Positions 1 to 64,000 of a stretch of 64,000 nucleotides of DNA are shown here, one piece after another. The position numbers and the translations under genes are program-made. This DNA is from Candidatus Cloacimonadota bacterium (lineage in GTDB: Bacteria > Cloacimonadota > Cloacimonadia > Cloacimonadales > Cloacimonadaceae), in the NCBI GenBank assembly GCA_020532085.1, contig JAJBAV010000001.1, forward strand, positions 1 through 64,000, read 5' to 3'. The notes under the pieces were generated by a model. That model was not told where the DNA came from, made no database searches, and was given only the letters and a program-made list of their open reading frames with translations. Every line of letters starts with the position of its first letter. Within the stretch, counting starts at the first letter, position 1.

Positions 1-105
1 AGACTGTATGACTCTTTGAAACAACTTGAAAAGGCAGTTGTTGACTACTTCGACACAATTACCCCAGAGGTTTTGAGACAATTATGCGCCTGCTCGTATA
101 TATGA
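1..105 (+). CDS. C-terminal end of a probable IS630-like transposase (partial)
   Basis: The first 34 codons read open from the window edge to a TGA at 103-105. The peptide begins RLYDSLKQLEKAVVDYFDTI and continues with a TPEVLRQLC stretch. This resembles the extreme C-terminus of IS630/DDE-type transposases, where a helix with 'LEKAVxxYF' is followed by 'TPExxxxLC'. The catalytic DDE residues would lie outside the window, so the family call rests on about 30 residues. No terminal inverted repeat could be pinned down downstream. It could also be the end of an unrelated helical protein. Confidence 0.4.
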   Translation, partial: RLYDSLKQLEKAVVDYFDTITPEVLRQLCACSYI

Positions 106-480
106 TGTTACAATATGGAACCTGTATAATGCCCAGATGCGAAATACGACAACATGAGGGTGAAGTGGCCGGGCACCCCGCAGAGGAGCGAAGCGGTGCC
201 ACTTTGGCCATTAAGGCCATTTCCCGGGCCCCGGACACGCCTCCCGCCTGATAGCCGCATTTGATGCGATGATCAGGCGGGGGGCGTGGGAGGGGGATGG
301 AAGCGAGCGCTCAAGGCGTGACTGACAGGACATTGCGGTGGGTAAGCATTTTTTCGCCACCAGGCTTTACCCACTCAGTTAGAATGAGAGCCTTAGTTTG
401 TATTGTCTTCAGACGGACCAATTCAGGCCCGGGGCCCAAAATGGCTTTTGGGCTTTTTGCCTTGGCCGAAATCAACCTGA
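106..480. other. Non-coding region with two palindromes
   Basis: No convincing gene was seen here. An imperfect 17-bp palindrome with a 3-nt loop lies at 244-280 (arms CCGCCTGATAGCCGCAT and its near complement). A perfect 8-bp hairpin, GCCCAAAA/TTTTGGGC, lies at 434-453 and is followed by five T on the plus strand. That hairpin has the form of a small plus-strand terminator, but no plus-strand gene ends near it. The flanking DNA is GC-rich and resembles the palindromic filler at 8.9-9.2 kb. Confidence 0.5.
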
Positions 481-1935
481 TCAGACGGAAGCGGAAAGTG
501 TCTTGACTTTGTTCAGATATCCCTGCATGTCAAATTTTCGTTTGAGACCGGCGGAATTCATGTAGCGCACACTTCCGAACACAGCGCGGGATTGCCAGGG
601 CCGGTCATGCTTGCCGAAGCACCAAGCGATGCCGGCAAATGAATTGGGGTCGCGGCCGTCCAACTGGTATTTATTGTTCAGCCACAGCATCAGCTGGAAA
701 GCGGTTTCGGGGTCCGGGGTCCATTCGATGAGCCTCTTTCCCCAATACATGCGCAAGTAGTTGTGCATCTTCCCAGTGCTCACCATCTCCTTTTGGGCCG
801 CGTTCCAGAAAGGATCTGCCGTGGCGGCGGATTCCAGTTCCTCAGCGCTGTAGATATAAGGCCTGGCGTCGAAGATGTGGTCGTTGAGGCTCTGCCTGGC
901 CCAGAGCGGAACGCAGGCGAAGCTATCATAGTCGGGATTGAACCAGCAAAAATTGCAGCTCAGTTCCCTGCGGACAATTAGCTCCTCCAGAAAGGAGGCC
1001 AGCCCGGCCTGATGGGAATCTAGGCCGCTTTTATCGCGGATCAGGCCAGCGGCGGCGTAAGCCGGTACCTCATTGTATTCCAGAGCCGCCAGCGCCACTT
1101 CCAGAGCGGAGAGCTGACCAAAATGCAGCCAGGGGCTAAGATTGCTCTGGATATTCAAAGAGGGATCGTTGCGTTTTTCAGCGTAAAGTCTAAGCCTGTT
1201 GAATAAAAACAGCACCCAGCGTTTGTACGCTTCATTGTAACCACCGCTAAATGAAGTTGACAAACCCACCGAGAGATCGATCCTCAAGTGTTGGGTGGCA
1301 AATTTCCACAAGTGCGCAAACCTCACGCGTGGTTTCACTTCAAGATGGGCGATCGATCCCGGTATGGTTGGTGGCGCTTTGTCTGTTAGACTGTAATCGG
1401 GCCCTTCCACAGGTTCCAGCCAGTTCTCCAAATGCTTCAGGATCTTGCCCCGGATGGTGGCGGCAGAGTATTCCTCCTTGTTCGAAACAATCTCCACCGG
1501 GACCACCGTGTCGCTTTCCACCTCCAGCCAGCGCTCCGGGCCGAGTTTCGCGTAAAGCTGTTCCCGCCAGAGCCGCTGCCAGCGCAGATATCCCCGGTCG
1601 GTCACCACAAATCCGCTCTTCCCGGCGATCGTGGCTATCACTTCATCAGGTTTGCCACTGCAGAGATAAAAGGCGATACCCAGTTCAGACAGCCGCTGCG
1701 CTGTTTCCGCCAAACCTTCCAGCATAAACCGGTAGTGACGGAGATTGGCGTCCGGCACTTCATCACTGAGCACGAAAACCGTTATCAGAGGTATTTGCCA
1801 AGCCGAGGCAAGTTCGGCTGCCTTGTTCAAAGCATGGTTGTAATCCACGCGCTGGCTCTGCTGCATCCAATAGAGCACAAATTCAGTTCTGCCCCTCGTT
1901 GCAGGCATCTGCCCGCTGATCCTGGCTGGGTTCAT
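481..1935 (-). CDS. phr: Class II deoxyribodipyrimidine (CPD) photolyase
   Basis: This is a DNA repair flavoenzyme that splits cyclobutane pyrimidine dimers using blue light. The 484-residue protein opens with the class II N-terminal pattern FVLYWMQQSQRVDYNHAL (antenna/alpha-beta domain). It ends with the class II FAD/DNA-binding signature: LDGRDPNSFAGIAWCFGKHD, then RPW, FGSVRYMN and LKRKFDMQGYL. The length is normal for the class. I chose the ATG at 1935, preceded by GGGGAAAAGAAG as ribosome binding site. An in-frame extension to 2064 has no such site and is not conserved-looking. The gene diverges from the pgs operon and stands alone. Confidence 0.93.
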   Translation of the reverse strand: MNPARISGQMPATRGRTEFVLYWMQQSQRVDYNHALNKAAELASAWQIPLITVFVLSDEVPDANLRHYRFMLEGLAETAQRLSELGIAFYLCSGKPDEVIATIAGKSGFVVTDRGYLRWQRLWREQLYAKLGPERWLEVESDTVVPVEIVSNKEEYSAATIRGKILKHLENWLEPVEGPDYSLTDKAPPTIPGSIAHLEVKPRVRFAHLWKFATQHLRIDLSVGLSTSFSGGYNEAYKRWVLFLFNRLRLYAEKRNDPSLNIQSNLSPWLHFGQLSALEVALAALEYNEVPAYAAAGLIRDKSGLDSHQAGLASFLEELIVRRELSCNFCWFNPDYDSFACVPLWARQSLNDHIFDARPYIYSAEELESAATADPFWNAAQKEMVSTGKMHNYLRMYWGKRLIEWTPDPETAFQLMLWLNNKYQLDGRDPNSFAGIAWCFGKHDRPWQSRAVFGSVRYMNSAGLKRKFDMQGYLNKVKTLSASV

Positions 1936-2133
1936 CTTCTTTTCCCCGTTAACTGTGGTTTTTGCTGGACAATATCCGCGCGGGCGGAATTGTGTCAACC
2001 GATATCCCCCCGTAAGTGTTTCCCCAGTCTCAGGAAAACAGCGGGGCTGGAACGAAAGTTGCATTGGTTGGCTCGTAATGAAGCTGCAAAGATCGTCTCA
2101 AACCAGCCTGAAATAGTGAACAAATGAGGAAAG

Positions 2134-3333
2134 ATGACCGTTTTGATCATTGCGACGGTGCTCCTGATAGCCTTTTGGACCCATGAATTCTGGCGGCACC
2201 AGCGCAACGTGAAAGCAATCCCCGTGCGGATCCACGTGAACGGGACCCGAGGGAAATCCAGCGTAACCCGTCTGATCGCGGCCGGGCTTCGCGCCGGCGG
2301 CAAACGCACGGTGGCCAAGATCACCGGCACCCTGCCGCGCGTGGTGCTTCCGGACGGACGGGAGGCCGCGATCATACGCCTGATGGGAGCGAATATCATC
2401 GAACAGAAGTACATTTTCCGCCACGCCGTGAGCGATAAGCCGGACGCCATTGTGGTTGAATGCATGGCCGTGAACCCGGTTTTCCAGTGGATCACGGAGC
2501 GCAAGTTCGTGCGCAGCACCATCAGCGTGATCACGAACTGCCGCGCCGACCATCTGGACCTGATGGGTTCCACGGAACAGAGCGTGGCGATGTGCCTCAG
2601 CAACACCATCCCCCACGGCGGCAACTGCTACACGGCGGAAAACGTTCACTTCGGCCTGCTGGAAAAGGTTGCCCACAAACGTCATTGCCAGATCCACAAG
2701 GTGCGCCCCGTGGATGTGACCACCAAGGAACTGGCGCAGTTTCGCTACATCGAGCATGCAGAAAACGTGCAGCTCGCTTTGGCCGTCTGCGCCGAAGCGG
2801 GAATTCCCCGCGATGTTGCGCTGCGAGGCATGCAGAGTGCCAATCCCGATCCCGGCGCCCTGCGCAAGTATGTGATCCACGAAGGCCATAAACTGATCAC
2901 CTTTTACAACGTTTTTGCCGCCAATGATCCCGATTCCACCGCCCGCGTGATCGACATGGTCACCGGCCATCTCAGCAACGTGGCCAAGATCGTCATCCTG
3001 AACAGCCGGGCCGACCGGCTCTTCCGCTCGCACCAACTGGTGGACGCGGTCATCAAGCTGGATTATTCTTTTCTGCTGCTCACCGGCGAGATTTGCGACA
3101 AGGTGGAAGCCTACGCCCTCCAGGCCGGGGTCCCCAAAAACAAGCTCATCACTCTCGGCGAGCCGCTGCCGGAGGAGATCTACCGCAAGGTGGTGGAACT
3201 CACCTCCGGCGAATCCCACGTGCTGGGGATCGGCAACATGGCCGGCAGCAAAAAATATGGCGCGCAGATCGTTGCGCATTTCAAGCATAAATCGAGAAAG
3301 CAAAATGAGGAATTAAAGTGGTTGAAGCAGTAA
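2134..3333 (+). CDS. pgsB: Poly-gamma-glutamate synthase subunit PgsB/CapB
   Basis: ATP-dependent amide ligase of the Mur-ligase-like CapB/PgsB family; with PgsC it polymerises glutamate through gamma-linkages at the inner membrane. The 399-residue protein has an N-terminal membrane segment (about residues 3-17) and a P-loop GTRGKSS at residues 37-43. This is followed by the conserved KITGT, the EC-MAVNP motif and the TNCRADHLD motif typical of CapB. The start is ATG at 2134 behind ATGAGGAAAG. It is first in a tightly packed plus-strand operon and overlaps pgsC by 16 bp, which suggests coupled translation of the two subunits. Confidence 0.93.
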   Translation: MTVLIIATVLLIAFWTHEFWRHQRNVKAIPVRIHVNGTRGKSSVTRLIAAGLRAGGKRTVAKITGTLPRVVLPDGREAAIIRLMGANIIEQKYIFRHAVSDKPDAIVVECMAVNPVFQWITERKFVRSTISVITNCRADHLDLMGSTEQSVAMCLSNTIPHGGNCYTAENVHFGLLEKVAHKRHCQIHKVRPVDVTTKELAQFRYIEHAENVQLALAVCAEAGIPRDVALRGMQSANPDPGALRKYVIHEGHKLITFYNVFAANDPDSTARVIDMVTGHLSNVAKIVILNSRADRLFRSHQLVDAVIKLDYSFLLLTGEICDKVEAYALQAGVPKNKLITLGEPLPEEIYRKVVELTSGESHVLGIGNMAGSKKYGAQIVAHFKHKSRKQNEELKWLKQ

Positions 3334-3773
3334 TTCAGGCCGCGGTTGGCCTGGGCGTGATCATCAGCCTGATCTTCAGCGAGATGCTGGGCGCTTCCGC
3401 CGGCGGGATCGTTGTGCCTGGCTATCTGGCCCTCTATCTGGACAAGCCCATGCAGATCCTGGGTACCCTGGCGGTGAGTTTGCTCACCTGGGGGATCATC
3501 CGGATCATCTCCCAATTCACGCTGATGTTCGGCAAACGCCGCATGGTCCTGAGCATTTTGATCGGATTCATCCTCGGCTGGGCCACCCGGCTGCTTGTGT
3601 TTCAAAACATCACGGTCTATACTTTTCAGATGCAGTCCATCGGCTACATCGTGCCCGGCCTCATCGCTAACTGGTTCGAGCGCCAGGGCTTCGTGAAAAC
3701 CATCACCACCATGGGCATTGCCGCCATCGTTGTGCGTCTGGCCCTGATGGTGATCTTCAACGGGGAGGTCTAA
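3318..3773 (+). CDS. pgsC: Poly-gamma-glutamate biosynthesis protein PgsC/CapC
   Basis: Small integral membrane partner of PgsB. The 151-residue sequence is almost entirely hydrophobic, with four to five membrane segments. It has the family-typical GASAGGIVVPGYLALYL near the N-terminus and a repeated-looking 'SIGYIVPGLIANWFERQGF' near residue 110. The start is GTG at 3318, placed seven bases after a GAGG ribosome binding site that lies inside the end of pgsB. Size and order match the CapB-CapC pair of known PGA loci. No CapA/PgsA gene follows; instead a PgsW-type gene does. Confidence 0.92.
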   Translation: MVEAVIQAAVGLGVIISLIFSEMLGASAGGIVVPGYLALYLDKPMQILGTLAVSLLTWGIIRIISQFTLMFGKRRMVLSILIGFILGWATRLLVFQNITVYTFQMQSIGYIVPGLIANWFERQGFVKTITTMGIAAIVVRLALMVIFNGEV

Positions 3774-3775
3774 GC

Positions 3776-4897
3776 ATGTACCGCCCCTCCCTCAAATCCG
3801 GTTGGTCGCTGATCCTGCTCTTCGCGCTCAGCCTCGTCCTCTTCCTCATCGCCCACTTCAGCTACGTGACCATCAAGGCCGATTTCCACGAAGAAAAAGT
3901 GGCGGCCGCCCAAACCATGGCCGCCTTCATCGACAGCCTGAGAGCTGAACAGCAAAACCTCGGCATCCCCTTCGATCCCATCAACGATCCTTTCCAGACC
4001 GGCCTGATCGGCATCGCCCGCAGCACCATCACCACCGATCGCGGCTTGCTCTCGGAAAAACAGGCCGCCCTCAATCCCAATCTGGCCGCGGTCTTCGTGG
4101 AAGAATTTTCCCGTCAGGGCCTCAAAGCCGGCGATCACGTGGCTGTGGCCATCACCGGCTCCAATCCGGGAGCGAACCTGGCCCTCTATGCCGCCCTCGA
4201 GGCGATGGAACTGGAACCCGCCATCATTGCGGCCCTCTCCTCCGCATCTTATGGCGCCAACCTGGAAGAATACACCTGGCTGGACATGGAGGCCATCCTC
4301 AAAGATAAAGGCCTGATCGATTTCGGCTGTCAATACGCCTCCCTCGGCGGCAAGGACGACCTCGGCATCGGGCTTTCCGACCCTGGCATCGCGGCTTTGT
4401 TCGATGCCATGTCCCGCAACGGTGTGGGCCAGATCCTCGGCGCCACCCTGGCCGACAACGTTCAAGCCCGCGTGAGCGCCTACAATCAGCTGCTGCCGGA
4501 AGGAAAGCGCTACCGCCTGTTCGTGAATCTGGGCCGCGGCCTGGCTAATGTGGGCAGCATCCCGAATGCCAACCAGATCCGCGAAGGCCTCAATCCCAAA
4601 CTGGCCGAGGAGCAGTTCGATCCCGAAGGCGTGATGATGATCATGGCCCGCGAGGGCGTTCCGGTCTTCAGCATGCAGCATCCCCGCCGCTGGATCCGCC
4701 GTTATAAGCTGGAGGACGCTTCCGGCCAGATGCCGGAGCCAGGTGTGGGCCCTGCTTTCAGCCAGAAAAAGCACAACGTCACCGTGGCCGCCATTTGCCT
4801 CGCCCTGCTGGTGGCCGCCATCATCGCGGTGATCATCCTCGACCGCCACGACCGCCATTTCATGGCCAACATCGTGGATCCCGATGAAGAATTATGA
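3776..4897 (+). CDS. pgsW: Poly-gamma-glutamate system protein PgsW-like
   Basis: This 373-residue protein has an N-terminal membrane anchor (about residues 10-30), a large predicted periplasmic domain and a second membrane segment near residues 340-360. It thus resembles the 'poly-gamma-glutamate system protein' family found beside pgsB and pgsC in Gram-negative bacteria. It contains GDHVAVAITGSNPGANLALY and a GGKDDLGIGL loop. The biochemical role of the family is not established. Translation starts at an ATG just after the pgsC stop, with GGGAGG as ribosome binding site. Its position between pgsC and two envelope proteins supports a role in PGA export or anchoring. Confidence 0.82.
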   Translation: MYRPSLKSGWSLILLFALSLVLFLIAHFSYVTIKADFHEEKVAAAQTMAAFIDSLRAEQQNLGIPFDPINDPFQTGLIGIARSTITTDRGLLSEKQAALNPNLAAVFVEEFSRQGLKAGDHVAVAITGSNPGANLALYAALEAMELEPAIIAALSSASYGANLEEYTWLDMEAILKDKGLIDFGCQYASLGGKDDLGIGLSDPGIAALFDAMSRNGVGQILGATLADNVQARVSAYNQLLPEGKRYRLFVNLGRGLANVGSIPNANQIREGLNPKLAEEQFDPEGVMMIMAREGVPVFSMQHPRRWIRRYKLEDASGQMPEPGVGPAFSQKKHNVTVAAICLALLVAAIIAVIILDRHDRHFMANIVDPDEEL

Positions 4898-4910
4898 TTT
4901 TGGAGCATAA

Positions 4911-5726
4911 ATGTTCAAACGCCTGATCCTTGCCCTGGTCTGCCTCGCGGCCCTGTCCGCGCTGGCCGCGAAGGTCAAGCCCCTCAGTTTCACCGATCCC
5001 GGCAACCGCCGTCTGCTTAAGACCGAAGCCGGTAACCACTGGTATTACCGTTCCCTGCCGGAAAGGTCCATGACCCTCAACGTTGAGGGCATTGACGCCA
5101 TCCAGCTGCGTTCCTTCGGATTGGATGACCTGCGCAAACCGCAGGTGATCACCATCATCGGCAAAGAAAAAAGGACCTGGGACCTCAGCCTGGAGCAGCG
5201 CCTCGACGGCTATTACATCTACCGCGAGTTCAGCCTACCCATCCCCACCGGCACCAAGACCATGGAACTCCTCTGCTATGAGCGCGGCATCTATTTCCGC
5301 GCCTTCCACAGCGTTAAGGCCGCGCCCAAGCCCAAGCCCGCCAAACCGACCAACCTCGCCATCAAAGCCCACGGCGGCGTGATCACCATCTGCCATAACG
5401 GCACGGACAGCCCCTACTACGTTTTCAATACCTCCCAGGGGATGAAATTCACCCTCAACAACGGCCGCGCCGCCAACCTCTATGTGCGGGCCAGATTGCT
5501 GGACCGCAGCCTGCCTGTCTTTCAGCTTTTCCGCGATGGCGTTCTGCTGGACACCAAAGAGTTCACCCTGCGCCGTAGCACCAAATACAAAGCCGTGGGC
5601 GTGGAACATCTCACCACCGGCATGAAGATCGAAATCCCGGGGCAAAGCGGCCCCGCCGAATATGAACTGCGCGCTGTGAGCGACCACATGTTTTTCGCCC
5701 GGCCGGTGCTGCGCAAGGCCAATTGA
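4911..5726 (+). CDS. Secreted protein of unknown function in the pgs operon
   Basis: The 271-residue product starts with a clear signal peptide (MFKRLILALVCLAALSALAA, cleavage around residue 20). The mature part is rich in beta strands and basic residues and has a lysine/proline linker (AAPKPKPAKPT) near residue 140 that separates two domains. I do not recognise a family. It is 13 bp downstream of pgsW behind TTGGAGCATAA. The next gene's ribosome binding site overlaps its stop codon, so it is almost surely part of the same transcript. A periplasmic scaffold linking the polymer system to the beta-barrel that follows is conceivable, but this is inference from position. Confidence 0.75.
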   Translation: MFKRLILALVCLAALSALAAKVKPLSFTDPGNRRLLKTEAGNHWYYRSLPERSMTLNVEGIDAIQLRSFGLDDLRKPQVITIIGKEKRTWDLSLEQRLDGYYIYREFSLPIPTGTKTMELLCYERGIYFRAFHSVKAAPKPKPAKPTNLAIKAHGGVITICHNGTDSPYYVFNTSQGMKFTLNNGRAANLYVRARLLDRSLPVFQLFRDGVLLDTKEFTLRRSTKYKAVGVEHLTTGMKIEIPGQSGPAEYELRAVSDHMFFARPVLRKAN

Positions 5727-5734
5727 GGATCAGC

Positions 5735-6868
5735 ATGCCCGAACCCCGCAAACAGGAACCGCAGGGACCCGCTCCTGAAGATCAGGCCGGGATCCCGCCG
5801 GATAAAAACCGCCAGCCGGACCAGGATGAGCGCCAGCCTTCGAAGCAGCCGGTGAAGCCGCCCCGCAACATCGTACCCATCATCATGGGACTGGCCCTCT
5901 TTCTGCTTTTCACGCCCCGTGCCCTCTCTGCCCAACTGGACATCGGCGTCTCGCTGGGAACAACCTACTCGGACAACGTGTTCCAGCTCTCGGAGTACGA
6001 CCTGGGCCGCTGGGACCACAGCCATCCCAACCTGAATTACGTGAACACCACCGACGACCTCAGCATCAAGGCCCGCTTCGACCTGGCCTATCCCATTCGC
6101 TACCAGTGGTGGAAGATAATTCCATCCGTAACCGCCACCATCTCCCAAAACGTTTCCAATCCGGACAAACAGCGCCAGGACGCCCTCTTCCGCCTCCGCG
6201 TGGAACGCTATTACTGGAATTTCACAGCCCTCTACGGCTATTACCCAGAAAATTACGTGCGCAGCTACGTGGACACCGACGGCACCCAAAACCTTGAAAA
6301 ATACAGCTATGCCCGCAATCTCTACCGCGGCGACCTCAACCTCAAGCCCTTCAAAAACGCCACGATCCAGCTCCATGGACGCTATGAGCAGTACTATTAC
6401 AACCAGTACTTCACCGAGTACGACGCCAACGCCACCACCCTCGGCCTCGGCGCCCGCTATGCCTTTCCCGCCTTCAGCCTCGGCGCCAACTACCGCTACC
6501 GCGTTTATGACAACCACCGCCACGACGCCGAGGACGGCAGCTACGCCAGCAACCGCTACAGCGGGAACATCCGCCTTAAAAGCACTCCCCTGAACAACGA
6601 CAAACCCGACAGCCCCACCTTTTATCCCGAGCTCACCCTCTCCTACGAGGAGCGCTTCTTCCAATCCCTGGACCCCTGGTATGGCGGCCGCGCCGATTTC
6701 ATCTACAACACCTCCGCCGCCTTCAATTTCGATTTTGGCCCCAGTTGGAATTTAAAGCTTGACTACTCTCACGCCTACAGGAATGTAGAATCACCTGTGG
6801 AAGAAGTCTGCCGCGCCAGGGAATACAGCGAGAACAAGGTCTCTGCCACAGTCAAATACAGCTTTTAG
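5735..6868 (+). CDS. Predicted outer-membrane beta-barrel protein in the pgs operon
   Basis: The 377-residue protein has an odd N-terminus: about 45 residues rich in proline, glutamine and charge, then a hydrophobic stretch (IVPIIMGLALFLLF) ending in ALSAQ. This looks like a signal sequence placed internally. The rest is a run of alternating aromatic/polar strands (for example YYWNFTALYGYYPENY and LHGRYEQYYYNQYF) and ends in KVSATVKYSF, a terminal aromatic as in barrel proteins. The ATG at 5735 follows TGAGGATCAGC, whose TGA is the stop of the preceding gene. An ATG-less upstream TTG at 5723 is less likely. A possible job is export of poly-gamma-glutamate across the outer membrane. Confidence 0.75.
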   Translation: MPEPRKQEPQGPAPEDQAGIPPDKNRQPDQDERQPSKQPVKPPRNIVPIIMGLALFLLFTPRALSAQLDIGVSLGTTYSDNVFQLSEYDLGRWDHSHPNLNYVNTTDDLSIKARFDLAYPIRYQWWKIIPSVTATISQNVSNPDKQRQDALFRLRVERYYWNFTALYGYYPENYVRSYVDTDGTQNLEKYSYARNLYRGDLNLKPFKNATIQLHGRYEQYYYNQYFTEYDANATTLGLGARYAFPAFSLGANYRYRVYDNHRHDAEDGSYASNRYSGNIRLKSTPLNNDKPDSPTFYPELTLSYEERFFQSLDPWYGGRADFIYNTSAAFNFDFGPSWNLKLDYSHAYRNVESPVEEVCRAREYSENKVSATVKYSF

Positions 6869-6877
6869 GTGAGCACC

Positions 6878-7207
6878 ATGGAATTCAGAAAAGAAAGCGA
6901 CGTCAAAAAGATCCGCGAACTCCTCGATCTTTCCGAAAACCACAAGATCGAGCTGCGTCACTACAAAAACCCCGTCCTGGTCTGGGCGGTGGCGGACGGC
7001 ACGGCCTACTACACCATCTGGGAAAACGAGCTGCTGGAACGCTACGGCCTCGCCAACGTGGACGGCTGGGACTTTGAGGAAGACCTGCTCTTCTGTCCGG
7101 ACTGGATGGAGGATGACAACGAAGACGATGACGACCTGGACGACGATGACGACGAGGACCTGGGGCTGATCTGCGATTTCAAGCTGCCGCCCCCGGAAAA
7201 GAAATAG
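6878..7207 (+). CDS. Small acidic protein of unknown function
   Basis: This 109-residue cytoplasmic protein begins with a helical, charged segment (KESDVKKIRELLDLSENHKI). It has a short beta-rich core (NPVLVWAVADGTAYYTIW) and then a run of aspartate and glutamate between roughly residues 80 and 100, followed by LGLICDFKLPPPEKK. I know no family for it. The ATG at 6878 is preceded by AGGTGAGCACC; a GTG at 6869 is also in frame. It sits 9 bp after the beta-barrel gene and 14 bp before gpsA, so it is co-transcribed. The acidic tract could mimic nucleic acid or bind cations. Confidence 0.65.
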   Translation: MEFRKESDVKKIRELLDLSENHKIELRHYKNPVLVWAVADGTAYYTIWENELLERYGLANVDGWDFEEDLLFCPDWMEDDNEDDDDLDDDDDEDLGLICDFKLPPPEKK

Positions 7208-7221
7208 ACGAGGATTAGCGC

Positions 7222-8241
7222 ATGCGGGTCGCGGTGATCGGCGGAGGAGGTTGGGGCCTGGCTTTGGCCAATCTTCTGGCTGAAAACGCCCATCCGGTGA
7301 TGGTTTGGGAGCACGATCCCGCCTTTTTGCAGACCTTGCTTGCCACTCGCTCCAATCCCCTGCTCCTGGCCAACCTCAGCCTGCCCGAAACAGTCCTTTT
7401 CACCGGCGATTTCCATGCCCTGGCGGATTTCCAGCCTCAGCTTGTGGTCCTGGCCACCCCTACCCAGTTCATCCGTGCCACCCTGGAGGGAATTCCTCCT
7501 GCCGCCGCGGACCGGATCTGGGCTGCGGAAAATCTCAAGGCCGTGGTCAACGTGGCCAAGGGCATCGAGGAAAACACGCTGCTCACCCCCAGCGGAATTC
7601 TGCGTGAACTTCTCCCCGCCGCTGTCCAGGACAGGTTCTGCTCCCTCTCCGGACCCAGCCACGCCGAAGAAGTGGCCCGCCGGGTACCCACCACAGTGGT
7701 AATCGCCGGAGCGGATGACGAACTGCTCAGCGAACTCCAAACCGTTTTCAGCAACAGCTTTTTCCGCGCCTACAGAAGCACCGACCTCACCGGCGTGGAG
7801 ATGGGCGGCGCGGTGAAAAACGTGATCGCCATCGCCGCCGGGATCGTTACCGGGCTTGGCTTTGGCGACAACACCATGGGCGCGTTGCTCACCCGCGGGC
7901 TGGTGGAGATCCAAAGGCTGGGTGTGGCCCGCGGCGCCAAAGCGGAAACTTTTTTGGGCCTCTCCGGCGTGGGCGACCTCATCACTACAGCCATCTCTCC
8001 CCACAGCCGCAACCGCCACGTGGGCTTCGAGATCGGCTCCGGACGCAAACTCAGCGCCATCATCACCGAAATGAAAATGGTCGCTGAAGGCGTGGCCACC
8101 ACCCGCTCCGTCCACGCCCTGGCCACCCGCGCCAATGTGGAAATGCCCATCATCGCCCAAGTTTACGCCACCCTTTACCAAGACAAGGATCCCCGCCAAG
8201 CCATCCTCGAACTCATGACCCGCGAATTGAAAGCGGAATAA
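7222..8241 (+). CDS. gpsA: NAD(P)-dependent glycerol-3-phosphate dehydrogenase
   Basis: Makes sn-glycerol 3-phosphate from dihydroxyacetone phosphate for phospholipid synthesis, in the cytosol. The 339 residues carry the N-terminal Rossmann signature VIGGGGWGLALA. They also carry the family motifs NVAKGIEENT, SLSGPSHAEEV, GAVKNVIAIAAGIVTGLGFGDN (with the catalytic Lys) and SGVGDLITTA, and SRNRHVGFEIGSG. The start is ATG 7222, after GAGGATTAGCGC. It is the last gene of the plus-strand pgs transcript. A very long hairpin follows 18 bp after its stop codon. Confidence 0.96.
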   Translation: MRVAVIGGGGWGLALANLLAENAHPVMVWEHDPAFLQTLLATRSNPLLLANLSLPETVLFTGDFHALADFQPQLVVLATPTQFIRATLEGIPPAAADRIWAAENLKAVVNVAKGIEENTLLTPSGILRELLPAAVQDRFCSLSGPSHAEEVARRVPTTVVIAGADDELLSELQTVFSNSFFRAYRSTDLTGVEMGGAVKNVIAIAAGIVTGLGFGDNTMGALLTRGLVEIQRLGVARGAKAETFLGLSGVGDLITTAISPHSRNRHVGFEIGSGRKLSAIITEMKMVAEGVATTRSVHALATRANVEMPIIAQVYATLYQDKDPRQAILELMTRELKAE

Positions 8242-8259
8242 ACCTCGTTTCCCCTGTCG

Positions 8260-8348
8260 GCTCCCAATATCAATACGGTATCAATACGGAATCAATACGG
8301 ATTTCATCCGTAATGATTCCGTATTGATACCGTATTGATATTGGGAGC
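8260..8348. repeat. 43-bp-arm hairpin built from 11-bp tandem words (ORF-less cassette or mini-element)
   Basis: Arms at 8260-8302 and 8306-8348 are complementary over 43 bp with a single mismatch and a 3-nt loop (TTC). Each arm contains three tandem copies of an 11-bp word of the type CAATACGGTAT / CAATACGGAAT / CAATACGGATT. There is no U tract, so it is not a normal intrinsic terminator, although an RNA copy would fold very stably. Its place (18 bp after the gpsA stop) and its word-repeat make-up resemble the arms of the GxxExxY cassettes elsewhere in the window. Confidence 0.85.
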
Positions 8349-9309
8349 GACCCGGGTTTTTTGCCTTGATCAAGATTGCCACGATTTACCCAGGTGTGAG
8401 CCCCAGATCTGAATCCTTGGATAAAATCCAAATGTGAAACCCTGATTTGAAAGACGGAAGGTGGTGGCTTCAGCCACCGTATCTGCCAGAACCTCCGCTG
8501 AGCATGAAGATGACCGGTGTGCTTCAGCCACCGGAGGGACAATCCACAAGTGATCATCCGCGTGGGGATTTGACCCGATCGCGACCATGCCAGCTGGCGG
8601 TTAAAACCGCCGGAAATAGTGTCCCAGTAAACCTGATCCCGGTATACGGTGGCTAAAGCCAATGCCTTCCTTCTATTTGCTGAGTCATGCGGCCGAATGG
8701 CAGAGAACAGATTCATCCCCCGCCGGGCTGGAAACCACTTGGTGGGTGGAGCCAAGGTGCCATTCCGGTGTGGAGGCCCCGGAATCCATGCCCTGGACAA
8801 GTCTTTTCCGGCCCTCTTTCAAACTGATTGGGTAATGGGCTGAACACAAGGCTTTTTTTCCTACAAAGTGAATAATGACCGGAAAAACCCTTCGTCAGAG
8901 GGGTGCAGCACTATAGGCGGGGTGTTTCAACCCCCGCATCAGCCAGCCGGAGCAAAACAACCCCGCCTCGTGCGGGGTGTGGGAATTCACGGAGCGATTC
9001 ATCGCTTCGCCACATGATAAGGTCAGCATCCAGCCCATCCGATCAGCGATAAATCACGCATCAAAGTCCTGCACTCGCAAGCGGGTTTGAATTTCTCTTT
9101 ACGCGACCGGATACGGGGGTTGAAACGCCCCGCCTACAGTCCTGCACCCCGCGCGAGGCGGGGTTCTTTGCCTCTGTTGGGCTTCCGCGGCTTTCAGAGT
9201 CAACGCAGGGATTTGGCATCTAAAGGCACAGGATCGACTATCATTACGGGTTTCCTCAGTTACCCACTCATTTGAAAGAGAGCCATTTGAACTTGAGCCA
9301 AAAGAGAGC
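8349..9309. repeat. Non-coding region with REP-like palindromic units
   Basis: I see no gene in this stretch. It holds short palindromes such as GGTGGCTTCAGCCACC (around 8460), a second CTTCAGCCACCGG copy (around 8522) and GGCGGTTAAAACCGCC (around 8595). Two related 32-bp units lie in opposite orientation at 8905-8936 and 9114-9145 (core TAGGCGGGGTGTTTCAACCC). A second pair, with core AACCCCGCCTCGTGCGGGGT, lies at about 8957-8977 and 9145-9165, also inverted. The arrangement is like clustered REP/BIME-type elements. Weak ATG-initiated frames here lack ribosome binding sites and family-like sequence. Confidence 0.65.
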
Positions 9310-9345
9310 AAAAAAAACGCCCCGGCGAACTGGTTCGGCGGGGCG
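9310..9345 (-). terminator. Intrinsic terminator of the groES-trxA transcript
   Basis: On the minus strand a 13-bp stem (CGCCCCGCCGAAC / GTTCGCCGGGGCG, one mismatch) with a 2-nt loop at 9318-9345 is followed by eight U (9310-9317). It lies 20 bp after the trxA stop. Confidence 0.9.
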
Positions 9346-9365
9346 GGTGATTAAGTTTGAGATGA

Positions 9366-9680
9366 TCAGAGGTAGGGACGGAGTTTGTCCATGACCTTGT
9401 CTTTTTGCACCAGTCCGATTAGCTGAGCGGCTATCTCACCCTTGTGGAAAACCAGCAGGGTGGGGATGGACATGATGGATAGGCGGGTGGCTATGTCCGG
9501 GGCGTTGTCGATGTTGCATTTGGCAACCTTTACCTTGCCTTCAGTTTCCACGGCGATCTTTTCCACGGTGGGTCCCAAAGCTTTGCAGGGTCCGCACCAG
9601 GGCGCCCAGAAATCAACCAGCACAGGCAGTTCGGACTGCATGACTTCGGTTTCGAAGTTTTGGCTTGTGATCTCCAGCAT
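9366..9680 (-). CDS. trxA: Thioredoxin
   Basis: Small cytosolic disulfide reductase, 104 residues, which is the normal length. The redox centre WAPWCGPCK places the cysteines at residues 29 and 32. The cis-proline region SIMSIPTLLVFHKGE and the C-terminal glycine loop QLIGLVQKDKV are intact. It starts 2 bp after the groES stop, so the two are surely co-transcribed from the CIRCE-containing promoter and would be heat- or stress-regulated together. The usual groES partner groEL is not here; pairing groES with trxA is uncommon. Confidence 0.96.
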   Translation of the reverse strand: MLEITSQNFETEVMQSELPVLVDFWAPWCGPCKALGPTVEKIAVETEGKVKVAKCNIDNAPDIATRLSIMSIPTLLVFHKGEIAAQLIGLVQKDKVMDKLRPYL

Positions 9681-9682
9681 CG

Positions 9683-9955
9683 CTACTCCACGATGGCCAG
9701 GATGTCGTCCTTGGAGAGGATGAGCAGTTTTTCGCCTTCGATCTCGATCTCGGTGCCGGAGTATTTTCCGAACAGGATCTTGTCGCCCACTTTGACGATC
9801 TTTTGCAGGTCTTCATCGGTGCCCACGGCGATCACTGCGGCGATCTGGGGTTTTTCCTTGGCGGTGTCGGGGATAATGATGCCGCCGACGGTCTTTTCAG
9901 CGGTGGCGTTTTCGGGCTTCACCACAAGATGTTCTTCAATTGGTCTCAGTTTCAT
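9683..9955 (-). CDS. groES: Co-chaperonin GroES
   Basis: Ten-kDa lid of the GroEL folding chamber. The 90 residues include LRPIEEHLVVKP, the mobile loop with TVGGIIIPDTAKEKPQ, then GDKILFGKYSGTEI, and end in ILSKDDILAIVE, all classical for the family. I chose the ATG at 9955 because GGAGGAACCCA precedes it. A nine-residue in-frame extension to 9982 is not conserved in the family. groEL does not follow; trxA does. A CIRCE-like operator lies about 60-85 bp upstream, implying HrcA control. Confidence 0.95.
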   Translation of the reverse strand: MKLRPIEEHLVVKPENATAEKTVGGIIIPDTAKEKPQIAAVIAVGTDEDLQKIVKVGDKILFGKYSGTEIEIEGEKLLILSKDDILAIVE

Positions 9956-10013
9956 TGGGTTCCTCCATAATGTATTTTGCAAATCTGCAGATATGATAAC
10001 GCGAGAGGCGTAA

Positions 10014-10040
10014 TTAGCAAACCTCTTTTTCGAGTGCTAA
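10014..10040. promoter_or_regulatory. CIRCE-like HrcA operator upstream of groES
   Basis: The minus strand reads TTAGCACTC, nine bases, then GTTTGCTAA. The CIRCE consensus is TTAGCACTC-N9-GAGTGCTAA, so one half-site is perfect, the other matches 7 of 9, and the spacing is exact. A TTGACA lies 5 bp upstream of it on the minus strand (10046-10051), and a TATCAT lies nearer the gene at 9993-9998. Location and spacing support HrcA repression of groES-trxA. No hrcA gene is in the window. Confidence 0.85.
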
Positions 10041-10089
10041 GATTTTGTCAAGACAAATCCGGGATCAGGGACTTTGTACAGCCAGGGCT

Positions 10090-10716
10090 TCATCCGGAGC
10101 CGATCACGTGCTGGAGGTAGCCGTTGAGCAGATAGAGCACGCGATCGAATTCCTTTTCGCCGGGGACGATGATGTCGGCGTTCTTTTTGGTGGGTTCGAT
10201 GAAGGCCTGGTGGGAAGGCTTCACCGTTTCCAGATACTGGTTGAGCACGCTTTCGGGGTCGCGTCCGCGCTGCAGGATGTCGCGCTGGAGGCGTCGGGCG
10301 AGGCGGATGTCGGAATCGGAATCGAGGAAGATCTTGAGGTCGGAGATGTCCAGCAGATCGCTGTAGTAGAGAGCGAAGATGCCTTCCAGGATCACGACTT
10401 CGGCGCCGGCGATGCAGAGCTTGCCCTCGGTGCGGCTGTGGGTGGCGAAATCGTAGTCCGGAACGTTGACCGCTTCGCCGGCCAGCATCAGCTTCAGGTC
10501 ATGGACCAGGTATTCCTGGTCGATGGAGTCAGGGTGATCGAAATTTACTTTCGCGCGCTCTTCCTGGCTCAGGTGGGCGAGGTCGCGATAGTAGTTGTCA
10601 TGGGAGAGGATGACAGTTTTGAGGCTGGCGATGCGGCGCCCGATCGCTTTGGCGATGGTGGTCTTGCCGCTGCAGGTGCCTCCTCCGATCAGGATCAGAT
10701 GCGCTTTTTCAGGCAT
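10090..10716 (-). CDS. udk: Uridine kinase
   Basis: Phosphorylates uridine/cytidine in pyrimidine salvage. The 208-residue protein has a P-loop GGGTCSGKTTIAKAI at residues 11-25, the substrate motif LSHDNYYRDL, then NFDHPDSID and YDFATHSR, all typical of uridine kinases, and EGIFALYYSDL for the second nucleotide-binding strand. Size is normal. The ribosome binding site (TGGAG, 6 bases before ATG) lies between the start codon and the left arm of the adjacent cassette (10730). The gene therefore kept its own translation signal after the cassette arrived. Confidence 0.93.
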   Translation of the reverse strand: MPEKAHLILIGGGTCSGKTTIAKAIGRRIASLKTVILSHDNYYRDLAHLSQEERAKVNFDHPDSIDQEYLVHDLKLMLAGEAVNVPDYDFATHSRTEGKLCIAGAEVVILEGIFALYYSDLLDISDLKIFLDSDSDIRLARRLQRDILQRGRDPESVLNQYLETVKPSHQAFIEPTKKNADIIVPGEKEFDRVLYLLNGYLQHVIGSG

Positions 10717-10729
10717 GGTTCACTCCAGG

Positions 10730-11400
10730 GAATTCGTCGCGGAAAAACGCGGAAAAAAGAAAAATGAAAAAAGAGAAAAATACGGAATCAGGTGGACAAA
10801 CCAAATTGGTCGATTGGCGTAACATTAAATCATGTCCATTGGGGGGCAACAAGCTCATGCAAAAAATGTTGAAATCCCGATTCCATGCATACTTCCGGTA
10901 AAATCAAGCCTGTTGGGAAAAACTGTTAATCATGCGCTTGAAGGATGGCCGTGGGCCAAAGTTCAGTAATACTCCATGGCCGGTGTTTGTCGAAGCTAGA
11001 TAGTTGATCAGCTGTGATTCATGTTCCGAAGTCAATTTCGCCGCAGTTTTGATCTCCACAATCACCAAATTGTCCACATAAAGATCGGCATAATAATCAC
11101 CGACCTCCACGCCTTTGTACTTAACCTTGATAGGTTTCTGGGACTGCACTTCATAACCCAGGGCCTTCAGTTCTATCTTCATGGCGTTTTCATATACCTT
11201 TTCCAGATAGCCGAAACCAAGATTGTTGTAAACAATGAAAAAACAATCGATTATCCTGCTACTGACGTCCTTTTCGATCTTTTTTTCTTCCATTTACCCC
11301 TCCACTAATTGTTTGGCCCGGTGACGTGACCCCCACATTGGTGTTTCTCTTTTTTTCTTCATAGCATTTCTCTTTTTCCGCGCTTTTCCGCGACGAATTC
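10730..11400. mobile_element. TIR cassette A carrying a GxxExxY gene (udk/wecB junction)
   Basis: Inverted arms at 10730-10766 and 11365-11400 start with the identical GAATTCGTCGCGGAAAA and match over about 36 bp, with two mismatches and one indel. The single gene between them (10904-11293) reads in the same direction as both neighbours. The right arm encodes the last 13 codons of wecB; the left arm ends 13 bp before the udk start. Related solo arm copies lie at 23761-23791 and 29739-29769. No transposase or recombinase gene and no clear target duplication were seen. Confidence 0.8.
10904..11293 (-). CDS. GxxExxY protein (PD-(D/E)XK nuclease-like, PDDEXK_3)
   Basis: The 129-residue protein belongs to the small GxxExxY family, whose fold is assigned to the PD-(D/E)XK nuclease superfamily; its biological role is unknown. 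The naming motif appears as LGFGYLEKVYENA (residues about 24-36). The catalytic-type residues are present: Asp in YYADLYVDN and Glu/Lys in VIVEIKTA, followed by SQLINYL. It has its own strong ribosome binding site (GGAGGGGTAA before ATG 11293). It is the only gene inside cassette A, bounded by inverted repeats, and is one of four such genes in this window. Confidence 0.88.
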   Translation of the reverse strand: MEEKKIEKDVSSRIIDCFFIVYNNLGFGYLEKVYENAMKIELKALGYEVQSQKPIKVKYKGVEVGDYYADLYVDNLVIVEIKTAAKLTSEHESQLINYLASTNTGHGVLLNFGPRPSFKRMINSFSQQA

Positions 11401-12447
11401 TCTTTCCAGCAAGTCCAGGATCTTGAGCGAAACGTCAGAGCCGAAGAGGTCGGGGCGGCTGGAGGGAGGCCGGAAATCCAGGATGGAGAGGGGGAAAGCC
11501 CTGGAATCTACAGGCAGAAGGAGGTTCCAGCCGCTGGCCACGGTTTCGGTCCATTCGGTTTCGGAACGCAGGGTAACGCAGGGTATGCCGAGGATGCAGG
11601 CCTCTTTCTGAATGCCTCCGGAATCGGTGAGCACCATGTCCGCCGCGCCCATCAGGCTGATGAAATCCAGATAGGAAAGGGGTTCGACGTAGCGCAGGTT
11701 GGCAAAAATGTCCAGATCGATCCGTGCCAATACGTTGCGGGTGCGGGGATGAACAGGAAAGACGATGGTTTTGCCCAGACTGTTCAGGGCTTTCAGGATA
11801 TGCTCCAGGCGGGCGGGATCGTCCACATTGTAAGGCCGGTGCAGGGTTAGCAGGGAAAAGGAGCCAGCCTGGAGAGAAAGTTCAGCCAGGATGTCGGAAA
11901 AGCCCTCCGCCAGCTCCAAACCCAGCTTCAGGCTGTCGGACATGATGTCGCCAACCAGGCGGGCTTTGTCCTGCAGGCCTTCGCGGCGGGCGTTCTCCAT
12001 GGCCGTGGGAGTGGGACAGAGAAGCAGATCGGAAACATGATCGGCCACCACTCGGTTGATCTCTTCTGGCATGGAGCGGTTGAAACTGCGCAGGCAGGCT
12101 TCCACATGGGCGGTCCTGAGGCCGAGTTTGGCCGCCGCCAGCACCCCGGCGAGGGTGGTGTTGGTATCACCGTAAACGATCACCCAATCGGGGTTTTCCT
12201 CTGCCAAAACGGGTTCCAGGGCGGCCAGGATCTCCGCTGTCTGCACTCCCTGGCTGCCGGAACCGATGTTCAGGTTGTGGTCCGGCGCCGGGAGCTGCAT
12301 GTCCCGGAAGAAAACGTCGTTCATCTGGACGTCATAATGCTGTCCGCTGTGGATGATTATCTCCGAATGGCGTTCTCGGATCAGGCGCGAAAGCGGGGCC
12401 AGTTTCACGAACTGGGGCCGGGCACCGACGATCTGGGCTATTTTCAT
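11359..12447 (-). CDS. wecB: UDP-N-acetylglucosamine 2-epimerase (non-hydrolysing)
   Basis: Interconverts UDP-GlcNAc and UDP-ManNAc for surface glycans. The 362 residues include GARPQFVKLAPL, HSGQHYD, YGDTNTTLAG, HVEACLRSFNRSMPEEINR (UDP binding) and LTDSGGIQKEA, the family hallmarks. The start has AAGGAGCAGCC before ATG. The last 13 residues (EFVAEKRGKREML) are encoded by the right arm of cassette A. They look foreign to the family, so the native C-terminus was probably trimmed or extended there. A second, distinct wecB lies at 37054-38160 in the polysaccharide locus. Confidence 0.94.
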   Translation of the reverse strand: MKIAQIVGARPQFVKLAPLSRLIRERHSEIIIHSGQHYDVQMNDVFFRDMQLPAPDHNLNIGSGSQGVQTAEILAALEPVLAEENPDWVIVYGDTNTTLAGVLAAAKLGLRTAHVEACLRSFNRSMPEEINRVVADHVSDLLLCPTPTAMENARREGLQDKARLVGDIMSDSLKLGLELAEGFSDILAELSLQAGSFSLLTLHRPYNVDDPARLEHILKALNSLGKTIVFPVHPRTRNVLARIDLDIFANLRYVEPLSYLDFISLMGAADMVLTDSGGIQKEACILGIPCVTLRSETEWTETVASGWNLLLPVDSRAFPLSILDFRPPSSRPDLFGSDVSLKILDLLEREFVAEKRGKREML

Positions 12448-12629
12448 GGCTGCTCCTTGGCTGAGGGAATGGATGCCAGTCTCTTGAGGCCGCCCGGAAT
12501 GTCAAGTTTGGTTTGGCTTTGGCCAAAGATGGAGTAACCTATTAAAAAAAGATAGACAAATAACAGCCTATCAAAATCATGGTTTTACAAACTAATCCGA
12601 CCTGGCCCACAGGAGCCTGAGAATAAGAC

Positions 12630-13475
12630 ATGGACATAACGAACATATTCAGCCAGTACGTCACGCCGGAAAGAGTGAATGTGGTTTTACGCGTTTTGCT
12701 CACTCTGGCCATCGGCATCCCGCTGATCATACTGTTGAAAAAACTCACCCAGCGGATCGTAACGAACAGGTTCTCGCCCCAAAGCGAGCAGTTGATTGTT
12801 CGCTTTGTTTACTATCTCAGCCTGCTGATCCTGCTGGTGAGCGTCCTGAACGAATTCGGGTTCAAGCTTTCCGCCCTGCTGGGCGCGGCCGGAGTGGTGG
12901 GCATCGCGATCGGCTTTGCCTCGCAGACCAGCGTCTCGAACATCATCAGCGGGATCTTCCTGATCTCGGAAAAACCCTTTGTGGTGGGTGATGTGATCGA
13001 GGTTGCCGGCATCCGCGGGACCATCGAAACCATAGATCTGCTCTCGCTGAAGCTGAAAACGCCGGACAACCAGTTCGTGCGCGTGCCCAACGAAACCATG
13101 ATCAAGAGCGAGGTGACCAACCTCACCCGGTACCCTTTGCGCAGGATCAACATCAAAGTGGGCGTGGCCTACAAAGAAGATCTGAGCAGGGTGAGCCAGC
13201 TGCTGGCGGAGATCGCCGCCGCTGAACCGCTGGCCCTGAAAGACCCTCCGCCGGTGATCATGGTGGAGAATTTTGGTGATTCCAGCATTGATTTCCTCTT
13301 TGGAGTCTGGGGCAGGACAGATGAGTTTTTTGATCTTAAAACTTCTTTGATGATCCGCATCAAGGATACTTTCGACGCCAACCATATCGAAATTCCTTTC
13401 CCGCATGTATCGCTTTATGCGGGAGAGACATCCAAGCCTTTAAAAATAAGCAACGAAGGAAGTGCCAACACATGA
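12630..13475 (+). CDS. mscS: Small-conductance mechanosensitive channel, MscS family
   Basis: Inner-membrane tension-gated channel that releases solutes on hypo-osmotic shock. The 281 residues show three membrane segments near residues 17-37, 58-78 and 84-112. The pore-lining TM3 contains GAAGVVGIAIGFASQ and then SNIISGIFL. The cytoplasmic beta domain follows with PFVVGDVIEV, GTIETIDLLSLKLKTPDNQF and VRVPNE, as in MscS. Its size matches E. coli MscS. It is the first gene of a plus-strand set with 4-bp and 1-bp overlaps to the next two genes. The divergent 180-bp gap to wecB holds no obvious special element. Confidence 0.94.
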   Translation: MDITNIFSQYVTPERVNVVLRVLLTLAIGIPLIILLKKLTQRIVTNRFSPQSEQLIVRFVYYLSLLILLVSVLNEFGFKLSALLGAAGVVGIAIGFASQTSVSNIISGIFLISEKPFVVGDVIEVAGIRGTIETIDLLSLKLKTPDNQFVRVPNETMIKSEVTNLTRYPLRRINIKVGVAYKEDLSRVSQLLAEIAAAEPLALKDPPPVIMVENFGDSSIDFLFGVWGRTDEFFDLKTSLMIRIKDTFDANHIEIPFPHVSLYAGETSKPLKISNEGSANT

Positions 13476-14173
13476 AAAAGAAACACAAAATCAAAGCCGT
13501 GATCTTCGACCTGGACGGAACCCTGCTGGACAGCCTGCAGGACATGGCTGAAAGCATGAACAAGGCCCTGGCCGAATCCGGCTTGCCCGAGCATCCGCTG
13601 GAGGCATACAAGGATTTTGTGGGCGACGGGCTGTTTAAACTGACCGAAAGAGCATTGCCGGCATCACGGCGGAAAAAAGCCGACGTGGAAGCGATGGCCG
13701 AAAAGTTCTGGGTCAATTATGAGGAAAGCTGGTTTCTGCACACCAAGACCTATCCGGGAATCCTGTATCTGATCCAACTCTGCGTTTCCCACAAGATCAA
13801 GGTGGCGATCCTTTCCAATAAGGTCCACTATTTCACCAAAAAGATGATCCGCCACTATTTCCGCGGCGCGATGATCAATCAGGGCAAAAATCCGTTTGGC
13901 ATTTACAGCGGTGAACAGCCGGACAAACCTGTCAAACCGGACCCCACCCGCGCGCTGGAACTGGCTGAGCGGCTGAAATGCAAACCCGAGAACATCGCCT
14001 TTCTGGGCGATTCCCCCGTGGATGTGCAAACAGCCAAAAATGCCGGCATGATCTCCATCGGCGCCGCCTGGGGTTATTGCGGCAGGGAAGCTCTGGAAAA
14101 AGCCGGAGCGGACTACGTGTTCGACACCGCGGCTGAATTTGCCACCGAACTGGAGAAAAATCCGATAAACTGA
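13472..14173 (+). CDS. gph: HAD-family phosphatase, phosphoglycolate phosphatase-like
   Basis: Haloacid-dehalogenase hydrolase of 233 residues. Motif I is [11 protein letters not shown] (nucleophile and acid Asp), motif II is AILSNK, motif III is the Lys in VKPDPTRAL, and motif IV is [17 protein letters not shown]. The helical cap between motifs I and II resembles phosphoglycolate/pyrophosphatase members, so the substrate is probably a small phosphate ester such as 2-phosphoglycolate, but this cannot be read from sequence alone. It overlaps the mscS stop by ATGA, which indicates translational coupling. Confidence 0.85.
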
Positions 14174-14589
14174 TGCGCAGCTATCGCAAGGAACTGTGGT
14201 TCAACACCGCCCAACGCAGGGAGTATGTGAATATCACCTCCCAGGTGGAGGACTGCCTGCGCGAAAGCGGCATCAGGGAAGGCCTGTGCCTGGTGAATCC
14301 CATGCACATCACCGCCTCGGTGTTCATCAATGACGACGAAGGTGGCCTGCATCAGGATTTTGAGAGCTGGCTGGAACGCCTGGCCCCGGAGAAACCGCAC
14401 TCGCAATATGCCCACAACGGCTTTGAGGACAACGCGGACGCGCACCTCAAACGCCAGCTGATGGGACGCGAGGTGGTGGTGGCGGTCACGGCGGGAAAAC
14501 TGGATTTCGGCACCTGGGAACAGATCTTCTATGGAGAATTTGACGGCAGGCGCCGCAAGCGCGTGCTGGTGAAGATAATCGGTGAATAA
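14173..14589 (+). CDS. yjbQ: YjbQ/UPF0047 family protein (secondary thiamine-phosphate synthase activity)
   Basis: The 138-residue protein matches the whole UPF0047 pattern: [32 protein letters not shown], then [18 protein letters not shown] and [20 protein letters not shown]. The conserved His, Glu and Asp residues of the putative metal site are present. Members can replace ThiE weakly when over-expressed, but the true role is unsettled. Its ATG uses the A of the preceding TGA, so it is coupled to the HAD gene. An intrinsic terminator follows directly. Confidence 0.9.
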
Positions 14590-14598
14590 ATAAGCTGA

Positions 14599-14622
14599 CC
14601 CCGCCACCCGGCGGGGTTTTTT
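14599..14622 (+). terminator. Intrinsic terminator after yjbQ
   Basis: The stem CCCCGC / GCGGGG with the loop CACCCG is followed by six T, 10 bp after the yjbQ stop. It ends the mscS-gph-yjbQ transcript. Confidence 0.9.
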
Positions 14623-14768
14623 GTATCCCCCGCTTCCAGGGCGGGGCGTTTTCGCTTGACACAAATCTGCCCCTGTCCAACCTGATGTTCGTCCTCCCCG
14701 CTGGCGGTCACTTATTTTGCGCGGACTGGCGCAGCAGAGGAAGGCAACACAACAGATCAGGAGAAGTA

Positions 14769-16034
14769 ATGAAAGCAAAGAAACAGAGGCCGGCAGGCGC
14801 CATCGATTTCGCGCGGATCAGATACTCCGCGGAGACGGAACTGGAACGGGTGTTGGAAAAGGATTTCGCGCTGGAGCAGTATTACGACGTTTTTGACAAC
14901 CGCGACGAGGTGGAGGCCATCACCAACGAGATGCTTTCCAACACCGTGTTGCTCAGCGAGGCCATCGCCCCGCGCATCTACAGCCTCTGCAGCGAGATCC
15001 AGTCCAAGCTGGGCTTCGCGGAAAAAATCGATTTCTACCTGCAGTCCTCAGCCGAGATCAACGCCTTTTCCATCAACGGTTACGACTATGTGCCCAACAT
15101 CATCTGTTTCACCTCAGCCCTGATCCAGCAGATGGACGACAACGAGCTCCGCTTTGTGATCGGCCACGAGATCGGTCACCTGATCTACGACCACAACAAG
15201 CTGGACGTGGTGCAGCGCTTTCTGAACAAGAACGAAGGCGAACGGCTGCCAGCCATGATCACCCTGCACTACCTGCGCTTCATCAAATACGCCGAGATCA
15301 GCGCCGACCGCATCGGCTTCATCGCCATGCCGGACATCAATGTGGTCACCAACACCTTTTTCAAGCTCACCTGCGGGCTTTCACAGGAGCATCTGAATTT
15401 CGTGGCCGCGGAGTATCTGAAACAGCTGGACCGGATCCGCGAGATCGGGGTGGGCGATCTCTTTTCCTCCCACCCCAATTCCATGATCCGCATCCAGGCG
15501 CTGATGCACTTCGCGGAATCGGAACTGGTTCCACAAACATCCTCCCAGTCCATCAACCAGGAACAGCTGGATGCCCGGGTCTCGGAGTTGCTGGCACTTT
15601 TGGAAACCAAGCCCAAAAAGGAAAAGGAACAAAAGATCGTGGAATTTCTGGCCGCCGTGGGGCTTTACATGGCCACCTTCGACAAAGACAGCCTTGAAGA
15701 AAAATGGAACCTGCTCTTCGACTGGATCTCGGACTACACCACCCAGCCCGAGATCTATCTGCAATTCAAGAACGAAGCCGAGATCAAAAAGCGCGTGAAG
15801 GCGATCTGCAAACATTACGCCAACCAGCAGGACAATGATAAATTCACCCTGATGGAGCAGATCGTGTGCGTGACCCTGATCGACGGCCGCCTGGAACTGG
15901 GCGAGAAACAAAGACTGGCGGAACTGGCCGCGGCTGTCAATATCTCGCCCGACGCGCTGAACCTGATCATCCGCAAATGCAGCGAAAACGTTCTCACCCC
16001 CAACAAGAAATTCATGCTGGGTGGTTCCAGCTGA
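14769..16034 (+). CDS. M48-like zinc metallopeptidase with C-terminal TerB-like helical domain
   Basis: The 421-residue protein has a zincin motif GHEIGHLIYDH (about residues 134-144) and a downstream EISADRIGF supplying the third zinc ligand, as in M48 peptidases (HtpX/Oma1-type catalytic core). It lacks the membrane helices of HtpX. The last 130 residues (from about KEQKIVEFLAAVGLYMATFD to the end, with TLIDGRLELGEKQRLAELAA) look like a TerB/DnaJ-associated helical domain. The ATG at 14769 is chosen because AGGAGAAGTA precedes it. The next gene, another peptidase, begins 29 bp downstream. Confidence 0.82.
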   Translation: MKAKKQRPAGAIDFARIRYSAETELERVLEKDFALEQYYDVFDNRDEVEAITNEMLSNTVLLSEAIAPRIYSLCSEIQSKLGFAEKIDFYLQSSAEINAFSINGYDYVPNIICFTSALIQQMDDNELRFVIGHEIGHLIYDHNKLDVVQRFLNKNEGERLPAMITLHYLRFIKYAEISADRIGFIAMPDINVVTNTFFKLTCGLSQEHLNFVAAEYLKQLDRIREIGVGDLFSSHPNSMIRIQALMHFAESELVPQTSSQSINQEQLDARVSELLALLETKPKKEKEQKIVEFLAAVGLYMATFDKDSLEEKWNLLFDWISDYTTQPEIYLQFKNEAEIKKRVKAICKHYANQQDNDKFTLMEQIVCVTLIDGRLELGEKQRLAELAAAVNISPDALNLIIRKCSENVLTPNKKFMLGGSS

Positions 16035-16063
16035 GGCCTGGAACCGTTTCAGGGGAAACAACC

Positions 16064-18391
16064 ATGGTAAAATGCCTGCTGATCTGCCTGCTCTTGCTGG
16101 CAACCGCCCTGAGCGCTCAAAACGCGATCCTGGGCGTCCTAATTTCCAACCTGAAGGCGGAATTTCCAGCCCGGGACCTGCGGGCCAGCGTTCTGCAACT
16201 GAGTCAGGCCGGTTACTCCGTCCTCCATTATGACGCCAGCTACGCGATCGTTATTGCTCCGGACAGGCCCACACCTGCCTTTCCTGGCGCTTTGGTGCTT
16301 TCCGAGTTTCCGCCCCGCCAGCATCTCTACCTCTTAAGCGAACCCCCGATGGCAGCTCCCGCCGAACTTGGGGCGACAGGAAAGATCCTGCTGGAGCTGG
16401 ATTCAGCCCTTCTGTTCGCCAGCGATCTGGATGAAGAGGAACTGCGAGCTCGGACATCCTGCCAAATCACTCAGCTCAGCCTCTCCCCCATACGCCTGAC
16501 CGCCTCAAAACCGCTTCCACCTTGGACCGGGGTATTACGCGCGGACGTAGCCCAACTGGTGTCCAGCGTGAGCGCGGATTCCATTCTGGCCCGGATCCAA
16601 CATCTTCAGGATTTTGGGACGCGGCACGCCTACACGGACACCCGTCTGCCCGTGGCCCAGTGGATCCAACAGCAGTTTCTGTCCTTTGGGATCAGCGACG
16701 TGCAGCTGCAGGAATTCAGCCACAACGGCTATCCGCAGTACAACGTTGTCGCCACCCTGCCTGGAACCGAATTTCCAGACCAGTATATCATCATCGGCGG
16801 ACATCACGATTCCACCAGCAACGACGCGTATAATTTCGCTCCCGGGGCGGATGACAATGCCAGCGGGGCCGCCGCCGTGATGGAGATCGCCCGGGTGATG
16901 CTGCTAAGCAACCATCAGCCCAAAGCTTCGGTCCGCTTTATGACCTTTGCCTGTGAGGAACTGGGTTTGAAAGGTTCCTACAACGATTCCGCCATCATTC
17001 ACACAGCTGGGATGGACGTACGGCTGATGATGAATTTCGACATGATCGGCAACAACGAGCATGACCCCTCCGAGTGGGTTGTGCGCCAGATCCCTTACGA
17101 CGGTTCTCTTGCCTACACGGATTACGCCGTGGGCATCACCGAGCAATACACCAGCCTGGATTCCTATGCCGACGAGGGCTGGTTCAACTGCTCCCGCAGC
17201 GATTCCTATCCCTACTGGCAGAAGGGATACAACATCATCTATTTCTTCGAAGAGGACATGGACAGCGCAATCTATCACACTGTGTACGACGTGGTGGATA
17301 GCTTGGAGATCGATTATTGCACGGAAGTGATCAAAGGCGCGGTGGCCTGCGCCGCCATCTTTGCCGATCTGGAAGAGCTTTCCGGGATACCCGTAGCGAC
17401 CCCGGCCACAGAAATCTGTACAGACAGCTTCACAGCCAATTGGGAAGCCGTTTCCGGCGCCACCGGCTACTGGCTGGATGTTTATCAAACCCTAAATCAC
17501 GGCCCTGCCAGCGAGCTCTTTTTTTCGGAATATCTGGAGGGAACCGGCTACAATAAAGCACTGGAGATCTTCAATGGAACTGGGTCCCAGGTTGACCTAA
17601 GCGATTACCTAATAGAGTACTTCCCCAATTCCTACACCTACGCCTATCAAACCTTGTATCTTTCAGGAATTCTGGAGGACGGAGAGGTCTATGTGATAGC
17701 GCATCCCAACTCGAACGTGGTGATTCGCGACCGCAGCGATCTGCAAAGCGCCTTGGTAACATCATTTGACGGAGACGACCAGATCGCCTTGAAAAAATTG
17801 TCAACCGGTTCCTATGTTGACATCTTTGGCCGGATCGGCACCGACCCTGGATCATATTGGGGTTCCGGCACCCTGGTCACCCAAAACCGGACTCTGGTGC
17901 GCAGAAGCACCGTCACCGGCGGCGTGACCGCCAATCCGGCCAGCGGCTTTCCCACCCTGTACACCGAGTGGGAAAGCCATCCCATAGACAGTTGCGGCAA
18001 CCTGGGAACCCACTCCATGGAAACTATCGCGTATGTGCCCGGATTCGAAGATCTCAGCGCAGGGCTTGCAACGAGCTCTGAAGTTTACGGGCTTTCCCCT
18101 GGCGAAAACTATCATTACGTGGTCCGGGCAGATCTCGGCTACGGAACCTTTGGCGATTCCAATGTGATCAGCGTCAGCACCGGTTTGGTAAGCCCGCAAC
18201 CCTTTCTAGTCAAGCTAACAAACGGTCTCGTGCTCAGTTGGCCGGCGGTGAACAGCGCCAGTACTTACAGGGTGGAGGCAGCGGATGAACCTGGCGGGGA
18301 ATATACTTTGGAGGCAGAGACACCGTCCTTGGAGCTGGAGATCACTCCGGATCGAGCCCGCAGATTCTTCCGCGTGACAGCGATCCATTGA
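16064..18391 (+). CDS. Secreted M28-family zinc aminopeptidase with FN3-nested lamin-tail domain
   Basis: The 775-residue protein starts with a signal peptide (MVKCLLICLLLLATALSAQ). The M28 peptidase core spans roughly residues 170-440. Its zinc ligands are seen in GGHHDST (about 245), PGADDNASG (about 258), FACEELGLKGS (about 296) and MNFDMIGNN (about 323). From residue 443 a fibronectin-III-like domain begins (SFTANWEAVSGATGYWLDV). It is interrupted by a lamin-tail-like domain (LFFSEYLEGTGYNKALEIFN onward) and resumes with GLSPGENYHYVVRA. A short C-terminal domain (709-775) follows instead of a Por-type tail. The start codon ATG 16064 lies behind AGGGGAAACAACC. Confidence 0.85.
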   Translation: MVKCLLICLLLLATALSAQNAILGVLISNLKAEFPARDLRASVLQLSQAGYSVLHYDASYAIVIAPDRPTPAFPGALVLSEFPPRQHLYLLSEPPMAAPAELGATGKILLELDSALLFASDLDEEELRARTSCQITQLSLSPIRLTASKPLPPWTGVLRADVAQLVSSVSADSILARIQHLQDFGTRHAYTDTRLPVAQWIQQQFLSFGISDVQLQEFSHNGYPQYNVVATLPGTEFPDQYIIIGGHHDSTSNDAYNFAPGADDNASGAAAVMEIARVMLLSNHQPKASVRFMTFACEELGLKGSYNDSAIIHTAGMDVRLMMNFDMIGNNEHDPSEWVVRQIPYDGSLAYTDYAVGITEQYTSLDSYADEGWFNCSRSDSYPYWQKGYNIIYFFEEDMDSAIYHTVYDVVDSLEIDYCTEVIKGAVACAAIFADLEELSGIPVATPATEICTDSFTANWEAVSGATGYWLDVYQTLNHGPASELFFSEYLEGTGYNKALEIFNGTGSQVDLSDYLIEYFPNSYTYAYQTLYLSGILEDGEVYVIAHPNSNVVIRDRSDLQSALVTSFDGDDQIALKKLSTGSYVDIFGRIGTDPGSYWGSGTLVTQNRTLVRRSTVTGGVTANPASGFPTLYTEWESHPIDSCGNLGTHSMETIAYVPGFEDLSAGLATSSEVYGLSPGENYHYVVRADLGYGTFGDSNVISVSTGLVSPQPFLVKLTNGLVLSWPAVNSASTYRVEAADEPGGEYTLEAETPSLELEITPDRARRFFRVTAIH

Positions 18392-18442
18392 GCAAAGCAC
18401 TTCCCAGCGCGTTCCGAATACATCGCTGTCTCTTTTTTTTTG
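18376..18442 (+). terminator. Possible intrinsic terminator overlapping the peptidase 3' end
   Basis: A perfect 9-bp stem GACAGCGAT (18376-18384) / ATCGCTGTC (18422-18430) encloses the stop codon and is followed by a run of ten T. The 37-nt loop is large, so efficiency is uncertain. Confidence 0.5.
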
Positions 18443-18706
18443 ACTCATCTTTTTGTTCCTGGTAATGAATTCGGGCCCCAACCAGCTGAAGCTTATGCTG
18501 CAGAAATTCTCTGTCACTCTGTCCCTCTGTTTTTGTCAACCTTGCTTTTCCCTGTTTTATTCCTTATTTGAAGGCCATTATCTCTATTCTCCCCGCATGG
18601 CGGTGATGAACTTTGAAGCGGAGCGAATCACCTTCTCCAGCGGGGCCAAAAAAAGGATTGACGCAATATCGGGGTGCAAAAATGTGGTTGGATAGGAAAA
18701 TTTGGT
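18443..18706. other. Non-coding leader before cmk with a CTCTGTC-word repeat
   Basis: No gene was seen. At 18509-18534 lies a tract of CTCTGTC-type words. Its reverse complement, differing at one base over 25-26 bp, occurs at 23870-23894 downstream of the PAP2 gene, so the pair brackets the cmk-ispH-rpsA-PAP2 block. The remaining sequence shows only the ribosome binding site of cmk (TAGGAAAA). Confidence 0.55.
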
Positions 18707-19387
18707 ATGGAACACAGACTGATCATCGCCATCGACGGTCCCGCCGCTTCGGGAAAGAGCACCACCGCCCAGCGTTTGGCGCTCAGGCTGGGCTACGTCT
18801 ATCTGGATACCGGGGCGATGTACCGCGCCTGCGCTCTGCAGGCTCAACTCAGCGGGGTCAGCCTGGACGACGCGGAGGCCGTGGCAGCCATGTTGGAAAC
18901 GATCGACATTCGCATCGAGACTTCCGGCGCGACCAACGTGATCCTGCTGGAGGGCAGGGACGTATCGGAAGACATCCGCGCCAATGCCATTTCCAAACTT
19001 TCTTCAGATATTTCCGCCCTGCCCGCCGTGCGTTACCGCATGGTGGAGCTCCAGCGCCGGATGGGTGCCCAAGGCGGTGTCATCCTGGACGGGCGCGACA
19101 TTGGCACCTTCGTTTTCCCGGATGCCGACATCAAGTTTTTCCTCACCGCCTCAGCCGAGATCAGGGCCCGGCGCCGTTGGCTGGAACTGCAAAAGAAGGG
19201 CATAGAGAAAGAGTTTGACGAAATTCTGCATGAGCTGGAAGAACGCGACCGCAACGATGCCAGCCGCGCCCTGGCACCCCTCGCCGTGGCGGAAGACGCC
19301 ATCGTGATCGATACCGGTGCCATGAGCGTGGACGAGCAGGTGGATACGCTGCACAGCTTGGTATTGGCCCGGCAGGAGGGAATATGA
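18707..19387 (+). CDS. cmk: Cytidylate kinase
   Basis: Converts CMP/dCMP to the diphosphates. The 226-residue enzyme has the P-loop IDGPAASGKSTTAQ at about residues 8-21, DTGAMYRACAL, LEGRDVSEDIRANAISKLSS, VILDGRDIGTFVFPDADIKF and FLTASAEIRARRR, all standard for bacterial Cmk. I chose the ATG at 18707 (after TAGGAAAATTTGGT) because homologs start close to the P-loop; an in-frame ATG at 18674 adds 11 unlikely residues. It overlaps ispH by four bases (ATGA). The cmk-ispH-rpsA order is known from several phyla. Confidence 0.95.
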   Translation: MEHRLIIAIDGPAASGKSTTAQRLALRLGYVYLDTGAMYRACALQAQLSGVSLDDAEAVAAMLETIDIRIETSGATNVILLEGRDVSEDIRANAISKLSSDISALPAVRYRMVELQRRMGAQGGVILDGRDIGTFVFPDADIKFFLTASAEIRARRRWLELQKKGIEKEFDEILHELEERDRNDASRALAPLAVAEDAIVIDTGAMSVDEQVDTLHSLVLARQEGI

Positions 19388-20258
19388 AAGTATTGCTGGC
19401 CGAGCACTCCGGTTTCTGCTTCGGGGTCCGCCGCGCCCTCCAAATGGCCCGCGAAGCCAAAGCCGCCGGTGGCGAAGTGCGCACCCTGGGCGATCTGATC
19501 CACAATCCCCGCATTGTACGGGAACTGGCCTCCGAAGGGATAGTGAGCGTGGAAGATGTCACCGGGGCCAGCGGCACCAAGGTGGTGCTGCGTTCCCACG
19601 GCGTTTCCAAAGAAGACCTGGCCGCCCTGCGGAGCGGCGGCTGCGAGATCATCGACGCCACCTGCCCCTACGTGGAGCGTGCCCAGCAGCTGGTAGCCGC
19701 CCACGCTGAAATTCCCGTGCTGATCCTCGGCGATCCCGATCATCCGGAAGTGAAGGGCATGCTGTCCTACGGCAATTCCCACACCCGGGTGCTCCGGCCC
19801 GGCGAGTTTCCCGGCGACGGACCCTGGAAAACCCTGTGCGTGGTTTCCCAGACCACCCAAAAGCTGGCCAACCTGCAAACCTTGGTCCAAAGCGTGTTGC
19901 CGCGCTGCCTGGAGCTCATCGTTTTCAACACCATCTGCTCCGCCACCTCCCTGCGCCAGGAAGCGGCCGTGGCGCTGGCCAAAGCAAGCGATCTGATGCT
20001 GGTGATCGGCGGCCGCAACAGCTCCAACACCAAAATGCTGCAAGATCTCTGCTCCCGCGAAACCCGCAGCCTGCACATCGAGGACGCCGGCGAGCTCACT
20101 TTGCCCGATCTCGCGGACGCTGCCAACATCGGCCTGGCCGCCGGGGCCTCCACCCCGGAAGAGGCTATCCTGGAAGTTTACAACCAGATTTTCAAATTAA
20201 TGGGGATCCCCGGCGCGGTAAGCCGTTTCGAGGAAATCCCCAGGTATAAGGAGGAATC

Positions 20259-20265
<7 letters not shown>
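19384..20265 (+). CDS. ispH: 4-hydroxy-3-methylbut-2-enyl diphosphate reductase
   Basis: Last step of the MEP isoprenoid pathway, an iron-sulfur enzyme making IPP and DMAPP. The 293 residues carry the three cluster cysteines at positions 12 (HSGFCFGVRRAL), 94 (DATCPYV) and 185 (NTICSATSLRQEA). The conserved SHGVSKED, GDPDHPEVKG, SQTTQKL, GGRNSSNT and AGASTPEEAI are also present. Length is typical. The last seven bases overlap the rpsA start, and the rpsA ribosome binding site (AAGGAGGAAT) lies inside ispH. Some bacteria fuse these two proteins; here they are separate but coupled. Confidence 0.96.
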
Positions 20266-22973
<2,708 letters not shown>

Positions 22974-23002
22974 GCCACCGGAGCCAGGAGCACCGAACTT
23001 CA

Positions 23003-23857
23003 ATGTTCAGACTGCCCCGTGACCCGGTAAGCAATACAGACGGTATGGCGGTTCACTGGAGCCGCCATATCGTTTTGATTTTGGATTTCCTGTTGCCCGC
23101 GCTGATCCTGGCAGCCGGCACCTGGCTGATCCGCGCCCGTGGCCTCGACCTGCGCTTCCAGAGCGCCTTCCACGCCGGCGGTGGCAACTGGATCGGCAAC
23201 CATATCAAGTTGTTCGACTTCATCTACAAATACGGCACCCTGCCCGCCCTCATCGTCTCCATCACCGGCCTGGTGGTCTTTGTGGCGGGTTTCTTCTCCC
23301 ACAATCTGGCCCAATGGCGCCGCTCCGGGCTGTTTCTGGCCCTGGTGATGCTGCTCGGGCCCGGCCTTCTGGTGAATGCCGTCTTCAAGGAATACTGGGG
23401 ACGCCCCCGGCCCAATCAGCTGGCCCTCTACGATGGCAACTTTGCCTATGAAGCCCCGCTCACCATCGATCCCGTCAGCACCGGCGAAGCTTTTCCCAGC
23501 GGCCACGCCTCCATGGGTTTCTACTTTTTCGCCCTCTATTTCATCTTTCGCGGCCGCAAAAAGAACCTCACCGCCTGGACCTTCAGCCTCACCCTGCTCT
23601 ACGGTTTTGGCATGGGCCTCGTGCGCATGGCCCAGGGTGGACATTTTCTCTCAGATGTCCTTTGGTCCGGAGGCATGGTCTGGTTCAGCTGCGCGCTGCT
23701 CTACTATCTTCTGAAGATCGACCGCCTGGTCTTTGTGAAGCTGGAACCCGAAGAACCAGGGAATTCGTCGCGGCCAAGCGCGGAAGAAGGGAAAGTGGCT
23801 TCAGAAAAAGAGGAAGAAATGAGCGCTGAAGACGCTGATCGCCATGATCTTCGCTGA
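23003..23857 (+). CDS. PAP2-family membrane phosphatase
   Basis: Integral membrane phosphatase of the PAP2/lipid phosphate phosphatase group, acting on lipid phosphates such as undecaprenyl diphosphate or lipid A phosphate. The 284 residues hold about six membrane segments and the three catalytic motifs: KEYWGRPRP (about 129-137), PSGHAS (about 166-171) and RMAQGGHFLSD (about 207-217). The C-terminal 30-odd residues are charged and begin with GNSSRPSAEEGK. They are encoded by a copy (23761-23791) of the arm sequence of cassette A read in another frame, so the tail is probably acquired. Confidence 0.88.
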   Translation: MFRLPRDPVSNTDGMAVHWSRHIVLILDFLLPALILAAGTWLIRARGLDLRFQSAFHAGGGNWIGNHIKLFDFIYKYGTLPALIVSITGLVVFVAGFFSHNLAQWRRSGLFLALVMLLGPGLLVNAVFKEYWGRPRPNQLALYDGNFAYEAPLTIDPVSTGEAFPSGHASMGFYFFALYFIFRGRKKNLTAWTFSLTLLYGFGMGLVRMAQGGHFLSDVLWSGGMVWFSCALLYYLLKIDRLVFVKLEPEEPGNSSRPSAEEGKVASEKEEEMSAEDADRHDLR

Positions 23858-24219
23858 GAAAAAAATGATAAAACAGAGGGACAGAGAGACAGAGGGAATG
23901 AGACGCGGAAAGTCACAGAACAAGGTTATCAGTCCAATCCGTTGAATCCGTGGGGACAATAATTCGTGTTAATTTGTGTAATTTGTGGACAAATCAAATC
24001 CGTACAATCCGTATAATCCGTATAATCCGTAGATAGAGTAACTCGTGTTAATTTGTGTAATTTGTGGACAAATCAAATCCGTACAATCCGTTCAATCCAT
24101 AGGGAAAAGAATCGTGTAATTTGTGGAAAGACTATACCGCAAAAGAATCTTGCTCGAAATAACTTGACACATATACTATGGGAAGAGTTAATGGCTCAAA
24201 CCAACCAGTGAGGTGAAAC
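23858..24219. repeat. Word-repeat tract with a perfect 48-bp direct duplication
   Basis: This 362-bp gap has no gene. It is made of recurring words: ACAGAGGGACAGAG (23870-23894), AATCCGT and ATTTGTGTAATTTGTGG. A perfect 48-bp direct repeat occurs at 23965-24012 and 24044-24091, starting CGTGTTAATTTGTGTAATTT. AATCCGT tandem copies lie between and after. The words match those of cassette D (AATCCGTTGAATCCGT) and of the ATTCGTG/ATTTGTGG elements at 52.1 and 54.2 kb. Near the right end TTGACA occurs at about 24163, about 50 bp before the next start, a possible -35 box. Confidence 0.75.
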
Positions 24220-24927
24220 ATGAAGATAAAATTCAGCTTGGTTCTGGCAGTATTGCTGTTGCTTGCGCTTGCGCTTTCAGCCCAGGATTTCTTATCCAAG
24301 ACCGCCGTCGGCATCCACGCCGGCACCCAAAGCGGCGTCGGCTATTCCATGCGCTTCATGGGCGAGAAACACGGCCTGCAAGCCACTTTTGGCGCCGGCA
24401 CCTGGGGCAGCGACAACGTCTATTTCCCCACCCGCTTTTATTACTGGTATGATGATTACTATGACGATTACTGGTATGGCGACCTGGAACCCGGGGATGA
24501 AGACGCTCCCGACGACACCCTGGTAACCCTCACCGAAAACGGACGCTACAACGTGGCCAACCTCGGCCTCAACTACATCTATACCCTGGACAAGTTCGAC
24601 GTTTTCAAACAAAAGGACCACGGCCGGCTCTACGTGATGGCCGGCGGCTCCTACCAGTATTACCGGCAGAACATCTACACCAAAGATTACCACTGGGTTA
24701 CGGTCGATGACACCCTGGATTACGACCACTACGCGCCCGTGGACGATTCTGACCCCCTCCGCGAGTCCAGGCTGGAACACAGATGGACCGCCGGCGCCGG
24801 TTTGGGCGTGGAACTCGCCTTCGGCAAAAACTTCCGCGTGGCCCTGGAACTGCCCATCACCTACAACTGGGAACAGCGCATCGTGATGTATATACCCCAG
24901 ATCGGGCTTTACTACTACTTCAAATAG
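24220..24927 (+). CDS. Predicted outer-membrane beta-barrel protein
   Basis: A 235-residue protein with a signal peptide (MKIKFSLVLAVLLLLALALSAQ). The mature region has amphipathic strands rich in Tyr/Trp (FYYWYDDYYDDYWYGDLEPG, SYQYYRQNIY) and ends VMYIPQIGLYYYFK with a terminal aromatic-plus-Lys pattern. It resembles small OmpW/OmpA-like barrels without a named family. AGTGAGGTGAAAC precedes the ATG. It stands alone, with a TTGACA box about 50 bp upstream and an inverted-repeat element 13 bp after its stop. Confidence 0.75.
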   Translation: MKIKFSLVLAVLLLLALALSAQDFLSKTAVGIHAGTQSGVGYSMRFMGEKHGLQATFGAGTWGSDNVYFPTRFYYWYDDYYDDYWYGDLEPGDEDAPDDTLVTLTENGRYNVANLGLNYIYTLDKFDVFKQKDHGRLYVMAGGSYQYYRQNIYTKDYHWVTVDDTLDYDHYAPVDDSDPLRESRLEHRWTAGAGLGVELAFGKNFRVALELPITYNWEQRIVMYIPQIGLYYYFK

Positions 24928-24940
24928 ACAAGGCTTGTTA

Positions 24941-25050
24941 AATAGACCAGGGATGAACAGGATCTTAAGGATTCAAGGGATCGGGTTTTCACGTTAAGCA
25001 ATATACTTGATCCCTATTATCCTGCTTATCTTGTTCATCCCTGATCTATT
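24941..25050. mobile_element. ORF-less inverted-repeat mini-element with the word of cassette B
   Basis: Arms 24941-24982 and 25009-25050 are complementary at about 33 of 42 positions; the outer 23 bases differ at only two. The left arm begins AATAGACCAGGGATGAACAG, the same word as in the arms of cassette B (33772-33803 and 34427-34458). Only 26 bp separate the arms and there is no gene. It lies just after a stop codon, as the gene-bearing cassettes do. Confidence 0.75.
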
Positions 25051-25617
25051 GCTCTTTTCTCCCGAGAATCCTGCTTATCCTGTTCCTCCCCGGTCTATTG
25101 ATCGTTTGTCCCGATCTAACTGTTTATCCTTGATCTGTTCCCCCTTTGCCATATCCCATACGCCTCTCACTTGCCTCCCGCTTAGTTCCCGCCTCTCAGG
25201 CGGGAAGTCAGCGGGAAGTGAATGGGAAGTGAATCGGATGAGCCTAAGGGCGAAACCACCCCCAAACCCCCATCAATACAGGACTCTCTCCCCGCGCCTC
25301 CATAATATAGTGGGTAACAAAACGGGCATGCGTCAAGCAAAAAATTAGCTCACACAGATTTCGCAGATCGCACAGATTTGGCTCCCGCAGATTCACGCAG
25401 ATTCGGTTCCCGCAGATTCACGCAGAAAAGAACGCGGATCACGCAGATTCTCTATTCCCATGAATCCGTGAATCCGTTCAATCCGTAAATCCGTATGAAT
25501 TCCAAATACCCGGCCCAACATTATGTTTCACCCTTACACGCTCCCCCCTTTTCTGTGCCTCTGTGTCTCTGGGTTGGAAAAATCCGAACAATCCGTTCAA
25601 TCCGTTGCATCCGTAGG
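25051..25617. repeat. Non-coding tract of solo cassette-type words
   Basis: No gene was seen. The tract contains further word copies. TCCTGCTTATCCTGTTC (about 25070) is of cassette B type. CCCGCAGATTCACGCAGATT and GGTTCCCGCAGATTCACGCA (25383-25439) match the cassette C left arm. GAATCCGTGAATCCGTTCAA and similar (25461-25495 and about 25588-25615) are of cassette D type. GTGCCTCTGTGTCTCTG (about 25555) resembles the 18.5-kb tract. A stretch at about 25170-25220 has GCCTCTCAGGCGGGAAGTCA-like palindromic filler. Confidence 0.65.
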
Positions 25618-25648
25618 AAAAAAAGACCCGGCGGATAACCACCGGGCC
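25618..25648 (-). terminator. Intrinsic terminator after the 1165-residue secreted protein
   Basis: On the minus strand a 10-bp GC-rich stem (GGCCCGGTGG / CCGCCGGGTC, including two G-U pairs) with a TTAT loop is followed by seven U, about 20 bp after the stop codon at 25670. Confidence 0.85.
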
Positions 25649-25669
25649 TTCATTTACAGGGGTCTGGAA

Positions 25670-28600
25670 TTATTTCAACAGGGTTGTTTTGGTCTGGTAA
25701 ACCTGGCTGCCTGCCGTCATCACGATCTGATAGACGCCGTTGGAGAGAGTGTCTCCATGGTAGTCGGTGCCGTCCCAGGTGATGCGGTAATTTCCGGCGG
25801 CCTTGCTACCCAGCTCAAAGTGTTTCACGATCTGCCCGCGGGCGTTGTAGATCTTGAAGCTCACATTGCTGTCCTTGGCCAGGCTGAAGGGGATGAAGAC
25901 CACTGGATTGAAGGGGTTCGGATACACGGATTTCAGCTCGGTGACCAGCGGAATTTCCGGGGTGGGGTTGTCGCCCAGGGCGTTGAAGAAAACGCTCACA
26001 GGACCGTGAAAGCCCACGGTGCCGTCCATGTCGTTGGTCTGCAGCCAGTAGAAATAGGTGCCGGTCTCGAAAACCTCGGTGTCCTCGAACATGTAGGTCT
26101 GCATTTGGGAGCTGTTGGCCGAGGGGATCAGAGGGCTCACGTTCTGGGCTCCGGCGAAGTTGCTGTCGGTGTCGCGGTAGATGTAATAGCCGCGCATCCC
26201 GGTCTCGGTCTGGGTAACCCAGGTGAGGGTGATGTAGTTCTGGGCGCTGATGGTGGCGGTGAAGGAGGCCAGTTCCACGGGGTTGACGTCTTCTTCATCG
26301 CCGAAGAAGCTGATGTTGTCGAAACGGTTGTTGCCAGTACCCTGTGTGCCAGAGGCTCCATCCAGCACGATCTTGACCATGAAATTGGGGTTGTCGTTTG
26401 CGCCAGTAACGGAGGAAAAGTCAACCTCTTTCACTTCCCAAGATGACGCGATGGATGTGAACGTGGTAAATAGGGTGTAGTTTTGTCCGCCGTCCAGACT
26501 GTACCAGATGGCCTGGTCGGTGAAACCGGTGCTGGTCCTTTGGGTGGCATAGGTTAAAGTGATGTTCTCGAGGTCTGTAGTATTGACCGTCATGACGAAC
26601 TCTTTACCGTTATTCACATTGCCAGTTCCACCCTGTGGTACAAATGAGCCACCGTTAACAACATCACCGACCATGGTATTTAAGGTAGTCCCAGTGAATG
26701 AAACAGCGTTAGCAAAGGTGTAGGTGAGAAAGCCTGTGCCGTAGTTGGCGGCAACGGGTTGAGTCCAGTTGACTCCTGAACCGGGGGCGCCATCATTAAA
26801 ATCCCAGTAGAGGAAGGGCACATCGCTGGTTTGGACATAACCGTTTAAAATCACAGTCTTGGTTTCAGCATCGGTGGAGGTGATAGTGATCAGCTCTCCG
26901 TCATAGGCGCCTTCGGCCAGGCCGGCTTTGAGGCGCACGTAGATTGTAGTCTCCGCCACATCAAGCTTAGCGGCTGTGAGGACGATGGGGTCGGCCATGT
27001 TGGTATCGAAAGCCGTGCCGGTGCCAGTCGAGATTTCGTAGTCAGCAGGAGCGTCCAGACTGATGTTGGCAGTCAGGTAAGTTCCGCTGACGGTGAAGCT
27101 CTGTTCGGCTGAAGGGCCGCTGCCTACCATATAGCTGAAGCCACTCAGAGTGGTGGCGCTGACTGTGATCTCGGGATCCGGGATCGCGGTAACAGTGCCG
27201 TTGCAGGTAACGGTCTTGTTGTCCGCGCCGCTGGAGGAGGCAGTAATCACTTCACTGTTGTAGTCACCAGCGCTGAGGCCGGCCTTGAGGCGCACGTAGA
27301 TGGTGGTGGTGCCCACTGTGCCGCCACTCTGGGTGAGGGTGAGGGGATCGGCCATGTTGGCATCAAAGGCCGCGCCGGTTCCAGTCGAGATCTGGTAATC
27401 GGTGGGAGCGTCGATGCTGATGTTGGCGGTCAGGTTGCTGCCGCTCACGGTGAAGTTCTGCTCAGCCGAGGGTCCGCTGCCTTCCATGTAGGTGAAACCG
27501 GTGAGGGTGTCTGTGCTCAGAGTGATCAGCGGAGAGGTGCTGGTGGTGGTAACTTCGATCTCGTTGGAGTCGCCGCTGGTCCCGTAAGCGTTGTAAGCCC
27601 GCACCACATAGTAATAGGTGGTGCCGGCAGTGAGGCCGGTGACGTTGTATGTAAGGACATTGTTGACGTTCAGGTTTTGATATCCGGAGACATAAGTGAT
27701 GGTCGTGCCACCCGCCATGGTGTGAGAGCCGAGATAAGTAAAGGTGTCTTGGGCGTAGCTGTCCCACTCAGTGGCCAGGGTTGGGAATCCGGATTGACTG
27801 GAAGTAACTCCACCGGAAATTGAGCTCTTGCGCACAAGAGTCTTCTCGGCTGTTACGTAAGGATCAGTGCCCCAGATGGTTCCCGGATCTTCGCCGATGC
27901 AGCCAAATATATCTGCATATGAACTTGTGGTTTCGTTCCACAATGACAAAGCATCGTTGCCATTATAATTGGCAACGCCAGAGGTTATATCCGCAATAGC
28001 CAGGATGGCCGATCCAGCAGAGGAGTTGGCTATCACATAGACATCTTTGTTGGCCAGGTTCCCGGACAACGCCAGCGTGGCTGTGGGGGTTGCTGACCCG
28101 CCCGTGTATAAATATACCGTGTAACCGCTCAGATCAACCGCTGCGCCTGTTCCGTTATAAATCTCTATCGCTTTGTTGTTGGAAGTTCCTTCAATGTATT
28201 CTGAGAAGAATAGGTCGCTGGCGTTTGTGCCAGCCTGCTTGGTATAGACATCCAAGTAGTAGCCGGTGGCGCCAGTGACCGCGTTCCAGTTGGCTGTGAA
28301 ACTGGTGTTGGCAACATTCGTGGCTGCCGTGGCGGTAGGAGCATTGGGTGGTGGTGGGGCTGTTACCGTTCCGCTCAGGGAAACAGTCGCATTGGGGGCT
28401 CCGGAGGAAGAGCAGGTCACAGTTCCGGTGTATCCTGTGCCAATGGCCAATCCAGCAACCTGGCGTACATATACAGTCGCGGAAACACTACCACCGGACT
28501 GAGTGAGGGTCAAGGATGAACCGAAAGTCCCGCCGGAAGTGGAGGAAATTGCGTAGTTTGACGTTACTGAAACTGAAACATTAGCAGTTAGGTTAGAACC

Positions 28601-29167
28601 CGTTACCGAGAAAGACTGTTCATCCGAGGGTCCGTTTTGGAAAACATAGGTAAAATTACTTAAAGTATTTGGATTGACCACGATGGTCGGGGTAGCAGAC
28701 ATAGCAGTAACTTCAACATCATCAAGGTAGAGAGAGTTACCTGTCCTGTCATAAGCAACAAATTTTAAAACAACATTTGTGCTGGCGTCATTAACTACTG
28801 CAGTGAATTGAGCAGCCGTAGTCGTATGGGGCTTTGGGTAAGATGCGATATCTGTAAATGCCCCGCCTCCAACACTTTTCTGAACTTTCATGGATATCTG
28901 TGAGGAGGCAGCTGAGCCTTTCATCCAGAATGTAAGAGTTCCAACATTACTCAAGGACGGAAGTTGTAAGTACTTGTTGTTTGCGTTGAAGCCTGCACCA
29001 TTGGCACCAGGCAAATTACCAATATTGGCAGTTGTATTGAAATAAACGTCTCCGCTCCATCCTGTGGGTAAGGATGTTGTGGAAAAACCTTCTTGAATAA
29101 GGTAGGTCTGCGCGAATACAAGCCCCATTGCGAAAATAAGGGACAAGACAAGAAACGTCTTTTTCAT
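25670..29167 (-). CDS. Large secreted multi-domain protein with Por/FlgD-type C-terminal sorting domain
   Basis: The 1165 residues start with a signal peptide (MKKTFLVLSLIFAMGLVFAQ). In order they show: a jellyroll-like domain (to about 155); an Ig-like repeat (ANVSVSVTSNYAISS); a FN3 domain with a lamin-tail-like domain nested in it (SDLFFSEYIEGTSNNKAIEI); two further copies of the Ig-like repeat (SAEQNFTVSGSNLTANISID and SAEQSFTVSGTYLTANISLD); another jellyroll (YWDFNDGAPGSG); a domain with VELASFTATISAQ; and the tail SVYPNPFNPVVFIPFSLA to LLK. Such tails direct export or surface display in Bacteroidota-like phyla. No enzyme motif was seen. GGGAGGAATT precedes the ATG. Confidence 0.87.
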   Translation of the reverse strand: MKKTFLVLSLIFAMGLVFAQTYLIQEGFSTTSLPTGWSGDVYFNTTANIGNLPGANGAGFNANNKYLQLPSLSNVGTLTFWMKGSAASSQISMKVQKSVGGGAFTDIASYPKPHTTTAAQFTAVVNDASTNVVLKFVAYDRTGNSLYLDDVEVTAMSATPTIVVNPNTLSNFTYVFQNGPSDEQSFSVTGSNLTANVSVSVTSNYAISSTSGGTFGSSLTLTQSGGSVSATVYVRQVAGLAIGTGYTGTVTCSSSGAPNATVSLSGTVTAPPPPNAPTATAATNVANTSFTANWNAVTGATGYYLDVYTKQAGTNASDLFFSEYIEGTSNNKAIEIYNGTGAAVDLSGYTVYLYTGGSATPTATLALSGNLANKDVYVIANSSAGSAILAIADITSGVANYNGNDALSLWNETTSSYADIFGCIGEDPGTIWGTDPYVTAEKTLVRKSSISGGVTSSQSGFPTLATEWDSYAQDTFTYLGSHTMAGGTTITYVSGYQNLNVNNVLTYNVTGLTAGTTYYYVVRAYNAYGTSGDSNEIEVTTTSTSPLITLSTDTLTGFTYMEGSGPSAEQNFTVSGSNLTANISIDAPTDYQISTGTGAAFDANMADPLTLTQSGGTVGTTTIYVRLKAGLSAGDYNSEVITASSSGADNKTVTCNGTVTAIPDPEITVSATTLSGFSYMVGSGPSAEQSFTVSGTYLTANISLDAPADYEISTGTGTAFDTNMADPIVLTAAKLDVAETTIYVRLKAGLAEGAYDGELITITSTDAETKTVILNGYVQTSDVPFLYWDFNDGAPGSGVNWTQPVAANYGTGFLTYTFANAVSFTGTTLNTMVGDVVNGGSFVPQGGTGNVNNGKEFVMTVNTTDLENITLTYATQRTSTGFTDQAIWYSLDGGQNYTLFTTFTSIASSWEVKEVDFSSVTGANDNPNFMVKIVLDGASGTQGTGNNRFDNISFFGDEEDVNPVELASFTATISAQNYITLTWVTQTETGMRGYYIYRDTDSNFAGAQNVSPLIPSANSSQMQTYMFEDTEVFETGTYFYWLQTNDMDGTVGFHGPVSVFFNALGDNPTPEIPLVTELKSVYPNPFNPVVFIPFSLAKDSNVSFKIYNARGQIVKHFELGSKAAGNYRITWDGTDYHGDTLSNGVYQIVMTAGSQVYQTKTTLLK

Positions 29168-30308
29168 AATTCCTCCCAGAAATTACGAGTTCTATATAGT
29201 TTTTAAAGATTCTATCTCTCGAATGCCACAATGTGAGGTCTGTGATATTTGGCAAGCTTTTTTTTGGCTGGCGGGAAGATTCTTTCTTAGTGCCTGTGGC
29301 GTGGCCACTTGGTGGCCTGGGGTCCAGCGGTCCCTGGAGTCCAGCGAGTTGGCGAGCATGGGCTACAGGAGGAGTGGCGTTTTGATGTTTTAGCGTTTTA
29401 ACGTTTGGCGAATGAATGCTGGCGTCGATGCTCATGCTTCGCTCGAAGCCAGCGAGCCAGCCCCGCTCCGTCATTCCGGGGTGGGGGCTTTAGCCCCAGG
29501 GTCCCCGGAATCCAGACCTTGCGGGAATAGCCAACCCAAGCAGGAGTTATTTGCGGCAAAACAAACTTCCTGCCTGCTCCAGATGCAGCGGCGCAAAGGA
29601 CTCATGCGAACTCAGCATACAACAAAACAGGTTGCGTATATCCGGAACACCGGTTGAAGCCGGTGTTCTGTTATATTACTCGGCAGGTTCAACATATCAT
29701 GGTTATAGGCCTGGATTCCGGTCAAGGGAAAAGAATAGGTCGCGGAAAAGCACGGAAAGAGAGAAAATGAGTACAGAAAAATAGAGAGTCAATGGGAACG
29801 CGGAAATGCGCTGAAATGAACCTGAAAAACAGGCCAGGTTCCAATAATGCCAAAATTCGTGCAATTTGTGGACAGAGCCTGCTTGGATTCCGGGGCCCCG
29901 CATGCTGGCGCACGCTTCCCCGGAATGACAGTATCAGCCTGGTGGCTCATAGAGCTCTGGCGTTGGTGAAAGGCCCGCAGATGTCCGATCCATGGCCTGT
30001 CAATTACCGGCCTGAGTCATCGCCTGGACGTCATTCGGACCGCGACGGGACACAGTTGTCTGTCCGTGATTTCCGGCTGGAAAAAACAAGGCTCATGTTC
30101 AAATAGAGTGGGTGCAACTGCCGTCATCCCAGCACCGGGGTCCTCGCGGACGAGCGAAGCGAGTTCGTGGGGTGGGATGGCTGAAATCCAGTCAGACATC
30201 TTAATGCGCTAACTACTTTATGATCAATTGAGTATAAAGCACTGGATTCAAGCCTGTGCTGCAATGACGGAGCGCTCGGGTTTACCCACCATAAATGAAC
30301 TTGAGCCG
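29168..30308. other. 1.1-kb non-coding region with dispersed palindromes and word repeats
   Basis: No credible gene. It contains CCGTCATTCCGGGG- and GGATTCCGGGG-type repeats (about 29470-29520, 29710, 29884-29930), a perfect ACACCGG-TTGAAG-CCGGTGT hairpin near 29648, and a TTTTGATGTTTTAGCGTTTT word tract near 29372. A solo copy of the cassette A arm word (29739-29769, GTCGCGGAAAAGCACGGAAA) and an AATTCGTGCAATTTGTGGAC copy near 29852 are also present. Frames of 60-100 codons here have no ribosome binding sites and consist of these repeats. Confidence 0.6.
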
Positions 30309-30340
30309 AAAAAACAAAACCCGGCCGTGTGGCCGGGTCT
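30309..30340 (-). terminator. Intrinsic terminator after the 433-residue secreted protein
   Basis: On the minus strand the stem GACCCGGCC / GGCCGGGTT with an ACAC loop is followed by TTGTTTTTT. It lies about 28 bp after the stop codon at 30368. Confidence 0.88.
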
Positions 30341-30367
30341 GATCTCAGGTAAAACGAAAAAAAATCT

Positions 30368-31669
30368 CTATTTCAGCAGCAAGGCCTTGCCGCTGAAGCT
30401 GCGCGTCCCCACATCCATCCGGATATGGTAGATGCCGCTGCCGCAGAGGTTTCCGGCGGCGTCGCGGCCATCCCATTCCACGCGCTGCCTTCCAGCCGGG
30501 CAGGAACCGGGCTCCAGTTCACGCGCCAGCCTGCCGTGGGCATCAAAGACGCGAAAGACCACCGGGGCGGGCGTTTCCAGATAAAAATCGATGCAGGCGC
30601 GGGGATTGAAGGGATTGGGGAAAACGCTGATCAGGCCTGTGGTTTGGGGAATTTCCGGAGTGGTTTGGCCTCCGTTGGTAGTGTAAACCACCGTTACCGG
30701 GCCGTGCCAGACGGTGCTGCCGTCCAGATCGACGCTTTGCAGCCAGTAACGGTAGGTGCCGGATTCCGCGAGTTCGGAATCCGTGAAAAAATAGCTGTGG
30801 GGGGCGGAGGTATTGGTGGCTAGGATCAGCGGCGAGGCCAACAGCGCGGCGGCGGGATCGGCCTCCAGGCCGCGGTAGAGGCGGAATCCGGCCACTCCGG
30901 TCTCGGATTGGGTGGTCCAGTCCAGCCGCACCGTGTTTTCCGCGGTGAGGGTGGCCGTGAAGGAAGAAAGCTCCACCGGCAGGGTGGGAATGTCCTCTCC
31001 GGTCACGGAAATATTGTCGATGGCGAAACTGGGGCGATATGTACCAGAGCCGGTTACCAAACGTGATACAAGCCTGATCTGTAACTCTGGCTGGTTATCA
31101 CACGCCGGGGGCAGGAGAATCGACCTTGACTGCTGGTTTTGGGGGCTTGTGGTACTATTGATCTGTTGCACGGTGTTGTTCTGGTATCCGATGCCGGGCA
31201 GGGTGGTGAAATAGCCTTCAGTGCCGATCCTGTATTGCAATGTGGCTTCGTTGATGTGAGTGTAAGTCGGCGGAGCGTATGGATTGCGGATGGTCATGAT
31301 GTCGTAATCGATCTGGATGTTGCGTTTGCCTCTGGTATCCAGGGCTAAAACGATGGCAATGCAATAGCCTGAGATAGGATCCAACAGACCGATCTTGCCG
31401 TTGTAATTATATGTTGTAGATCCATACGAGCTGGCATTTCCCGAAGCAGTAAGGTTTCTGTTATAAGTAGGTGGATCGATGCTGTATTCAGTGCTGGGTG
31501 TTGAATCGATCCTCCAACCAGCCATGCCATCCGGCCAGGTGCTGGAGCTGTGGGGCAGGGTGGAAAAGTCTTGTGAATACGGCAGCGGCTGAGGAGTGGG
31601 ATTGACAGGTTGAGCCAGCAGACAGGACGTCAGCAACATAATGAAAACAAGGGCGATATTGTGTTTCAT
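30368..31669 (-). CDS. Secreted protein with Por/FlgD-type C-terminal sorting domain
   Basis: The 433-residue product has a signal peptide (MKHNIALVFIMLLTSCLLAQ) and a jellyroll-like N-terminal domain (about 25-230, with GKIGLLDPISGYCIAIVLAL and PSFAIDNISVTGED). It shares with the 1165-residue neighbour the module LPVELSSFTATLTAENTVRL and the tail SVFPNPFNPRACIDFYLE ... GKALLLK. It looks like a shorter paralogue built from the same end modules. No catalytic motif was seen. Its ribosome binding site AGAGGAATTCC lies between the start codon and the left arm of cassette D. Confidence 0.82.
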   Translation of the reverse strand: MKHNIALVFIMLLTSCLLAQPVNPTPQPLPYSQDFSTLPHSSSTWPDGMAGWRIDSTPSTEYSIDPPTYNRNLTASGNASSYGSTTYNYNGKIGLLDPISGYCIAIVLALDTRGKRNIQIDYDIMTIRNPYAPPTYTHINEATLQYRIGTEGYFTTLPGIGYQNNTVQQINSTTSPQNQQSRSILLPPACDNQPELQIRLVSRLVTGSGTYRPSFAIDNISVTGEDIPTLPVELSSFTATLTAENTVRLDWTTQSETGVAGFRLYRGLEADPAAALLASPLILATNTSAPHSYFFTDSELAESGTYRYWLQSVDLDGSTVWHGPVTVVYTTNGGQTTPEIPQTTGLISVFPNPFNPRACIDFYLETPAPVVFRVFDAHGRLARELEPGSCPAGRQRVEWDGRDAAGNLCGSGIYHIRMDVGTRSFSGKALLLK

Positions 31670-31681
31670 GGAATTCCTCTC

Positions 31682-32159
31682 TTTTTTCCTACGGATTCAA
31701 CGGATTAAACTGATTTTACGGATTTACCTGTTAATAGAGATTGGCGATGCGTTCCCAACGCAGACTGCGTTCGCCAAAGTTGATCACGAAACCGAGTTTC
31801 AAGTTTGAAAGCTTAAGATAGTTCAGCACCTGACTCGTGTGTACAGGCAGCATCTTATCGGTCGCTTTCAGCTCCAAGATAATTTTATCAAAACAGACAA
31901 AATCCACTTTATAAATCTTATTCAGGGGCAAACCCTTATAGACAACTGGAAACTCCTGCTCCCTGGCGTAGGGTATCGATCGATCCCTCAGTTCGTGCTC
32001 CAAAGCTTCAGCATACACGGCCTCCAACAATCCGCAACCCAAATGGTTATGAACTTCCATGCAGGCAGCCAGGATCTGTTCAGTTAAGTCTTCGTATATC
32101 AAGCCCATCTATGATACATCCGTATAATCAGTTAAATCCGTTGAATCCGTAGAAAAAAA
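31682..32159. mobile_element. TIR cassette D carrying a GxxExxY gene
   Basis: Arms at 31682-31724 and 32117-32159 match inversely at about 39 of 43 positions (core CTACGGATTCAACGGATT). The right arm ends one base from the stop codon of the upstream sugar transferase (stop 32161-32163), and the left arm ends 12 bp from the start of the downstream secreted protein. The word, AATCCGT in the other strand, recurs as solo copies at 23.9-24.1 and 25.5-25.6 kb. The single internal gene is co-directional with both neighbours. Confidence 0.82.
31731..32108 (-). CDS. GxxExxY protein (PD-(D/E)XK nuclease-like)
   Basis: 125 residues. The family helix reads LGCGLLEAVYAEALEHEL. The nuclease-type residues are Asp in YKVDFVCFDK and Glu/Lys in IILELKATDKM, followed by TSQVLNYLKLSNLKLG and a terminal VINFGERSLRWERI. 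All four copies in this window differ strongly outside these motifs, so they are not recent duplicates of each other. The start is ATG 32108, with GGATG about 10 bases upstream contributed by the arm. It is the only gene in cassette D. Confidence 0.88.
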   Translation of the reverse strand: MGLIYEDLTEQILAACMEVHNHLGCGLLEAVYAEALEHELRDRSIPYAREQEFPVVYKGLPLNKIYKVDFVCFDKIILELKATDKMLPVHTSQVLNYLKLSNLKLGFVINFGERSLRWERIANLY

Positions 32160-32160
32160 A

Positions 32161-33765
32161 TCAGTTGCTCCGGGCCCGGTTGAAGAGGATGTTCCACACC
32201 CCGCGCCAGAAATATTTCCAGTCGGTGGAGAAAGGCTTGGCCTGCTTGGCCAGGATGTAGCGGCGTTCGGATTCCACGATCTCGTCGAAGGTTTGGGGCA
32301 GGTCGGTGTAAAAAGGCGGCATGAGGCCGGGCTTGAGTTGCAGCCGCAGTTCCTGCATGTCCGGTGGATAGAGGGAAAAGTAGTGTTCGCTGAGGGCGCG
32401 GACCCCCACCAGCGCAAGGTCGCCCTTGAAGAAGTTGAGCAGCTGGGGCAGTTCGTCGATCCAGAGCGCGCGCAGGATCCGGCCCCAGGAAGTCACGCGG
32501 AAATCGTTCTTGAATTTTCCGCCTTCCTGCAGGGCGTTGGCCTGATAGACGTAATCCTGCAAGTATTCGCTGTAAGGATGCATGGTGCGGAGTTTTTTCA
32601 CGTAGATGGTTCTGCCGCTTTGGCCCAGGCGTTTAAGGCGGATGAGCGGACCGTAGGTGGGATTGGGATCGGTGCGCGGCGGTCTTGATTTTTTAAGGAT
32701 GAAGTGCATGTGCCCGGCGACCTCGCGCTTGTGGATTAGCTCAAAGCCGCAAAAATAGAAACGGCCGAGCATCTCGGTCTCGGCAAGGGCGCGGTTTTTG
32801 CCTTTGGTGAGGGCGAAATACCAGCCCTGCAAAACGGGGAGTTTGGGCATCACGCGGCGAAGGAGGAAATCGCCGAAATAGAGCGGCGCGCCGAGGACGG
32901 GGGTGAATTTCTTATGGAATCTTTTACGCCGCTGGGTGATGGTTTGGCCGTGGCAGATGAAAACGCCTCCATCCTGCAGCAGTTCGTTGACTTTGATGAG
33001 ATAGAGGTTGAGGCGGCGGAAGTCATTGACGCGGTGGAGATTGATGAAGAGCTGATGGGAGTTCGGGGCTTCGTTCTCAATGTTGAAATAGGTTTCGGAA
33101 TTGAGCACCAGGGTCTGGGAGCGGCAGAAGCGACTGAGCTCCAGATAGTCGTTGAGGAAGGAAAACAGCTCTTCCTGTTTGCCCAAGTAATTCTGCCAGA
33201 GGGGGACAAGGATGCTCTCTTCAGGAGCGCACTCGGAATAGGGCGGCGCGTAGCTGCTGTGGTTGAGGGTGGGAATGCCTTCCGGCTTTTGGAGAAAATG
33301 GGCCGGGCTCTGCGCCTCCTCCAGGGCTTGGGACCTGGTAACCAGCGGCGTGGCGGCATAGGTCCGGTTTTCCCGGCTGAATTTGAGAGCGTAGAACAGC
33401 CCCACGAAGAAAAAGAGTTCCAAGCCCACGCTGCCCAGCATCGTTCCCAGGACAATCATCCGGGAATAGTGGAACTGGTCGAATATGTACATGGCGCCAA
33501 AGACGACAGCCGCGGAAAAGAGGTCGCACTGCACTATCTGTTTCACCATTTTGGCGCCGTTGGAGACTTTCTGGAGCAGGTATTTGCCACCCAGGATGCC
33601 GCCGATGATCCAGATCAGGACGAAAGCGCCCAAGGAACGCCACCAGACAAAGTCCGCCAGGATGCGCCTTGTGCCATCCCGGATCTTGGCCACGAAAAGG
33701 AAGGCGAAGACGACTATCAGGATGTCCAGCAACAGGAGCAGATACTTGGATGACTTGTATTTCAT
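32161..33765 (-). CDS. Initiating sugar transferase (polyprenyl-phosphate glycosyl-1-phosphate transferase type)
   Basis: Transfers a sugar phosphate to the lipid carrier to start glycan synthesis at the inner membrane. The 534-residue protein has four N-terminal membrane segments (up to about residue 140). A middle domain (about 200-340) includes LLQDGGVFICHGQTITQRRK. The catalytic domain (about 370-534) includes LIRLKRLGQSGRTIYVKKLR, then TMHPYSEYLQDYV, DDFRVTSWG-like DFRVTSWGRILRALWIDELP, and KGDLALVGVRALSEHYFSLY. This is the variant common in Bacteroidota, lacking the usual hydrophobic re-entrant helix just before the catalytic domain. No Shine-Dalgarno is visible: cassette B's arm begins 6 bp upstream of the start. 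Confidence 0.88.
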   Translation of the reverse strand: MKYKSSKYLLLLLDILIVVFAFLFVAKIRDGTRRILADFVWWRSLGAFVLIWIIGGILGGKYLLQKVSNGAKMVKQIVQCDLFSAAVVFGAMYIFDQFHYSRMIVLGTMLGSVGLELFFFVGLFYALKFSRENRTYAATPLVTRSQALEEAQSPAHFLQKPEGIPTLNHSSYAPPYSECAPEESILVPLWQNYLGKQEELFSFLNDYLELSRFCRSQTLVLNSETYFNIENEAPNSHQLFINLHRVNDFRRLNLYLIKVNELLQDGGVFICHGQTITQRRKRFHKKFTPVLGAPLYFGDFLLRRVMPKLPVLQGWYFALTKGKNRALAETEMLGRFYFCGFELIHKREVAGHMHFILKKSRPPRTDPNPTYGPLIRLKRLGQSGRTIYVKKLRTMHPYSEYLQDYVYQANALQEGGKFKNDFRVTSWGRILRALWIDELPQLLNFFKGDLALVGVRALSEHYFSLYPPDMQELRLQLKPGLMPPFYTDLPQTFDEIVESERRYILAKQAKPFSTDWKYFWRGVWNILFNRARSN

Positions 33766-33771
33766 TTTGTT

Positions 33772-34458
33772 AATAGATTAGGGATGAACAGGATGAAAAG
33801 GATCGATGCGATTTTGAAAGTAACTTTCTGGATTTGGATAAGAACCGCTTCAATCTTGCGTGGAAACTTGCCATTACCCCAGTTTCGCTTGGGGCTGTTT
33901 CTTAGCTCAAGAAATCCGTAGTCCATTGTAATGTAATAACTCCCATAAATCCACTTCATCCTGTTCATCCCGAGTCTATTATTCTGTAACAATCACTTTC
34001 TTGTCGGTATTGAGATAGGTCTTGCGTCTGATTTCAGGCTTGATCCCAAAATTCAACAGCAATCCCACTTCAATATTGGTGGCCCTCAAATAGTTTTGAA
34101 GCTGTAGAATATGATCATTCGCAAGGGTTGAAGCCGCTTTCAGTTCGACAATGACCAAGCCTTCGACAACAACATCCGCGAAGTATTCTCCAACAGGAAT
34201 CCCGCCGTAGTAGACCTTAATCGGATACTGCGCTAATGCTTTAAGACCCTGTTTATTCAACTCATGCACAAAGGCGTTCTCATAGACCTTCTCCAGGAAA
34301 CCAAAACCTAAGGAATTGTAAACTGTATAGAAGCAGGCAATTATCCTGTCAGTAAGCTCACTAAGAAGCATGGAATCTACGGGGCTGTCCATCATAAATC
34401 ACTCATCTTGCTACAAAATCCCATAAATCCTCAACATCCTGTTCATCCCTGATCTATT
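33772..34458. mobile_element. TIR cassette B carrying a GxxExxY gene, with a third internal arm
   Basis: Outer arms 33772-33803 and 34427-34458 are complementary at 28 of 32 positions (core AGGGATGAACAGGATG). A third copy at 33949-33980 has the same orientation as the right arm. The unit thus reads left arm, 145-bp spacer, right-type arm, GxxExxY gene, right arm, which could be an ORF-less element next to or inside a gene-bearing one. The right arm contains the TAG stop codon (34454-34456) of the upstream epimerase, and the left arm lies 6 bp from the sugar transferase start. Confidence 0.8.
33979..34395 (-). CDS. GxxExxY protein (PD-(D/E)XK nuclease-like)
   Basis: 138 residues. The naming helix is LGFGFLEKVYENAFVHEL. 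Catalytic-type residues are Asp in EYFADVVVEG and Glu/Lys in VIVELKAASTL, followed by LQLQNYLRATNIEVG and LLNFGIKPEIRRKTYL. It is closest in this window to the copy at 10904-11293 (shared NSLGFG/NNLGFG and EKVYENA). A start at ATG 34395 or 34392 is equally possible; the ribosome binding site is weak. The stop codon overlaps the internal arm copy of cassette B by two bases. Confidence 0.88.
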   Translation of the reverse strand: MMDSPVDSMLLSELTDRIIACFYTVYNSLGFGFLEKVYENAFVHELNKQGLKALAQYPIKVYYGGIPVGEYFADVVVEGLVIVELKAASTLANDHILQLQNYLRATNIEVGLLLNFGIKPEIRRKTYLNTDKKVIVTE

Positions 34459-35383
34459 TAAAAAAATCAATCGTGCGCTGGAGGCCTTCACGGAAGTCCA
34501 CCCGGACCTCATATCTCAGCAGTTCCTTCGCTTTTTCGATCCCCGCCAAGGAATGTTTCACATCCCCCGGCCGCTCGGGTTCGAAGCGCGGCTGGATGTC
34601 CTTGCCCAGGATAGCGTTGATCATTTGCACCAGGTCCAGCAGGGTGTAGCGCTCCCCGCAGGCGATGTTGATCACCTCGCCGGCAGCCTTGGCCGCTGTA
34701 CAGGCCTGGATGTTGGCCCAGACGTTGTTTTCCACGAAGGTGAAGTCCCGGCTCTGGCTGCCATCGCCGTAGATGATGGGCTCCCGGTCCTGCTGGATCA
34801 GTTTGATGAACTTGGGGATCACGGCGCTGTACTGCGAGGTGGGGTCCTGGTTGGGGCCAAAGACGTTGAAGTAGCGCAGGGACACGGTTTCCAGGCCATA
34901 GAGGCTGTAAAAGACCTGGCAGTAACGCTCCTGGGCGTATTTGGTGAGCGCGTATGGCGACATCGGATTCACCGGCATCGTCTCCACCTTGGGCAGGGTT
35001 TCGCTGTTGCCGTAGATCGAGGATGACGAGGCGCAGACGATTCGCTTTACGCCAAATTCCTTGGCCGCTTCCAGCAGGTTGAGCGTGCCCAGGATGTTCA
35101 CGTCGTTGGAGGTGATGGGATCGTTGATTGAGCGCGGCACGGAAGGCAGAGCGCCCTGGTGCAGGATGTAATCCACGTCCTTGACAGCGGCGCGCACGAT
35201 GTGGAAAGAGCGCAGGTCGCCCTCGATCATCGTGAGCTGCTGGTCCTTCATCAAGGGCAGGATGTTTTCCCGCTTGCCGGTGGCAAAGTTGTCCAGCACC
35301 CGCACTGACTGGCCCTGGTTAAGCAGTTCCCTAACGATGTTGGAGCCGATGAAGCCGGCCCCGCCGGTGACTAAGTATATCAT
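34454..35383 (-). CDS. NAD-dependent sugar epimerase, UDP-GlcNAc 4-epimerase type (WbpP/GalE-like)
   Basis: Extended short-chain dehydrogenase of 309 residues. The NAD motif is TGGAGFIGSN, the catalytic Tyr/Lys pair sits in SPYALTKYAQE (preceded by ASSSSIYG), and RYFNVFGPNQDP and GDGSQSRDFTFVENN follow. This pattern suits UDP-N-acetylglucosamine or uronate 4-epimerases of polysaccharide loci, though the exact substrate is inferred. The ribosome binding site GAGG lies between the start and the left arm of cassette C; the stop codon lies in the right arm of cassette B. Confidence 0.9.
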   Translation of the reverse strand: MIYLVTGGAGFIGSNIVRELLNQGQSVRVLDNFATGKRENILPLMKDQQLTMIEGDLRSFHIVRAAVKDVDYILHQGALPSVPRSINDPITSNDVNILGTLNLLEAAKEFGVKRIVCASSSSIYGNSETLPKVETMPVNPMSPYALTKYAQERYCQVFYSLYGLETVSLRYFNVFGPNQDPTSQYSAVIPKFIKLIQQDREPIIYGDGSQSRDFTFVENNVWANIQACTAAKAAGEVINIACGERYTLLDLVQMINAILGKDIQPRFEPERPGDVKHSLAGIEKAKELLRYEVRVDFREGLQRTIDFFK

Positions 35384-35392
35384 TTATGCCTC

Positions 35393-35885
35393 GGTTTCCC
35401 GCAGATTCACGCAGATAAAAGCGCAGATAAACGCGGATCACTAAAGATTGTTAACATGCCGAATTATGCTGTCTTTCATCGAGTCTGTGTTGAAATTGAC
35501 CAGATAGCCGAGCTTTATGTTTGCTAATTTCAAATAGGTGAGGAGCTGCTTGTGATGAAGATCGGACAGCTTTTCGACCGATTTCAGTTCAATGAGCACT
35601 TTCCCCTCCACCAAGATATCGATCCGGTAAGACGTACCCAGTTCAAGACCCCGATATAGTACATTTATCGGCACCTGAGTCTCAACCGATAATCCCAGGC
35701 TCCCCAATTCAAACGCTAATGCTGCCTCGTAGGCTGATTCAAGCAGACCAGGACCCAGCTCATTATGCACTTTGAAACAAGCGCCACGGATCTGATAACC
35801 TATATCATTCTCAGTCATTTTGTCCATCAACCTGTATAATCTGCGTTAATCTGCGCTTTTTTTCTGCGATAATCTGCGGGAAACC
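35393..35885. mobile_element. TIR cassette C carrying a GxxExxY gene
   Basis: Arms 35393-35438 and 35839-35885 share GGTTTCCCGCAGATT at the outer ends and match over 46-47 bp with five mismatches and one indel. They consist of the words CGCAGATT and GCGCAGAT. The right arm encodes the last 12-13 residues and stop of the upstream deacetylase-like gene, and the left arm ends 9 bp before the epimerase start. A related solo copy is at 25405-25439. Confidence 0.82.
35441..35827 (-). CDS. GxxExxY protein (PD-(D/E)XK nuclease-like)
   Basis: About 128 residues. The family helix is LGPGLLESAYEAALAFEL. Catalytic-type residues are Asp in SYRIDILVEG and Glu/Lys in VLIELKSVEKL, then HKQLLTYLKLANIKLG and YLVNFN. 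The first ATG in frame is at 35827 after ACAGGTTG; a TTG three bases earlier is possible. Everything outside the motifs differs from the other three copies. It is the single gene of cassette C, read in the direction of both neighbours. Confidence 0.88.
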   Translation of the reverse strand: MDKMTENDIGYQIRGACFKVHNELGPGLLESAYEAALAFELGSLGLSVETQVPINVLYRGLELGTSYRIDILVEGKVLIELKSVEKLSDLHHKQLLTYLKLANIKLGYLVNFNTDSMKDSIIRHVNNL

Positions 35886-36661
35886 ACTTTTTTAACCTGG
35901 TTCTTAGCAGATTGCCAAACCAGCTCCCTCCCCCACAGCAGAAGGTTGTCGTTCCATCTCTGGGGATGGGTGTTTAGCATGATCTGGTCAGGCAGCTTGC
36001 CCTCGCGGATGAGTTGGATCAGATGCTGGGTGTTTTTTATCTCGATACAGAAAGATGAATCTACTTTGTCCCGTATGCTGCTATCCACGCTGTTCCAATT
36101 GCGGCCGGTGTCGGTTAGGTAAAACACTTTGCTGTAATCAAGGTCAAAATAGGGCTCGCCAATGATCCCTAGTTCCCGATAATCATGCTTTTCCCAGAGG
36201 TCCCGGTTGTCCCATTTGGATAGGGGGCTGCCATGCATGCATATTGTTTGTACGGGAACCAGTTCCCTGAGTTTGGCCAGGTTCTTTTGAAAAGAATGCC
36301 AGGCCTTGTCGACGTCACCATTGCCAAGGTCCATGTCCTCGTAGTGGTAGCCGATCTCATGGCCCAGGGCGGCAATTTCTTCGATGATCTCCGGTTGGAA
36401 GGACTGGGGCACGATCCGGAAGTAATATGAGGCTTTTATACCCAGATCATGCTCGATACGGGCGAAGGCCAGGGAGTTTCGCGGCATCTTGTCCACATCG
36501 TGGCGGAGGATGACAGCTCTGGATGCCGGTTCGTTCAGATGGGACCAGAAGGTCTGGAACTTCCGGTTAGTATCTATAAGTGCCCGCATAAGAAAAACGT
36601 ACGCTTTTACAGTAAAATCTTGGGGCATATAATCGGCCAATTTATGTATGTCAGTAACCAA
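35846..36661 (-). CDS. Polysaccharide deacetylase-like protein
   Basis: A 271-residue NodB-like (carbohydrate esterase 4 type) fold is suggested by VILRHDVDKMPRNS (metal-binding Asp pair), SYYFRIVP, ALGHEIGYHYEDMD and MLNTHPQRW. These place the HDVD, GxExGxH and late His motifs in the right order. It may remove an acetyl group from a sugar in the capsule or O-antigen; the substrate is unknown. The final residues VVSRRLSQKKSAD come from the arm of cassette C and are probably not native. It lies 6 bp downstream of a VanZ-like gene. Confidence 0.78.
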   Translation of the reverse strand: MVTDIHKLADYMPQDFTVKAYVFLMRALIDTNRKFQTFWSHLNEPASRAVILRHDVDKMPRNSLAFARIEHDLGIKASYYFRIVPQSFQPEIIEEIAALGHEIGYHYEDMDLGNGDVDKAWHSFQKNLAKLRELVPVQTICMHGSPLSKWDNRDLWEKHDYRELGIIGEPYFDLDYSKVFYLTDTGRNWNSVDSSIRDKVDSSFCIEIKNTQHLIQLIREGKLPDQIMLNTHPQRWNDNLLLWGRELVWQSAKNQVKKVVSRRLSQKKSAD

Positions 36662-36667
36662 GGTGCT

Positions 36668-37066
36668 TCATCTTAATTTTTTGATCCCGCGGGTAGCATC
36701 AGCAGTTATAACAATCACTATGCCAAGAGCAGCTCCGATCAGATTAAACACCAGGTCTTTGGGATTCAAGGTCCTGTAGGGCAGTGCCAATTGGATCATC
36801 TCAAAGGCGAAAGCACAAGCTATTGAAATTGACGCGTATTTGCATATCGCTTTTGATCTAAAAACGCACTTCTTTCCCCTCTGAGCCAATGTAAAAGGAA
36901 TCGACAAAACCATAAACGAAAACAGGTGCAGCATGAAGTCCAACCTGGTCATTTGCGCACCTTTAACAACTCGCGTAGTCAAATGCTTGCTTGTCTGATC
37001 ACTCAGAGGTACGGTATTGATGATCATGAGCAACGTCAGCAAAACCCAGAATGCTATCCTAGCCAA
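36668..37066 (-). CDS. VanZ-like family membrane protein
   Basis: A 132-residue protein with four membrane segments. It carries the VanZ signature: DFMLHLFSFMVLSIPF, FEMIQLALPYRTLNPKDLVF and NLIGAALGIVI (E-x-x-Q, then R, D and N-x-x-G). The function of the family is unclear; members in polysaccharide loci are common. It overlaps the downstream end of wecB by 13 bp, so the two are co-transcribed. Confidence 0.82.
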   Translation of the reverse strand: MARIAFWVLLTLLMIINTVPLSDQTSKHLTTRVVKGAQMTRLDFMLHLFSFMVLSIPFTLAQRGKKCVFRSKAICKYASISIACAFAFEMIQLALPYRTLNPKDLVFNLIGAALGIVIVITADATRGIKKLR

Positions 37067-38160
37067 TCCTGAATAACCTCCACAACCCGGCTGGCAGTTT
37101 TCCCGTCCCAGAACTTGGGCTTCGGTTTGACCATGGTTGGCTGTTGCCCTGCTTCCTGCGCCGCTTCAACAATGCTCTTTACATCGAGTTCAACCAGCCT
37201 ATTGGTGCCCTCAATAATTGTTATGGGCCTTTCGGTGTTTTCCCTCAAGGTCAGGCAGGGAATGCCCAAATATGTCGATTCTTCCTGTACGCCACCAGAA
37301 TCAGTTAGTATCAGGCTGGAAGTCATTTCCAGTTTAAGGAAGTCCAGATATCCAACAGGCTCAGTTATCACTATGTTCGGGATACTCTTCAGCAAAGAAT
37401 GCAAACCAAGCTTCAGGATGTTTTTCTGGGTGCGTGGATGCATGGGGAAAACTAGTTTTTGGTCTCTGCCAATTTCGGCAAAAGCTTTTAGGATGACTGA
37501 CAAACCCTCCGGATCATCCACATTTGAAGGCCTGTGCAGGGTTATCAGGCAATGTTCATCCGAATCGTGAAGTCCAAGGTCACGTATAATACAAGATTCT
37601 TTTGCTTTCTCGAGATGTTCGACAAGAGAATCGATCATGATATTGCCCACAAAATGGATCTTATCCCGTGCTATTCCTTCCTTGCGCAAATTCATATCCG
37701 CGTCGGGGGACGGGGTCAGTAATAGGTCGGATACCCTATCGGTAAGCACTCTGTTTATCTCTTCCGGCATCCTCTCGTCGAAGCTTCTCAGGCCAGCTTC
37801 CAAATGGGCAACGGGAATCTGAAGTTTTTTTGCCACCAAGGCGCAGGCTATGGTTGAGTTAACATCACCTGCCACGATCACCAGGTCAGGTTTGTTGCCA
37901 AACAGCAGATACTCTTCATATCGCTCCATGATCCTGGCGGTTTGCTGGCCGTGTGAACCGGAACCAACCTGCAAATACGCGCTGGGTTCCGGCATCCCCA
38001 GATCCTGGAAAAACAGCTTGGACATCTTCTCATCGTAATGCTGCCCGGTATGAATAACAGCAGGTCTATATAGATCCCGGTTGGCCATAAGCGCCCTATA
38101 AAGAGGAGCCATTTTCATGAAATTCGGGCGTGCTCCCACGATCAGGTCTAGCGTTGTCAA
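37054..38160 (-). CDS. wecB: UDP-N-acetylglucosamine 2-epimerase (non-hydrolysing), second copy
   Basis: 368 residues with GARPNFMKMAPLYRAL, HTGQHYDEKMSKLFF, VAGDVNSTIACALVAKK, HLEAGLRSFDERMPEEINR, HRPSNVDDPE and LTDSGGVQEESTYLG. It would supply UDP-ManNAc-type precursors. It differs clearly from the copy at 11359-12447 (for instance KKLQIPVAHLEAG against KLGLRTAHVEACL), so the two are paralogues or have separate origins. It overlaps DUF354 by four bases and the VanZ-like gene by 13, within the continuous minus-strand operon. Confidence 0.94.
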   Translation of the reverse strand: MTTLDLIVGARPNFMKMAPLYRALMANRDLYRPAVIHTGQHYDEKMSKLFFQDLGMPEPSAYLQVGSGSHGQQTARIMERYEEYLLFGNKPDLVIVAGDVNSTIACALVAKKLQIPVAHLEAGLRSFDERMPEEINRVLTDRVSDLLLTPSPDADMNLRKEGIARDKIHFVGNIMIDSLVEHLEKAKESCIIRDLGLHDSDEHCLITLHRPSNVDDPEGLSVILKAFAEIGRDQKLVFPMHPRTQKNILKLGLHSLLKSIPNIVITEPVGYLDFLKLEMTSSLILTDSGGVQEESTYLGIPCLTLRENTERPITIIEGTNRLVELDVKSIVEAAQEAGQQPTMVKPKPKFWDGKTASRVVEVIQDWLG

Positions 38161-39155
38161 TCAATCTCCACAAGTATATTATCCAACATAGTAAACACCT
38201 CTGCTTGCACCTTATCATTCCCCGAAGCTATATCTCTTAATTTGGGGGGATTGTTAATGTAATCAACTATGTCTTCCAACGACCTTGAATGAAACATCAA
38301 GCCTTGCTCAACCATAACTTTGTCAACAGATAACAATCTAACCCCAGGGAAAAAACTAACTGATGGTTTACCCAACAAAGCTGCTTCACGGGCAAAAGTA
38401 CCGGCCCCTGTCAAAACGGCCTGACTGTAATAGCACGCGTCTAGTCCACTGATCTGCTGATCGGGCATATATACGTTAGCATAGCCATTGGCTTGCTTTC
38501 GCTCTTCTGGATATCGGGGCAAATATAGAATATGATGATCCTGTAATGAGTGTAGCAGTTCAGGAACTATGGATCTGGTATTAGCTGGCACATAAGAAGC
38601 TTTCAGGTTCTCAGGCCTGAGCACCAAAAACTCATCGAAAGGCAGGGATTCTAAAAATGAAGGATCGGGTTTAAAATCTGCTAAATAAATCTGCTCCTTG
38701 AAGCCATCATATTGAAAAACCCTAGCAGATCCTTTGGCTTTCAATAAAACATTTTTTACATCAAAAAAGGCAGGAAATATGAAGTATTTTGCAATTTTGT
38801 AAACGTGGAATTTATATGAAATGTCATTATCCGTAAAGACGATCGACTGCTTTCTTCTCAGATAGGCAACCAATGATGCTATCTGGCCGCCGATGGAAAT
38901 ACTGACGTCAAATTCGGGGATAGTCTTATGAAGCAGAAAAACCCTGGATACCAAACCCATAGCCTTTTTAAGCTTGGATTTTCCTTTATGGTCACCTAGG
39001 ACTATCGGGTTCAAACCTTTTGCCATTAGCAGGGGTATGGTCTCGGAAAAGTCTCTCGCCGTAACAAATACTTCATGCTTCTGTCCAAGATGCCGAATTA
39101 TTGGATGTAGGAAATGAACGTGGGGGGTGTTTGTGATATCAACCCAAATTCTCAT
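38157..39155 (-). CDS. DUF354 family glycosyltransferase-like protein
   Basis: About 332 residues. The family start MRIWVDITNTPHVHFLHPII and DISISIGG-like FDVSISIGGQIASLVAYLRR identify DUF354, a GT-B-like family often found beside non-hydrolysing UDP-GlcNAc 2-epimerases. GAGTFAREAALLGKPSVSFF in the C-terminal half resembles the nucleotide-sugar binding loop. It may transfer or process a ManNAc-type sugar. I set the start at ATG 39155, since homologs begin here; upstream codons would overlap the acyltransferase gene. Confidence 0.8.
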   Translation of the reverse strand: MRIWVDITNTPHVHFLHPIIRHLGQKHEVFVTARDFSETIPLLMAKGLNPIVLGDHKGKSKLKKAMGLVSRVFLLHKTIPEFDVSISIGGQIASLVAYLRRKQSIVFTDNDISYKFHVYKIAKYFIFPAFFDVKNVLLKAKGSARVFQYDGFKEQIYLADFKPDPSFLESLPFDEFLVLRPENLKASYVPANTRSIVPELLHSLQDHHILYLPRYPEERKQANGYANVYMPDQQISGLDACYYSQAVLTGAGTFAREAALLGKPSVSFFPGVRLLSVDKVMVEQGLMFHSRSLEDIVDYINNPPKLRDIASGNDKVQAEVFTMLDNILVEID

Positions 39156-39159
39156 GGGA

Positions 39160-39636
39160 TCAGAACTCCTTGACCACTCTTGCAGGAACGCCAACCGCAA
39201 GACTATAGGCTGGAATATCTCTGGTTACAACCGCTCCGGCCCCAATAACCGCCCCCTCACCTATTGTTACACCGGGCATGATGATGGCTCCAACGCCTAT
39301 ATGAGCACCTTTCTTGATCAGGATGGGGGCTTGCTTGAAGGGCAGGCTCCCAACCCAAGTATTTCTTGCATAGCTGGTGATGTCCCTTTGATGTGTTAGA
39401 AGCATACAACCATAGGTAAGAAATACGTCATCTTCGATAGTTATGCGTTCTGGTCCGTCATCATCCAGCATCACGTCCAGTCCGATTAGAACGTTACTGC
39501 CAATATTCACACCTCTCAGGCGGTGCAGGAATACTCTTACCACACTTGGGAAACAATGCCGGGCAAAATGATGCAAAAAACGATTCGAAAGCCCTTTGAC
39601 AATACTATTCATTGGTCTGTTTTTCATTTTTTCCAT
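39160..39636 (-). CDS. Hexapeptide-repeat acyltransferase (left-handed beta helix)
   Basis: 158 residues with hexapeptide repeats over about residues 45-150 (GSNVLIGLDVMLDDDGPERI, THQRDITSY, KGAHIGVGAIIMPGVTIGEG, AVIGAGAVVTRDIPAYSLAV, GVPARVV). It is similar to maltose/WcaF-type O-acetyltransferases that decorate polysaccharide sugars using acetyl-CoA. The start codon at 39636 is the first Met; an internal Met (PMNSIV) is possible. It lies upstream of DUF354 in the same transcript, with a 4-bp gap. Confidence 0.88.
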   Translation of the reverse strand: MEKMKNRPMNSIVKGLSNRFLHHFARHCFPSVVRVFLHRLRGVNIGSNVLIGLDVMLDDDGPERITIEDDVFLTYGCMLLTHQRDITSYARNTWVGSLPFKQAPILIKKGAHIGVGAIIMPGVTIGEGAVIGAGAVVTRDIPAYSLAVGVPARVVKEF

Positions 39637-39753
39637 TCCATAACGCTATCGACCTTAGTCCATTTTTTGGTTTAACGTCGCCAATTATTGATCATTACCC
39701 AGTCAACTAGAGCCTCAGTGTTAATTTTGTACCGCGAATGAACTAATATTTCC

Positions 39754-40716
39754 TTAACAATAACCTAATACATCCAAATATAAGTTTATCAGTCTGTTGG
39801 CCACGCTAACTGAATCTAAGCCAAGCTCAACCAATCTCTCCCTACCACCGGTTTTCCCGGCAAGATCCAGGACCCTTTCCAATTTCTGCCTTATGTCGCA
39901 GGTGTCTTGGGATGTTACAAAACATCCTTTCAATCCTTCCAGAAGCCACCTAACATCACCCACATCAGTACTCACAACGGGAGTACCACACGCCATGGCT
40001 TCCTTGACTATGTTGGGCGAACCCTCCCACTTTGATGTAAGAAGCAGGACATCACAGGCATTAAGATATACTGGCACTTCAGCATGAGGGACCGAGCCCA
40101 AGGCAATAAGTTGGCAGTTCCTGTCCGACATCCCTGCAACTGAGTCTTCTGCAAGGGGGAAATTTTTCACTTTCCGGGTGGGGTCGGCCCCAAATAGTAT
40201 GATGTTTTTCTCCAGGCTCAAACCAAGCCTTAGCCTACATTCACTACCAGACATAGGTTTGAATATCTGTATGTTGACTCCATTGGGGATTACCATCGGA
40301 GATTCCAGGCCAAGGCGTACTTTCATGTCTCTGGATTTCACGACCGTCGCATCCCATGACCATCTCACAAGAAATCGGATAACGCCCAGCCAACGCCCGG
40401 CACCCTTTACATCGCTACCCATCAAGGAGACTACAACAGGAATTTTTTTGCTTGAACAACCCAAACCCTTAATAGAAGCAAGCGATACCATTATACCAGA
40501 TAAGGAATAATGGGCATGGATGATATCGATCTCTTTGCTCATTAACTGCTTGCGCAGCATAAAAACACGCCGCAGATAACCCCAGAGACCTTTGCCTTTA
40601 ACAAGAAAGTATTTAATCTCAACACCTGCTTCAACTAAAGAATCGGCTTGCGCGGCAATGAAGGGATTAATGAAAAATTTCTTGGAATTGCCGCTACAAA
40701 CGAAAAGGACCCTCAA
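39754..40716 (-). CDS. Glycosyltransferase, GT4-like
   Basis: 320 residues with GT-B features: N-terminal RVLFVCSGNSKKFFINPFIA, IDIIHAHYSLSGIM, VVSLMGSDVKGA and IPNGVNIQIFKP. The C-terminal donor-site run is LLLTSKWEGSPNIVKEAMAC then GTPVVSTDVGDV. It probably adds one sugar in the repeat unit from a nucleotide sugar at the cytoplasmic face of the inner membrane; donor and acceptor cannot be read. It directly abuts the ATP-grasp gene upstream (stop and start 1 bp apart). Confidence 0.88.
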   Translation of the reverse strand: MRVLFVCSGNSKKFFINPFIAAQADSLVEAGVEIKYFLVKGKGLWGYLRRVFMLRKQLMSKEIDIIHAHYSLSGIMVSLASIKGLGCSSKKIPVVVSLMGSDVKGAGRWLGVIRFLVRWSWDATVVKSRDMKVRLGLESPMVIPNGVNIQIFKPMSGSECRLRLGLSLEKNIILFGADPTRKVKNFPLAEDSVAGMSDRNCQLIALGSVPHAEVPVYLNACDVLLLTSKWEGSPNIVKEAMACGTPVVSTDVGDVRWLLEGLKGCFVTSQDTCDIRQKLERVLDLAGKTGGRERLVELGLDSVSVANRLINLYLDVLGYC

Positions 40717-41766
40717 TTATAGGTTTCCTTCTTGATAAAGTTTCAGCGCCAGTTCCAGTCGATACTCATAAGATTCGTTTGAATCGGACCTTCCTTCAAT
40801 GTATATCCATTCACCATCCCTATACTCGTATCGGCCTGGTATCCCATTCACCTCCATCATGATATAGCCTGGATAATATCCAAATATTGCCTGGATCTCG
40901 TTGATCAAGTACTCTCCTTCATGTTCGAACATATCAATTGCCGCGGAATTGATACGCATTTCCCTGCATACATAACTCGCGAAGTTAAGGATTGCTTTTG
41001 GCGGATCAACGTATTCTCGACTCTTTGTTCCGCTGCATTTATCTTTATACTTAGATTTCTGATATGCATAATGCGAGTTTCCGATAACAATCACTCTCCA
41101 TTCAAAATCATGAGGAATATACTCCTGTGTGATCATGAAATTTTTGGGCCTGTTAACCGAAATCCTGTGGTATTGAGATATGCGATCCCTGGCTCTGGCA
41201 GTATCGCTTAGCGCTGTCCTTACCCATTTTCCCACGGAGCCAATCACTCTATTGGGACCAATCTGCATTGGAACACCTCTCTTGGAAAATGCCTGATGAA
41301 CATACCTTGCCGCCTTCTTGGAATCGCGCATCACCAAGACTCCTATACCGGAAGCGCCGATTGAGCTCTTCATCACAACCGGGTAATCACAATGTGAGAC
41401 ATAATCAAGAGCCTCAATCTTATCATAAAACACCCTGGTCTTGGGGTGCGGTAACCCTTGTGCCTCAAGAATATAACTTAACATTTTTTTATTTTCGTAG
41501 ATCAGAATCTCTTCATATGTTGGAAAGGTCTTAATGCGCAATACTTTGGAAATCACGTACAAGCGTTCGTCAAACATTATCTTATCAGATTCGACATCGC
41601 CAGGAGGCCTGAGCAATACCAAATCAGGATGGGCAGATCTTATCCTCGACAACCAATCGTGTGCAGAAACGTCAATACACTCATGGTCAACAGCTAATTT
41701 CTCGCAAGCTTGCCTCCACAAGGTGGTCATGTTGATATCACGGCAGTAAAGGATCACAGTTTTCAT
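40717..41766 (-). CDS. ATP-grasp ligase, RimK-like (first of two related copies)
   Basis: 349 residues. The ATP-grasp core is seen in FPTYEEILIYENKKMLSYIL, YPVVMKSSIGASGIGVLV (ATP-binding loop), ITQEYIPHDFEWRVIVIGN and a late metal-binding region EYLINEIQAIFGYYP. Such enzymes make amide or ester bonds using ATP. The sequence shares its layout (GLPHPKTRVFYDKIEALDYV against GAPLIPSFVFYNKRDALRWV) with the ATP-grasp at 44205-45248, and both lie immediately downstream of a CapA-like or GT/CapA unit. A role in linking amino acids to the glycan is inferred. Confidence 0.83.
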   Translation of the reverse strand: MKTVILYCRDINMTTLWRQACEKLAVDHECIDVSAHDWLSRIRSAHPDLVLLRPPGDVESDKIMFDERLYVISKVLRIKTFPTYEEILIYENKKMLSYILEAQGLPHPKTRVFYDKIEALDYVSHCDYPVVMKSSIGASGIGVLVMRDSKKAARYVHQAFSKRGVPMQIGPNRVIGSVGKWVRTALSDTARARDRISQYHRISVNRPKNFMITQEYIPHDFEWRVIVIGNSHYAYQKSKYKDKCSGTKSREYVDPPKAILNFASYVCREMRINSAAIDMFEHEGEYLINEIQAIFGYYPGYIMMEVNGIPGRYEYRDGEWIYIEGRSDSNESYEYRLELALKLYQEGNL

Positions 41767-41938
41767 AATACAAATTCCTCATTATGGTCATAGCAGACAT
41801 TTGCAGAGGCTGCTTTCGTTATTTTATATACCGATGAAACGTAGAACAATACCAGTGTCTACCACATTCTCAACCAAGCATTTGGAGAGCAGTTAATCAA
41901 AAGATACAATGCAGGATCGCGTGCCTATCGGAAATTGA

Positions 41939-43069
41939 TCACCTTTCTTGTTCTCTCTGGATCAGCTCCAAGACACTGATCATTTTCTCCCGGTGGCTGG
42001 AGCAGCGCAGGGAATTCAACCAGATGTTAGTTCTGTATTTACTTAGTCTCTTTATCTTCAAACCCAGCCGTTTTCTTAGCTTCAAAGTTGTTTTGGAGGT
42101 TGCCGCAAAACCAGTGACCACATCATATTTCATAGAGTTATACATGCCGCTCCAGTATTTTTCCAAAGTCCCATTAGCAATGTCGCCACTCAATTTGGCC
42201 AAATGATCCATAACTTTGTCATAGTTGCCATGAGAAAGCAAATCAACGCCTTGCATATCGTTATCCATTCCTGTTACCAGCAACGCACATTCAACCCGCT
42301 CATATTCAATCGTTAACCCAGCAATTGTGCCTGTTAACCAGCTCGTGTTTGTTTTGCCCTTGGCGGGGAAAAATAGGTTTCCCAACCCATAACACACTGG
42401 TTTTCCCTGAAGTATTTCCATGCCGCTATAGGCGTGGGTATGATGGGTCACAATCGCATCAGCCCCATACTCAAGAAGAAATAGGAGGGCTTTCCTCATT
42501 TCTAGGGTTGGATAGTGGTGATATTCAAGGCCTCCATGGTAAATCACTATGATCCTATCAACCCGGCCTCTCAAGTTGCTGAGATCGTGGCAGGCGTCGA
42601 TCAGGTCAAAGCGGTTTGCGCCAGCTTGACAGTCATCTGCTATGCTAAACTCTTTTTCACAGTAGTTCAGAAAGGCTACCTGCTGAGTACCAATTTGTTT
42701 TATCAGGGGCAAAGAAGCTTCGGAACGGCTTCGACCCGCTCCGACGACGTCCAAGCCGGCATCCCTGCAGTAGCTGATTGTATCCGTAACGCCTTGATCC
42801 CCATAATCACGTATGTGATTGTTGGCCAGACAAACACAATCCACCCCTGCTTGTTTCAATATCTTTGCATAATGGGGGCTGGTTCTGAAGCTCCTTCCTG
42901 TTTTTGAGATAGCCTTGCCGCGGTCTGTTAATGGAGACTCAAGGTTTATGATCGTGTAGACAGATAAGTTTACCAATCTGGATAACCTGGGGCCAAATGG
43001 GTTGAATGGTTCCACCCGGCAATCCGGAGCGAAATCCCCACCGATCAATAAATCATATGAATCCTTCAT
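41939..43069 (-). CDS. CapA-family (PGA_cap) metallophosphatase-fold protein, copy 1
   Basis: 376 residues. The family motifs are clear: LLIGGDFAPD, INLESPLTD, LANNHIRDYGDQGVTDTI, GAGRS, VIYHGGLEYHHYP and VTHHTHAYSG-ME. Members are linked to poly-gamma-glutamate capsule attachment (CapA/PgsA). No signal peptide or membrane anchor is visible here, so it may act in the cytoplasm or need another route. I prefer the ATG at 43069; a TTG at 43114 is in frame but would overlap the upstream glycosyltransferase. Confidence 0.86.
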   Translation of the reverse strand: MKDSYDLLIGGDFAPDCRVEPFNPFGPRLSRLVNLSVYTIINLESPLTDRGKAISKTGRSFRTSPHYAKILKQAGVDCVCLANNHIRDYGDQGVTDTISYCRDAGLDVVGAGRSRSEASLPLIKQIGTQQVAFLNYCEKEFSIADDCQAGANRFDLIDACHDLSNLRGRVDRIIVIYHGGLEYHHYPTLEMRKALLFLLEYGADAIVTHHTHAYSGMEILQGKPVCYGLGNLFFPAKGKTNTSWLTGTIAGLTIEYERVECALLVTGMDNDMQGVDLLSHGNYDKVMDHLAKLSGDIANGTLEKYWSGMYNSMKYDVVTGFAATSKTTLKLRKRLGLKIKRLSKYRTNIWLNSLRCSSHREKMISVLELIQREQER

Positions 43070-43076
43070 CCCTAAC

Positions 43077-44183
43077 TCATTTACAGGATCCGGCCAATTC
43101 TTGGTAAAGCGCAAGATATTTTTTTGCCATCAGGTCCAAGCTAAAATCCAACTCAATTCGTTGACGGCCCGCCCTGCCAAAGCGATTCCGCAAATCGATT
43201 GAGTTGATCAGGGTTTTCAATCTCTGGATCAACTCATCAGTGTTGAAGCTATTCACAAGATATCCAGTAACTCCATCTACCACCAATTCCGGTGTTCCTC
43301 CGGCATTGGTTGCCACAACTGGCAACCCGGCGGCCATGTATTCCATTATGGAGTTGGATAAGCCCTCGGCATGGCCTCGCGTGTTATTGAGCAGGACTCC
43401 GATATCACAACGCAACAGGATCTGTTCAACATCTTCCCTGTTTCCCAAGAATAGAACTTTGTCACTTATCTCAACAGGGATCATATGCTGCACTGAATTT
43501 TTCCATTCCCCATCTCCGATCAGGACAAATTGGAGCTTATTATACTGGGCACACAATGACGCTGCGGCCTTAACTAGGGTCGCGTGGTCCTTGGCCGGGC
43601 GGAATCCGGCCACCATGACAATTTTTACCATGTTATTGTCCAAGCCCATTGCTTGGGCAGAAAAACCTGGATCAATATCAAATCTGGAGATATCCATGCC
43701 ATTATGGATAGTGCAAGCTTTCCTGGATGCAGCCAAGCCTTCCACACGCAGCCCGGCCATGCTGTTTGCAACAATGCGATCCGCAAGCATAAATCTAGTC
43801 GCTTTGAGTAGTTTGGCCGGCAATGAAGCTTTCAGTTTTCCAGCATATCTGATTGATCCATCTATCAATACATATCTCGAAACGACACGCCCGGCAAAAG
43901 CATAGCATGAGCTTACGGCATCCCAGTAATGGATAACATCAGGACTTATTTTATAAATCCTATCATTTACAGCCCTATATGTGCCAATCTGTTTTCTTTG
44001 AGCGGAACTAAAGGTATAATAGGGGATCCCAAGCCCTGCGATTGGATAAGACAAGTTTTGGTGAAGGACTAACAGGTATAAATCAATTTGGGCACCCAGA
44101 ACTTTCAGTAGCTCATAGAGCTGGCGTTCTTTACCTCCCCTGCCCAAACTGGAGATAATGTGGAGTACTTTGATGCGGCTCAC
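43077..44183 (-). CDS. Glycosyltransferase, GT4-like
   Basis: 368 residues: KVLHIISSLGRGGKERQLYE at the N-terminus (the GGxER motif of GT4), VIHYWDAVSS, CTIHNGMDISRFD, MVAGFRPAKDHATLVKAA, LGNREDVEQILLRCDIGVLL, HAEGLSNSIMEYMAAGLPVV. Retaining GT-B transferase using a nucleotide sugar. It is placed between a CapA-like gene (downstream) and an ATP-grasp gene (upstream), 21 bp from the latter. Confidence 0.92.
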   Translation of the reverse strand: MSRIKVLHIISSLGRGGKERQLYELLKVLGAQIDLYLLVLHQNLSYPIAGLGIPYYTFSSAQRKQIGTYRAVNDRIYKISPDVIHYWDAVSSCYAFAGRVVSRYVLIDGSIRYAGKLKASLPAKLLKATRFMLADRIVANSMAGLRVEGLAASRKACTIHNGMDISRFDIDPGFSAQAMGLDNNMVKIVMVAGFRPAKDHATLVKAAASLCAQYNKLQFVLIGDGEWKNSVQHMIPVEISDKVLFLGNREDVEQILLRCDIGVLLNNTRGHAEGLSNSIMEYMAAGLPVVATNAGGTPELVVDGVTGYLVNSFNTDELIQRLKTLINSIDLRNRFGRAGRQRIELDFSLDLMAKKYLALYQELAGSCK

Positions 44184-44204
44184 GGACGTGTTAACAAATA
44201 AAAC

Positions 44205-45248
44205 TTAATCGGCTTTCTTAAGTTGACTTTGAATACTGGAAATAAAGTCTTCAATAATGAAATACTGGGGATTCACTTCTGCCTCGACCCACTCCAGATT
44301 TACATTCCAATAACCTGGAGTAAGGTCGTACACGGTCAACGGTGAGGCATAACTTATCTCAACTATAAGTGGAGAGCATTCTTGGTCATGGAGAAAATCA
44401 AAAGCCAGACACTGGGTGGAAAGTACATTGCTTACCTCAAAAGCAATTCTAACCGCCTCAATGTCACCGGGTTCCTTGTCTATGTGTACCAGTCCGCTAC
44501 CAGAAGCGCGAAAGTCGTTCTTTCTGATGTATCTTCTGTGCGATACAGCCCTGTTACCTATGACTAAAACCCTTTGGTCATAATTGTTGCCGGGAATGAA
44601 ATCCTGGAAATACACATAACCTCTATGCCGGGGCAACATGCCCAAACATCTGGGCGGTTTGATGACCTTAGCCAGTCCCTTCATTAGATACATGGCAGCC
44701 TTAAGGTTTTTGTCCCTACGTAACACCCAAAGCCTTTGCTGCAGAGTGGAGTATCTATCCACTGAGGGGAACCCCCTGCCAAAAGCTCTGTTAACCATAG
44801 CCCTGGCTTGAGCGGCTGACTTAACAAGCTTTACGTTGGCAGAGCCCGCCCCACCCCTGAGTTTAAAAACCTTGGGGAATTCATTATTGCTGACCCATCT
44901 CAAAGCGTCTCTTTTGTTGTAAAAAACAAATGAGGGAATCAGAGGGGCTCCAATTGACTCCAAAAGATACTTTTGCCCCACTTTGTCGTCAAAATGCCAG
45001 CAGGTGTTGTAGTCTGGAAACATCTTTATGCCCATTCTTCCAACTGAAAAACTCAACTGGCGGGCAAAATTCTGATCCCGGTAATCGTTATGGCTCCAGT
45101 TCCACATCAAGCCCTGACAATCTTTCACCTGTTCCAGAATATCGCTGTCATAGCAATTTACCAGTATATAGGGAATCCTTTTTTCTTCACAATACTTGAT
45201 CCAACGTTCACTATAGCTGTTCTTCCTGTCGTGGATGGCAATCTTCAT
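44205..45248 (-). CDS. ATP-grasp ligase, RimK-like (second related copy)
   Basis: 347 residues from ATG 45248, which follows AAGGAATACTG; an in-frame upstream stretch to 45299 lacks a binding site. Core motifs: FPDYNTCWHFDDKVGQKYLL, FPKVFKLRGGAGSANVKLVK (ATP loop), VYFQDFIPGNNYDQRVLVIG and the metal-site-like CLAFDFLHDQECSPLIVEIS. It is paralogous in layout to the gene at 40717-41766. It lies directly downstream of the second CapA-like gene, giving a repeated CapA/ATP-grasp pairing. Confidence 0.84.
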   Translation of the reverse strand: MKIAIHDRKNSYSERWIKYCEEKRIPYILVNCYDSDILEQVKDCQGLMWNWSHNDYRDQNFARQLSFSVGRMGIKMFPDYNTCWHFDDKVGQKYLLESIGAPLIPSFVFYNKRDALRWVSNNEFPKVFKLRGGAGSANVKLVKSAAQARAMVNRAFGRGFPSVDRYSTLQQRLWVLRRDKNLKAAMYLMKGLAKVIKPPRCLGMLPRHRGYVYFQDFIPGNNYDQRVLVIGNRAVSHRRYIRKNDFRASGSGLVHIDKEPGDIEAVRIAFEVSNVLSTQCLAFDFLHDQECSPLIVEISYASPLTVYDLTPGYWNVNLEWVEAEVNPQYFIIEDFISSIQSQLKKAD

Positions 45249-45342
45249 CAGTATTCCTTGCAATGCGTGCGGATGGAAGATGCAACAGGTTTGCGGCACA
45301 TGCTGACCGCCAAAATTGTGTGCTTGTTGGAAACCTTGTATA

Positions 45343-46482
45343 TCATATCTCGCTTTTCTCCTCCAGCACTTTCATTAGTACTGTGAGCATGCGTTCCCTG
45401 TGCGTTTCACACCTGATTCTGTTCAGAAGGCCAAGAGTCGCCCAGTTTGACACATCTTTTTTAACTCCTATCTTGATAAGTAGTTTATTGATCCTCGGGT
45501 GGTGGTCAAGAGCGCTGAGTGAACTCCTCTTGGTGGCCGCGCAAAAATGATCCCACTCTGTCTGGAGCTTTGTATCAGAATTGATAATGGCGTTGAGCTT
45601 TACAATGCTGTCGGCAACCACTCGGGTATCTTCAATACTGCTACTCAGTGTTCCAGAGTTTATATCCAACTTCACTCCAATGACGTTCACGCGAGGAGTT
45701 TCTTGGAAGTTTACACAGAGCCCCAATCCCGTGTAAAAAGAAGCAGGCTCATAGTCTTTGGGGAAATAGAAATTCCCCAGTCCGTAAAATATCGGCACAT
45801 CTTGATAAGTTTCAAATCCTGAGTAACAATGGCTGTGGTGGCAGACAACCAGGGACGCGCCCAACTCCACCATATACCTGGCGTAGCGTTTCTGGCCCGG
45901 ACTGGGATAGGGATAACCCTCGGCTCCACCATGATACTGTACCACCACATAGTCGGCAGAAGCTTTGGCTTGCCTGATCTGCCTGAGCTGAAAATAATGG
46001 TCCAGAGGATGAGCACGTAAGTTCTGCCTGACCAGAGTCGACAACTCATTCTCAGTAAAACTCACAAAAGCCACCCGACGGCTACCTATCTCGGCCACTG
46101 GAGATGATTCATCCCCTACTCGGCCAAGCCCGGCATGAAGAATACCCAATCCCTCGAGAGAAGCTAGAGTATCTTTGGCACCCTCCATTCCATAATCCAT
46201 CATGTGGTTATTGGCTAGATTAACTAAGTTTATACCTAGCACTTTAAACAAGGCAAGCGCTGAAGCAGGAGCCTTCAAGGCCGGGCCGGTCTTCTTGATC
46301 GCTTGAAGCTGGCTGGTTATGGGGCATTCAAGATTGACAGATCTCAAACGGGCTCTTTGCAAAGTAGCCGTTAATTCTGCTTCAAGCTTAAGTTCGTGGT
46401 TCAGATGGTCTGAAACAGGGCAAAAATCACCGGTAATGAACAGATCGCAACTTTCAGGGTGACCAAAGGCGATATTAACCAT
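45343..46482 (-). CDS. CapA-family (PGA_cap) metallophosphatase-fold protein, copy 2
   Basis: 379 residues: LFITGDFCPVS, VNLECPITSQL, LANNHMMDYGMEGAKDTL, GAGLG-like HAGLGRVGD, VQYHGGAEGYPYPSPGQKRY and VCHHSHCYSGFETY followed by YGLGNFYFPK. It aligns along its length with the copy at 41939-43069, including the C-terminal LLNRIRCETHRERMLTVL against WLNSLRCSSHREKMISVL. The duplication is therefore real and old. No export signal was seen. The start ATG 46482 is preceded by GGTGGAGTTGAGC. Confidence 0.87.
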   Translation of the reverse strand: MVNIAFGHPESCDLFITGDFCPVSDHLNHELKLEAELTATLQRARLRSVNLECPITSQLQAIKKTGPALKAPASALALFKVLGINLVNLANNHMMDYGMEGAKDTLASLEGLGILHAGLGRVGDESSPVAEIGSRRVAFVSFTENELSTLVRQNLRAHPLDHYFQLRQIRQAKASADYVVVQYHGGAEGYPYPSPGQKRYARYMVELGASLVVCHHSHCYSGFETYQDVPIFYGLGNFYFPKDYEPASFYTGLGLCVNFQETPRVNVIGVKLDINSGTLSSSIEDTRVVADSIVKLNAIINSDTKLQTEWDHFCAATKRSSLSALDHHPRINKLLIKIGVKKDVSNWATLGLLNRIRCETHRERMLTVLMKVLEEKSEI

Positions 46483-46498
46483 GCTCAACTCCACCGAT

Positions 46499-47764
46499 TT
46501 AAAAGCCTGCGTGTTCAGTTATGTTGTTTTGAGTGGAAGAATCACGCAAGGCCGATATTGTTGCCGACAGCCGTCCATATGTGTTCTCCAGGGAAAAGGC
46601 CTTTCTCGCGAATAATCGGCAGTTGTTTGAGATACGCACCCATAACTTAGTATCATGAAGGAGCTCGATGGCCCTTTGCGCAGTATCTGCATCAGTTTCG
46701 GCCAGAAAGCCATGCTCGCCATCCAGAAAGCCCACGCTCTGCAGTCCGTTCCAAGTGCCAACGATGGGGATTCCCAAGGCCAGCAATTCAACCACCCTTC
46801 CCCTGAACCCTGACCCAGTTTCCAAGGGCAGCAGCATGACCCTGCACCGGGTCAGATAGGGCTTGATGTCATCCACATATCCAGTTACAATAACTGATTC
46901 GTCTTTAACATTCTCAATAATCTCCAGGGGTGGGTTGGCCCCAACGATGTATAGTGTACATTCTGGTATTGACTCCCTGATCATAGGCAGGATGCTCGTG
47001 AGTATGCGTTTTAAAGCCCTGCGGTTGAACTGGTTTCCCAAGGAACCGTAAAAAAGGACGGCGGTCTCGCGGCGATGTTCGTTCCTATAGCTGAGGTATG
47101 GCCCCAGATCCTGTCCGTTGACCGTAACGGACACAGGAACCTTTGGCTCCCAAGAGTTGATTAGACTGGCTTGTTTTTCGGAATTTACGATCACGAGATC
47201 GGATGCCAGAAAGCATCTCCGCTGTCGATCCAGACTATGCTCCAGTTGTATCTTATGGTGAAGAGATGCGATTCTGCCTTCGGCGTACTTGCCAGCTTTC
47301 AAGAGCTCCATATGTTCTTCCACCAGATAATGAGTGTCAATGATCTTAAGTATATCCTTGTCAACCTGTTTGAACAAAAAGCCAAGATACCAATAATGTA
47401 TCAGGAAAGCATCTGGTCTCAAATTGCCAACAAGATCCAGCAACTGATTCTTGATCTGTCTTGAGCTTACAGAAAATTCTTCCTTGGATATGGGTGTGAG
47501 TAACGTCCCAAGTTTAAGCGCAAGCACTCTTGCGGCTTTGACCAGCCTTCCCTTTCCATAGCTCGCAGAAAGCAGCGGATGGTATTCCACACCAAGGTCA
47601 CTCATGGTCTGCATTGTTTGTTTCTGCCCGCCTGACTTGGCAAGGATGTCGGAAAAAACAATCTCATGATCAGCGCTCAACCCTTTCAACTGGTTCAGCA
47701 TCCTGACCTGGCTCATTCCTGCCAGGGGGAACAATGGCCCAGGAAACACAATGTGTATCTTCAT
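46499..47764 (-). CDS. Glycosyltransferase, GT4-like
   Basis: 421 residues with IHIVFPGPLFPLAGMSQVRM at the start, IIDTHYLVEEHMELLK, VTVNGQDLGPYLSY, VLFYGSLGNQFNRRAL, IYIVGANP-like LYIVGANPPLEI and VMLLPLETGSGFRGRVVELL then ALGIPIVGT. These are the features of a GT-B retaining transferase. The start ATG follows immediately after the stop of the sugar dehydrogenase gene, so the two are translationally close. Confidence 0.88.
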   Translation of the reverse strand: MKIHIVFPGPLFPLAGMSQVRMLNQLKGLSADHEIVFSDILAKSGGQKQTMQTMSDLGVEYHPLLSASYGKGRLVKAARVLALKLGTLLTPISKEEFSVSSRQIKNQLLDLVGNLRPDAFLIHYWYLGFLFKQVDKDILKIIDTHYLVEEHMELLKAGKYAEGRIASLHHKIQLEHSLDRQRRCFLASDLVIVNSEKQASLINSWEPKVPVSVTVNGQDLGPYLSYRNEHRRETAVLFYGSLGNQFNRRALKRILTSILPMIRESIPECTLYIVGANPPLEIIENVKDESVIVTGYVDDIKPYLTRCRVMLLPLETGSGFRGRVVELLALGIPIVGTWNGLQSVGFLDGEHGFLAETDADTAQRAIELLHDTKLWVRISNNCRLFARKAFSLENTYGRLSATISALRDSSTQNNITEHAGF

Positions 47765-49066
47765 CTACCAGCAAATGCCCTCATAGTTTTCCCGCCTGGC
47801 AGAACCTGTTCCAACCAGATCTATGAACTGAACACAGGGATATCTTGCCGGGAGTTCTATGTAAGCTTTTTCCTTTCTATTCAGCACAATCGTATCTGCC
47901 CAAGCCAATATTTCATCTGCCTCCTGGGTTAAAATACTTGGAAGGACAGGCAGATTCCGTGCTATATACTCCCGGTTCGCTCCGATCAGGAGAGCCTGCT
48001 GCACGAAGCTGTCATGGGCTTTGATCTCATAACCTTCAGGCAGCAAATCCTCGATGACCTTGATGATCGGGCTGTATCTAAGGTCATCGGTACCCTCCTT
48101 GAAAGCCACCCCCAGAATCCCTACTTTTTTCCCACCCTTGGATTTAATGAGTTCCGTGGCCATGGCTATGTGGTTTTGATTGCTGGCCTCGATCGATTCC
48201 AGTACTGGTGAAGCCATGGCGTGATCGAGCGCCAGGGTTTTCAGAGCCTTGAGGTCCTTGGGCAGGCAGGATCCGCCATAGGCGAATCCAGGTTTGAAGT
48301 AATAAGGGGAAATGTTCAGCTGCCTGTCCAGGCAAAAAACCCTCATAACCTCGCGCGAGTCAATACCCAGTTTCTTGCAGATATTGCCAACTTCGTTGGC
48401 AAATGTCACCTTAAGCGCGTGATAACTGTTGTTCACGTATTTTATAATCTCTGCAGTGAGGATGTCAGACTCTACAAACTCACCGTTAACTTTCTCATAT
48501 ACATCCCTCATTACATTGGCAGCTTGTGGGCTGTCTGTGCCAATTAGTGTGAAGGGTGGATTGTAATAATCTTCCACTGCCGAGCCTTCTCTCAGGAATT
48601 CCGGGTTGGAAACTACGGAGAAGCCTTCGTTTCTCTTTTTCCCGGATGCTTCAGCGATAATCTCTCCAAGTCGGTGATTGGTTCCCGGGAGGACTGTACT
48701 TCTAATCACAACGATGTGATGAGAGTTTTTATCCCCGATGGCCTCTCCTATCTGGCGGGCTGATGTGTAAATGTATTCAAGATTCAGGCTCCCCCGCTCC
48801 GTGGAGGGCGTCCCCACGCAGATGATGGACAGGTCACTGGTTAAAACCGCCTGGTAATGATCTGTTGTGGCAGTTATCCTACCCAGGGCATGCTGGTCCC
48901 TGATTATCTTGTCTATGTCCTTCTCTACGATCGTCGCCAACCCTTGGTTAACAAGATCAACCTTTGATCGGTTCACATCGATGCCAATGACATCAAATCC
49001 GTTCTGGGCAAGGCATCCGAGGCTCACGCACCCCACATACCCCAAACCAAATATGGAGATTCTCAT
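47765..49066 (-). CDS. UDP-glucose/GDP-mannose 6-dehydrogenase family enzyme
   Basis: 433 residues. NAD motif FGLGYVGCVSLGCLAQNG, then ICVGTPST, RSTVLPGTNHRL, NPEFLREGSAVEDYYNPPFT, EIIKYVNNSYHALKVTFANE and the catalytic Cys in FAYGGSCLPKDLKAL. The ISPYYFKPG stretch before the Cys loop is like GDP-mannose 6-dehydrogenase (AlgD), but a UDP-sugar substrate cannot be excluded. It makes a uronic acid nucleotide. The start ATG 49066 follows AGGCAGGAAA; an upstream frame to 49126 lacks family similarity. Confidence 0.9.
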   Translation of the reverse strand: MRISIFGLGYVGCVSLGCLAQNGFDVIGIDVNRSKVDLVNQGLATIVEKDIDKIIRDQHALGRITATTDHYQAVLTSDLSIICVGTPSTERGSLNLEYIYTSARQIGEAIGDKNSHHIVVIRSTVLPGTNHRLGEIIAEASGKKRNEGFSVVSNPEFLREGSAVEDYYNPPFTLIGTDSPQAANVMRDVYEKVNGEFVESDILTAEIIKYVNNSYHALKVTFANEVGNICKKLGIDSREVMRVFCLDRQLNISPYYFKPGFAYGGSCLPKDLKALKTLALDHAMASPVLESIEASNQNHIAMATELIKSKGGKKVGILGVAFKEGTDDLRYSPIIKVIEDLLPEGYEIKAHDSFVQQALLIGANREYIARNLPVLPSILTQEADEILAWADTIVLNRKEKAYIELPARYPCVQFIDLVGTGSARRENYEGICW

Positions 49067-49183
49067 TTTCCTGCCTTTATTATCGTTTAGGTTGCACATG
49101 ACAAAGCTTCTCACGCCAGCCACCAATATTGGTTAAACAATTATCCACAGTAGTAAGAAAGCTGCTGCATTGAGCAGGCTCAC

Positions 49184-50263
49184 TCAGTATTGGATCCTGT
49201 AGCCCTGAATCTTCACGGAATTTGCTTCCACCGCTTTAGGGTATTTGGATTGCCACATTCCCTTTATCGTCGCAAATATTTCGGGCTGATGTATCTTGGT
49301 TCCAATATAAAAAGGATTGCAGCAGTTTTGCGCAAAACTCAGCTTGAATTTGTAGATGCCATCCCCACGTGAAGCCCCTCCACCCATTGAATATCTCTTT
49401 ACACCAATGGAATGTAGATATTTGATCAGTTCCCAGCGTTGAAACGTATTGGCCTTGTACTGGTAGTAATCACTTAATGTACCCCCCAAATAACCATAAG
49501 CTAGCTCTCCGTCGCATAAAAGTATCTCGCAGCTCAGAACTATTTCACCCAAATAGGTCAGCGCGAGTATCAGCCTTTCCCTCAACAGCTTTGTGAGTTC
49601 CGAAAAAAAGCCTCTGTTGAAATAGTAGAACCCATCGGCGCCATTACGATCCATTGTTTTCGAGTATATATCCCAGAAGACGGCCAGTTGCTGTTCAGAT
49701 ATTTCCAGACCCCTCAGAATCAATGTGTTGAGACCATAGGAAACACCCTTGCGGACAGTTTTTCTAACCCTGTATTCGAAGGATAAATCCCAAACCTTGT
49801 CCAAGCCTTGGGAGATATCCACGAATACATTATCCAACACAGCTGTTTGGTCAGTGTAAAGATGGAACTGCCTGTTCCCAGTCAACGGGCAATAACGCAC
49901 AAATTCCGTTACCACTTGCGATGCTTTGAGAGTCTCAATTACCTGGTTATTGAACTCATCTATAAATGCAGGATCTTCCGCTTGCCCAGCAGGCCCGTTG
50001 TAGCCGTAAGCCCCACACAGGTCACAGTAGGTCTGGTTTAGTTCATACCCGAGTTCATTAATGCTTCTTTTGCGCGAGGGGTAAAAAAGAAAATTATTAT
50101 CATCTTTCACCGCCCAGAAACAGACAGCTTCTCCTGGCTCGACCATTTGGTAGGCACGGTAGTAATCTGGGCTGAAATAGGGGACTCTCCCCATATTTGG
50201 CAGGGCTGCGTACAACCTGTTCCAGTGAGTACAATCATCGAGTGTATCTACGCCAAATTCCAT
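49184..50263 (-). CDS. FemAB/GNAT-type acyltransferase
   Basis: 359 residues resembling the GNAT-fold proteins (PF13480 type) related to FemABX. Features are WDLSFEYRVRKTVRKGVSYG (the R-x-x-R acceptor-side motif), WDIYSKTMDRNGADGFYYFN, LALTYLGEIVLSCEILLCDG, AYGYLGGTLSDYYQYKANTF and YSMGGGASRGDGIYKFKLSF near the end. Members transfer amino acids or acyl groups to peptidoglycan bridges or to sugars. In this locus it may N-acylate an amino sugar. A second, unlike copy is at 61515-62519. Confidence 0.82.
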   Translation of the reverse strand: MEFGVDTLDDCTHWNRLYAALPNMGRVPYFSPDYYRAYQMVEPGEAVCFWAVKDDNNFLFYPSRKRSINELGYELNQTYCDLCGAYGYNGPAGQAEDPAFIDEFNNQVIETLKASQVVTEFVRYCPLTGNRQFHLYTDQTAVLDNVFVDISQGLDKVWDLSFEYRVRKTVRKGVSYGLNTLILRGLEISEQQLAVFWDIYSKTMDRNGADGFYYFNRGFFSELTKLLRERLILALTYLGEIVLSCEILLCDGELAYGYLGGTLSDYYQYKANTFQRWELIKYLHSIGVKRYSMGGGASRGDGIYKFKLSFAQNCCNPFYIGTKIHQPEIFATIKGMWQSKYPKAVEANSVKIQGYRIQY

Positions 50264-50313
50264 GCTTGATTATCCGGATCAGTATTTGCTCGTAAACTTG
50301 GGAAACAAGCCTA

Positions 50314-51387
50314 TCAAAGCACGCTTCCCAATTTGGAGATATATTCCCCAAGGGCCTCAGCGCCCACATTCAGCGGCAGGGTAAGTGCGTGGTCCTGCAG
50401 ATCCCAGGAATACTCATGCTCTTTTCTATCGATCTCTTTCGACAGCAGCCAATGCAGGGGACAGTGAACACCCAGCTTGTGCAGAGCCTTTTTTTTGGCA
50501 TCCCGATCCCTCAGATATACCGCCATTCCCAAGGGCACAACCTCACCCAATTCACGCTTGATTATCAAATTGGGCGATATGCTGTGTAGTATCAGCTTGA
50601 ACACAGACCTTCGCTGCCTTCCCAACAATGTATAATCAATTTTATCCAGCAGATAACGGTTCACCCGGGGCATGCCGATCACACCCGGCTGGTGGTAGCA
50701 GGCATTGGCTTTGTCAAGCAACCCCAGAAACGCCTTGGGAGAAAGCAGACCCGTCTCAAGGTGCAGATATCTCAATGCCTGAGCTGTACGTTTTTGGGCC
50801 AAAAAGGGAATAATGGACCTGAGGGAAGTATTGAAGCGCAGGGGTTCTCGAGACATGAGCACGCTCGCTTCGAAGGGAGTGTACTTCCTCAGGCTGTTGA
50901 AGCAATAATCCCCATATAACTCATTCTCGCTATTCAGCCAGCTCTGCACCGCATCTTGCAGGATCGCAACCCCCCGCTGCTTCAGCCAGCTCATAATATC
51001 TTTCAAATTCTCCTTTTGGGGCAAACCAAAATGATCAATGAACAAGATCGCTTTAAGACCCGGGCCAGCCTTTCTATCGATATCACCGAGGTCAGGCAGC
51101 AACCCCTCTTTCAGCTTATAAAATTCGTAGCTAACGCCAGCCTCACGGAAGGGCCGGATAATGCTTGGACAAAGATACGAGGGCAACAAAACTGTCTGAG
51201 TGCTGTCCATACTCAAGTGCTCAATTATCACTTTCAGCGAATAGTAGGCCCCAAAAGTGTACTGGCGGTAATACCCAGTATTTTCCAGCCCGTATTTAGA
51301 GAACTGCCCTAAGTATGGGCCAAACAGTAACCCAGGATGGATAAGAAACTCACCGCCGACAGCGAATCTTTTAAGCATAGGCCCCAT
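50314..51387 (-). CDS. DegT/AHBA-like PLP-dependent aminotransferase homologue
   Basis: 357 residues with fold-type I features: YRQYTFGAYYSLKVIIEHLS, VLLPSYLCPSIIRPFREAGV, AILFIDHFGLPQKENLK, ILQDAVQSWLN and YCFNSLRKYTPFEASVLMSR, where the Lys of SLRK could be the PLP lysine. It is more distant from typical sugar aminotransferases than its neighbour LegC. Its start overlaps the 3' end of legC by 17 bp (an ATG at 51378 is an alternative). Substrate unknown. Confidence 0.72.
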   Translation of the reverse strand: MGPMLKRFAVGGEFLIHPGLLFGPYLGQFSKYGLENTGYYRQYTFGAYYSLKVIIEHLSMDSTQTVLLPSYLCPSIIRPFREAGVSYEFYKLKEGLLPDLGDIDRKAGPGLKAILFIDHFGLPQKENLKDIMSWLKQRGVAILQDAVQSWLNSENELYGDYCFNSLRKYTPFEASVLMSREPLRFNTSLRSIIPFLAQKRTAQALRYLHLETGLLSPKAFLGLLDKANACYHQPGVIGMPRVNRYLLDKIDYTLLGRQRRSVFKLILHSISPNLIIKRELGEVVPLGMAVYLRDRDAKKKALHKLGVHCPLHWLLSKEIDRKEHEYSWDLQDHALTLPLNVGAEALGEYISKLGSVL

Positions 51388-52741
51388 CCGGAGCAGCCCA
51401 TCCTGGAGAGCTGGGCAGATTTACAAGCCGTGAGGCAATGTCCATCGCGCTGGGTAACTCCCCCGCCAGACAGGAGCTGTACATATTCAGTTTGTTCATC
51501 AGGGTCCAGGCAGGCCTGGACATTATGCCGCTGCGCTTTGACTCCTCCAGGAACCCGTCCCTCAATTCACTGTTTGGCAGCAGAATGGCGTTCAACCAAT
51601 AGTTAGAAATAGCATGGTCAGGTTCAGAGATAAGGGTCATTTCGCTGTCTTTGGCGAAGAATGTATGGTAGCGCTGGGCGATCTCCCGCTTGCGCCTCAG
51701 TATCTGGGGCAACATCTCCATCTGGGCGCAACCCAGCGCGGCATTGACGTTCGGTAACCGGTAATTGAACCCGGTCATGTCGTGCAAGAATTCCCAGGCA
51801 TGGGGAACCTTGGCTGTGGTGGTCACATGTTTGGCCAATCTGCCGAGATCATCCTCGTTGGTAAGGATCATCCCGCCGCCACCGGTGGTGATGGTTTTGT
51901 TGCCGTTGAAGCTCAATATCCCCAACAATCCAGAAGTCCCCGTATGCCGGCCCTTGTAGTAGCTGCCAATGGATTCCGCTGAGTCTTCCACCACCGGAAT
52001 GTGGTACCGGCCACAAATCTCAACGATCCTATCAATTTCGCAGGGATGGCCGAAAGTATGCATGGGCACGCAGGCGGATATCCGTTTTAGCCCACTAATG
52101 TTCACGAATGAAGGATCACAAATGCGCACGAATGATTCACTGGAGGGTTGGGAGGGTTTATTTTGGTTAACCGGCTTTGTGATCGGTTCAGCGCCTTTGG
52201 TCTGGCGTCCAACTCTTTCTCCTTCGCTACCTTGTGAGTTAACATTTGTGAAAATTCGTGCTCCTTCATTTGTGCCCATTTGTGGTAGATAGAAACACTG
52301 TAAAGTTCCATCAAACTCAGAAAGGACTGCGTTATTAGCCAGCCAGGCTTCCAAGGCATCTGCGGAGAGACCCAGAGTTTTCCGGTCAACGTCGATGAAC
52401 AAAGGTTCCGCTCCGCAGTAGGCGATGGCGTTACAGGTGGCAATGAAAGTCAGAGGCTGGGTGATCACCAGATCATTTCTCTGAACGCCGGCCAGCAGTA
52501 GAGCCGCGTGTAAGGCAGCAGTTCCGTTTACAGTTGCCACAGCGTATTTCGCTCCGGTGAATTCCCGGATCATGTCCTCGAAGCGGTCCACATATTTCCC
52601 CACGCTTGACACATAGGTGGAATCAATGCAGTCCAGCAGGTATTTCTTTTCATTACCTCCGAAGAAGGGTTCTTGGAGGGGAATGGTTTCCCTGCCAGGA
52701 TACAAGGAGTGGATGAAGTCGATGATCGGTTGAAAGTTCAT
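51371..52741 (-). CDS. legC: LegC-family sugar aminotransferase with a 65-residue in-frame insert
   Basis: 456 residues, PLP-dependent, putting an amino group at C4 of a nucleotide 4-keto-6-deoxysugar. The family runs are IPLQEPFFGGNEKKYLLDCI, STYVSSVGKYVDRFE, VPMHTFGHPCEID, VEDSAESIGSYYKGRHTGT, SFNGNKTITTGGGGMI (PLP Lys) and GFNYRLPNVNAALGCAQ. Family members have only a few residues between the 'FYLPQ' and 'RISACVPMHTFGHP' segments. Here about 65 residues (152-217) intervene, encoded by an ORF-less inverted-repeat element (52091-52286). The start ATG has no Shine-Dalgarno because the arm of cassette E lies upstream. It follows legB. Confidence 0.88.
   Translation of the reverse strand: MNFQPIIDFIHSLYPGRETIPLQEPFFGGNEKKYLLDCIDSTYVSSVGKYVDRFEDMIREFTGAKYAVATVNGTAALHAALLLAGVQRNDLVITQPLTFIATCNAIAYCGAEPLFIDVDRKTLGLSADALEAWLANNAVLSEFDGTLQCFYLPQMGTNEGARIFTNVNSQGSEGERVGRQTKGAEPITKPVNQNKPSQPSSESFVRICDPSFVNISGLKRISACVPMHTFGHPCEIDRIVEICGRYHIPVVEDSAESIGSYYKGRHTGTSGLLGILSFNGNKTITTGGGGMILTNEDDLGRLAKHVTTTAKVPHAWEFLHDMTGFNYRLPNVNAALGCAQMEMLPQILRRKREIAQRYHTFFAKDSEMTLISEPDHAISNYWLNAILLPNSELRDGFLEESKRSGIMSRPAWTLMNKLNMYSSCLAGELPSAMDIASRLVNLPSSPGWAAPDGAYA
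52091..52286. mobile_element. ORF-less TIR element inserted in frame in legC
   Basis: Arms 52091-52134 and 52243-52286 are inverted copies. Both contain GAATGAAGGA/CACAAATG-type words, with about 30 of 44 positions matching when aligned without gaps. The same words (CACGAATG, CACAAAT) make up the arms of the ORF-less element at 54179-54351 and the tracts at 23.96-24.09 kb. The reading frame of legC stays open through the whole insert, which encodes a low-complexity, Ser/Pro/Gln-rich segment. Confidence 0.8.
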
Positions 52742-52746
52742 TGTTG

Positions 52747-53151
52747 CTATGGTTGAGGGGGTTTAGAGGGTTTAGAAGGTTGAGTAGGTTTTTTTATGGC
52801 GGCATTTCTCAGCTGAGTTAGCTGGTATGAGATCACATCGATTGATTCTCTGGTGTTGTGACAGCTAACCTCATCGATATAACCCAAGTCCAAGCACAAC
52901 GTGAGTTGGCACAGCACTTCCATAAGGCTGGCATAGGCAGTCTGGTAAAAGTGTCCCTGATCTTTTGAGCTTTGCCGGGAAGCTCCTTCAGCAATATTGG
53001 AACTCACAGATACCGCTGCGCGTTGTATTTGGCTAATCAACCCATATTTCTCTTCAGTCGGCAAAGATCTTGTGAGGCAGTAGATCTCTTTCACCAGTTT
53101 CCTCGCTTTTTGCCATACGCTGAGTTTTTCAAAACCATACTCTCTGATCAT
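52747..53151 (-). CDS. Four-helix-bundle protein (23S rRNA intervening-sequence family)
   Basis: 134 residues: FEKLSVWQKARKLVKEIYCL, LPTEEKYGLISQIQRAAVSV, SSNIAEGASRQSSKDQGHFY, ASLMEVLCQLTLCLDLGY and SYQLTQLRNA. These match the TIGR02436/PF05635 family first known from intervening sequences in bacterial 23S rRNA and related to Avd of diversity-generating retroelements. The C-terminus (KKPTQPSKPSKPPQP) is encoded by the cassette arm. It is the only gene in cassette E and lies between legB and legC; it clearly has no role in sugar synthesis. The GAGAGAG ribosome binding site is supplied by the right arm. Confidence 0.92.
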   Translation of the reverse strand: MIREYGFEKLSVWQKARKLVKEIYCLTRSLPTEEKYGLISQIQRAAVSVSSNIAEGASRQSSKDQGHFYQTAYASLMEVLCQLTLCLDLGYIDEVSCHNTRESIDVISYQLTQLRNAAIKKPTQPSKPSKPPQP

Positions 53152-53193
53152 ATCAACTCTCTCAACACTCTAAACCGTCTAAACCCTCTAAAC
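52761..53193. mobile_element. TIR cassette E carrying a four-helix-bundle gene
   Basis: The outer arms share GTTTAGAGGGTTTAGA at 52761-52776 and, inverted, near 53178-53193. The similarity continues less cleanly through the word GGTTTAGAGTGTTGAG. The TAG stop of legB (53188-53190) is part of the right arm. The left arm ends 19 bp before the legC start codon. Architecture is the same as in the GxxExxY cassettes, but the cargo is different. Confidence 0.78.
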
Positions 53194-54165
53194 ATTATAT
53201 ATTCCTGGTTTGTATTTCGCCAAGTTACGTGGATCTGAAAACCATTCAACTGTCTTTTCCAACCCCTCCCGGAGTGTGTGCCGTGGTTCCCATCCGGTCA
53301 GCGCTTGAATCTTGCCATTGTCACACCACAGCCTGAACACTTCAGATTTTTCCGGGCGCACGCGCTGTTTGTCCAGTATAAACTCCACATCGCTACCAGT
53401 AATGTCTTTGATAAGTTCGAGGGTGTCCATTATGGATATCTCAGCGTTTGAGCCTATGTTCACCACTTCCCCAATCGCTTGGTCACACTTGGCGAGTTGG
53501 ATAAAGCCCTGACAGATATCGTCCACATAGTTGAAATCCCGGGTGGGGCTCACGTCACCCAGCTTAATCGCTTTCACACCCGAGGCGATCTGCGTGATGA
53601 TGGTGGGTATCACCGCCCTGGCCGATTGCCGGGGTCCGTAGGTATTGAAGGGGCGGGCGATCGTTAGGGGCAGTTTAAAGGCGTTATAAAAACTCATGGC
53701 CATGGCATCCGCTCCGATCTTACTGGCGCTGTAAGGGGATTGGGGCTGCAGGGGATGTTTTTCATCGATGGGTACATACCGGGCTGTGCCGTACACTTCG
53801 CTGGTGGACGTGCAGATGATCCTTCTCACTTTGCTATCCAGGGCAGACTGGCAGATGTTCAGAGTTCCCCTTACATTGGTGTCCACATAGCTGTCCGGAG
53901 CAGTGTAAGAATAGGGTATGGCTATCAGGGCAGCCAGATGAAAGATAACGTCGATATCCTTGCTTATGATTCTGCAGAAATGCGGATCGCGTATATCTCC
54001 ACAAACAACCTCCATGGCTTTCTGGAGAGGAATATCCTCCAGCCAACCCCAGTGATTGAAGGAATTATACTGAGCCAAAGCCCGCACCTCATATCCGGCG
54101 GCCAGCAAGGCTTCAGTCAAATGGGAGCCGATGAATCCGTCTGCTCCTGTCACCAAAACTTTCAT
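53188..54165 (-). CDS. legB: NAD-dependent nucleotide-sugar 4,6-dehydratase, LegB type
   Basis: 325 residues, extended SDR. NAD motif TGADGFIGSHLTEALL, then FHLAALIAIPYSYTAPDSYV, STSEVYGTARYVPIDEKHPL, catalytic YSASKIGADAM, IARPFNTYGPRQSARAVIPT, TRDFNYVDD and VNIGSNAEISI. It would make a 4-keto-6-deoxy sugar nucleotide (UDP- or GDP-GlcNAc based) that LegC aminates. No NeuB/LegI synthase or CMP transferase is in the window, so the end product may be a 4-amino-4,6-dideoxy sugar or legionaminic acid. Start ATG 54165 follows AAAGGAATAAAC. The stop codon lies in cassette E. Confidence 0.92.
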   Translation of the reverse strand: MKVLVTGADGFIGSHLTEALLAAGYEVRALAQYNSFNHWGWLEDIPLQKAMEVVCGDIRDPHFCRIISKDIDVIFHLAALIAIPYSYTAPDSYVDTNVRGTLNICQSALDSKVRRIICTSTSEVYGTARYVPIDEKHPLQPQSPYSASKIGADAMAMSFYNAFKLPLTIARPFNTYGPRQSARAVIPTIITQIASGVKAIKLGDVSPTRDFNYVDDICQGFIQLAKCDQAIGEVVNIGSNAEISIMDTLELIKDITGSDVEFILDKQRVRPEKSEVFRLWCDNGKIQALTGWEPRHTLREGLEKTVEWFSDPRNLAKYKPGIYNV

Positions 54166-54178
54166 GTTTATTCCTTTC

Positions 54179-54351
54179 CCACTAATGAGCACAAATAAAA
54201 GACACTAATTTTCACAAATATAAGGTTTAATAGCGACTGCAATAGCAAACTTCAATGCCTGAAATTCACAGCTATGAACTTGATTAATCAATACTTTCCC
54301 AACAAACTCATTCGTGGCCATTCGTGCTTTTTTATTTGTGGTCATTCGTGG
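54179..54351. mobile_element. ORF-less TIR element between a nucleotidyltransferase gene and legB
   Basis: Arms 54179-54219 and 54311-54351 are inverted relatives built from CACTAATG/CACGAATG and CACAAATAAAA words, for example ACAAATAAAA in both. About 90 bp lie between them with no gene. The left arm ends 13 bp before the legB start and the right arm 18 bp after the upstream stop (54370-54372). Confidence 0.78.
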
Positions 54352-54369
54352 TAGATCAATTGTGGCGGA

Positions 54370-55062
54370 TCATTGAAAATGTTCCTTGTAGATATCCTGC
54401 GCCTTTTCATAGTCGTCGATCTGCCCGATATCCAGCCAGTATTCGCTAATGGGGTAGTGGCTTATCTTCATACCCCGTGCCAGCATATCCTTTATGAGAG
54501 AGTCCATGCCATAATAGGTGTCTGCGGGTATTATATCCAGCAACTCCGGTTTGAATACATATATGCCTGCCAAGATGGTGGTCTTGATATTGGGTTTTTC
54601 TTCTATCCCGGTCACATAGTCGCCTTCAGTGAAGATGTTGCCAAACTGGAAAGGCGTCACAATTTCCTTCGTGCTGATGGTCAGCAGCGAATCGCGCTGA
54701 CAGGCATAGCTAATCAGTTTGCTGTAATCAAGTTGCGTGAGGATGTCCCCGTTCATCACCAGAAATGGCTCTGTGAGCGCATCTTGTAGCAGCCTTACAG
54801 GGCCGGCAGTTCCCAGTGGCTTGATCTCCTTGCTGATGATGAGCCTAACCCCGTACTTGCTGCCGTCACCGAAGAAATTCTCAATGTAATCTGATTTGTA
54901 GTTCGTAGCCAGATAGATATCTTTGAAGCCATGCCTGCCAAGATGCTCGATCTGGATCTCCAATACAGCTTTTTCACCTATGGGCAGAAGTGGCTTGGGA
55001 ATTACCTCAGTGAATGGCCTAAGCCGGCTACCCAACCCGCCTGAAAGAATCACTGCCTTCAT
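54370..55062 (-). CDS. Sugar-1-phosphate nucleotidyltransferase
   Basis: 230 residues, starting with the nucleotide-binding motif ILSGGLGSRLRPFTEVIPKP then LLPIG, followed by YLATNYKSDYIENFFGDGSK, GTAGPVRLL, VMNGDILTQLDYSKL and EEKPNIKTTILAGIYVF. It ends with SEYWLDIGQIDDYEKAQDIY. It activates a sugar 1-phosphate with an NTP. Its place upstream of legB suggests that it makes the substrate of LegB (as PtmE does for GDP-GlcN), but glucose or mannose phosphate are also possible. Confidence 0.9.
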   Translation of the reverse strand: MKAVILSGGLGSRLRPFTEVIPKPLLPIGEKAVLEIQIEHLGRHGFKDIYLATNYKSDYIENFFGDGSKYGVRLIISKEIKPLGTAGPVRLLQDALTEPFLVMNGDILTQLDYSKLISYACQRDSLLTISTKEIVTPFQFGNIFTEGDYVTGIEEKPNIKTTILAGIYVFKPELLDIIPADTYYGMDSLIKDMLARGMKISHYPISEYWLDIGQIDDYEKAQDIYKEHFQ

Positions 55063-55071
55063 ATTCTCCCT

Positions 55072-56325
55072 CTATCTGGCATTTTCGATGGCATTACGCA
55101 CATCCCTGATATTTCTGGCCCAGCTGAAATATTCAGCCAAAACCTCTCTTGAGGGAACCAGGATTTGGATCTTCCCCTCCAACACCTGACTAATTTTTAT
55201 TGCCCAGCTATCATGATCAAGTGGATCGACGAATTCACCCGCCCCCTGGCTAGTGAGAAATTCGTACAAAGCTCCCGTGGGTATCAGCAGCACAGGGACG
55301 CCAGTCATTGTCGCTTTCAACGCGCTGGCTGATCCTGCCGAGTTAACCGGCAGATTTATGAACAGGTCAGCTGATTCAAAGTACTTGCGCAGGGTTTCGT
55401 CGTCCACAAAACCTACAAAATGGACCCTTTTGGCCATGCCAAGCCTGGCAGTGTACTCGTGCAGATACTGCTCGTATTCATTGAGGCCATGGCCGGTTAT
55501 ATAGCAACTGAAGCTGTATCTTTCTTTCAACTTGGATAATGCTTCGATAACCCTGTCCACCTGATACTCCGGAGACAATCTCTGCGAAAGCACGATTACA
55601 AAGCCAGCCTGCGGCAGGCCCAAATCCTTCCGGGCCGCCTTCTTACCTAATACAGGCTTCCAATAATCAAGGTCATAGCCCCACATGAAATAGAAGATCC
55701 GCAGGGCGGGATACAGCGCCTGAAAGGTGGCGAGGGCTTGGGGACTATCTTTCATTGTGAGTAGGTTTTTCACCCTGTACATCCATGCTGATTTAATGCG
55801 GTTGGCCATAAAAGTGCCAATGGCTTTCGTAATGCTTTTTCCACCGTAGCGAACAGGCAACATGAGGCTTGAATTCAGAAAGTTGTAATGCAATATCTTG
55901 CCAAGCTTTACCGCCGAATTGATTCGGCGCATCCAATGTGTATGCCGGGAGACGGGTAGCATGAAAACCGTGTCTGGGCTGTCTAGTTTCATTACAGATT
56001 GCAGAAGCTTATCCGAGTAGATTTCTTCCCGAAACTGCCCCAGTTTCATTCTTTTTATCATCACCGCGGGAAAATTGCTATGGCTGAAGTTATCTCCGAA
56101 TTCGGCGCGATAAACCTTGTCCGCTCTCAGGTCTGGCTGCCAAACCTCACAGCGATAGTCGGGCGCATGGCTGGCCAAAGCCCTAAGCAGAATATCTCCC
56201 CAATCAAGCGCGGGAATTCCCACCCAACCTCCATTGGGGGTTGTCCAGTTGGGCCACGGCCTGGGCTTATCCCCCCATTCCTTGTAGGCGGGACTAAATG
56301 AGATAATAAATATAACTGATTTCAT
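55072..56325 (-). CDS. Glycosyltransferase, GT-B fold
   Basis: 417 residues. The C-terminal half has FVIVLSQRLSPEYQVDRVIE, CYITGHGLNEYEQYLHEYTA, VHFVGFVDDETLRKYFESAD and LFINLPVNSAGSASALKATM, followed by GVPVLLIPTG, the GT4 donor-domain layout. The N-terminal half (SVIFIISFSPAYKEWGDKPR) is unusual in its opening. It is 9 bp upstream of the nucleotidyltransferase and likely co-transcribed. Confidence 0.82.
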   Translation of the reverse strand: MKSVIFIISFSPAYKEWGDKPRPWPNWTTPNGGWVGIPALDWGDILLRALASHAPDYRCEVWQPDLRADKVYRAEFGDNFSHSNFPAVMIKRMKLGQFREEIYSDKLLQSVMKLDSPDTVFMLPVSRHTHWMRRINSAVKLGKILHYNFLNSSLMLPVRYGGKSITKAIGTFMANRIKSAWMYRVKNLLTMKDSPQALATFQALYPALRIFYFMWGYDLDYWKPVLGKKAARKDLGLPQAGFVIVLSQRLSPEYQVDRVIEALSKLKERYSFSCYITGHGLNEYEQYLHEYTARLGMAKRVHFVGFVDDETLRKYFESADLFINLPVNSAGSASALKATMTGVPVLLIPTGALYEFLTSQGAGEFVDPLDHDSWAIKISQVLEGKIQILVPSREVLAEYFSWARNIRDVRNAIENAR

Positions 56326-56479
56326 ATTAGAGAGTCGTTGATGCTGTGTAGCAGCTATTACTTGGATGATCGTTGGTGTGACGGTTCATCTCTGGCATAA
56401 TCCATATGTTCGCTTGGGTGTCCCATGATGAAAAAAATCGCATAAACTCCCGGTTCATCCATGTACCAGATTGTTTTCC

Positions 56480-57145
56480 TTACGAATTGAACAAGGTCCA
56501 ATCACCGCCAATCATGTCTTTAGTCGATTTGATCACTTTTGCCGGTGTACCCCCTACCATGGAGTAGGGAGGCACATCATGTGCGACAACTGAATTAGGG
56601 GCAATGATCGAATGGTGGCCGATAGTTACCCCGGGATATATTGTGCAATGCACGCCAACATAAACACAATCTTCAATTGTGATCGGTTTTGTGGGCCTGT
56701 ATCTTTCAGCATTTTCTTTGAGAGGAAGTCCGTTTATGCACATCAAGGCCGAGGAATGCGTCCAGAAATGGCTGTAACCAATGTGCACATTGTCCCCAAT
56801 GCTTATGTTGTCGCTGAAGTCCAAAACCGCGAGGTGCCCCACAAACGACTCTTTGCCGATCACTATCCTGCCTTTGCCATGCCCAGTGATCACAACTCTT
56901 CCCTCTATTATCGAATTATCCCCAATACTTATCCTCTCCAGGATGGCTCCAGTGCCGATCTTCACGTTGTTTCCAATCTTCACGTCATATCTGGCCTTAA
57001 CGTTGTCCCCTATCCTGCATCCCTTGCCGACAATGGAGTCTCTACTGATGAATACGTGGTTGCCGATATGATTGTTCTTTCTCAGTTTCCTGATCCTGAC
57101 TTGATTGACCCAAGTTTGTGCGATCCTCTTCAAAAACTTATTCAT
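56480..57145 (-). CDS. Hexapeptide-repeat acyltransferase
   Basis: 221 residues with an unusually long left-handed beta-helix. Repeats run from about residue 25 to 205 (HIGNHVFISRDSIVGKGCRI, GNNVKIGTGAILERISIGDN, GKESFVGHLAVLDF, IGDNVHIGYSHFWTH, TIEDCVYVGVHCTIYPGVTI, GHHSIIAPNSVVAHDVPPYS, MVGGTPAKVI). It is probably an O- or N-acetyltransferase of the locus. 154 bp separate it from the next gene, with nothing notable in the gap. Confidence 0.86.
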   Translation of the reverse strand: MNKFLKRIAQTWVNQVRIRKLRKNNHIGNHVFISRDSIVGKGCRIGDNVKARYDVKIGNNVKIGTGAILERISIGDNSIIEGRVVITGHGKGRIVIGKESFVGHLAVLDFSDNISIGDNVHIGYSHFWTHSSALMCINGLPLKENAERYRPTKPITIEDCVYVGVHCTIYPGVTIGHHSIIAPNSVVAHDVPPYSMVGGTPAKVIKSTKDMIGGDWTLFNS

Positions 57146-57319
57146 CTCCAGCTTACCTCTCGAAGGACAGTCATCATATTATTAATAGGTGATTAACAGA
57201 TTACCCTTTTTGCTTTCATTATCAGCTTTGCTCTTGATGCTGGATACTACCCGGGCGCAGTGATTTCTGAATATAGCAGGTTATCGAACACGAAAGCATG
57301 GATTACATGACATCATTTT

Positions 57320-58420
57320 TCAGTTGAAAATTTCTCTGGCCAGGCCCTTGCCAAAGATCTGATGCGCAATGATCCCAAGGTTGAAATTGCCCTCAATCAC
57401 ATAGGCTCCCCCTTCCAGCAAGGCAATGTCCCAGCCGATGAATTTGAGTTCGTGGAAAGCTATGGCGGTGCGCTTGACGAGATCTCGTGCTTCATCCCAA
57501 CGTTTAATCCTAACCCCCCCAAATTTGGTGTTGGTACCGGGGATTTCTGTGTGATCGACCATATCGTAGGGAATTCTGCCAAATTGCCCCAATATCCCGG
57601 TTTCAACATCCACTTCCACCATCATGCCGCCTTGGCTTACATTATCAACCGGTTTTCCCCGGGCTCCTATCTTGAGCATTGCCGCGATAATCTCCACGCC
57701 GCCATCCTGATATTTGGACAGGACCCTAAATGTGTTCAGACAGCTCGGATTCAACGCTGCCAACTGGCCATCCTGCACCAAGCCTTCCTGAAGGATAAGT
57801 TGCTTGTTCTTGAATGATCCCGAAATGAATCCCGCAGAAAGAACAGCGGATCCTTCATGGAAAAGACCGTCTTCCCCCCGGTTAAAAGAGTGGATCCCCA
57901 CTCCCTCGGAACCAAGGCTGTCTTTGAGAAACAACCTGTTGTGTCTTACTCCCGCTATCATCTCGTCTACCTGATCGTGCTTCAGAACTTGGTTCGAGAG
58001 GTCAAAAAATGTGCTTTTTGAGAACTTGAGGTAAACCTTAGGGTGCTTTATTCCGTACACTTGGCAAAGGTCGGCAAAAAGAGCCTTGTCTTCAGTTAAA
58101 TACTTGTATTGTGAGTATTTCATTATCTCTTTGTCGAAAGCGGACTGGGGAATATAAGTCTTCATTTCACCAACAGGCATAGTGCATGATTTCAAGAACA
58201 TGGAGTATTCAAAGTAGGTATAGGGAAACTCTTCCCAGTGCCGAGCCACAGCCCAAGCTTCCCTGATTTGGGTAAGCAACCCCTTCCTGCCCTTGGTTCT
58301 TCGGTAATGCCTTAGGCAATGATAGACAGGAGAATGTACGTACATGCCATTGGGCAAGCCTTTCAATATTATTCTCAATCTTATGCAGATTTTGTATATC
58401 GTACGTAAGGTTTGTTTCAT
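57320..58420 (-). CDS. Sugar-transfer-associated ATP-grasp protein
   Basis: 366 residues resembling the ATPgrasp_ST family (PF14397). It has YQYKYLTEDK-like SQYKYLTEDKALFADLCQVY, NRLFLKDSLGSEGVGIHSFN (ATP loop), LILQEGLVQDGQLAALNPSC, LNTFRVLSK and FIGWDIALLEGGAYVIEGNF near the end. The family occurs in polysaccharide loci; its product is not established but may be an amide or peptide-like decoration. It is the third ATP-grasp gene of the locus and is not close to the other two. Confidence 0.88.
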   Translation of the reverse strand: MKQTLRTIYKICIRLRIILKGLPNGMYVHSPVYHCLRHYRRTKGRKGLLTQIREAWAVARHWEEFPYTYFEYSMFLKSCTMPVGEMKTYIPQSAFDKEIMKYSQYKYLTEDKALFADLCQVYGIKHPKVYLKFSKSTFFDLSNQVLKHDQVDEMIAGVRHNRLFLKDSLGSEGVGIHSFNRGEDGLFHEGSAVLSAGFISGSFKNKQLILQEGLVQDGQLAALNPSCLNTFRVLSKYQDGGVEIIAAMLKIGARGKPVDNVSQGGMMVEVDVETGILGQFGRIPYDMVDHTEIPGTNTKFGGVRIKRWDEARDLVKRTAIAFHELKFIGWDIALLEGGAYVIEGNFNLGIIAHQIFGKGLAREIFN

Positions 58421-58521
58421 TATGTTACCCCCTGTACCAAGAATTCAGCATCATTGTTTGTAAAGCCGAAAACCAACATCGGTCCCGTTCTAAGTCCATC
58501 AGGTCTCTTTGTAGCCAGAAA

Positions 58522-60015
58522 TCATTTTCCATTTCTCATCTCGTCGTTTATATAGCCAAACGTTTTCTTAAGCTTAAACATATCTGTAAGCATCAGCCAG
58601 TGTTCTTTCCTGAGCAATCCGGTAAGGACTAGCACTGCATAAACAGCAATAAGGAAGACTGGAGCAAAAGCCACCCACCACAACGGCGTGATGTTTTTGA
58701 TTTGTGTCGTGGCAAAGTATCCGGCACCAGCGGCGATAAGTATAACCATGTGCCGAAAGTAGTTCTTGGGGTCCAGCTTTACTTCACCCAGCCGTTTGGC
58801 GAAAAAAATGGATAGTAGGTTGACGGCCACATTGATCACCAAGAGGTTCAGGGCCACACCGGTCGCTCCCAGATTCAGATATTTGGGCGATACGAAAACG
58901 GTGACGGAAACTAAAAAGATCGCGAGTTTGATCACATTTATGGCGGCAGCCAGATTGAACTTGCCCATCCCGCTCAGGATGTTCCCGTAAGGCATTCCCC
59001 AAAGCAAGAAATAGGTGGAGAAAAGCAAAAGGATGAAGGGGGTTATGCTGGGCTGGTACTTTGAACCCAGCACCAGTATCAGGAACTCCCCGCCCACGAG
59101 TCCAACCGCGCAGACCAGGGGCAGCACAAAGAGCACGATGATCTCCTGATATTTGCGTATGTTGTTGTTTACTCCCGCCCAGTCGCCTTTGGCTATCATC
59201 GAGGAAAACAGAGGAAAGAAGATCATGCCCACCGGTCCGGCTATAAGCATGAACATCCCGCCGATGGAATTGGCGGCGGAGAAGTAGCCCAGCTGTTCGG
59301 TGCTGGTGAAATGAGCCAGCATCAACTTGTCCGCAAAATGCGTTACCGACGTGATCACAACTATAATGAGCATGGGCAGCGACATCCGGTAATACTCCTT
59401 GGCCAGCACGGGGTTATATTTACCGATGGGGTATTCCCTAAGCAAACGGTAGATGAAAGGTATCACCAAAATGCTTAGCAACAGATTCCAGGCAGACATG
59501 GCTATAGCCGCCCCCCCCAGCAGCACGATGACCACCCTGCCAATATGGTACATGATGCCCCGGATGAAGCTTGGGATGTTAGCCTTGGCCTGTTGCAGTT
59601 TTGCCGTGTAGATGGTCTGCGAATAACCCTCATATTTGTGGATAACGTTAAAGAGCAGGGTGAGGATGATCACCACCTGCACTTCCCGGCTTTCAAACTG
59701 GTAATGCAGCAGGTACTTTTGGATCAGGAACCAGCCCAGCACTGCCACGAAGTACACAATGCCGGTCACTATTGAGATCCGTGTGATCACTGCCATGCAT
59801 TCCTCGTGGTCCCGGCCTTCGGAGGCCAATTTGATATGAGGAGAGCCGAAGATGCCATTGATAAAGCCAAATATGCCCGTATAGGCCGTAGCGAAGGTGA
59901 TGGTTCCCATCACAGTGGGGCCTGCCAGCCTGGCTACCACAATGCCTCCCAGAGTTGCCACCAGGTGAAGGAGAAAATTTGACCCGAACTGGACCAGGAA
60001 CCTTTGTTTTAACAT
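58522..60015 (-). CDS. wzx: Polysaccharide flippase (Wzx-like, MOP superfamily)
   Basis: 497 residues with about 12-14 membrane segments, starting VQFGSNFLLHLVATLGGIVV ARLAGP. The pattern of paired hydrophobic helices with a FADKLMLAHFTSTEQLGYFS loop and GPVGMIFFPLFSSMIAKGDW is that of the MOP flippase PF01943 group. It would flip lipid-linked repeat units to the periplasm. It is followed by the Wzy-like gene upstream (17 bp gap), as expected of a Wzx/Wzy-dependent pathway. Confidence 0.9.
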   Translation of the reverse strand: MLKQRFLVQFGSNFLLHLVATLGGIVVARLAGPTVMGTITFATAYTGIFGFINGIFGSPHIKLASEGRDHEECMAVITRISIVTGIVYFVAVLGWFLIQKYLLHYQFESREVQVVIILTLLFNVIHKYEGYSQTIYTAKLQQAKANIPSFIRGIMYHIGRVVIVLLGGAAIAMSAWNLLLSILVIPFIYRLLREYPIGKYNPVLAKEYYRMSLPMLIIVVITSVTHFADKLMLAHFTSTEQLGYFSAANSIGGMFMLIAGPVGMIFFPLFSSMIAKGDWAGVNNNIRKYQEIIVLFVLPLVCAVGLVGGEFLILVLGSKYQPSITPFILLLFSTYFLLWGMPYGNILSGMGKFNLAAAINVIKLAIFLVSVTVFVSPKYLNLGATGVALNLLVINVAVNLLSIFFAKRLGEVKLDPKNYFRHMVILIAAGAGYFATTQIKNITPLWWVAFAPVFLIAVYAVLVLTGLLRKEHWLMLTDMFKLKKTFGYINDEMRNGK

Positions 60016-60031
60016 CCGTTATCTACTATCT

Positions 60032-61462
60032 TTAGATTTTCTTGCCCTGAACCGTGTAAGGAATCAAGGCCACGTTGATTATCGAAAATAAAAACGCCCA
60101 GATCAGGTACTTGGAGACCGAGGTCAGGGTTAGGCTCCAGAGTATGGTGGACGTGGAGTGAACCACAAAAAAACCGATCAAGGCCAGGATAAACACCCAA
60201 TGGGCATTGTCCCCCACGCCCATAAGGCTGTTACTTCTTCCCCTTTGCCATGTTTTTGCCAGGATGGCAAGAAAGGCAAAGCTTAGCAGGATAAAACCCA
60301 ACACACCTAGGTTGAGCAGATTGGTCTGGTTGCCCACGTGAGGGTCCATGTACTGCATGAATGTGTTGGAAAAGGCCCAGCCGATCACCGGGCTTTCCCT
60401 CCACATACTCATTACCCTGGGGCCACGGTATGTGACCCTGCTCAGCGTACCACCCGCCGATATGTCTCCCTCGGCAAATTCTTGCAGAGTTAGCATCCTC
60501 CCGAATGCCAGGGAGCTTTGAGAAAAAACCAGAGGGAAAGCACCGCCGATTAACACGATCAGTAGGCTAACAATAACGACCACCCTCACCATCTGTTTAA
60601 GAAAACCAAAGCCGCGCATGAAGAAAAATGAGGCCAGGACCAGCACCAAAAATAGTATCCAGCCCCTGGTGGCAGACAGGAATATGCTCAGGCCCGATAC
60701 GAAAGAGCCGGTAACCAGCAAATTCGGTGAGATCGTGGTCACTCTCCTGAACAGCAAGCAGATGCTCACCACCAATGTAACGCTCATGATCGACGAAGAA
60801 AACAGGACCCGGCCCAAACTCTCTTCAGAAGCGTCAATTGCCCTGAAGCGGCTGATGCCGGAAAGAATGTTGTGGAAGTAGTTGCCCGTTACATAGGTGT
60901 GGATGATCAGCATAAAACCGATCAGCACCACGGGCAGCAACAGCCTGAACAGCCTGTCCAAGTCTTCTGGTTGGGTGATGATCCTGGCGGCCACCAAAGG
61001 CCAAAGCCAGTTAAAAACGAAGCGGAAAGCCCTTACCATGTTGGCGGCAGATATTCCCATGGCCAGTGAAATGGCGAAATAAAACACTCCCAAGCCGATC
61101 AACAGCCAAACTTCCCGCCCGAACAGGAAAGCTCTTTCGCGGCGTTTCCTGCTATTCTTGACCAACAGCGTCAGCAACAACAGATCGCTGTAAGACAAGG
61201 TGATCCCAGGTATTATACCATAACCCGGTATTCCGTAAATATCTGATTGGTACAAGCCAGTGAATAAGCGCCCTGGGGCATCGCTGATCATGAAGAACCA
61301 CACCAGCCAGAGCAGGTCGTCTTTGCCATTGTAAATATTGGCCAGCAGGAGCAAGAAAACGCCCTGTACCACAACTGTCGGCAAACCAAGCCGGGGAAAG
61401 CCATAAACAACCAAAATGGTACCCAGGAACGCCAGGATCATTTTCAGGCTGTCCCGGTTCAC
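60032..61462 (-). CDS. wzy: O-antigen polymerase-like membrane protein (Wzy)
   Basis: 476 residues with about 11 membrane segments and a large periplasmic loop (AFGRMLTLQEFAEGDISAGG to MQYMDPHVGNQTNLL). This loop carries the R/H/N residues common in O-antigen ligase/polymerase proteins (RVTYRGPRVMSMWRESPVIG then WAFSNTF). It likely polymerises the repeat unit. Wzy proteins are poorly conserved, so the role is judged from topology and position next to Wzx. Confidence 0.82.
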   Translation of the reverse strand: MNRDSLKMILAFLGTILVVYGFPRLGLPTVVVQGVFLLLLANIYNGKDDLLWLVWFFMISDAPGRLFTGLYQSDIYGIPGYGIIPGITLSYSDLLLLTLLVKNSRKRRERAFLFGREVWLLIGLGVFYFAISLAMGISAANMVRAFRFVFNWLWPLVAARIITQPEDLDRLFRLLLPVVLIGFMLIIHTYVTGNYFHNILSGISRFRAIDASEESLGRVLFSSSIMSVTLVVSICLLFRRVTTISPNLLVTGSFVSGLSIFLSATRGWILFLVLVLASFFFMRGFGFLKQMVRVVVIVSLLIVLIGGAFPLVFSQSSLAFGRMLTLQEFAEGDISAGGTLSRVTYRGPRVMSMWRESPVIGWAFSNTFMQYMDPHVGNQTNLLNLGVLGFILLSFAFLAILAKTWQRGRSNSLMGVGDNAHWVFILALIGFFVVHSTSTILWSLTLTSVSKYLIWAFLFSIINVALIPYTVQGKKI

Positions 61463-61514
61463 GCAAACACTCCCGGCTCACTTTTATTGGGGTTGTTCCG
61501 GCAAAGGAATATGT

Positions 61515-62519
61515 TCATTTGCACAATCTCCGGGCGAAATGGGCCAGCCTGAAAGGCAACTTCCTTATGCTGTAGCTGTAGAACTTCTTGGTTTCTCTGG
61601 AAAAACTCAGCTTCATGCGGAGGAGATGGGGCAGCCGGTCCGGGTGGATGGCCCCCAAATCCAGGTAAGCGCAGCCAAGGTTCTTTGCCCACCTGATCTG
61701 GTCCCAGATCAGCAGCTCATTCTGATACAGGTTGTTGGGTATGCCGATCTTCCTTCCGGCGGCCCAGCCAATGGCGTAATTGCTGTTGGCCAGGGCAATG
61801 CCGGTGCTGATATATTCCCCTTGATAGCGTACAGCCGTGCACACAGCCCTGCCCAGGGCATGGTAGTGGGAAAAAACCCCCTTGTAAAAGGCTTCGTCTC
61901 TGATCTTAAGCCCAGCCTTGCGCTTCAGGTCGGTGCCAAGGGCAGTAAAAACGCCGAAGTCTCCTGGATCCAAAGAGACCGCTTCCAGGCCCAGCTTCAG
62001 CGCGCGCCGGATCTTCTGTTTCTGGCTGTGTTTCAAACTGTTGAAAATTTCTTCCTCCGTCTGGCCCTCAAGGCCGACAAGCACGGTTTCATGTGACTTC
62101 GCTCCCAGTTTTTCCCAGGCAGTTTTTACTGCCTGCTGTAAAGCTATGTTGGAGACTATGCTCAGGCTTTCCAAAGCATGGGTGCGGGTTTTGGCCAGAA
62201 GGCCTTCCAGGGAAACCGCGTTTTCATCGAAAACCCAGCCCCCGTAAGGCATTTCATTAGCTGACAGATTGGAATACGATCTGGTGATCCATCCTTCTCT
62301 GAAGGAATGGCAGGGACAGCAGCCGACCAATTCTGCATCCTGATAGGCCAGGTAGTAGCTGAGGTCGCTGCCGAAAGCTGCGGATGCCATGCGGTTGAGG
62401 GCTACCTCGTGAAAAACGGTGCCGCCGCAATCATTGCACAAAATATCAATATTGGCTGCCAGGTCCGCATCTATTTTGCCAAGGCTTAATCTGACTATAG
62501 TTGGATACTGCTCAATCAC
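61515..62519 (-). CDS. FemAB/GNAT-type acyltransferase, second gene
   Basis: 334 residues with GNAT/FemAB features: LAYQDAELVGCCPCHSFREG, ESLSIVSNIALQQAVKTAWE, FNSLKHSQKQKIRRALKLGL (acceptor motif), AVCTAVRYQGEYISTGIALA and NSNYAIGWAAGRKIGIPNNL with LDLGAIHP near the end. It is quite different from the protein at 49184-50263. It may acylate or aminoacylate the glycan or peptidoglycan. A possible start is ATG 62519, with no strong ribosome binding site. Confidence 0.78.
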   Translation of the reverse strand: MIEQYPTIVRLSLGKIDADLAANIDILCNDCGGTVFHEVALNRMASAAFGSDLSYYLAYQDAELVGCCPCHSFREGWITRSYSNLSANEMPYGGWVFDENAVSLEGLLAKTRTHALESLSIVSNIALQQAVKTAWEKLGAKSHETVLVGLEGQTEEEIFNSLKHSQKQKIRRALKLGLEAVSLDPGDFGVFTALGTDLKRKAGLKIRDEAFYKGVFSHYHALGRAVCTAVRYQGEYISTGIALANSNYAIGWAAGRKIGIPNNLYQNELLIWDQIRWAKNLGCAYLDLGAIHPDRLPHLLRMKLSFSRETKKFYSYSIRKLPFRLAHFARRLCK

Positions 62520-62569
62520 CCGATAAAGCCCCTATCTTCAATTCGAAAACGATACTGGTTTGTAAATGT

Positions 62570-63496
62570 TCACGCATCCTCACTGTTAAAAAATTCACCC
62601 AACTGCAGATCGATCTCTTCCGGGAGTCCGTAATTCCCATGCCCCGGAGTGAATGTCAGCTCTCCAAAGACAAATTTTTTGTTCACGAAATAGAAATCAA
62701 CCCTCACATAATCAAAATCTGCTGATAGTTTTTCGCTGTATTCGAGCAACTTTCGCAAAGGCAGTTCCGGATTCAGCGGCACGTTCCTGTCCGCCTTGCC
62801 CCGCAGAAAGTCGATATCCATCCAATTGCCTTGGGTATCATAGGTGTTATAAACCATCTGGGAGTATCTTCCTGTGACCATATGCATGAATCCCGGTTTC
62901 CCATTGAAGCAGTAAACCTTATAGTCCGTTAGCTCTCCGCTGGTGTCTTCAAGATACTTCTCGCAGATGATGCGGGGTTTGATATCCCTGTAAACCCTTT
63001 CTCGCTGGCAATAGTAGAAATTGCTCTTGAGCCAGAAGTTTACTCTGGCCTTAAGCTCCTTGTGGTCTATCGCGCTTTTATCCCTGCAGATGTAGTTCCA
63101 GGCGGCACCATGGGTGGCTTTGAGCGCAAATCTCTGGGGCAGCCTGTTCAGGGATTCACGAAATCCCTTGTAGCTGTCATAAACTCCGTAGATCTCGTTC
63201 AGGATCTCCGGCCCCGCCTTTTCTTCCACATATTTCCGAACTTCATACTTGTCGGCACATTGCACTTTCAAAGCGGGCGGCGGGGTCATCAGGATCTTAA
63301 CCACGTGTTCAGAGTACTTGCGGGGTTCCTTAAGGTTTGGTTTGACGCCGTGTCTGTTTAGGTAATACTGTTCCACAAATTTCTCATCCGGGATCAGAAT
63401 CTTATTTGCCAGCCTCTTGTACCTCACATACCTGTAAAAAAGAGAAGGATTGCTCTTTTTCATTGCTGCCAGACTTTGCCTGATACTCATCTTCAC
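62570..63496 (-). CDS. TupA-like ATP-grasp protein
   Basis: 308 residues matching TupA-like ATP-grasp proteins (PF14305): NPSLFYRYVRYKRLANKILI, CADKYEVRKYVEEKAGPEIL, RFALKATHGAAWNYICRDKS, ICEKYLEDTSGELTDYKVYC, FNGKPGFMHMV and FDYVRVDFYFVNKKFVFGEL. TupA is named from teichuronopeptide synthesis, where glutamate is joined to a uronic acid polymer. This is the fourth ATP-grasp of the locus. It overlaps the next upstream gene by 4 bp. Confidence 0.9.
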   Translation of the reverse strand: MKMSIRQSLAAMKKSNPSLFYRYVRYKRLANKILIPDEKFVEQYYLNRHGVKPNLKEPRKYSEHVVKILMTPPPALKVQCADKYEVRKYVEEKAGPEILNEIYGVYDSYKGFRESLNRLPQRFALKATHGAAWNYICRDKSAIDHKELKARVNFWLKSNFYYCQRERVYRDIKPRIICEKYLEDTSGELTDYKVYCFNGKPGFMHMVTGRYSQMVYNTYDTQGNWMDIDFLRGKADRNVPLNPELPLRKLLEYSEKLSADFDYVRVDFYFVNKKFVFGELTFTPGHGNYGLPEEIDLQLGEFFNSEDA

Positions 63497-64000
63497 CTCA
63501 GCAATTCCGGAGGATAATCACCTGTGTCCGGTGTTTTATGTGCAAGCCATCTGTGAAATCCATTCAAACCCATGTATCTGCTTTTTATCACTCTAGAGTC
63601 AATCCCTCTGCCCAGCATGCTTTTCAAGGCTGCCTTGCCAAGAGCGTATAATGTCTCAAGATAATAACCCGCAAAGTCAAGTTTGCCTAAATGCCGGTAA
63701 CGAAGGATCAGGCGGGATTTAATGTCAAAATACTCCCGGACCGGATTGCTGTTTCTTCCCCCTATCGAGAGGCTGCCCATATGCCAGAGTTTTGCCTTGG
63801 GCGAGAAAAACAGTTTGAATCCCTTCCTGAGCGCCCGCAAAGCGTAATCCGCCTGCTCGTCGTTGAACCAGAAACAATCGCAGTAATAACCCACACTCTT
63901 GAATACTTTGATGTGCAGCAGCCAGAACACATCGTCTATCATATCCACTTCCCGGTCTTCCGGGGGCAACCCGGGATCCCGCACGTTGCGGTGCAAAGGC
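63493..64000 (-). CDS. Glycosyltransferase family 2 (C-terminal part, truncated by window edge)
   Basis: The reading frame is open to the right edge. The visible 169 or so residues show the C-terminal half of a GT2 enzyme: VDMIDDVFWLLHIKVFKSVG, CDCFWFNDEQADYALRALRK, GFKLFFSPKAKLWHMGSLSI and YFDIKSRLILRYRHLGK. This matches rhamnosyltransferase-like GT2 proteins with an ED-like (DEQ) acceptor motif. The N-terminal nucleotide-binding half lies beyond the window. It is translationally coupled to the TupA-like gene. Confidence 0.82.
   Translation of the reverse strand, partial: PLHRNVRDPGLPPEDREVDMIDDVFWLLHIKVFKSVGYYCDCFWFNDEQADYALRALRKGFKLFFSPKAKLWHMGSLSIGGRNSNPVREYFDIKSRLILRYRHLGKLDFAGYYLETLYALGKAALKSMLGRGIDSRVIKSRYMGLNGFHRWLAHKTPDTGDYPPELLR

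Follow-up and report, generated by a model that had tools for sequence, protein, structure and literature searches.

The window, comprising the first 64,000 nucleotides of contig JAJBAV010000001.1 from a Candidatus Cloacimonadota genome of 2.8 Mb (G000 below), includes part of a polysaccharide cluster whose intergenic spaces hold many cassettes bounded on either side by inverted word arrays. A related element lacking any ORF lies inside the coding sequence of legC, on the reverse strand. The features concerned are:

51371..52741, minus strand: legC, LegC-family sugar aminotransferase, 456 aa, stop included (matches to TIGR04181, DegT_DnrJ_EryC1 and PDB folds)
52092..52285, minus strand: ORF-less inverted-repeat element of 194 bp, in frame in legC, encoding about residues 153-217 (predicted disorder 143-209)
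52243..52285, minus strand: upstream arm in the sense of legC, four CACNAATG words with 10-14-10 spacing, read as PQMGTNEGARIFTN
52092..52134, plus strand: downstream arm, inverted, four CACNAATG words with 10-14-10 spacing
52742..53194, minus strand: four-helix-bundle (23S_rRNA_IVP) cassette immediately upstream of legC, bearing inverted arrays of GGTTTAG-type words at 52752-52784 and 53161-53193
54179..54352, no strand assigned: second element of the same family, intergenic and ORF-less, between NAD-epimerase and nucleotidyltransferase genes
10727-11403, 31682-32159, 33765-34465, 35393-35885 and 52752-53193: five ORF-bearing cassettes, four GxxExxY and one four-helix bundle

The arms of the legC element are 43 nt each, 77% complementary and 108 nt apart, and CACNAATG-type words stand in each of them at offsets 0, 10, 24 and 34. 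The exact 10-14-10 array of CACNAATG occurs three times in the whole genome, once in each legC arm and once in the element at 54179-54352, where a single arm has it, and a reversed-pattern control was found nowhere in the 2.8 Mb, so chance does not explain it. The word CACGAATG is present in six copies in the window (2.1 expected). The legC ORF is open across the element, the loop of which has no stops in the legC frame vs. 2 and 11 in the other two sense frames, and only 2.2% of shuffled loops were open. The insert so read would comprise about 65 residues, with predicted peptides such as GAEPITKPVNQNKPSQPSSESFVR. In a family-model search, the LegC protein matched TIGR04181 with 510 bits in two stretches broken exactly at the element, and the match to DegT_DnrJ_EryC1 was likewise split into two stretches, one on either side. 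The 43-nt arms, the open frame and the interrupted family match bear out the original prediction of an ORF-less inverted-repeat cassette lying in frame in legC.

AlphaFold models were computed for 12 sequences from the window and its relatives. In the LegC of the window the core pLDDT is mostly high and residues 143-209 are below 50, and the PDB neighbours retrieved with Foldseek are sugar aminotransferases. This combination of a confident core, a low-confidence insert and familiar fold neighbours indicates, as far as the models go, a disordered stretch added to an otherwise normal LegC. The residues invariant across 12 LegC proteins are all retained, and in 7b0m, the solved structure nearest in sequence, hardly anything stands at the position of the insert. 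The predicted structure therefore fits the suggestion made earlier that an active enzyme is produced with a loop insertion. At the coding start of legC (52655-52697) Rfam gave a sub-threshold match to PhotoRC-I RNA (33.9 bits vs. a gathering threshold of 45), which is probably due to chance.

The length of the LegC loop was measured from the conserved F(V/I)D motif to the ACVPMH motif in about 80 LegC proteins from many phyla and in 27 Bacteroidota loci. In about 95 LegC from other groups it was, with few exceptions, 37-38 residues long, compared with 88-94 aa in two relatives carrying the element, G047 and G034. In the Saprospiraceae and Flavobacteriales genomes searched, loops were of normal length (38-39 residues) except in the insert carriers found before. 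The insertion is accordingly, on comparison of the sequences, a real one. The original prediction had proposed that a similar segment in close homologs would mark an ancestral domain. A similar element does occur in G034 and G047 at the same point, and since the loop of other family members is short or holds another repeat, the comparison indicates that the element is not an ancestral domain of LegC.

The original prediction had also raised the question whether the inserted residues are unique to this LegC. Uniqueness is not supported, as other Cloacimonadota carry either CACNAATG arrays or unrelated arrays in the same loop. Within the same family of the phylum, in-frame CACNAATG elements are found in G047 and G034, with G002 having a partial copy, whereas the loops of G001 and G049 contain GGTTGAG/GGTTTAG palindromes, that of G007 a ACGGATTAC/ACGAATTAC array running to the contig end, and those of G030 and G029 a tandem CTCAACNGGGCGCAGCCC repeat. 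G033, G021 and G046 have a short loop or one with no array, and an array is also absent from the loop in G051 and G060, which belong to other families of the same order. In all these relatives legC is intact, and in eight of eight carriers the legC frame has no stops across the loop, the other sense frames mostly having stops (up to 11). The LegC loop therefore appears to be a recurrent landing site for repeat elements in Cloacimonadota. With most LegC homologs lacking an insert and relatives having unrelated arrays in the same loop, the earlier claim that the repeat elements also enter coding DNA is upheld.

For the loops of G030 and G029, pN is 0.084 and pS 0.357, close to the values of the enzyme core, although this is a single pair in which repeat units may have been exchanged. 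Such a pattern is as expected for translated sequence and indicates protein-level constraint inside the insert. The GGGCGCAGCCC and GGACGAAGTCC units of these two loops (L011 and L012) both code for the peptide GRSP but differ in each of its four codons, and thus both the palindrome and the peptide have been kept. The element stands at the same point and in the same frame in G000 (PQMGTN), G047 (PQMDSN) and G034 (PRMGTN). This shared position favours inheritance, and the window copy may have been inherited together with those of G034 and G047; a LegC tree did not separate one ancestral CACNAATG insertion from several. In the legC of G051 (L014) a second in-frame array, of CTCAACCTCAATC type, lies in the C-terminal half and is similar to a GAGGTTGAGGTAGAGG array immediately downstream of legC.

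The GxxExxY proteins form a nuclease-fold family without an assigned role, and to our knowledge they are not known as transposases. Many GxxExxY cassettes across the phylum have inverted array ends made of differing words, and in G034 and G003 GxxExxY genes are flanked by CACNAATG 10-14-10 arms. Because of these shared arms the legC element is best seen, in terms of sequence, as an ORF-less relative of the GxxExxY (PDDEXK_3) and four-helix-bundle word-array cassettes. The five cassettes of the window have inverted end arrays each built from different words, and the sequences suggest that the word type is cassette-specific. All exact CACNAATG arrays of G000 (three) and of G034 (five) lie within 2.3 kb at legC. 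A scan for inverted arrays over 426 kb of sampled sequence found word arrays inside ORFs in LegC loops, at cassette or ORF edges and in one unconvincing ORF, and nothing further. A literature search on the repeat words and cassettes returned nothing relevant.

Each loop was compared with the 2-kb flanks of its own legC by local alignment and 200 shuffles. The words of the loop match an array within 2 kb in seven of the eight array-bearing loops, each time above all 200 shuffles, and the matched array is usually the end of a GxxExxY or four-helix-bundle cassette; the four array-free loops have no match in their flanks. When flanks were permuted among seven genomes the observed match was reached in 20 of 5040 orders, a figure to be read with the small sample in mind and as coming from a test designed after the pattern had been seen. 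With other flank limits the array-free L043 (G021) comes just above the shuffles and L042 (G049) does not exceed them, since its array then falls inside a stop-to-stop ORF. The closest correspondence is that of G034, where the loop arm and the arm of the adjoining GxxExxY cassette are identical at 40 of 42 positions. In G000 the loop finds its match not in the adjoining cassette but in the element some 1.4 kb upstream of the start of legC, and G047 has no matching array near legC. The match of loop and flank is also seen outside the phylum, at two Bacteroidota loci: the L054 loop matches the end of a four-helix-bundle cassette, and that of L047 an array which is itself in frame in an upstream dehydratase-like gene. 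The latter gene (L047 850-1510, Flavobacteriales) has an in-frame repeat insertion of its own that includes CCCTGAGCGAAGTTGAAGGG and also a GAACAACGAACAACG array, which matches the LegC loop.

We consider it probable, from the sequences compared, that the legC insert is an ORF-less cassette-end element which was copied locally into coding DNA and is tolerated as a translated, disordered loop. Copies of array ends would be made into DNA a short distance away, and those that land in the tolerant LegC loop and in frame would survive. On translation by the ribosome the element would add about 65 disordered residues, with which the enzyme would still work. The element would stay in the RNA with nothing removing it, in spite of the possible hairpin, given that the frame is preserved in carriers. 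A wider and more tentative proposal is that GxxExxY and four-helix-bundle cassettes bring with them a short-range copying of their end arrays, so that in several phyla the LegC loop is rewritten again and again from the cassette beside it. It is also conceivable, at about the same tentative level, that a single ancient word-array insertion in the loop was later rewritten by gene conversion with neighbouring arrays, i.e. by concerted evolution. The common point and frame in G000, G047 and G034, and the way the loop type follows the neighbouring array, are in line with such a history. Nevertheless, some arrays differ in period (9 vs. 10-14-10) and structure and the interiors are not obviously alignable, so conversion would have had to replace nearly everything, and G021, G046 and G060 are without any array.

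A classical MITE that a transposase mobilised in trans, so that legC would hold an ordinary transposition product tolerated in a loop, seems rather unlikely. Bacterial MITEs and intragenic ERIC and BOX elements are non-autonomous inverted repeats able to fuse in frame with genes (PMC10969869), and the legC element resembles them in its inverted terminal arrays, its lack of a transposase or any other ORF and its ORF-bearing relatives with the same arms. However, none of nine elements examined has a target-site duplication of at least 4 bp, no transposase-like ORF was found, and where MITEs are dispersed and multicopy, the window genome has only two exact-array elements, both near legC. The GxxExxY cassettes, which share ends with the element in G034 and G003 and might take the place of an autonomous partner, are not known transposases. 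Removal of the element from the mRNA or its bypass by the ribosome, yielding an enzyme without the extra residues, is most improbable. The arms can pair as an RNA hairpin (-61.9 kcal/mol, z -3.6), and the four-helix-bundle proteins take their name from rRNA intervening sequences; the element shares with the 23S rRNA intervening sequences its complementary ends and, in the adjoining cassette, the four-helix-bundle (IVP, PF05635) family. On the other hand, it lies in a protein gene and at intergenic sites rather than in rRNA, its legC copy has no ORF and gives no sign of excision, the variable base of the words is seen on inspection to be unpaired between the arms, and an Rfam search at the element gave no match. 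Conservation of the frame in every carrier would be needless if the element were removed, and this, with the protein-level constraint in one pair, speaks against the RNA-level removal that had been offered as an alternative in the original prediction. Least credible of all is that a hypervariable, tolerant loop simply drifted, with no mobile or copied element involved. The non-repeat extension common to two Prevotella LegC (L075 and L084) agrees with it, but drift would not be expected to give rise to exactly spaced four-word arrays in inverted orientation, nor to matching arrays in the flanks.

The preferred reading, local copying of an ORF-less cassette end into a tolerant loop, has its nearest parallel in the Rickettsia palindromic elements (RPE). 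These comprise several families of short elements, about 100-200 bp, found in frame in many genes and apparently translated and tolerated (Ogata et al. 2000, 2002, reviewed in PMC10969869), and a similar process outside Rickettsia has been called conceivable (PMC10969869). The legC element, of 194 bp with 43-nt arms, is palindromic in the same sense, if somewhat longer than a palindrome of about 100-150 bp, and is likewise in frame in a protein gene with no stops. Unlike RPE, it occurs in another phylum and is built of short repeated words, its arms are shared with GxxExxY cassettes and the loop type matches the neighbouring array. RPE enter many unrelated genes, whereas one recurrent host loop was seen here in the 426 kb sampled. 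We therefore regard the legC element as comparable to RPE in behaviour, a likeness of description rather than of RPE sequence, and do not claim membership. In-frame palindromic elements have so far been treated mainly as a peculiarity of Rickettsia, and here a single enzyme loop appears as the repeated landing site of several unrelated arrays, with a likely donor visible beside the gene. GxxExxY and four-helix-bundle cassettes are common but almost unstudied, and their origin and mobility can now be tested. Near-perfect palindromes of another kind, with arms of 30-48 nt, an 11-nt centre and ATCAATACGG words, are repeated along this contig, at 8260-8348 of the window and at L150, L151 and L153.
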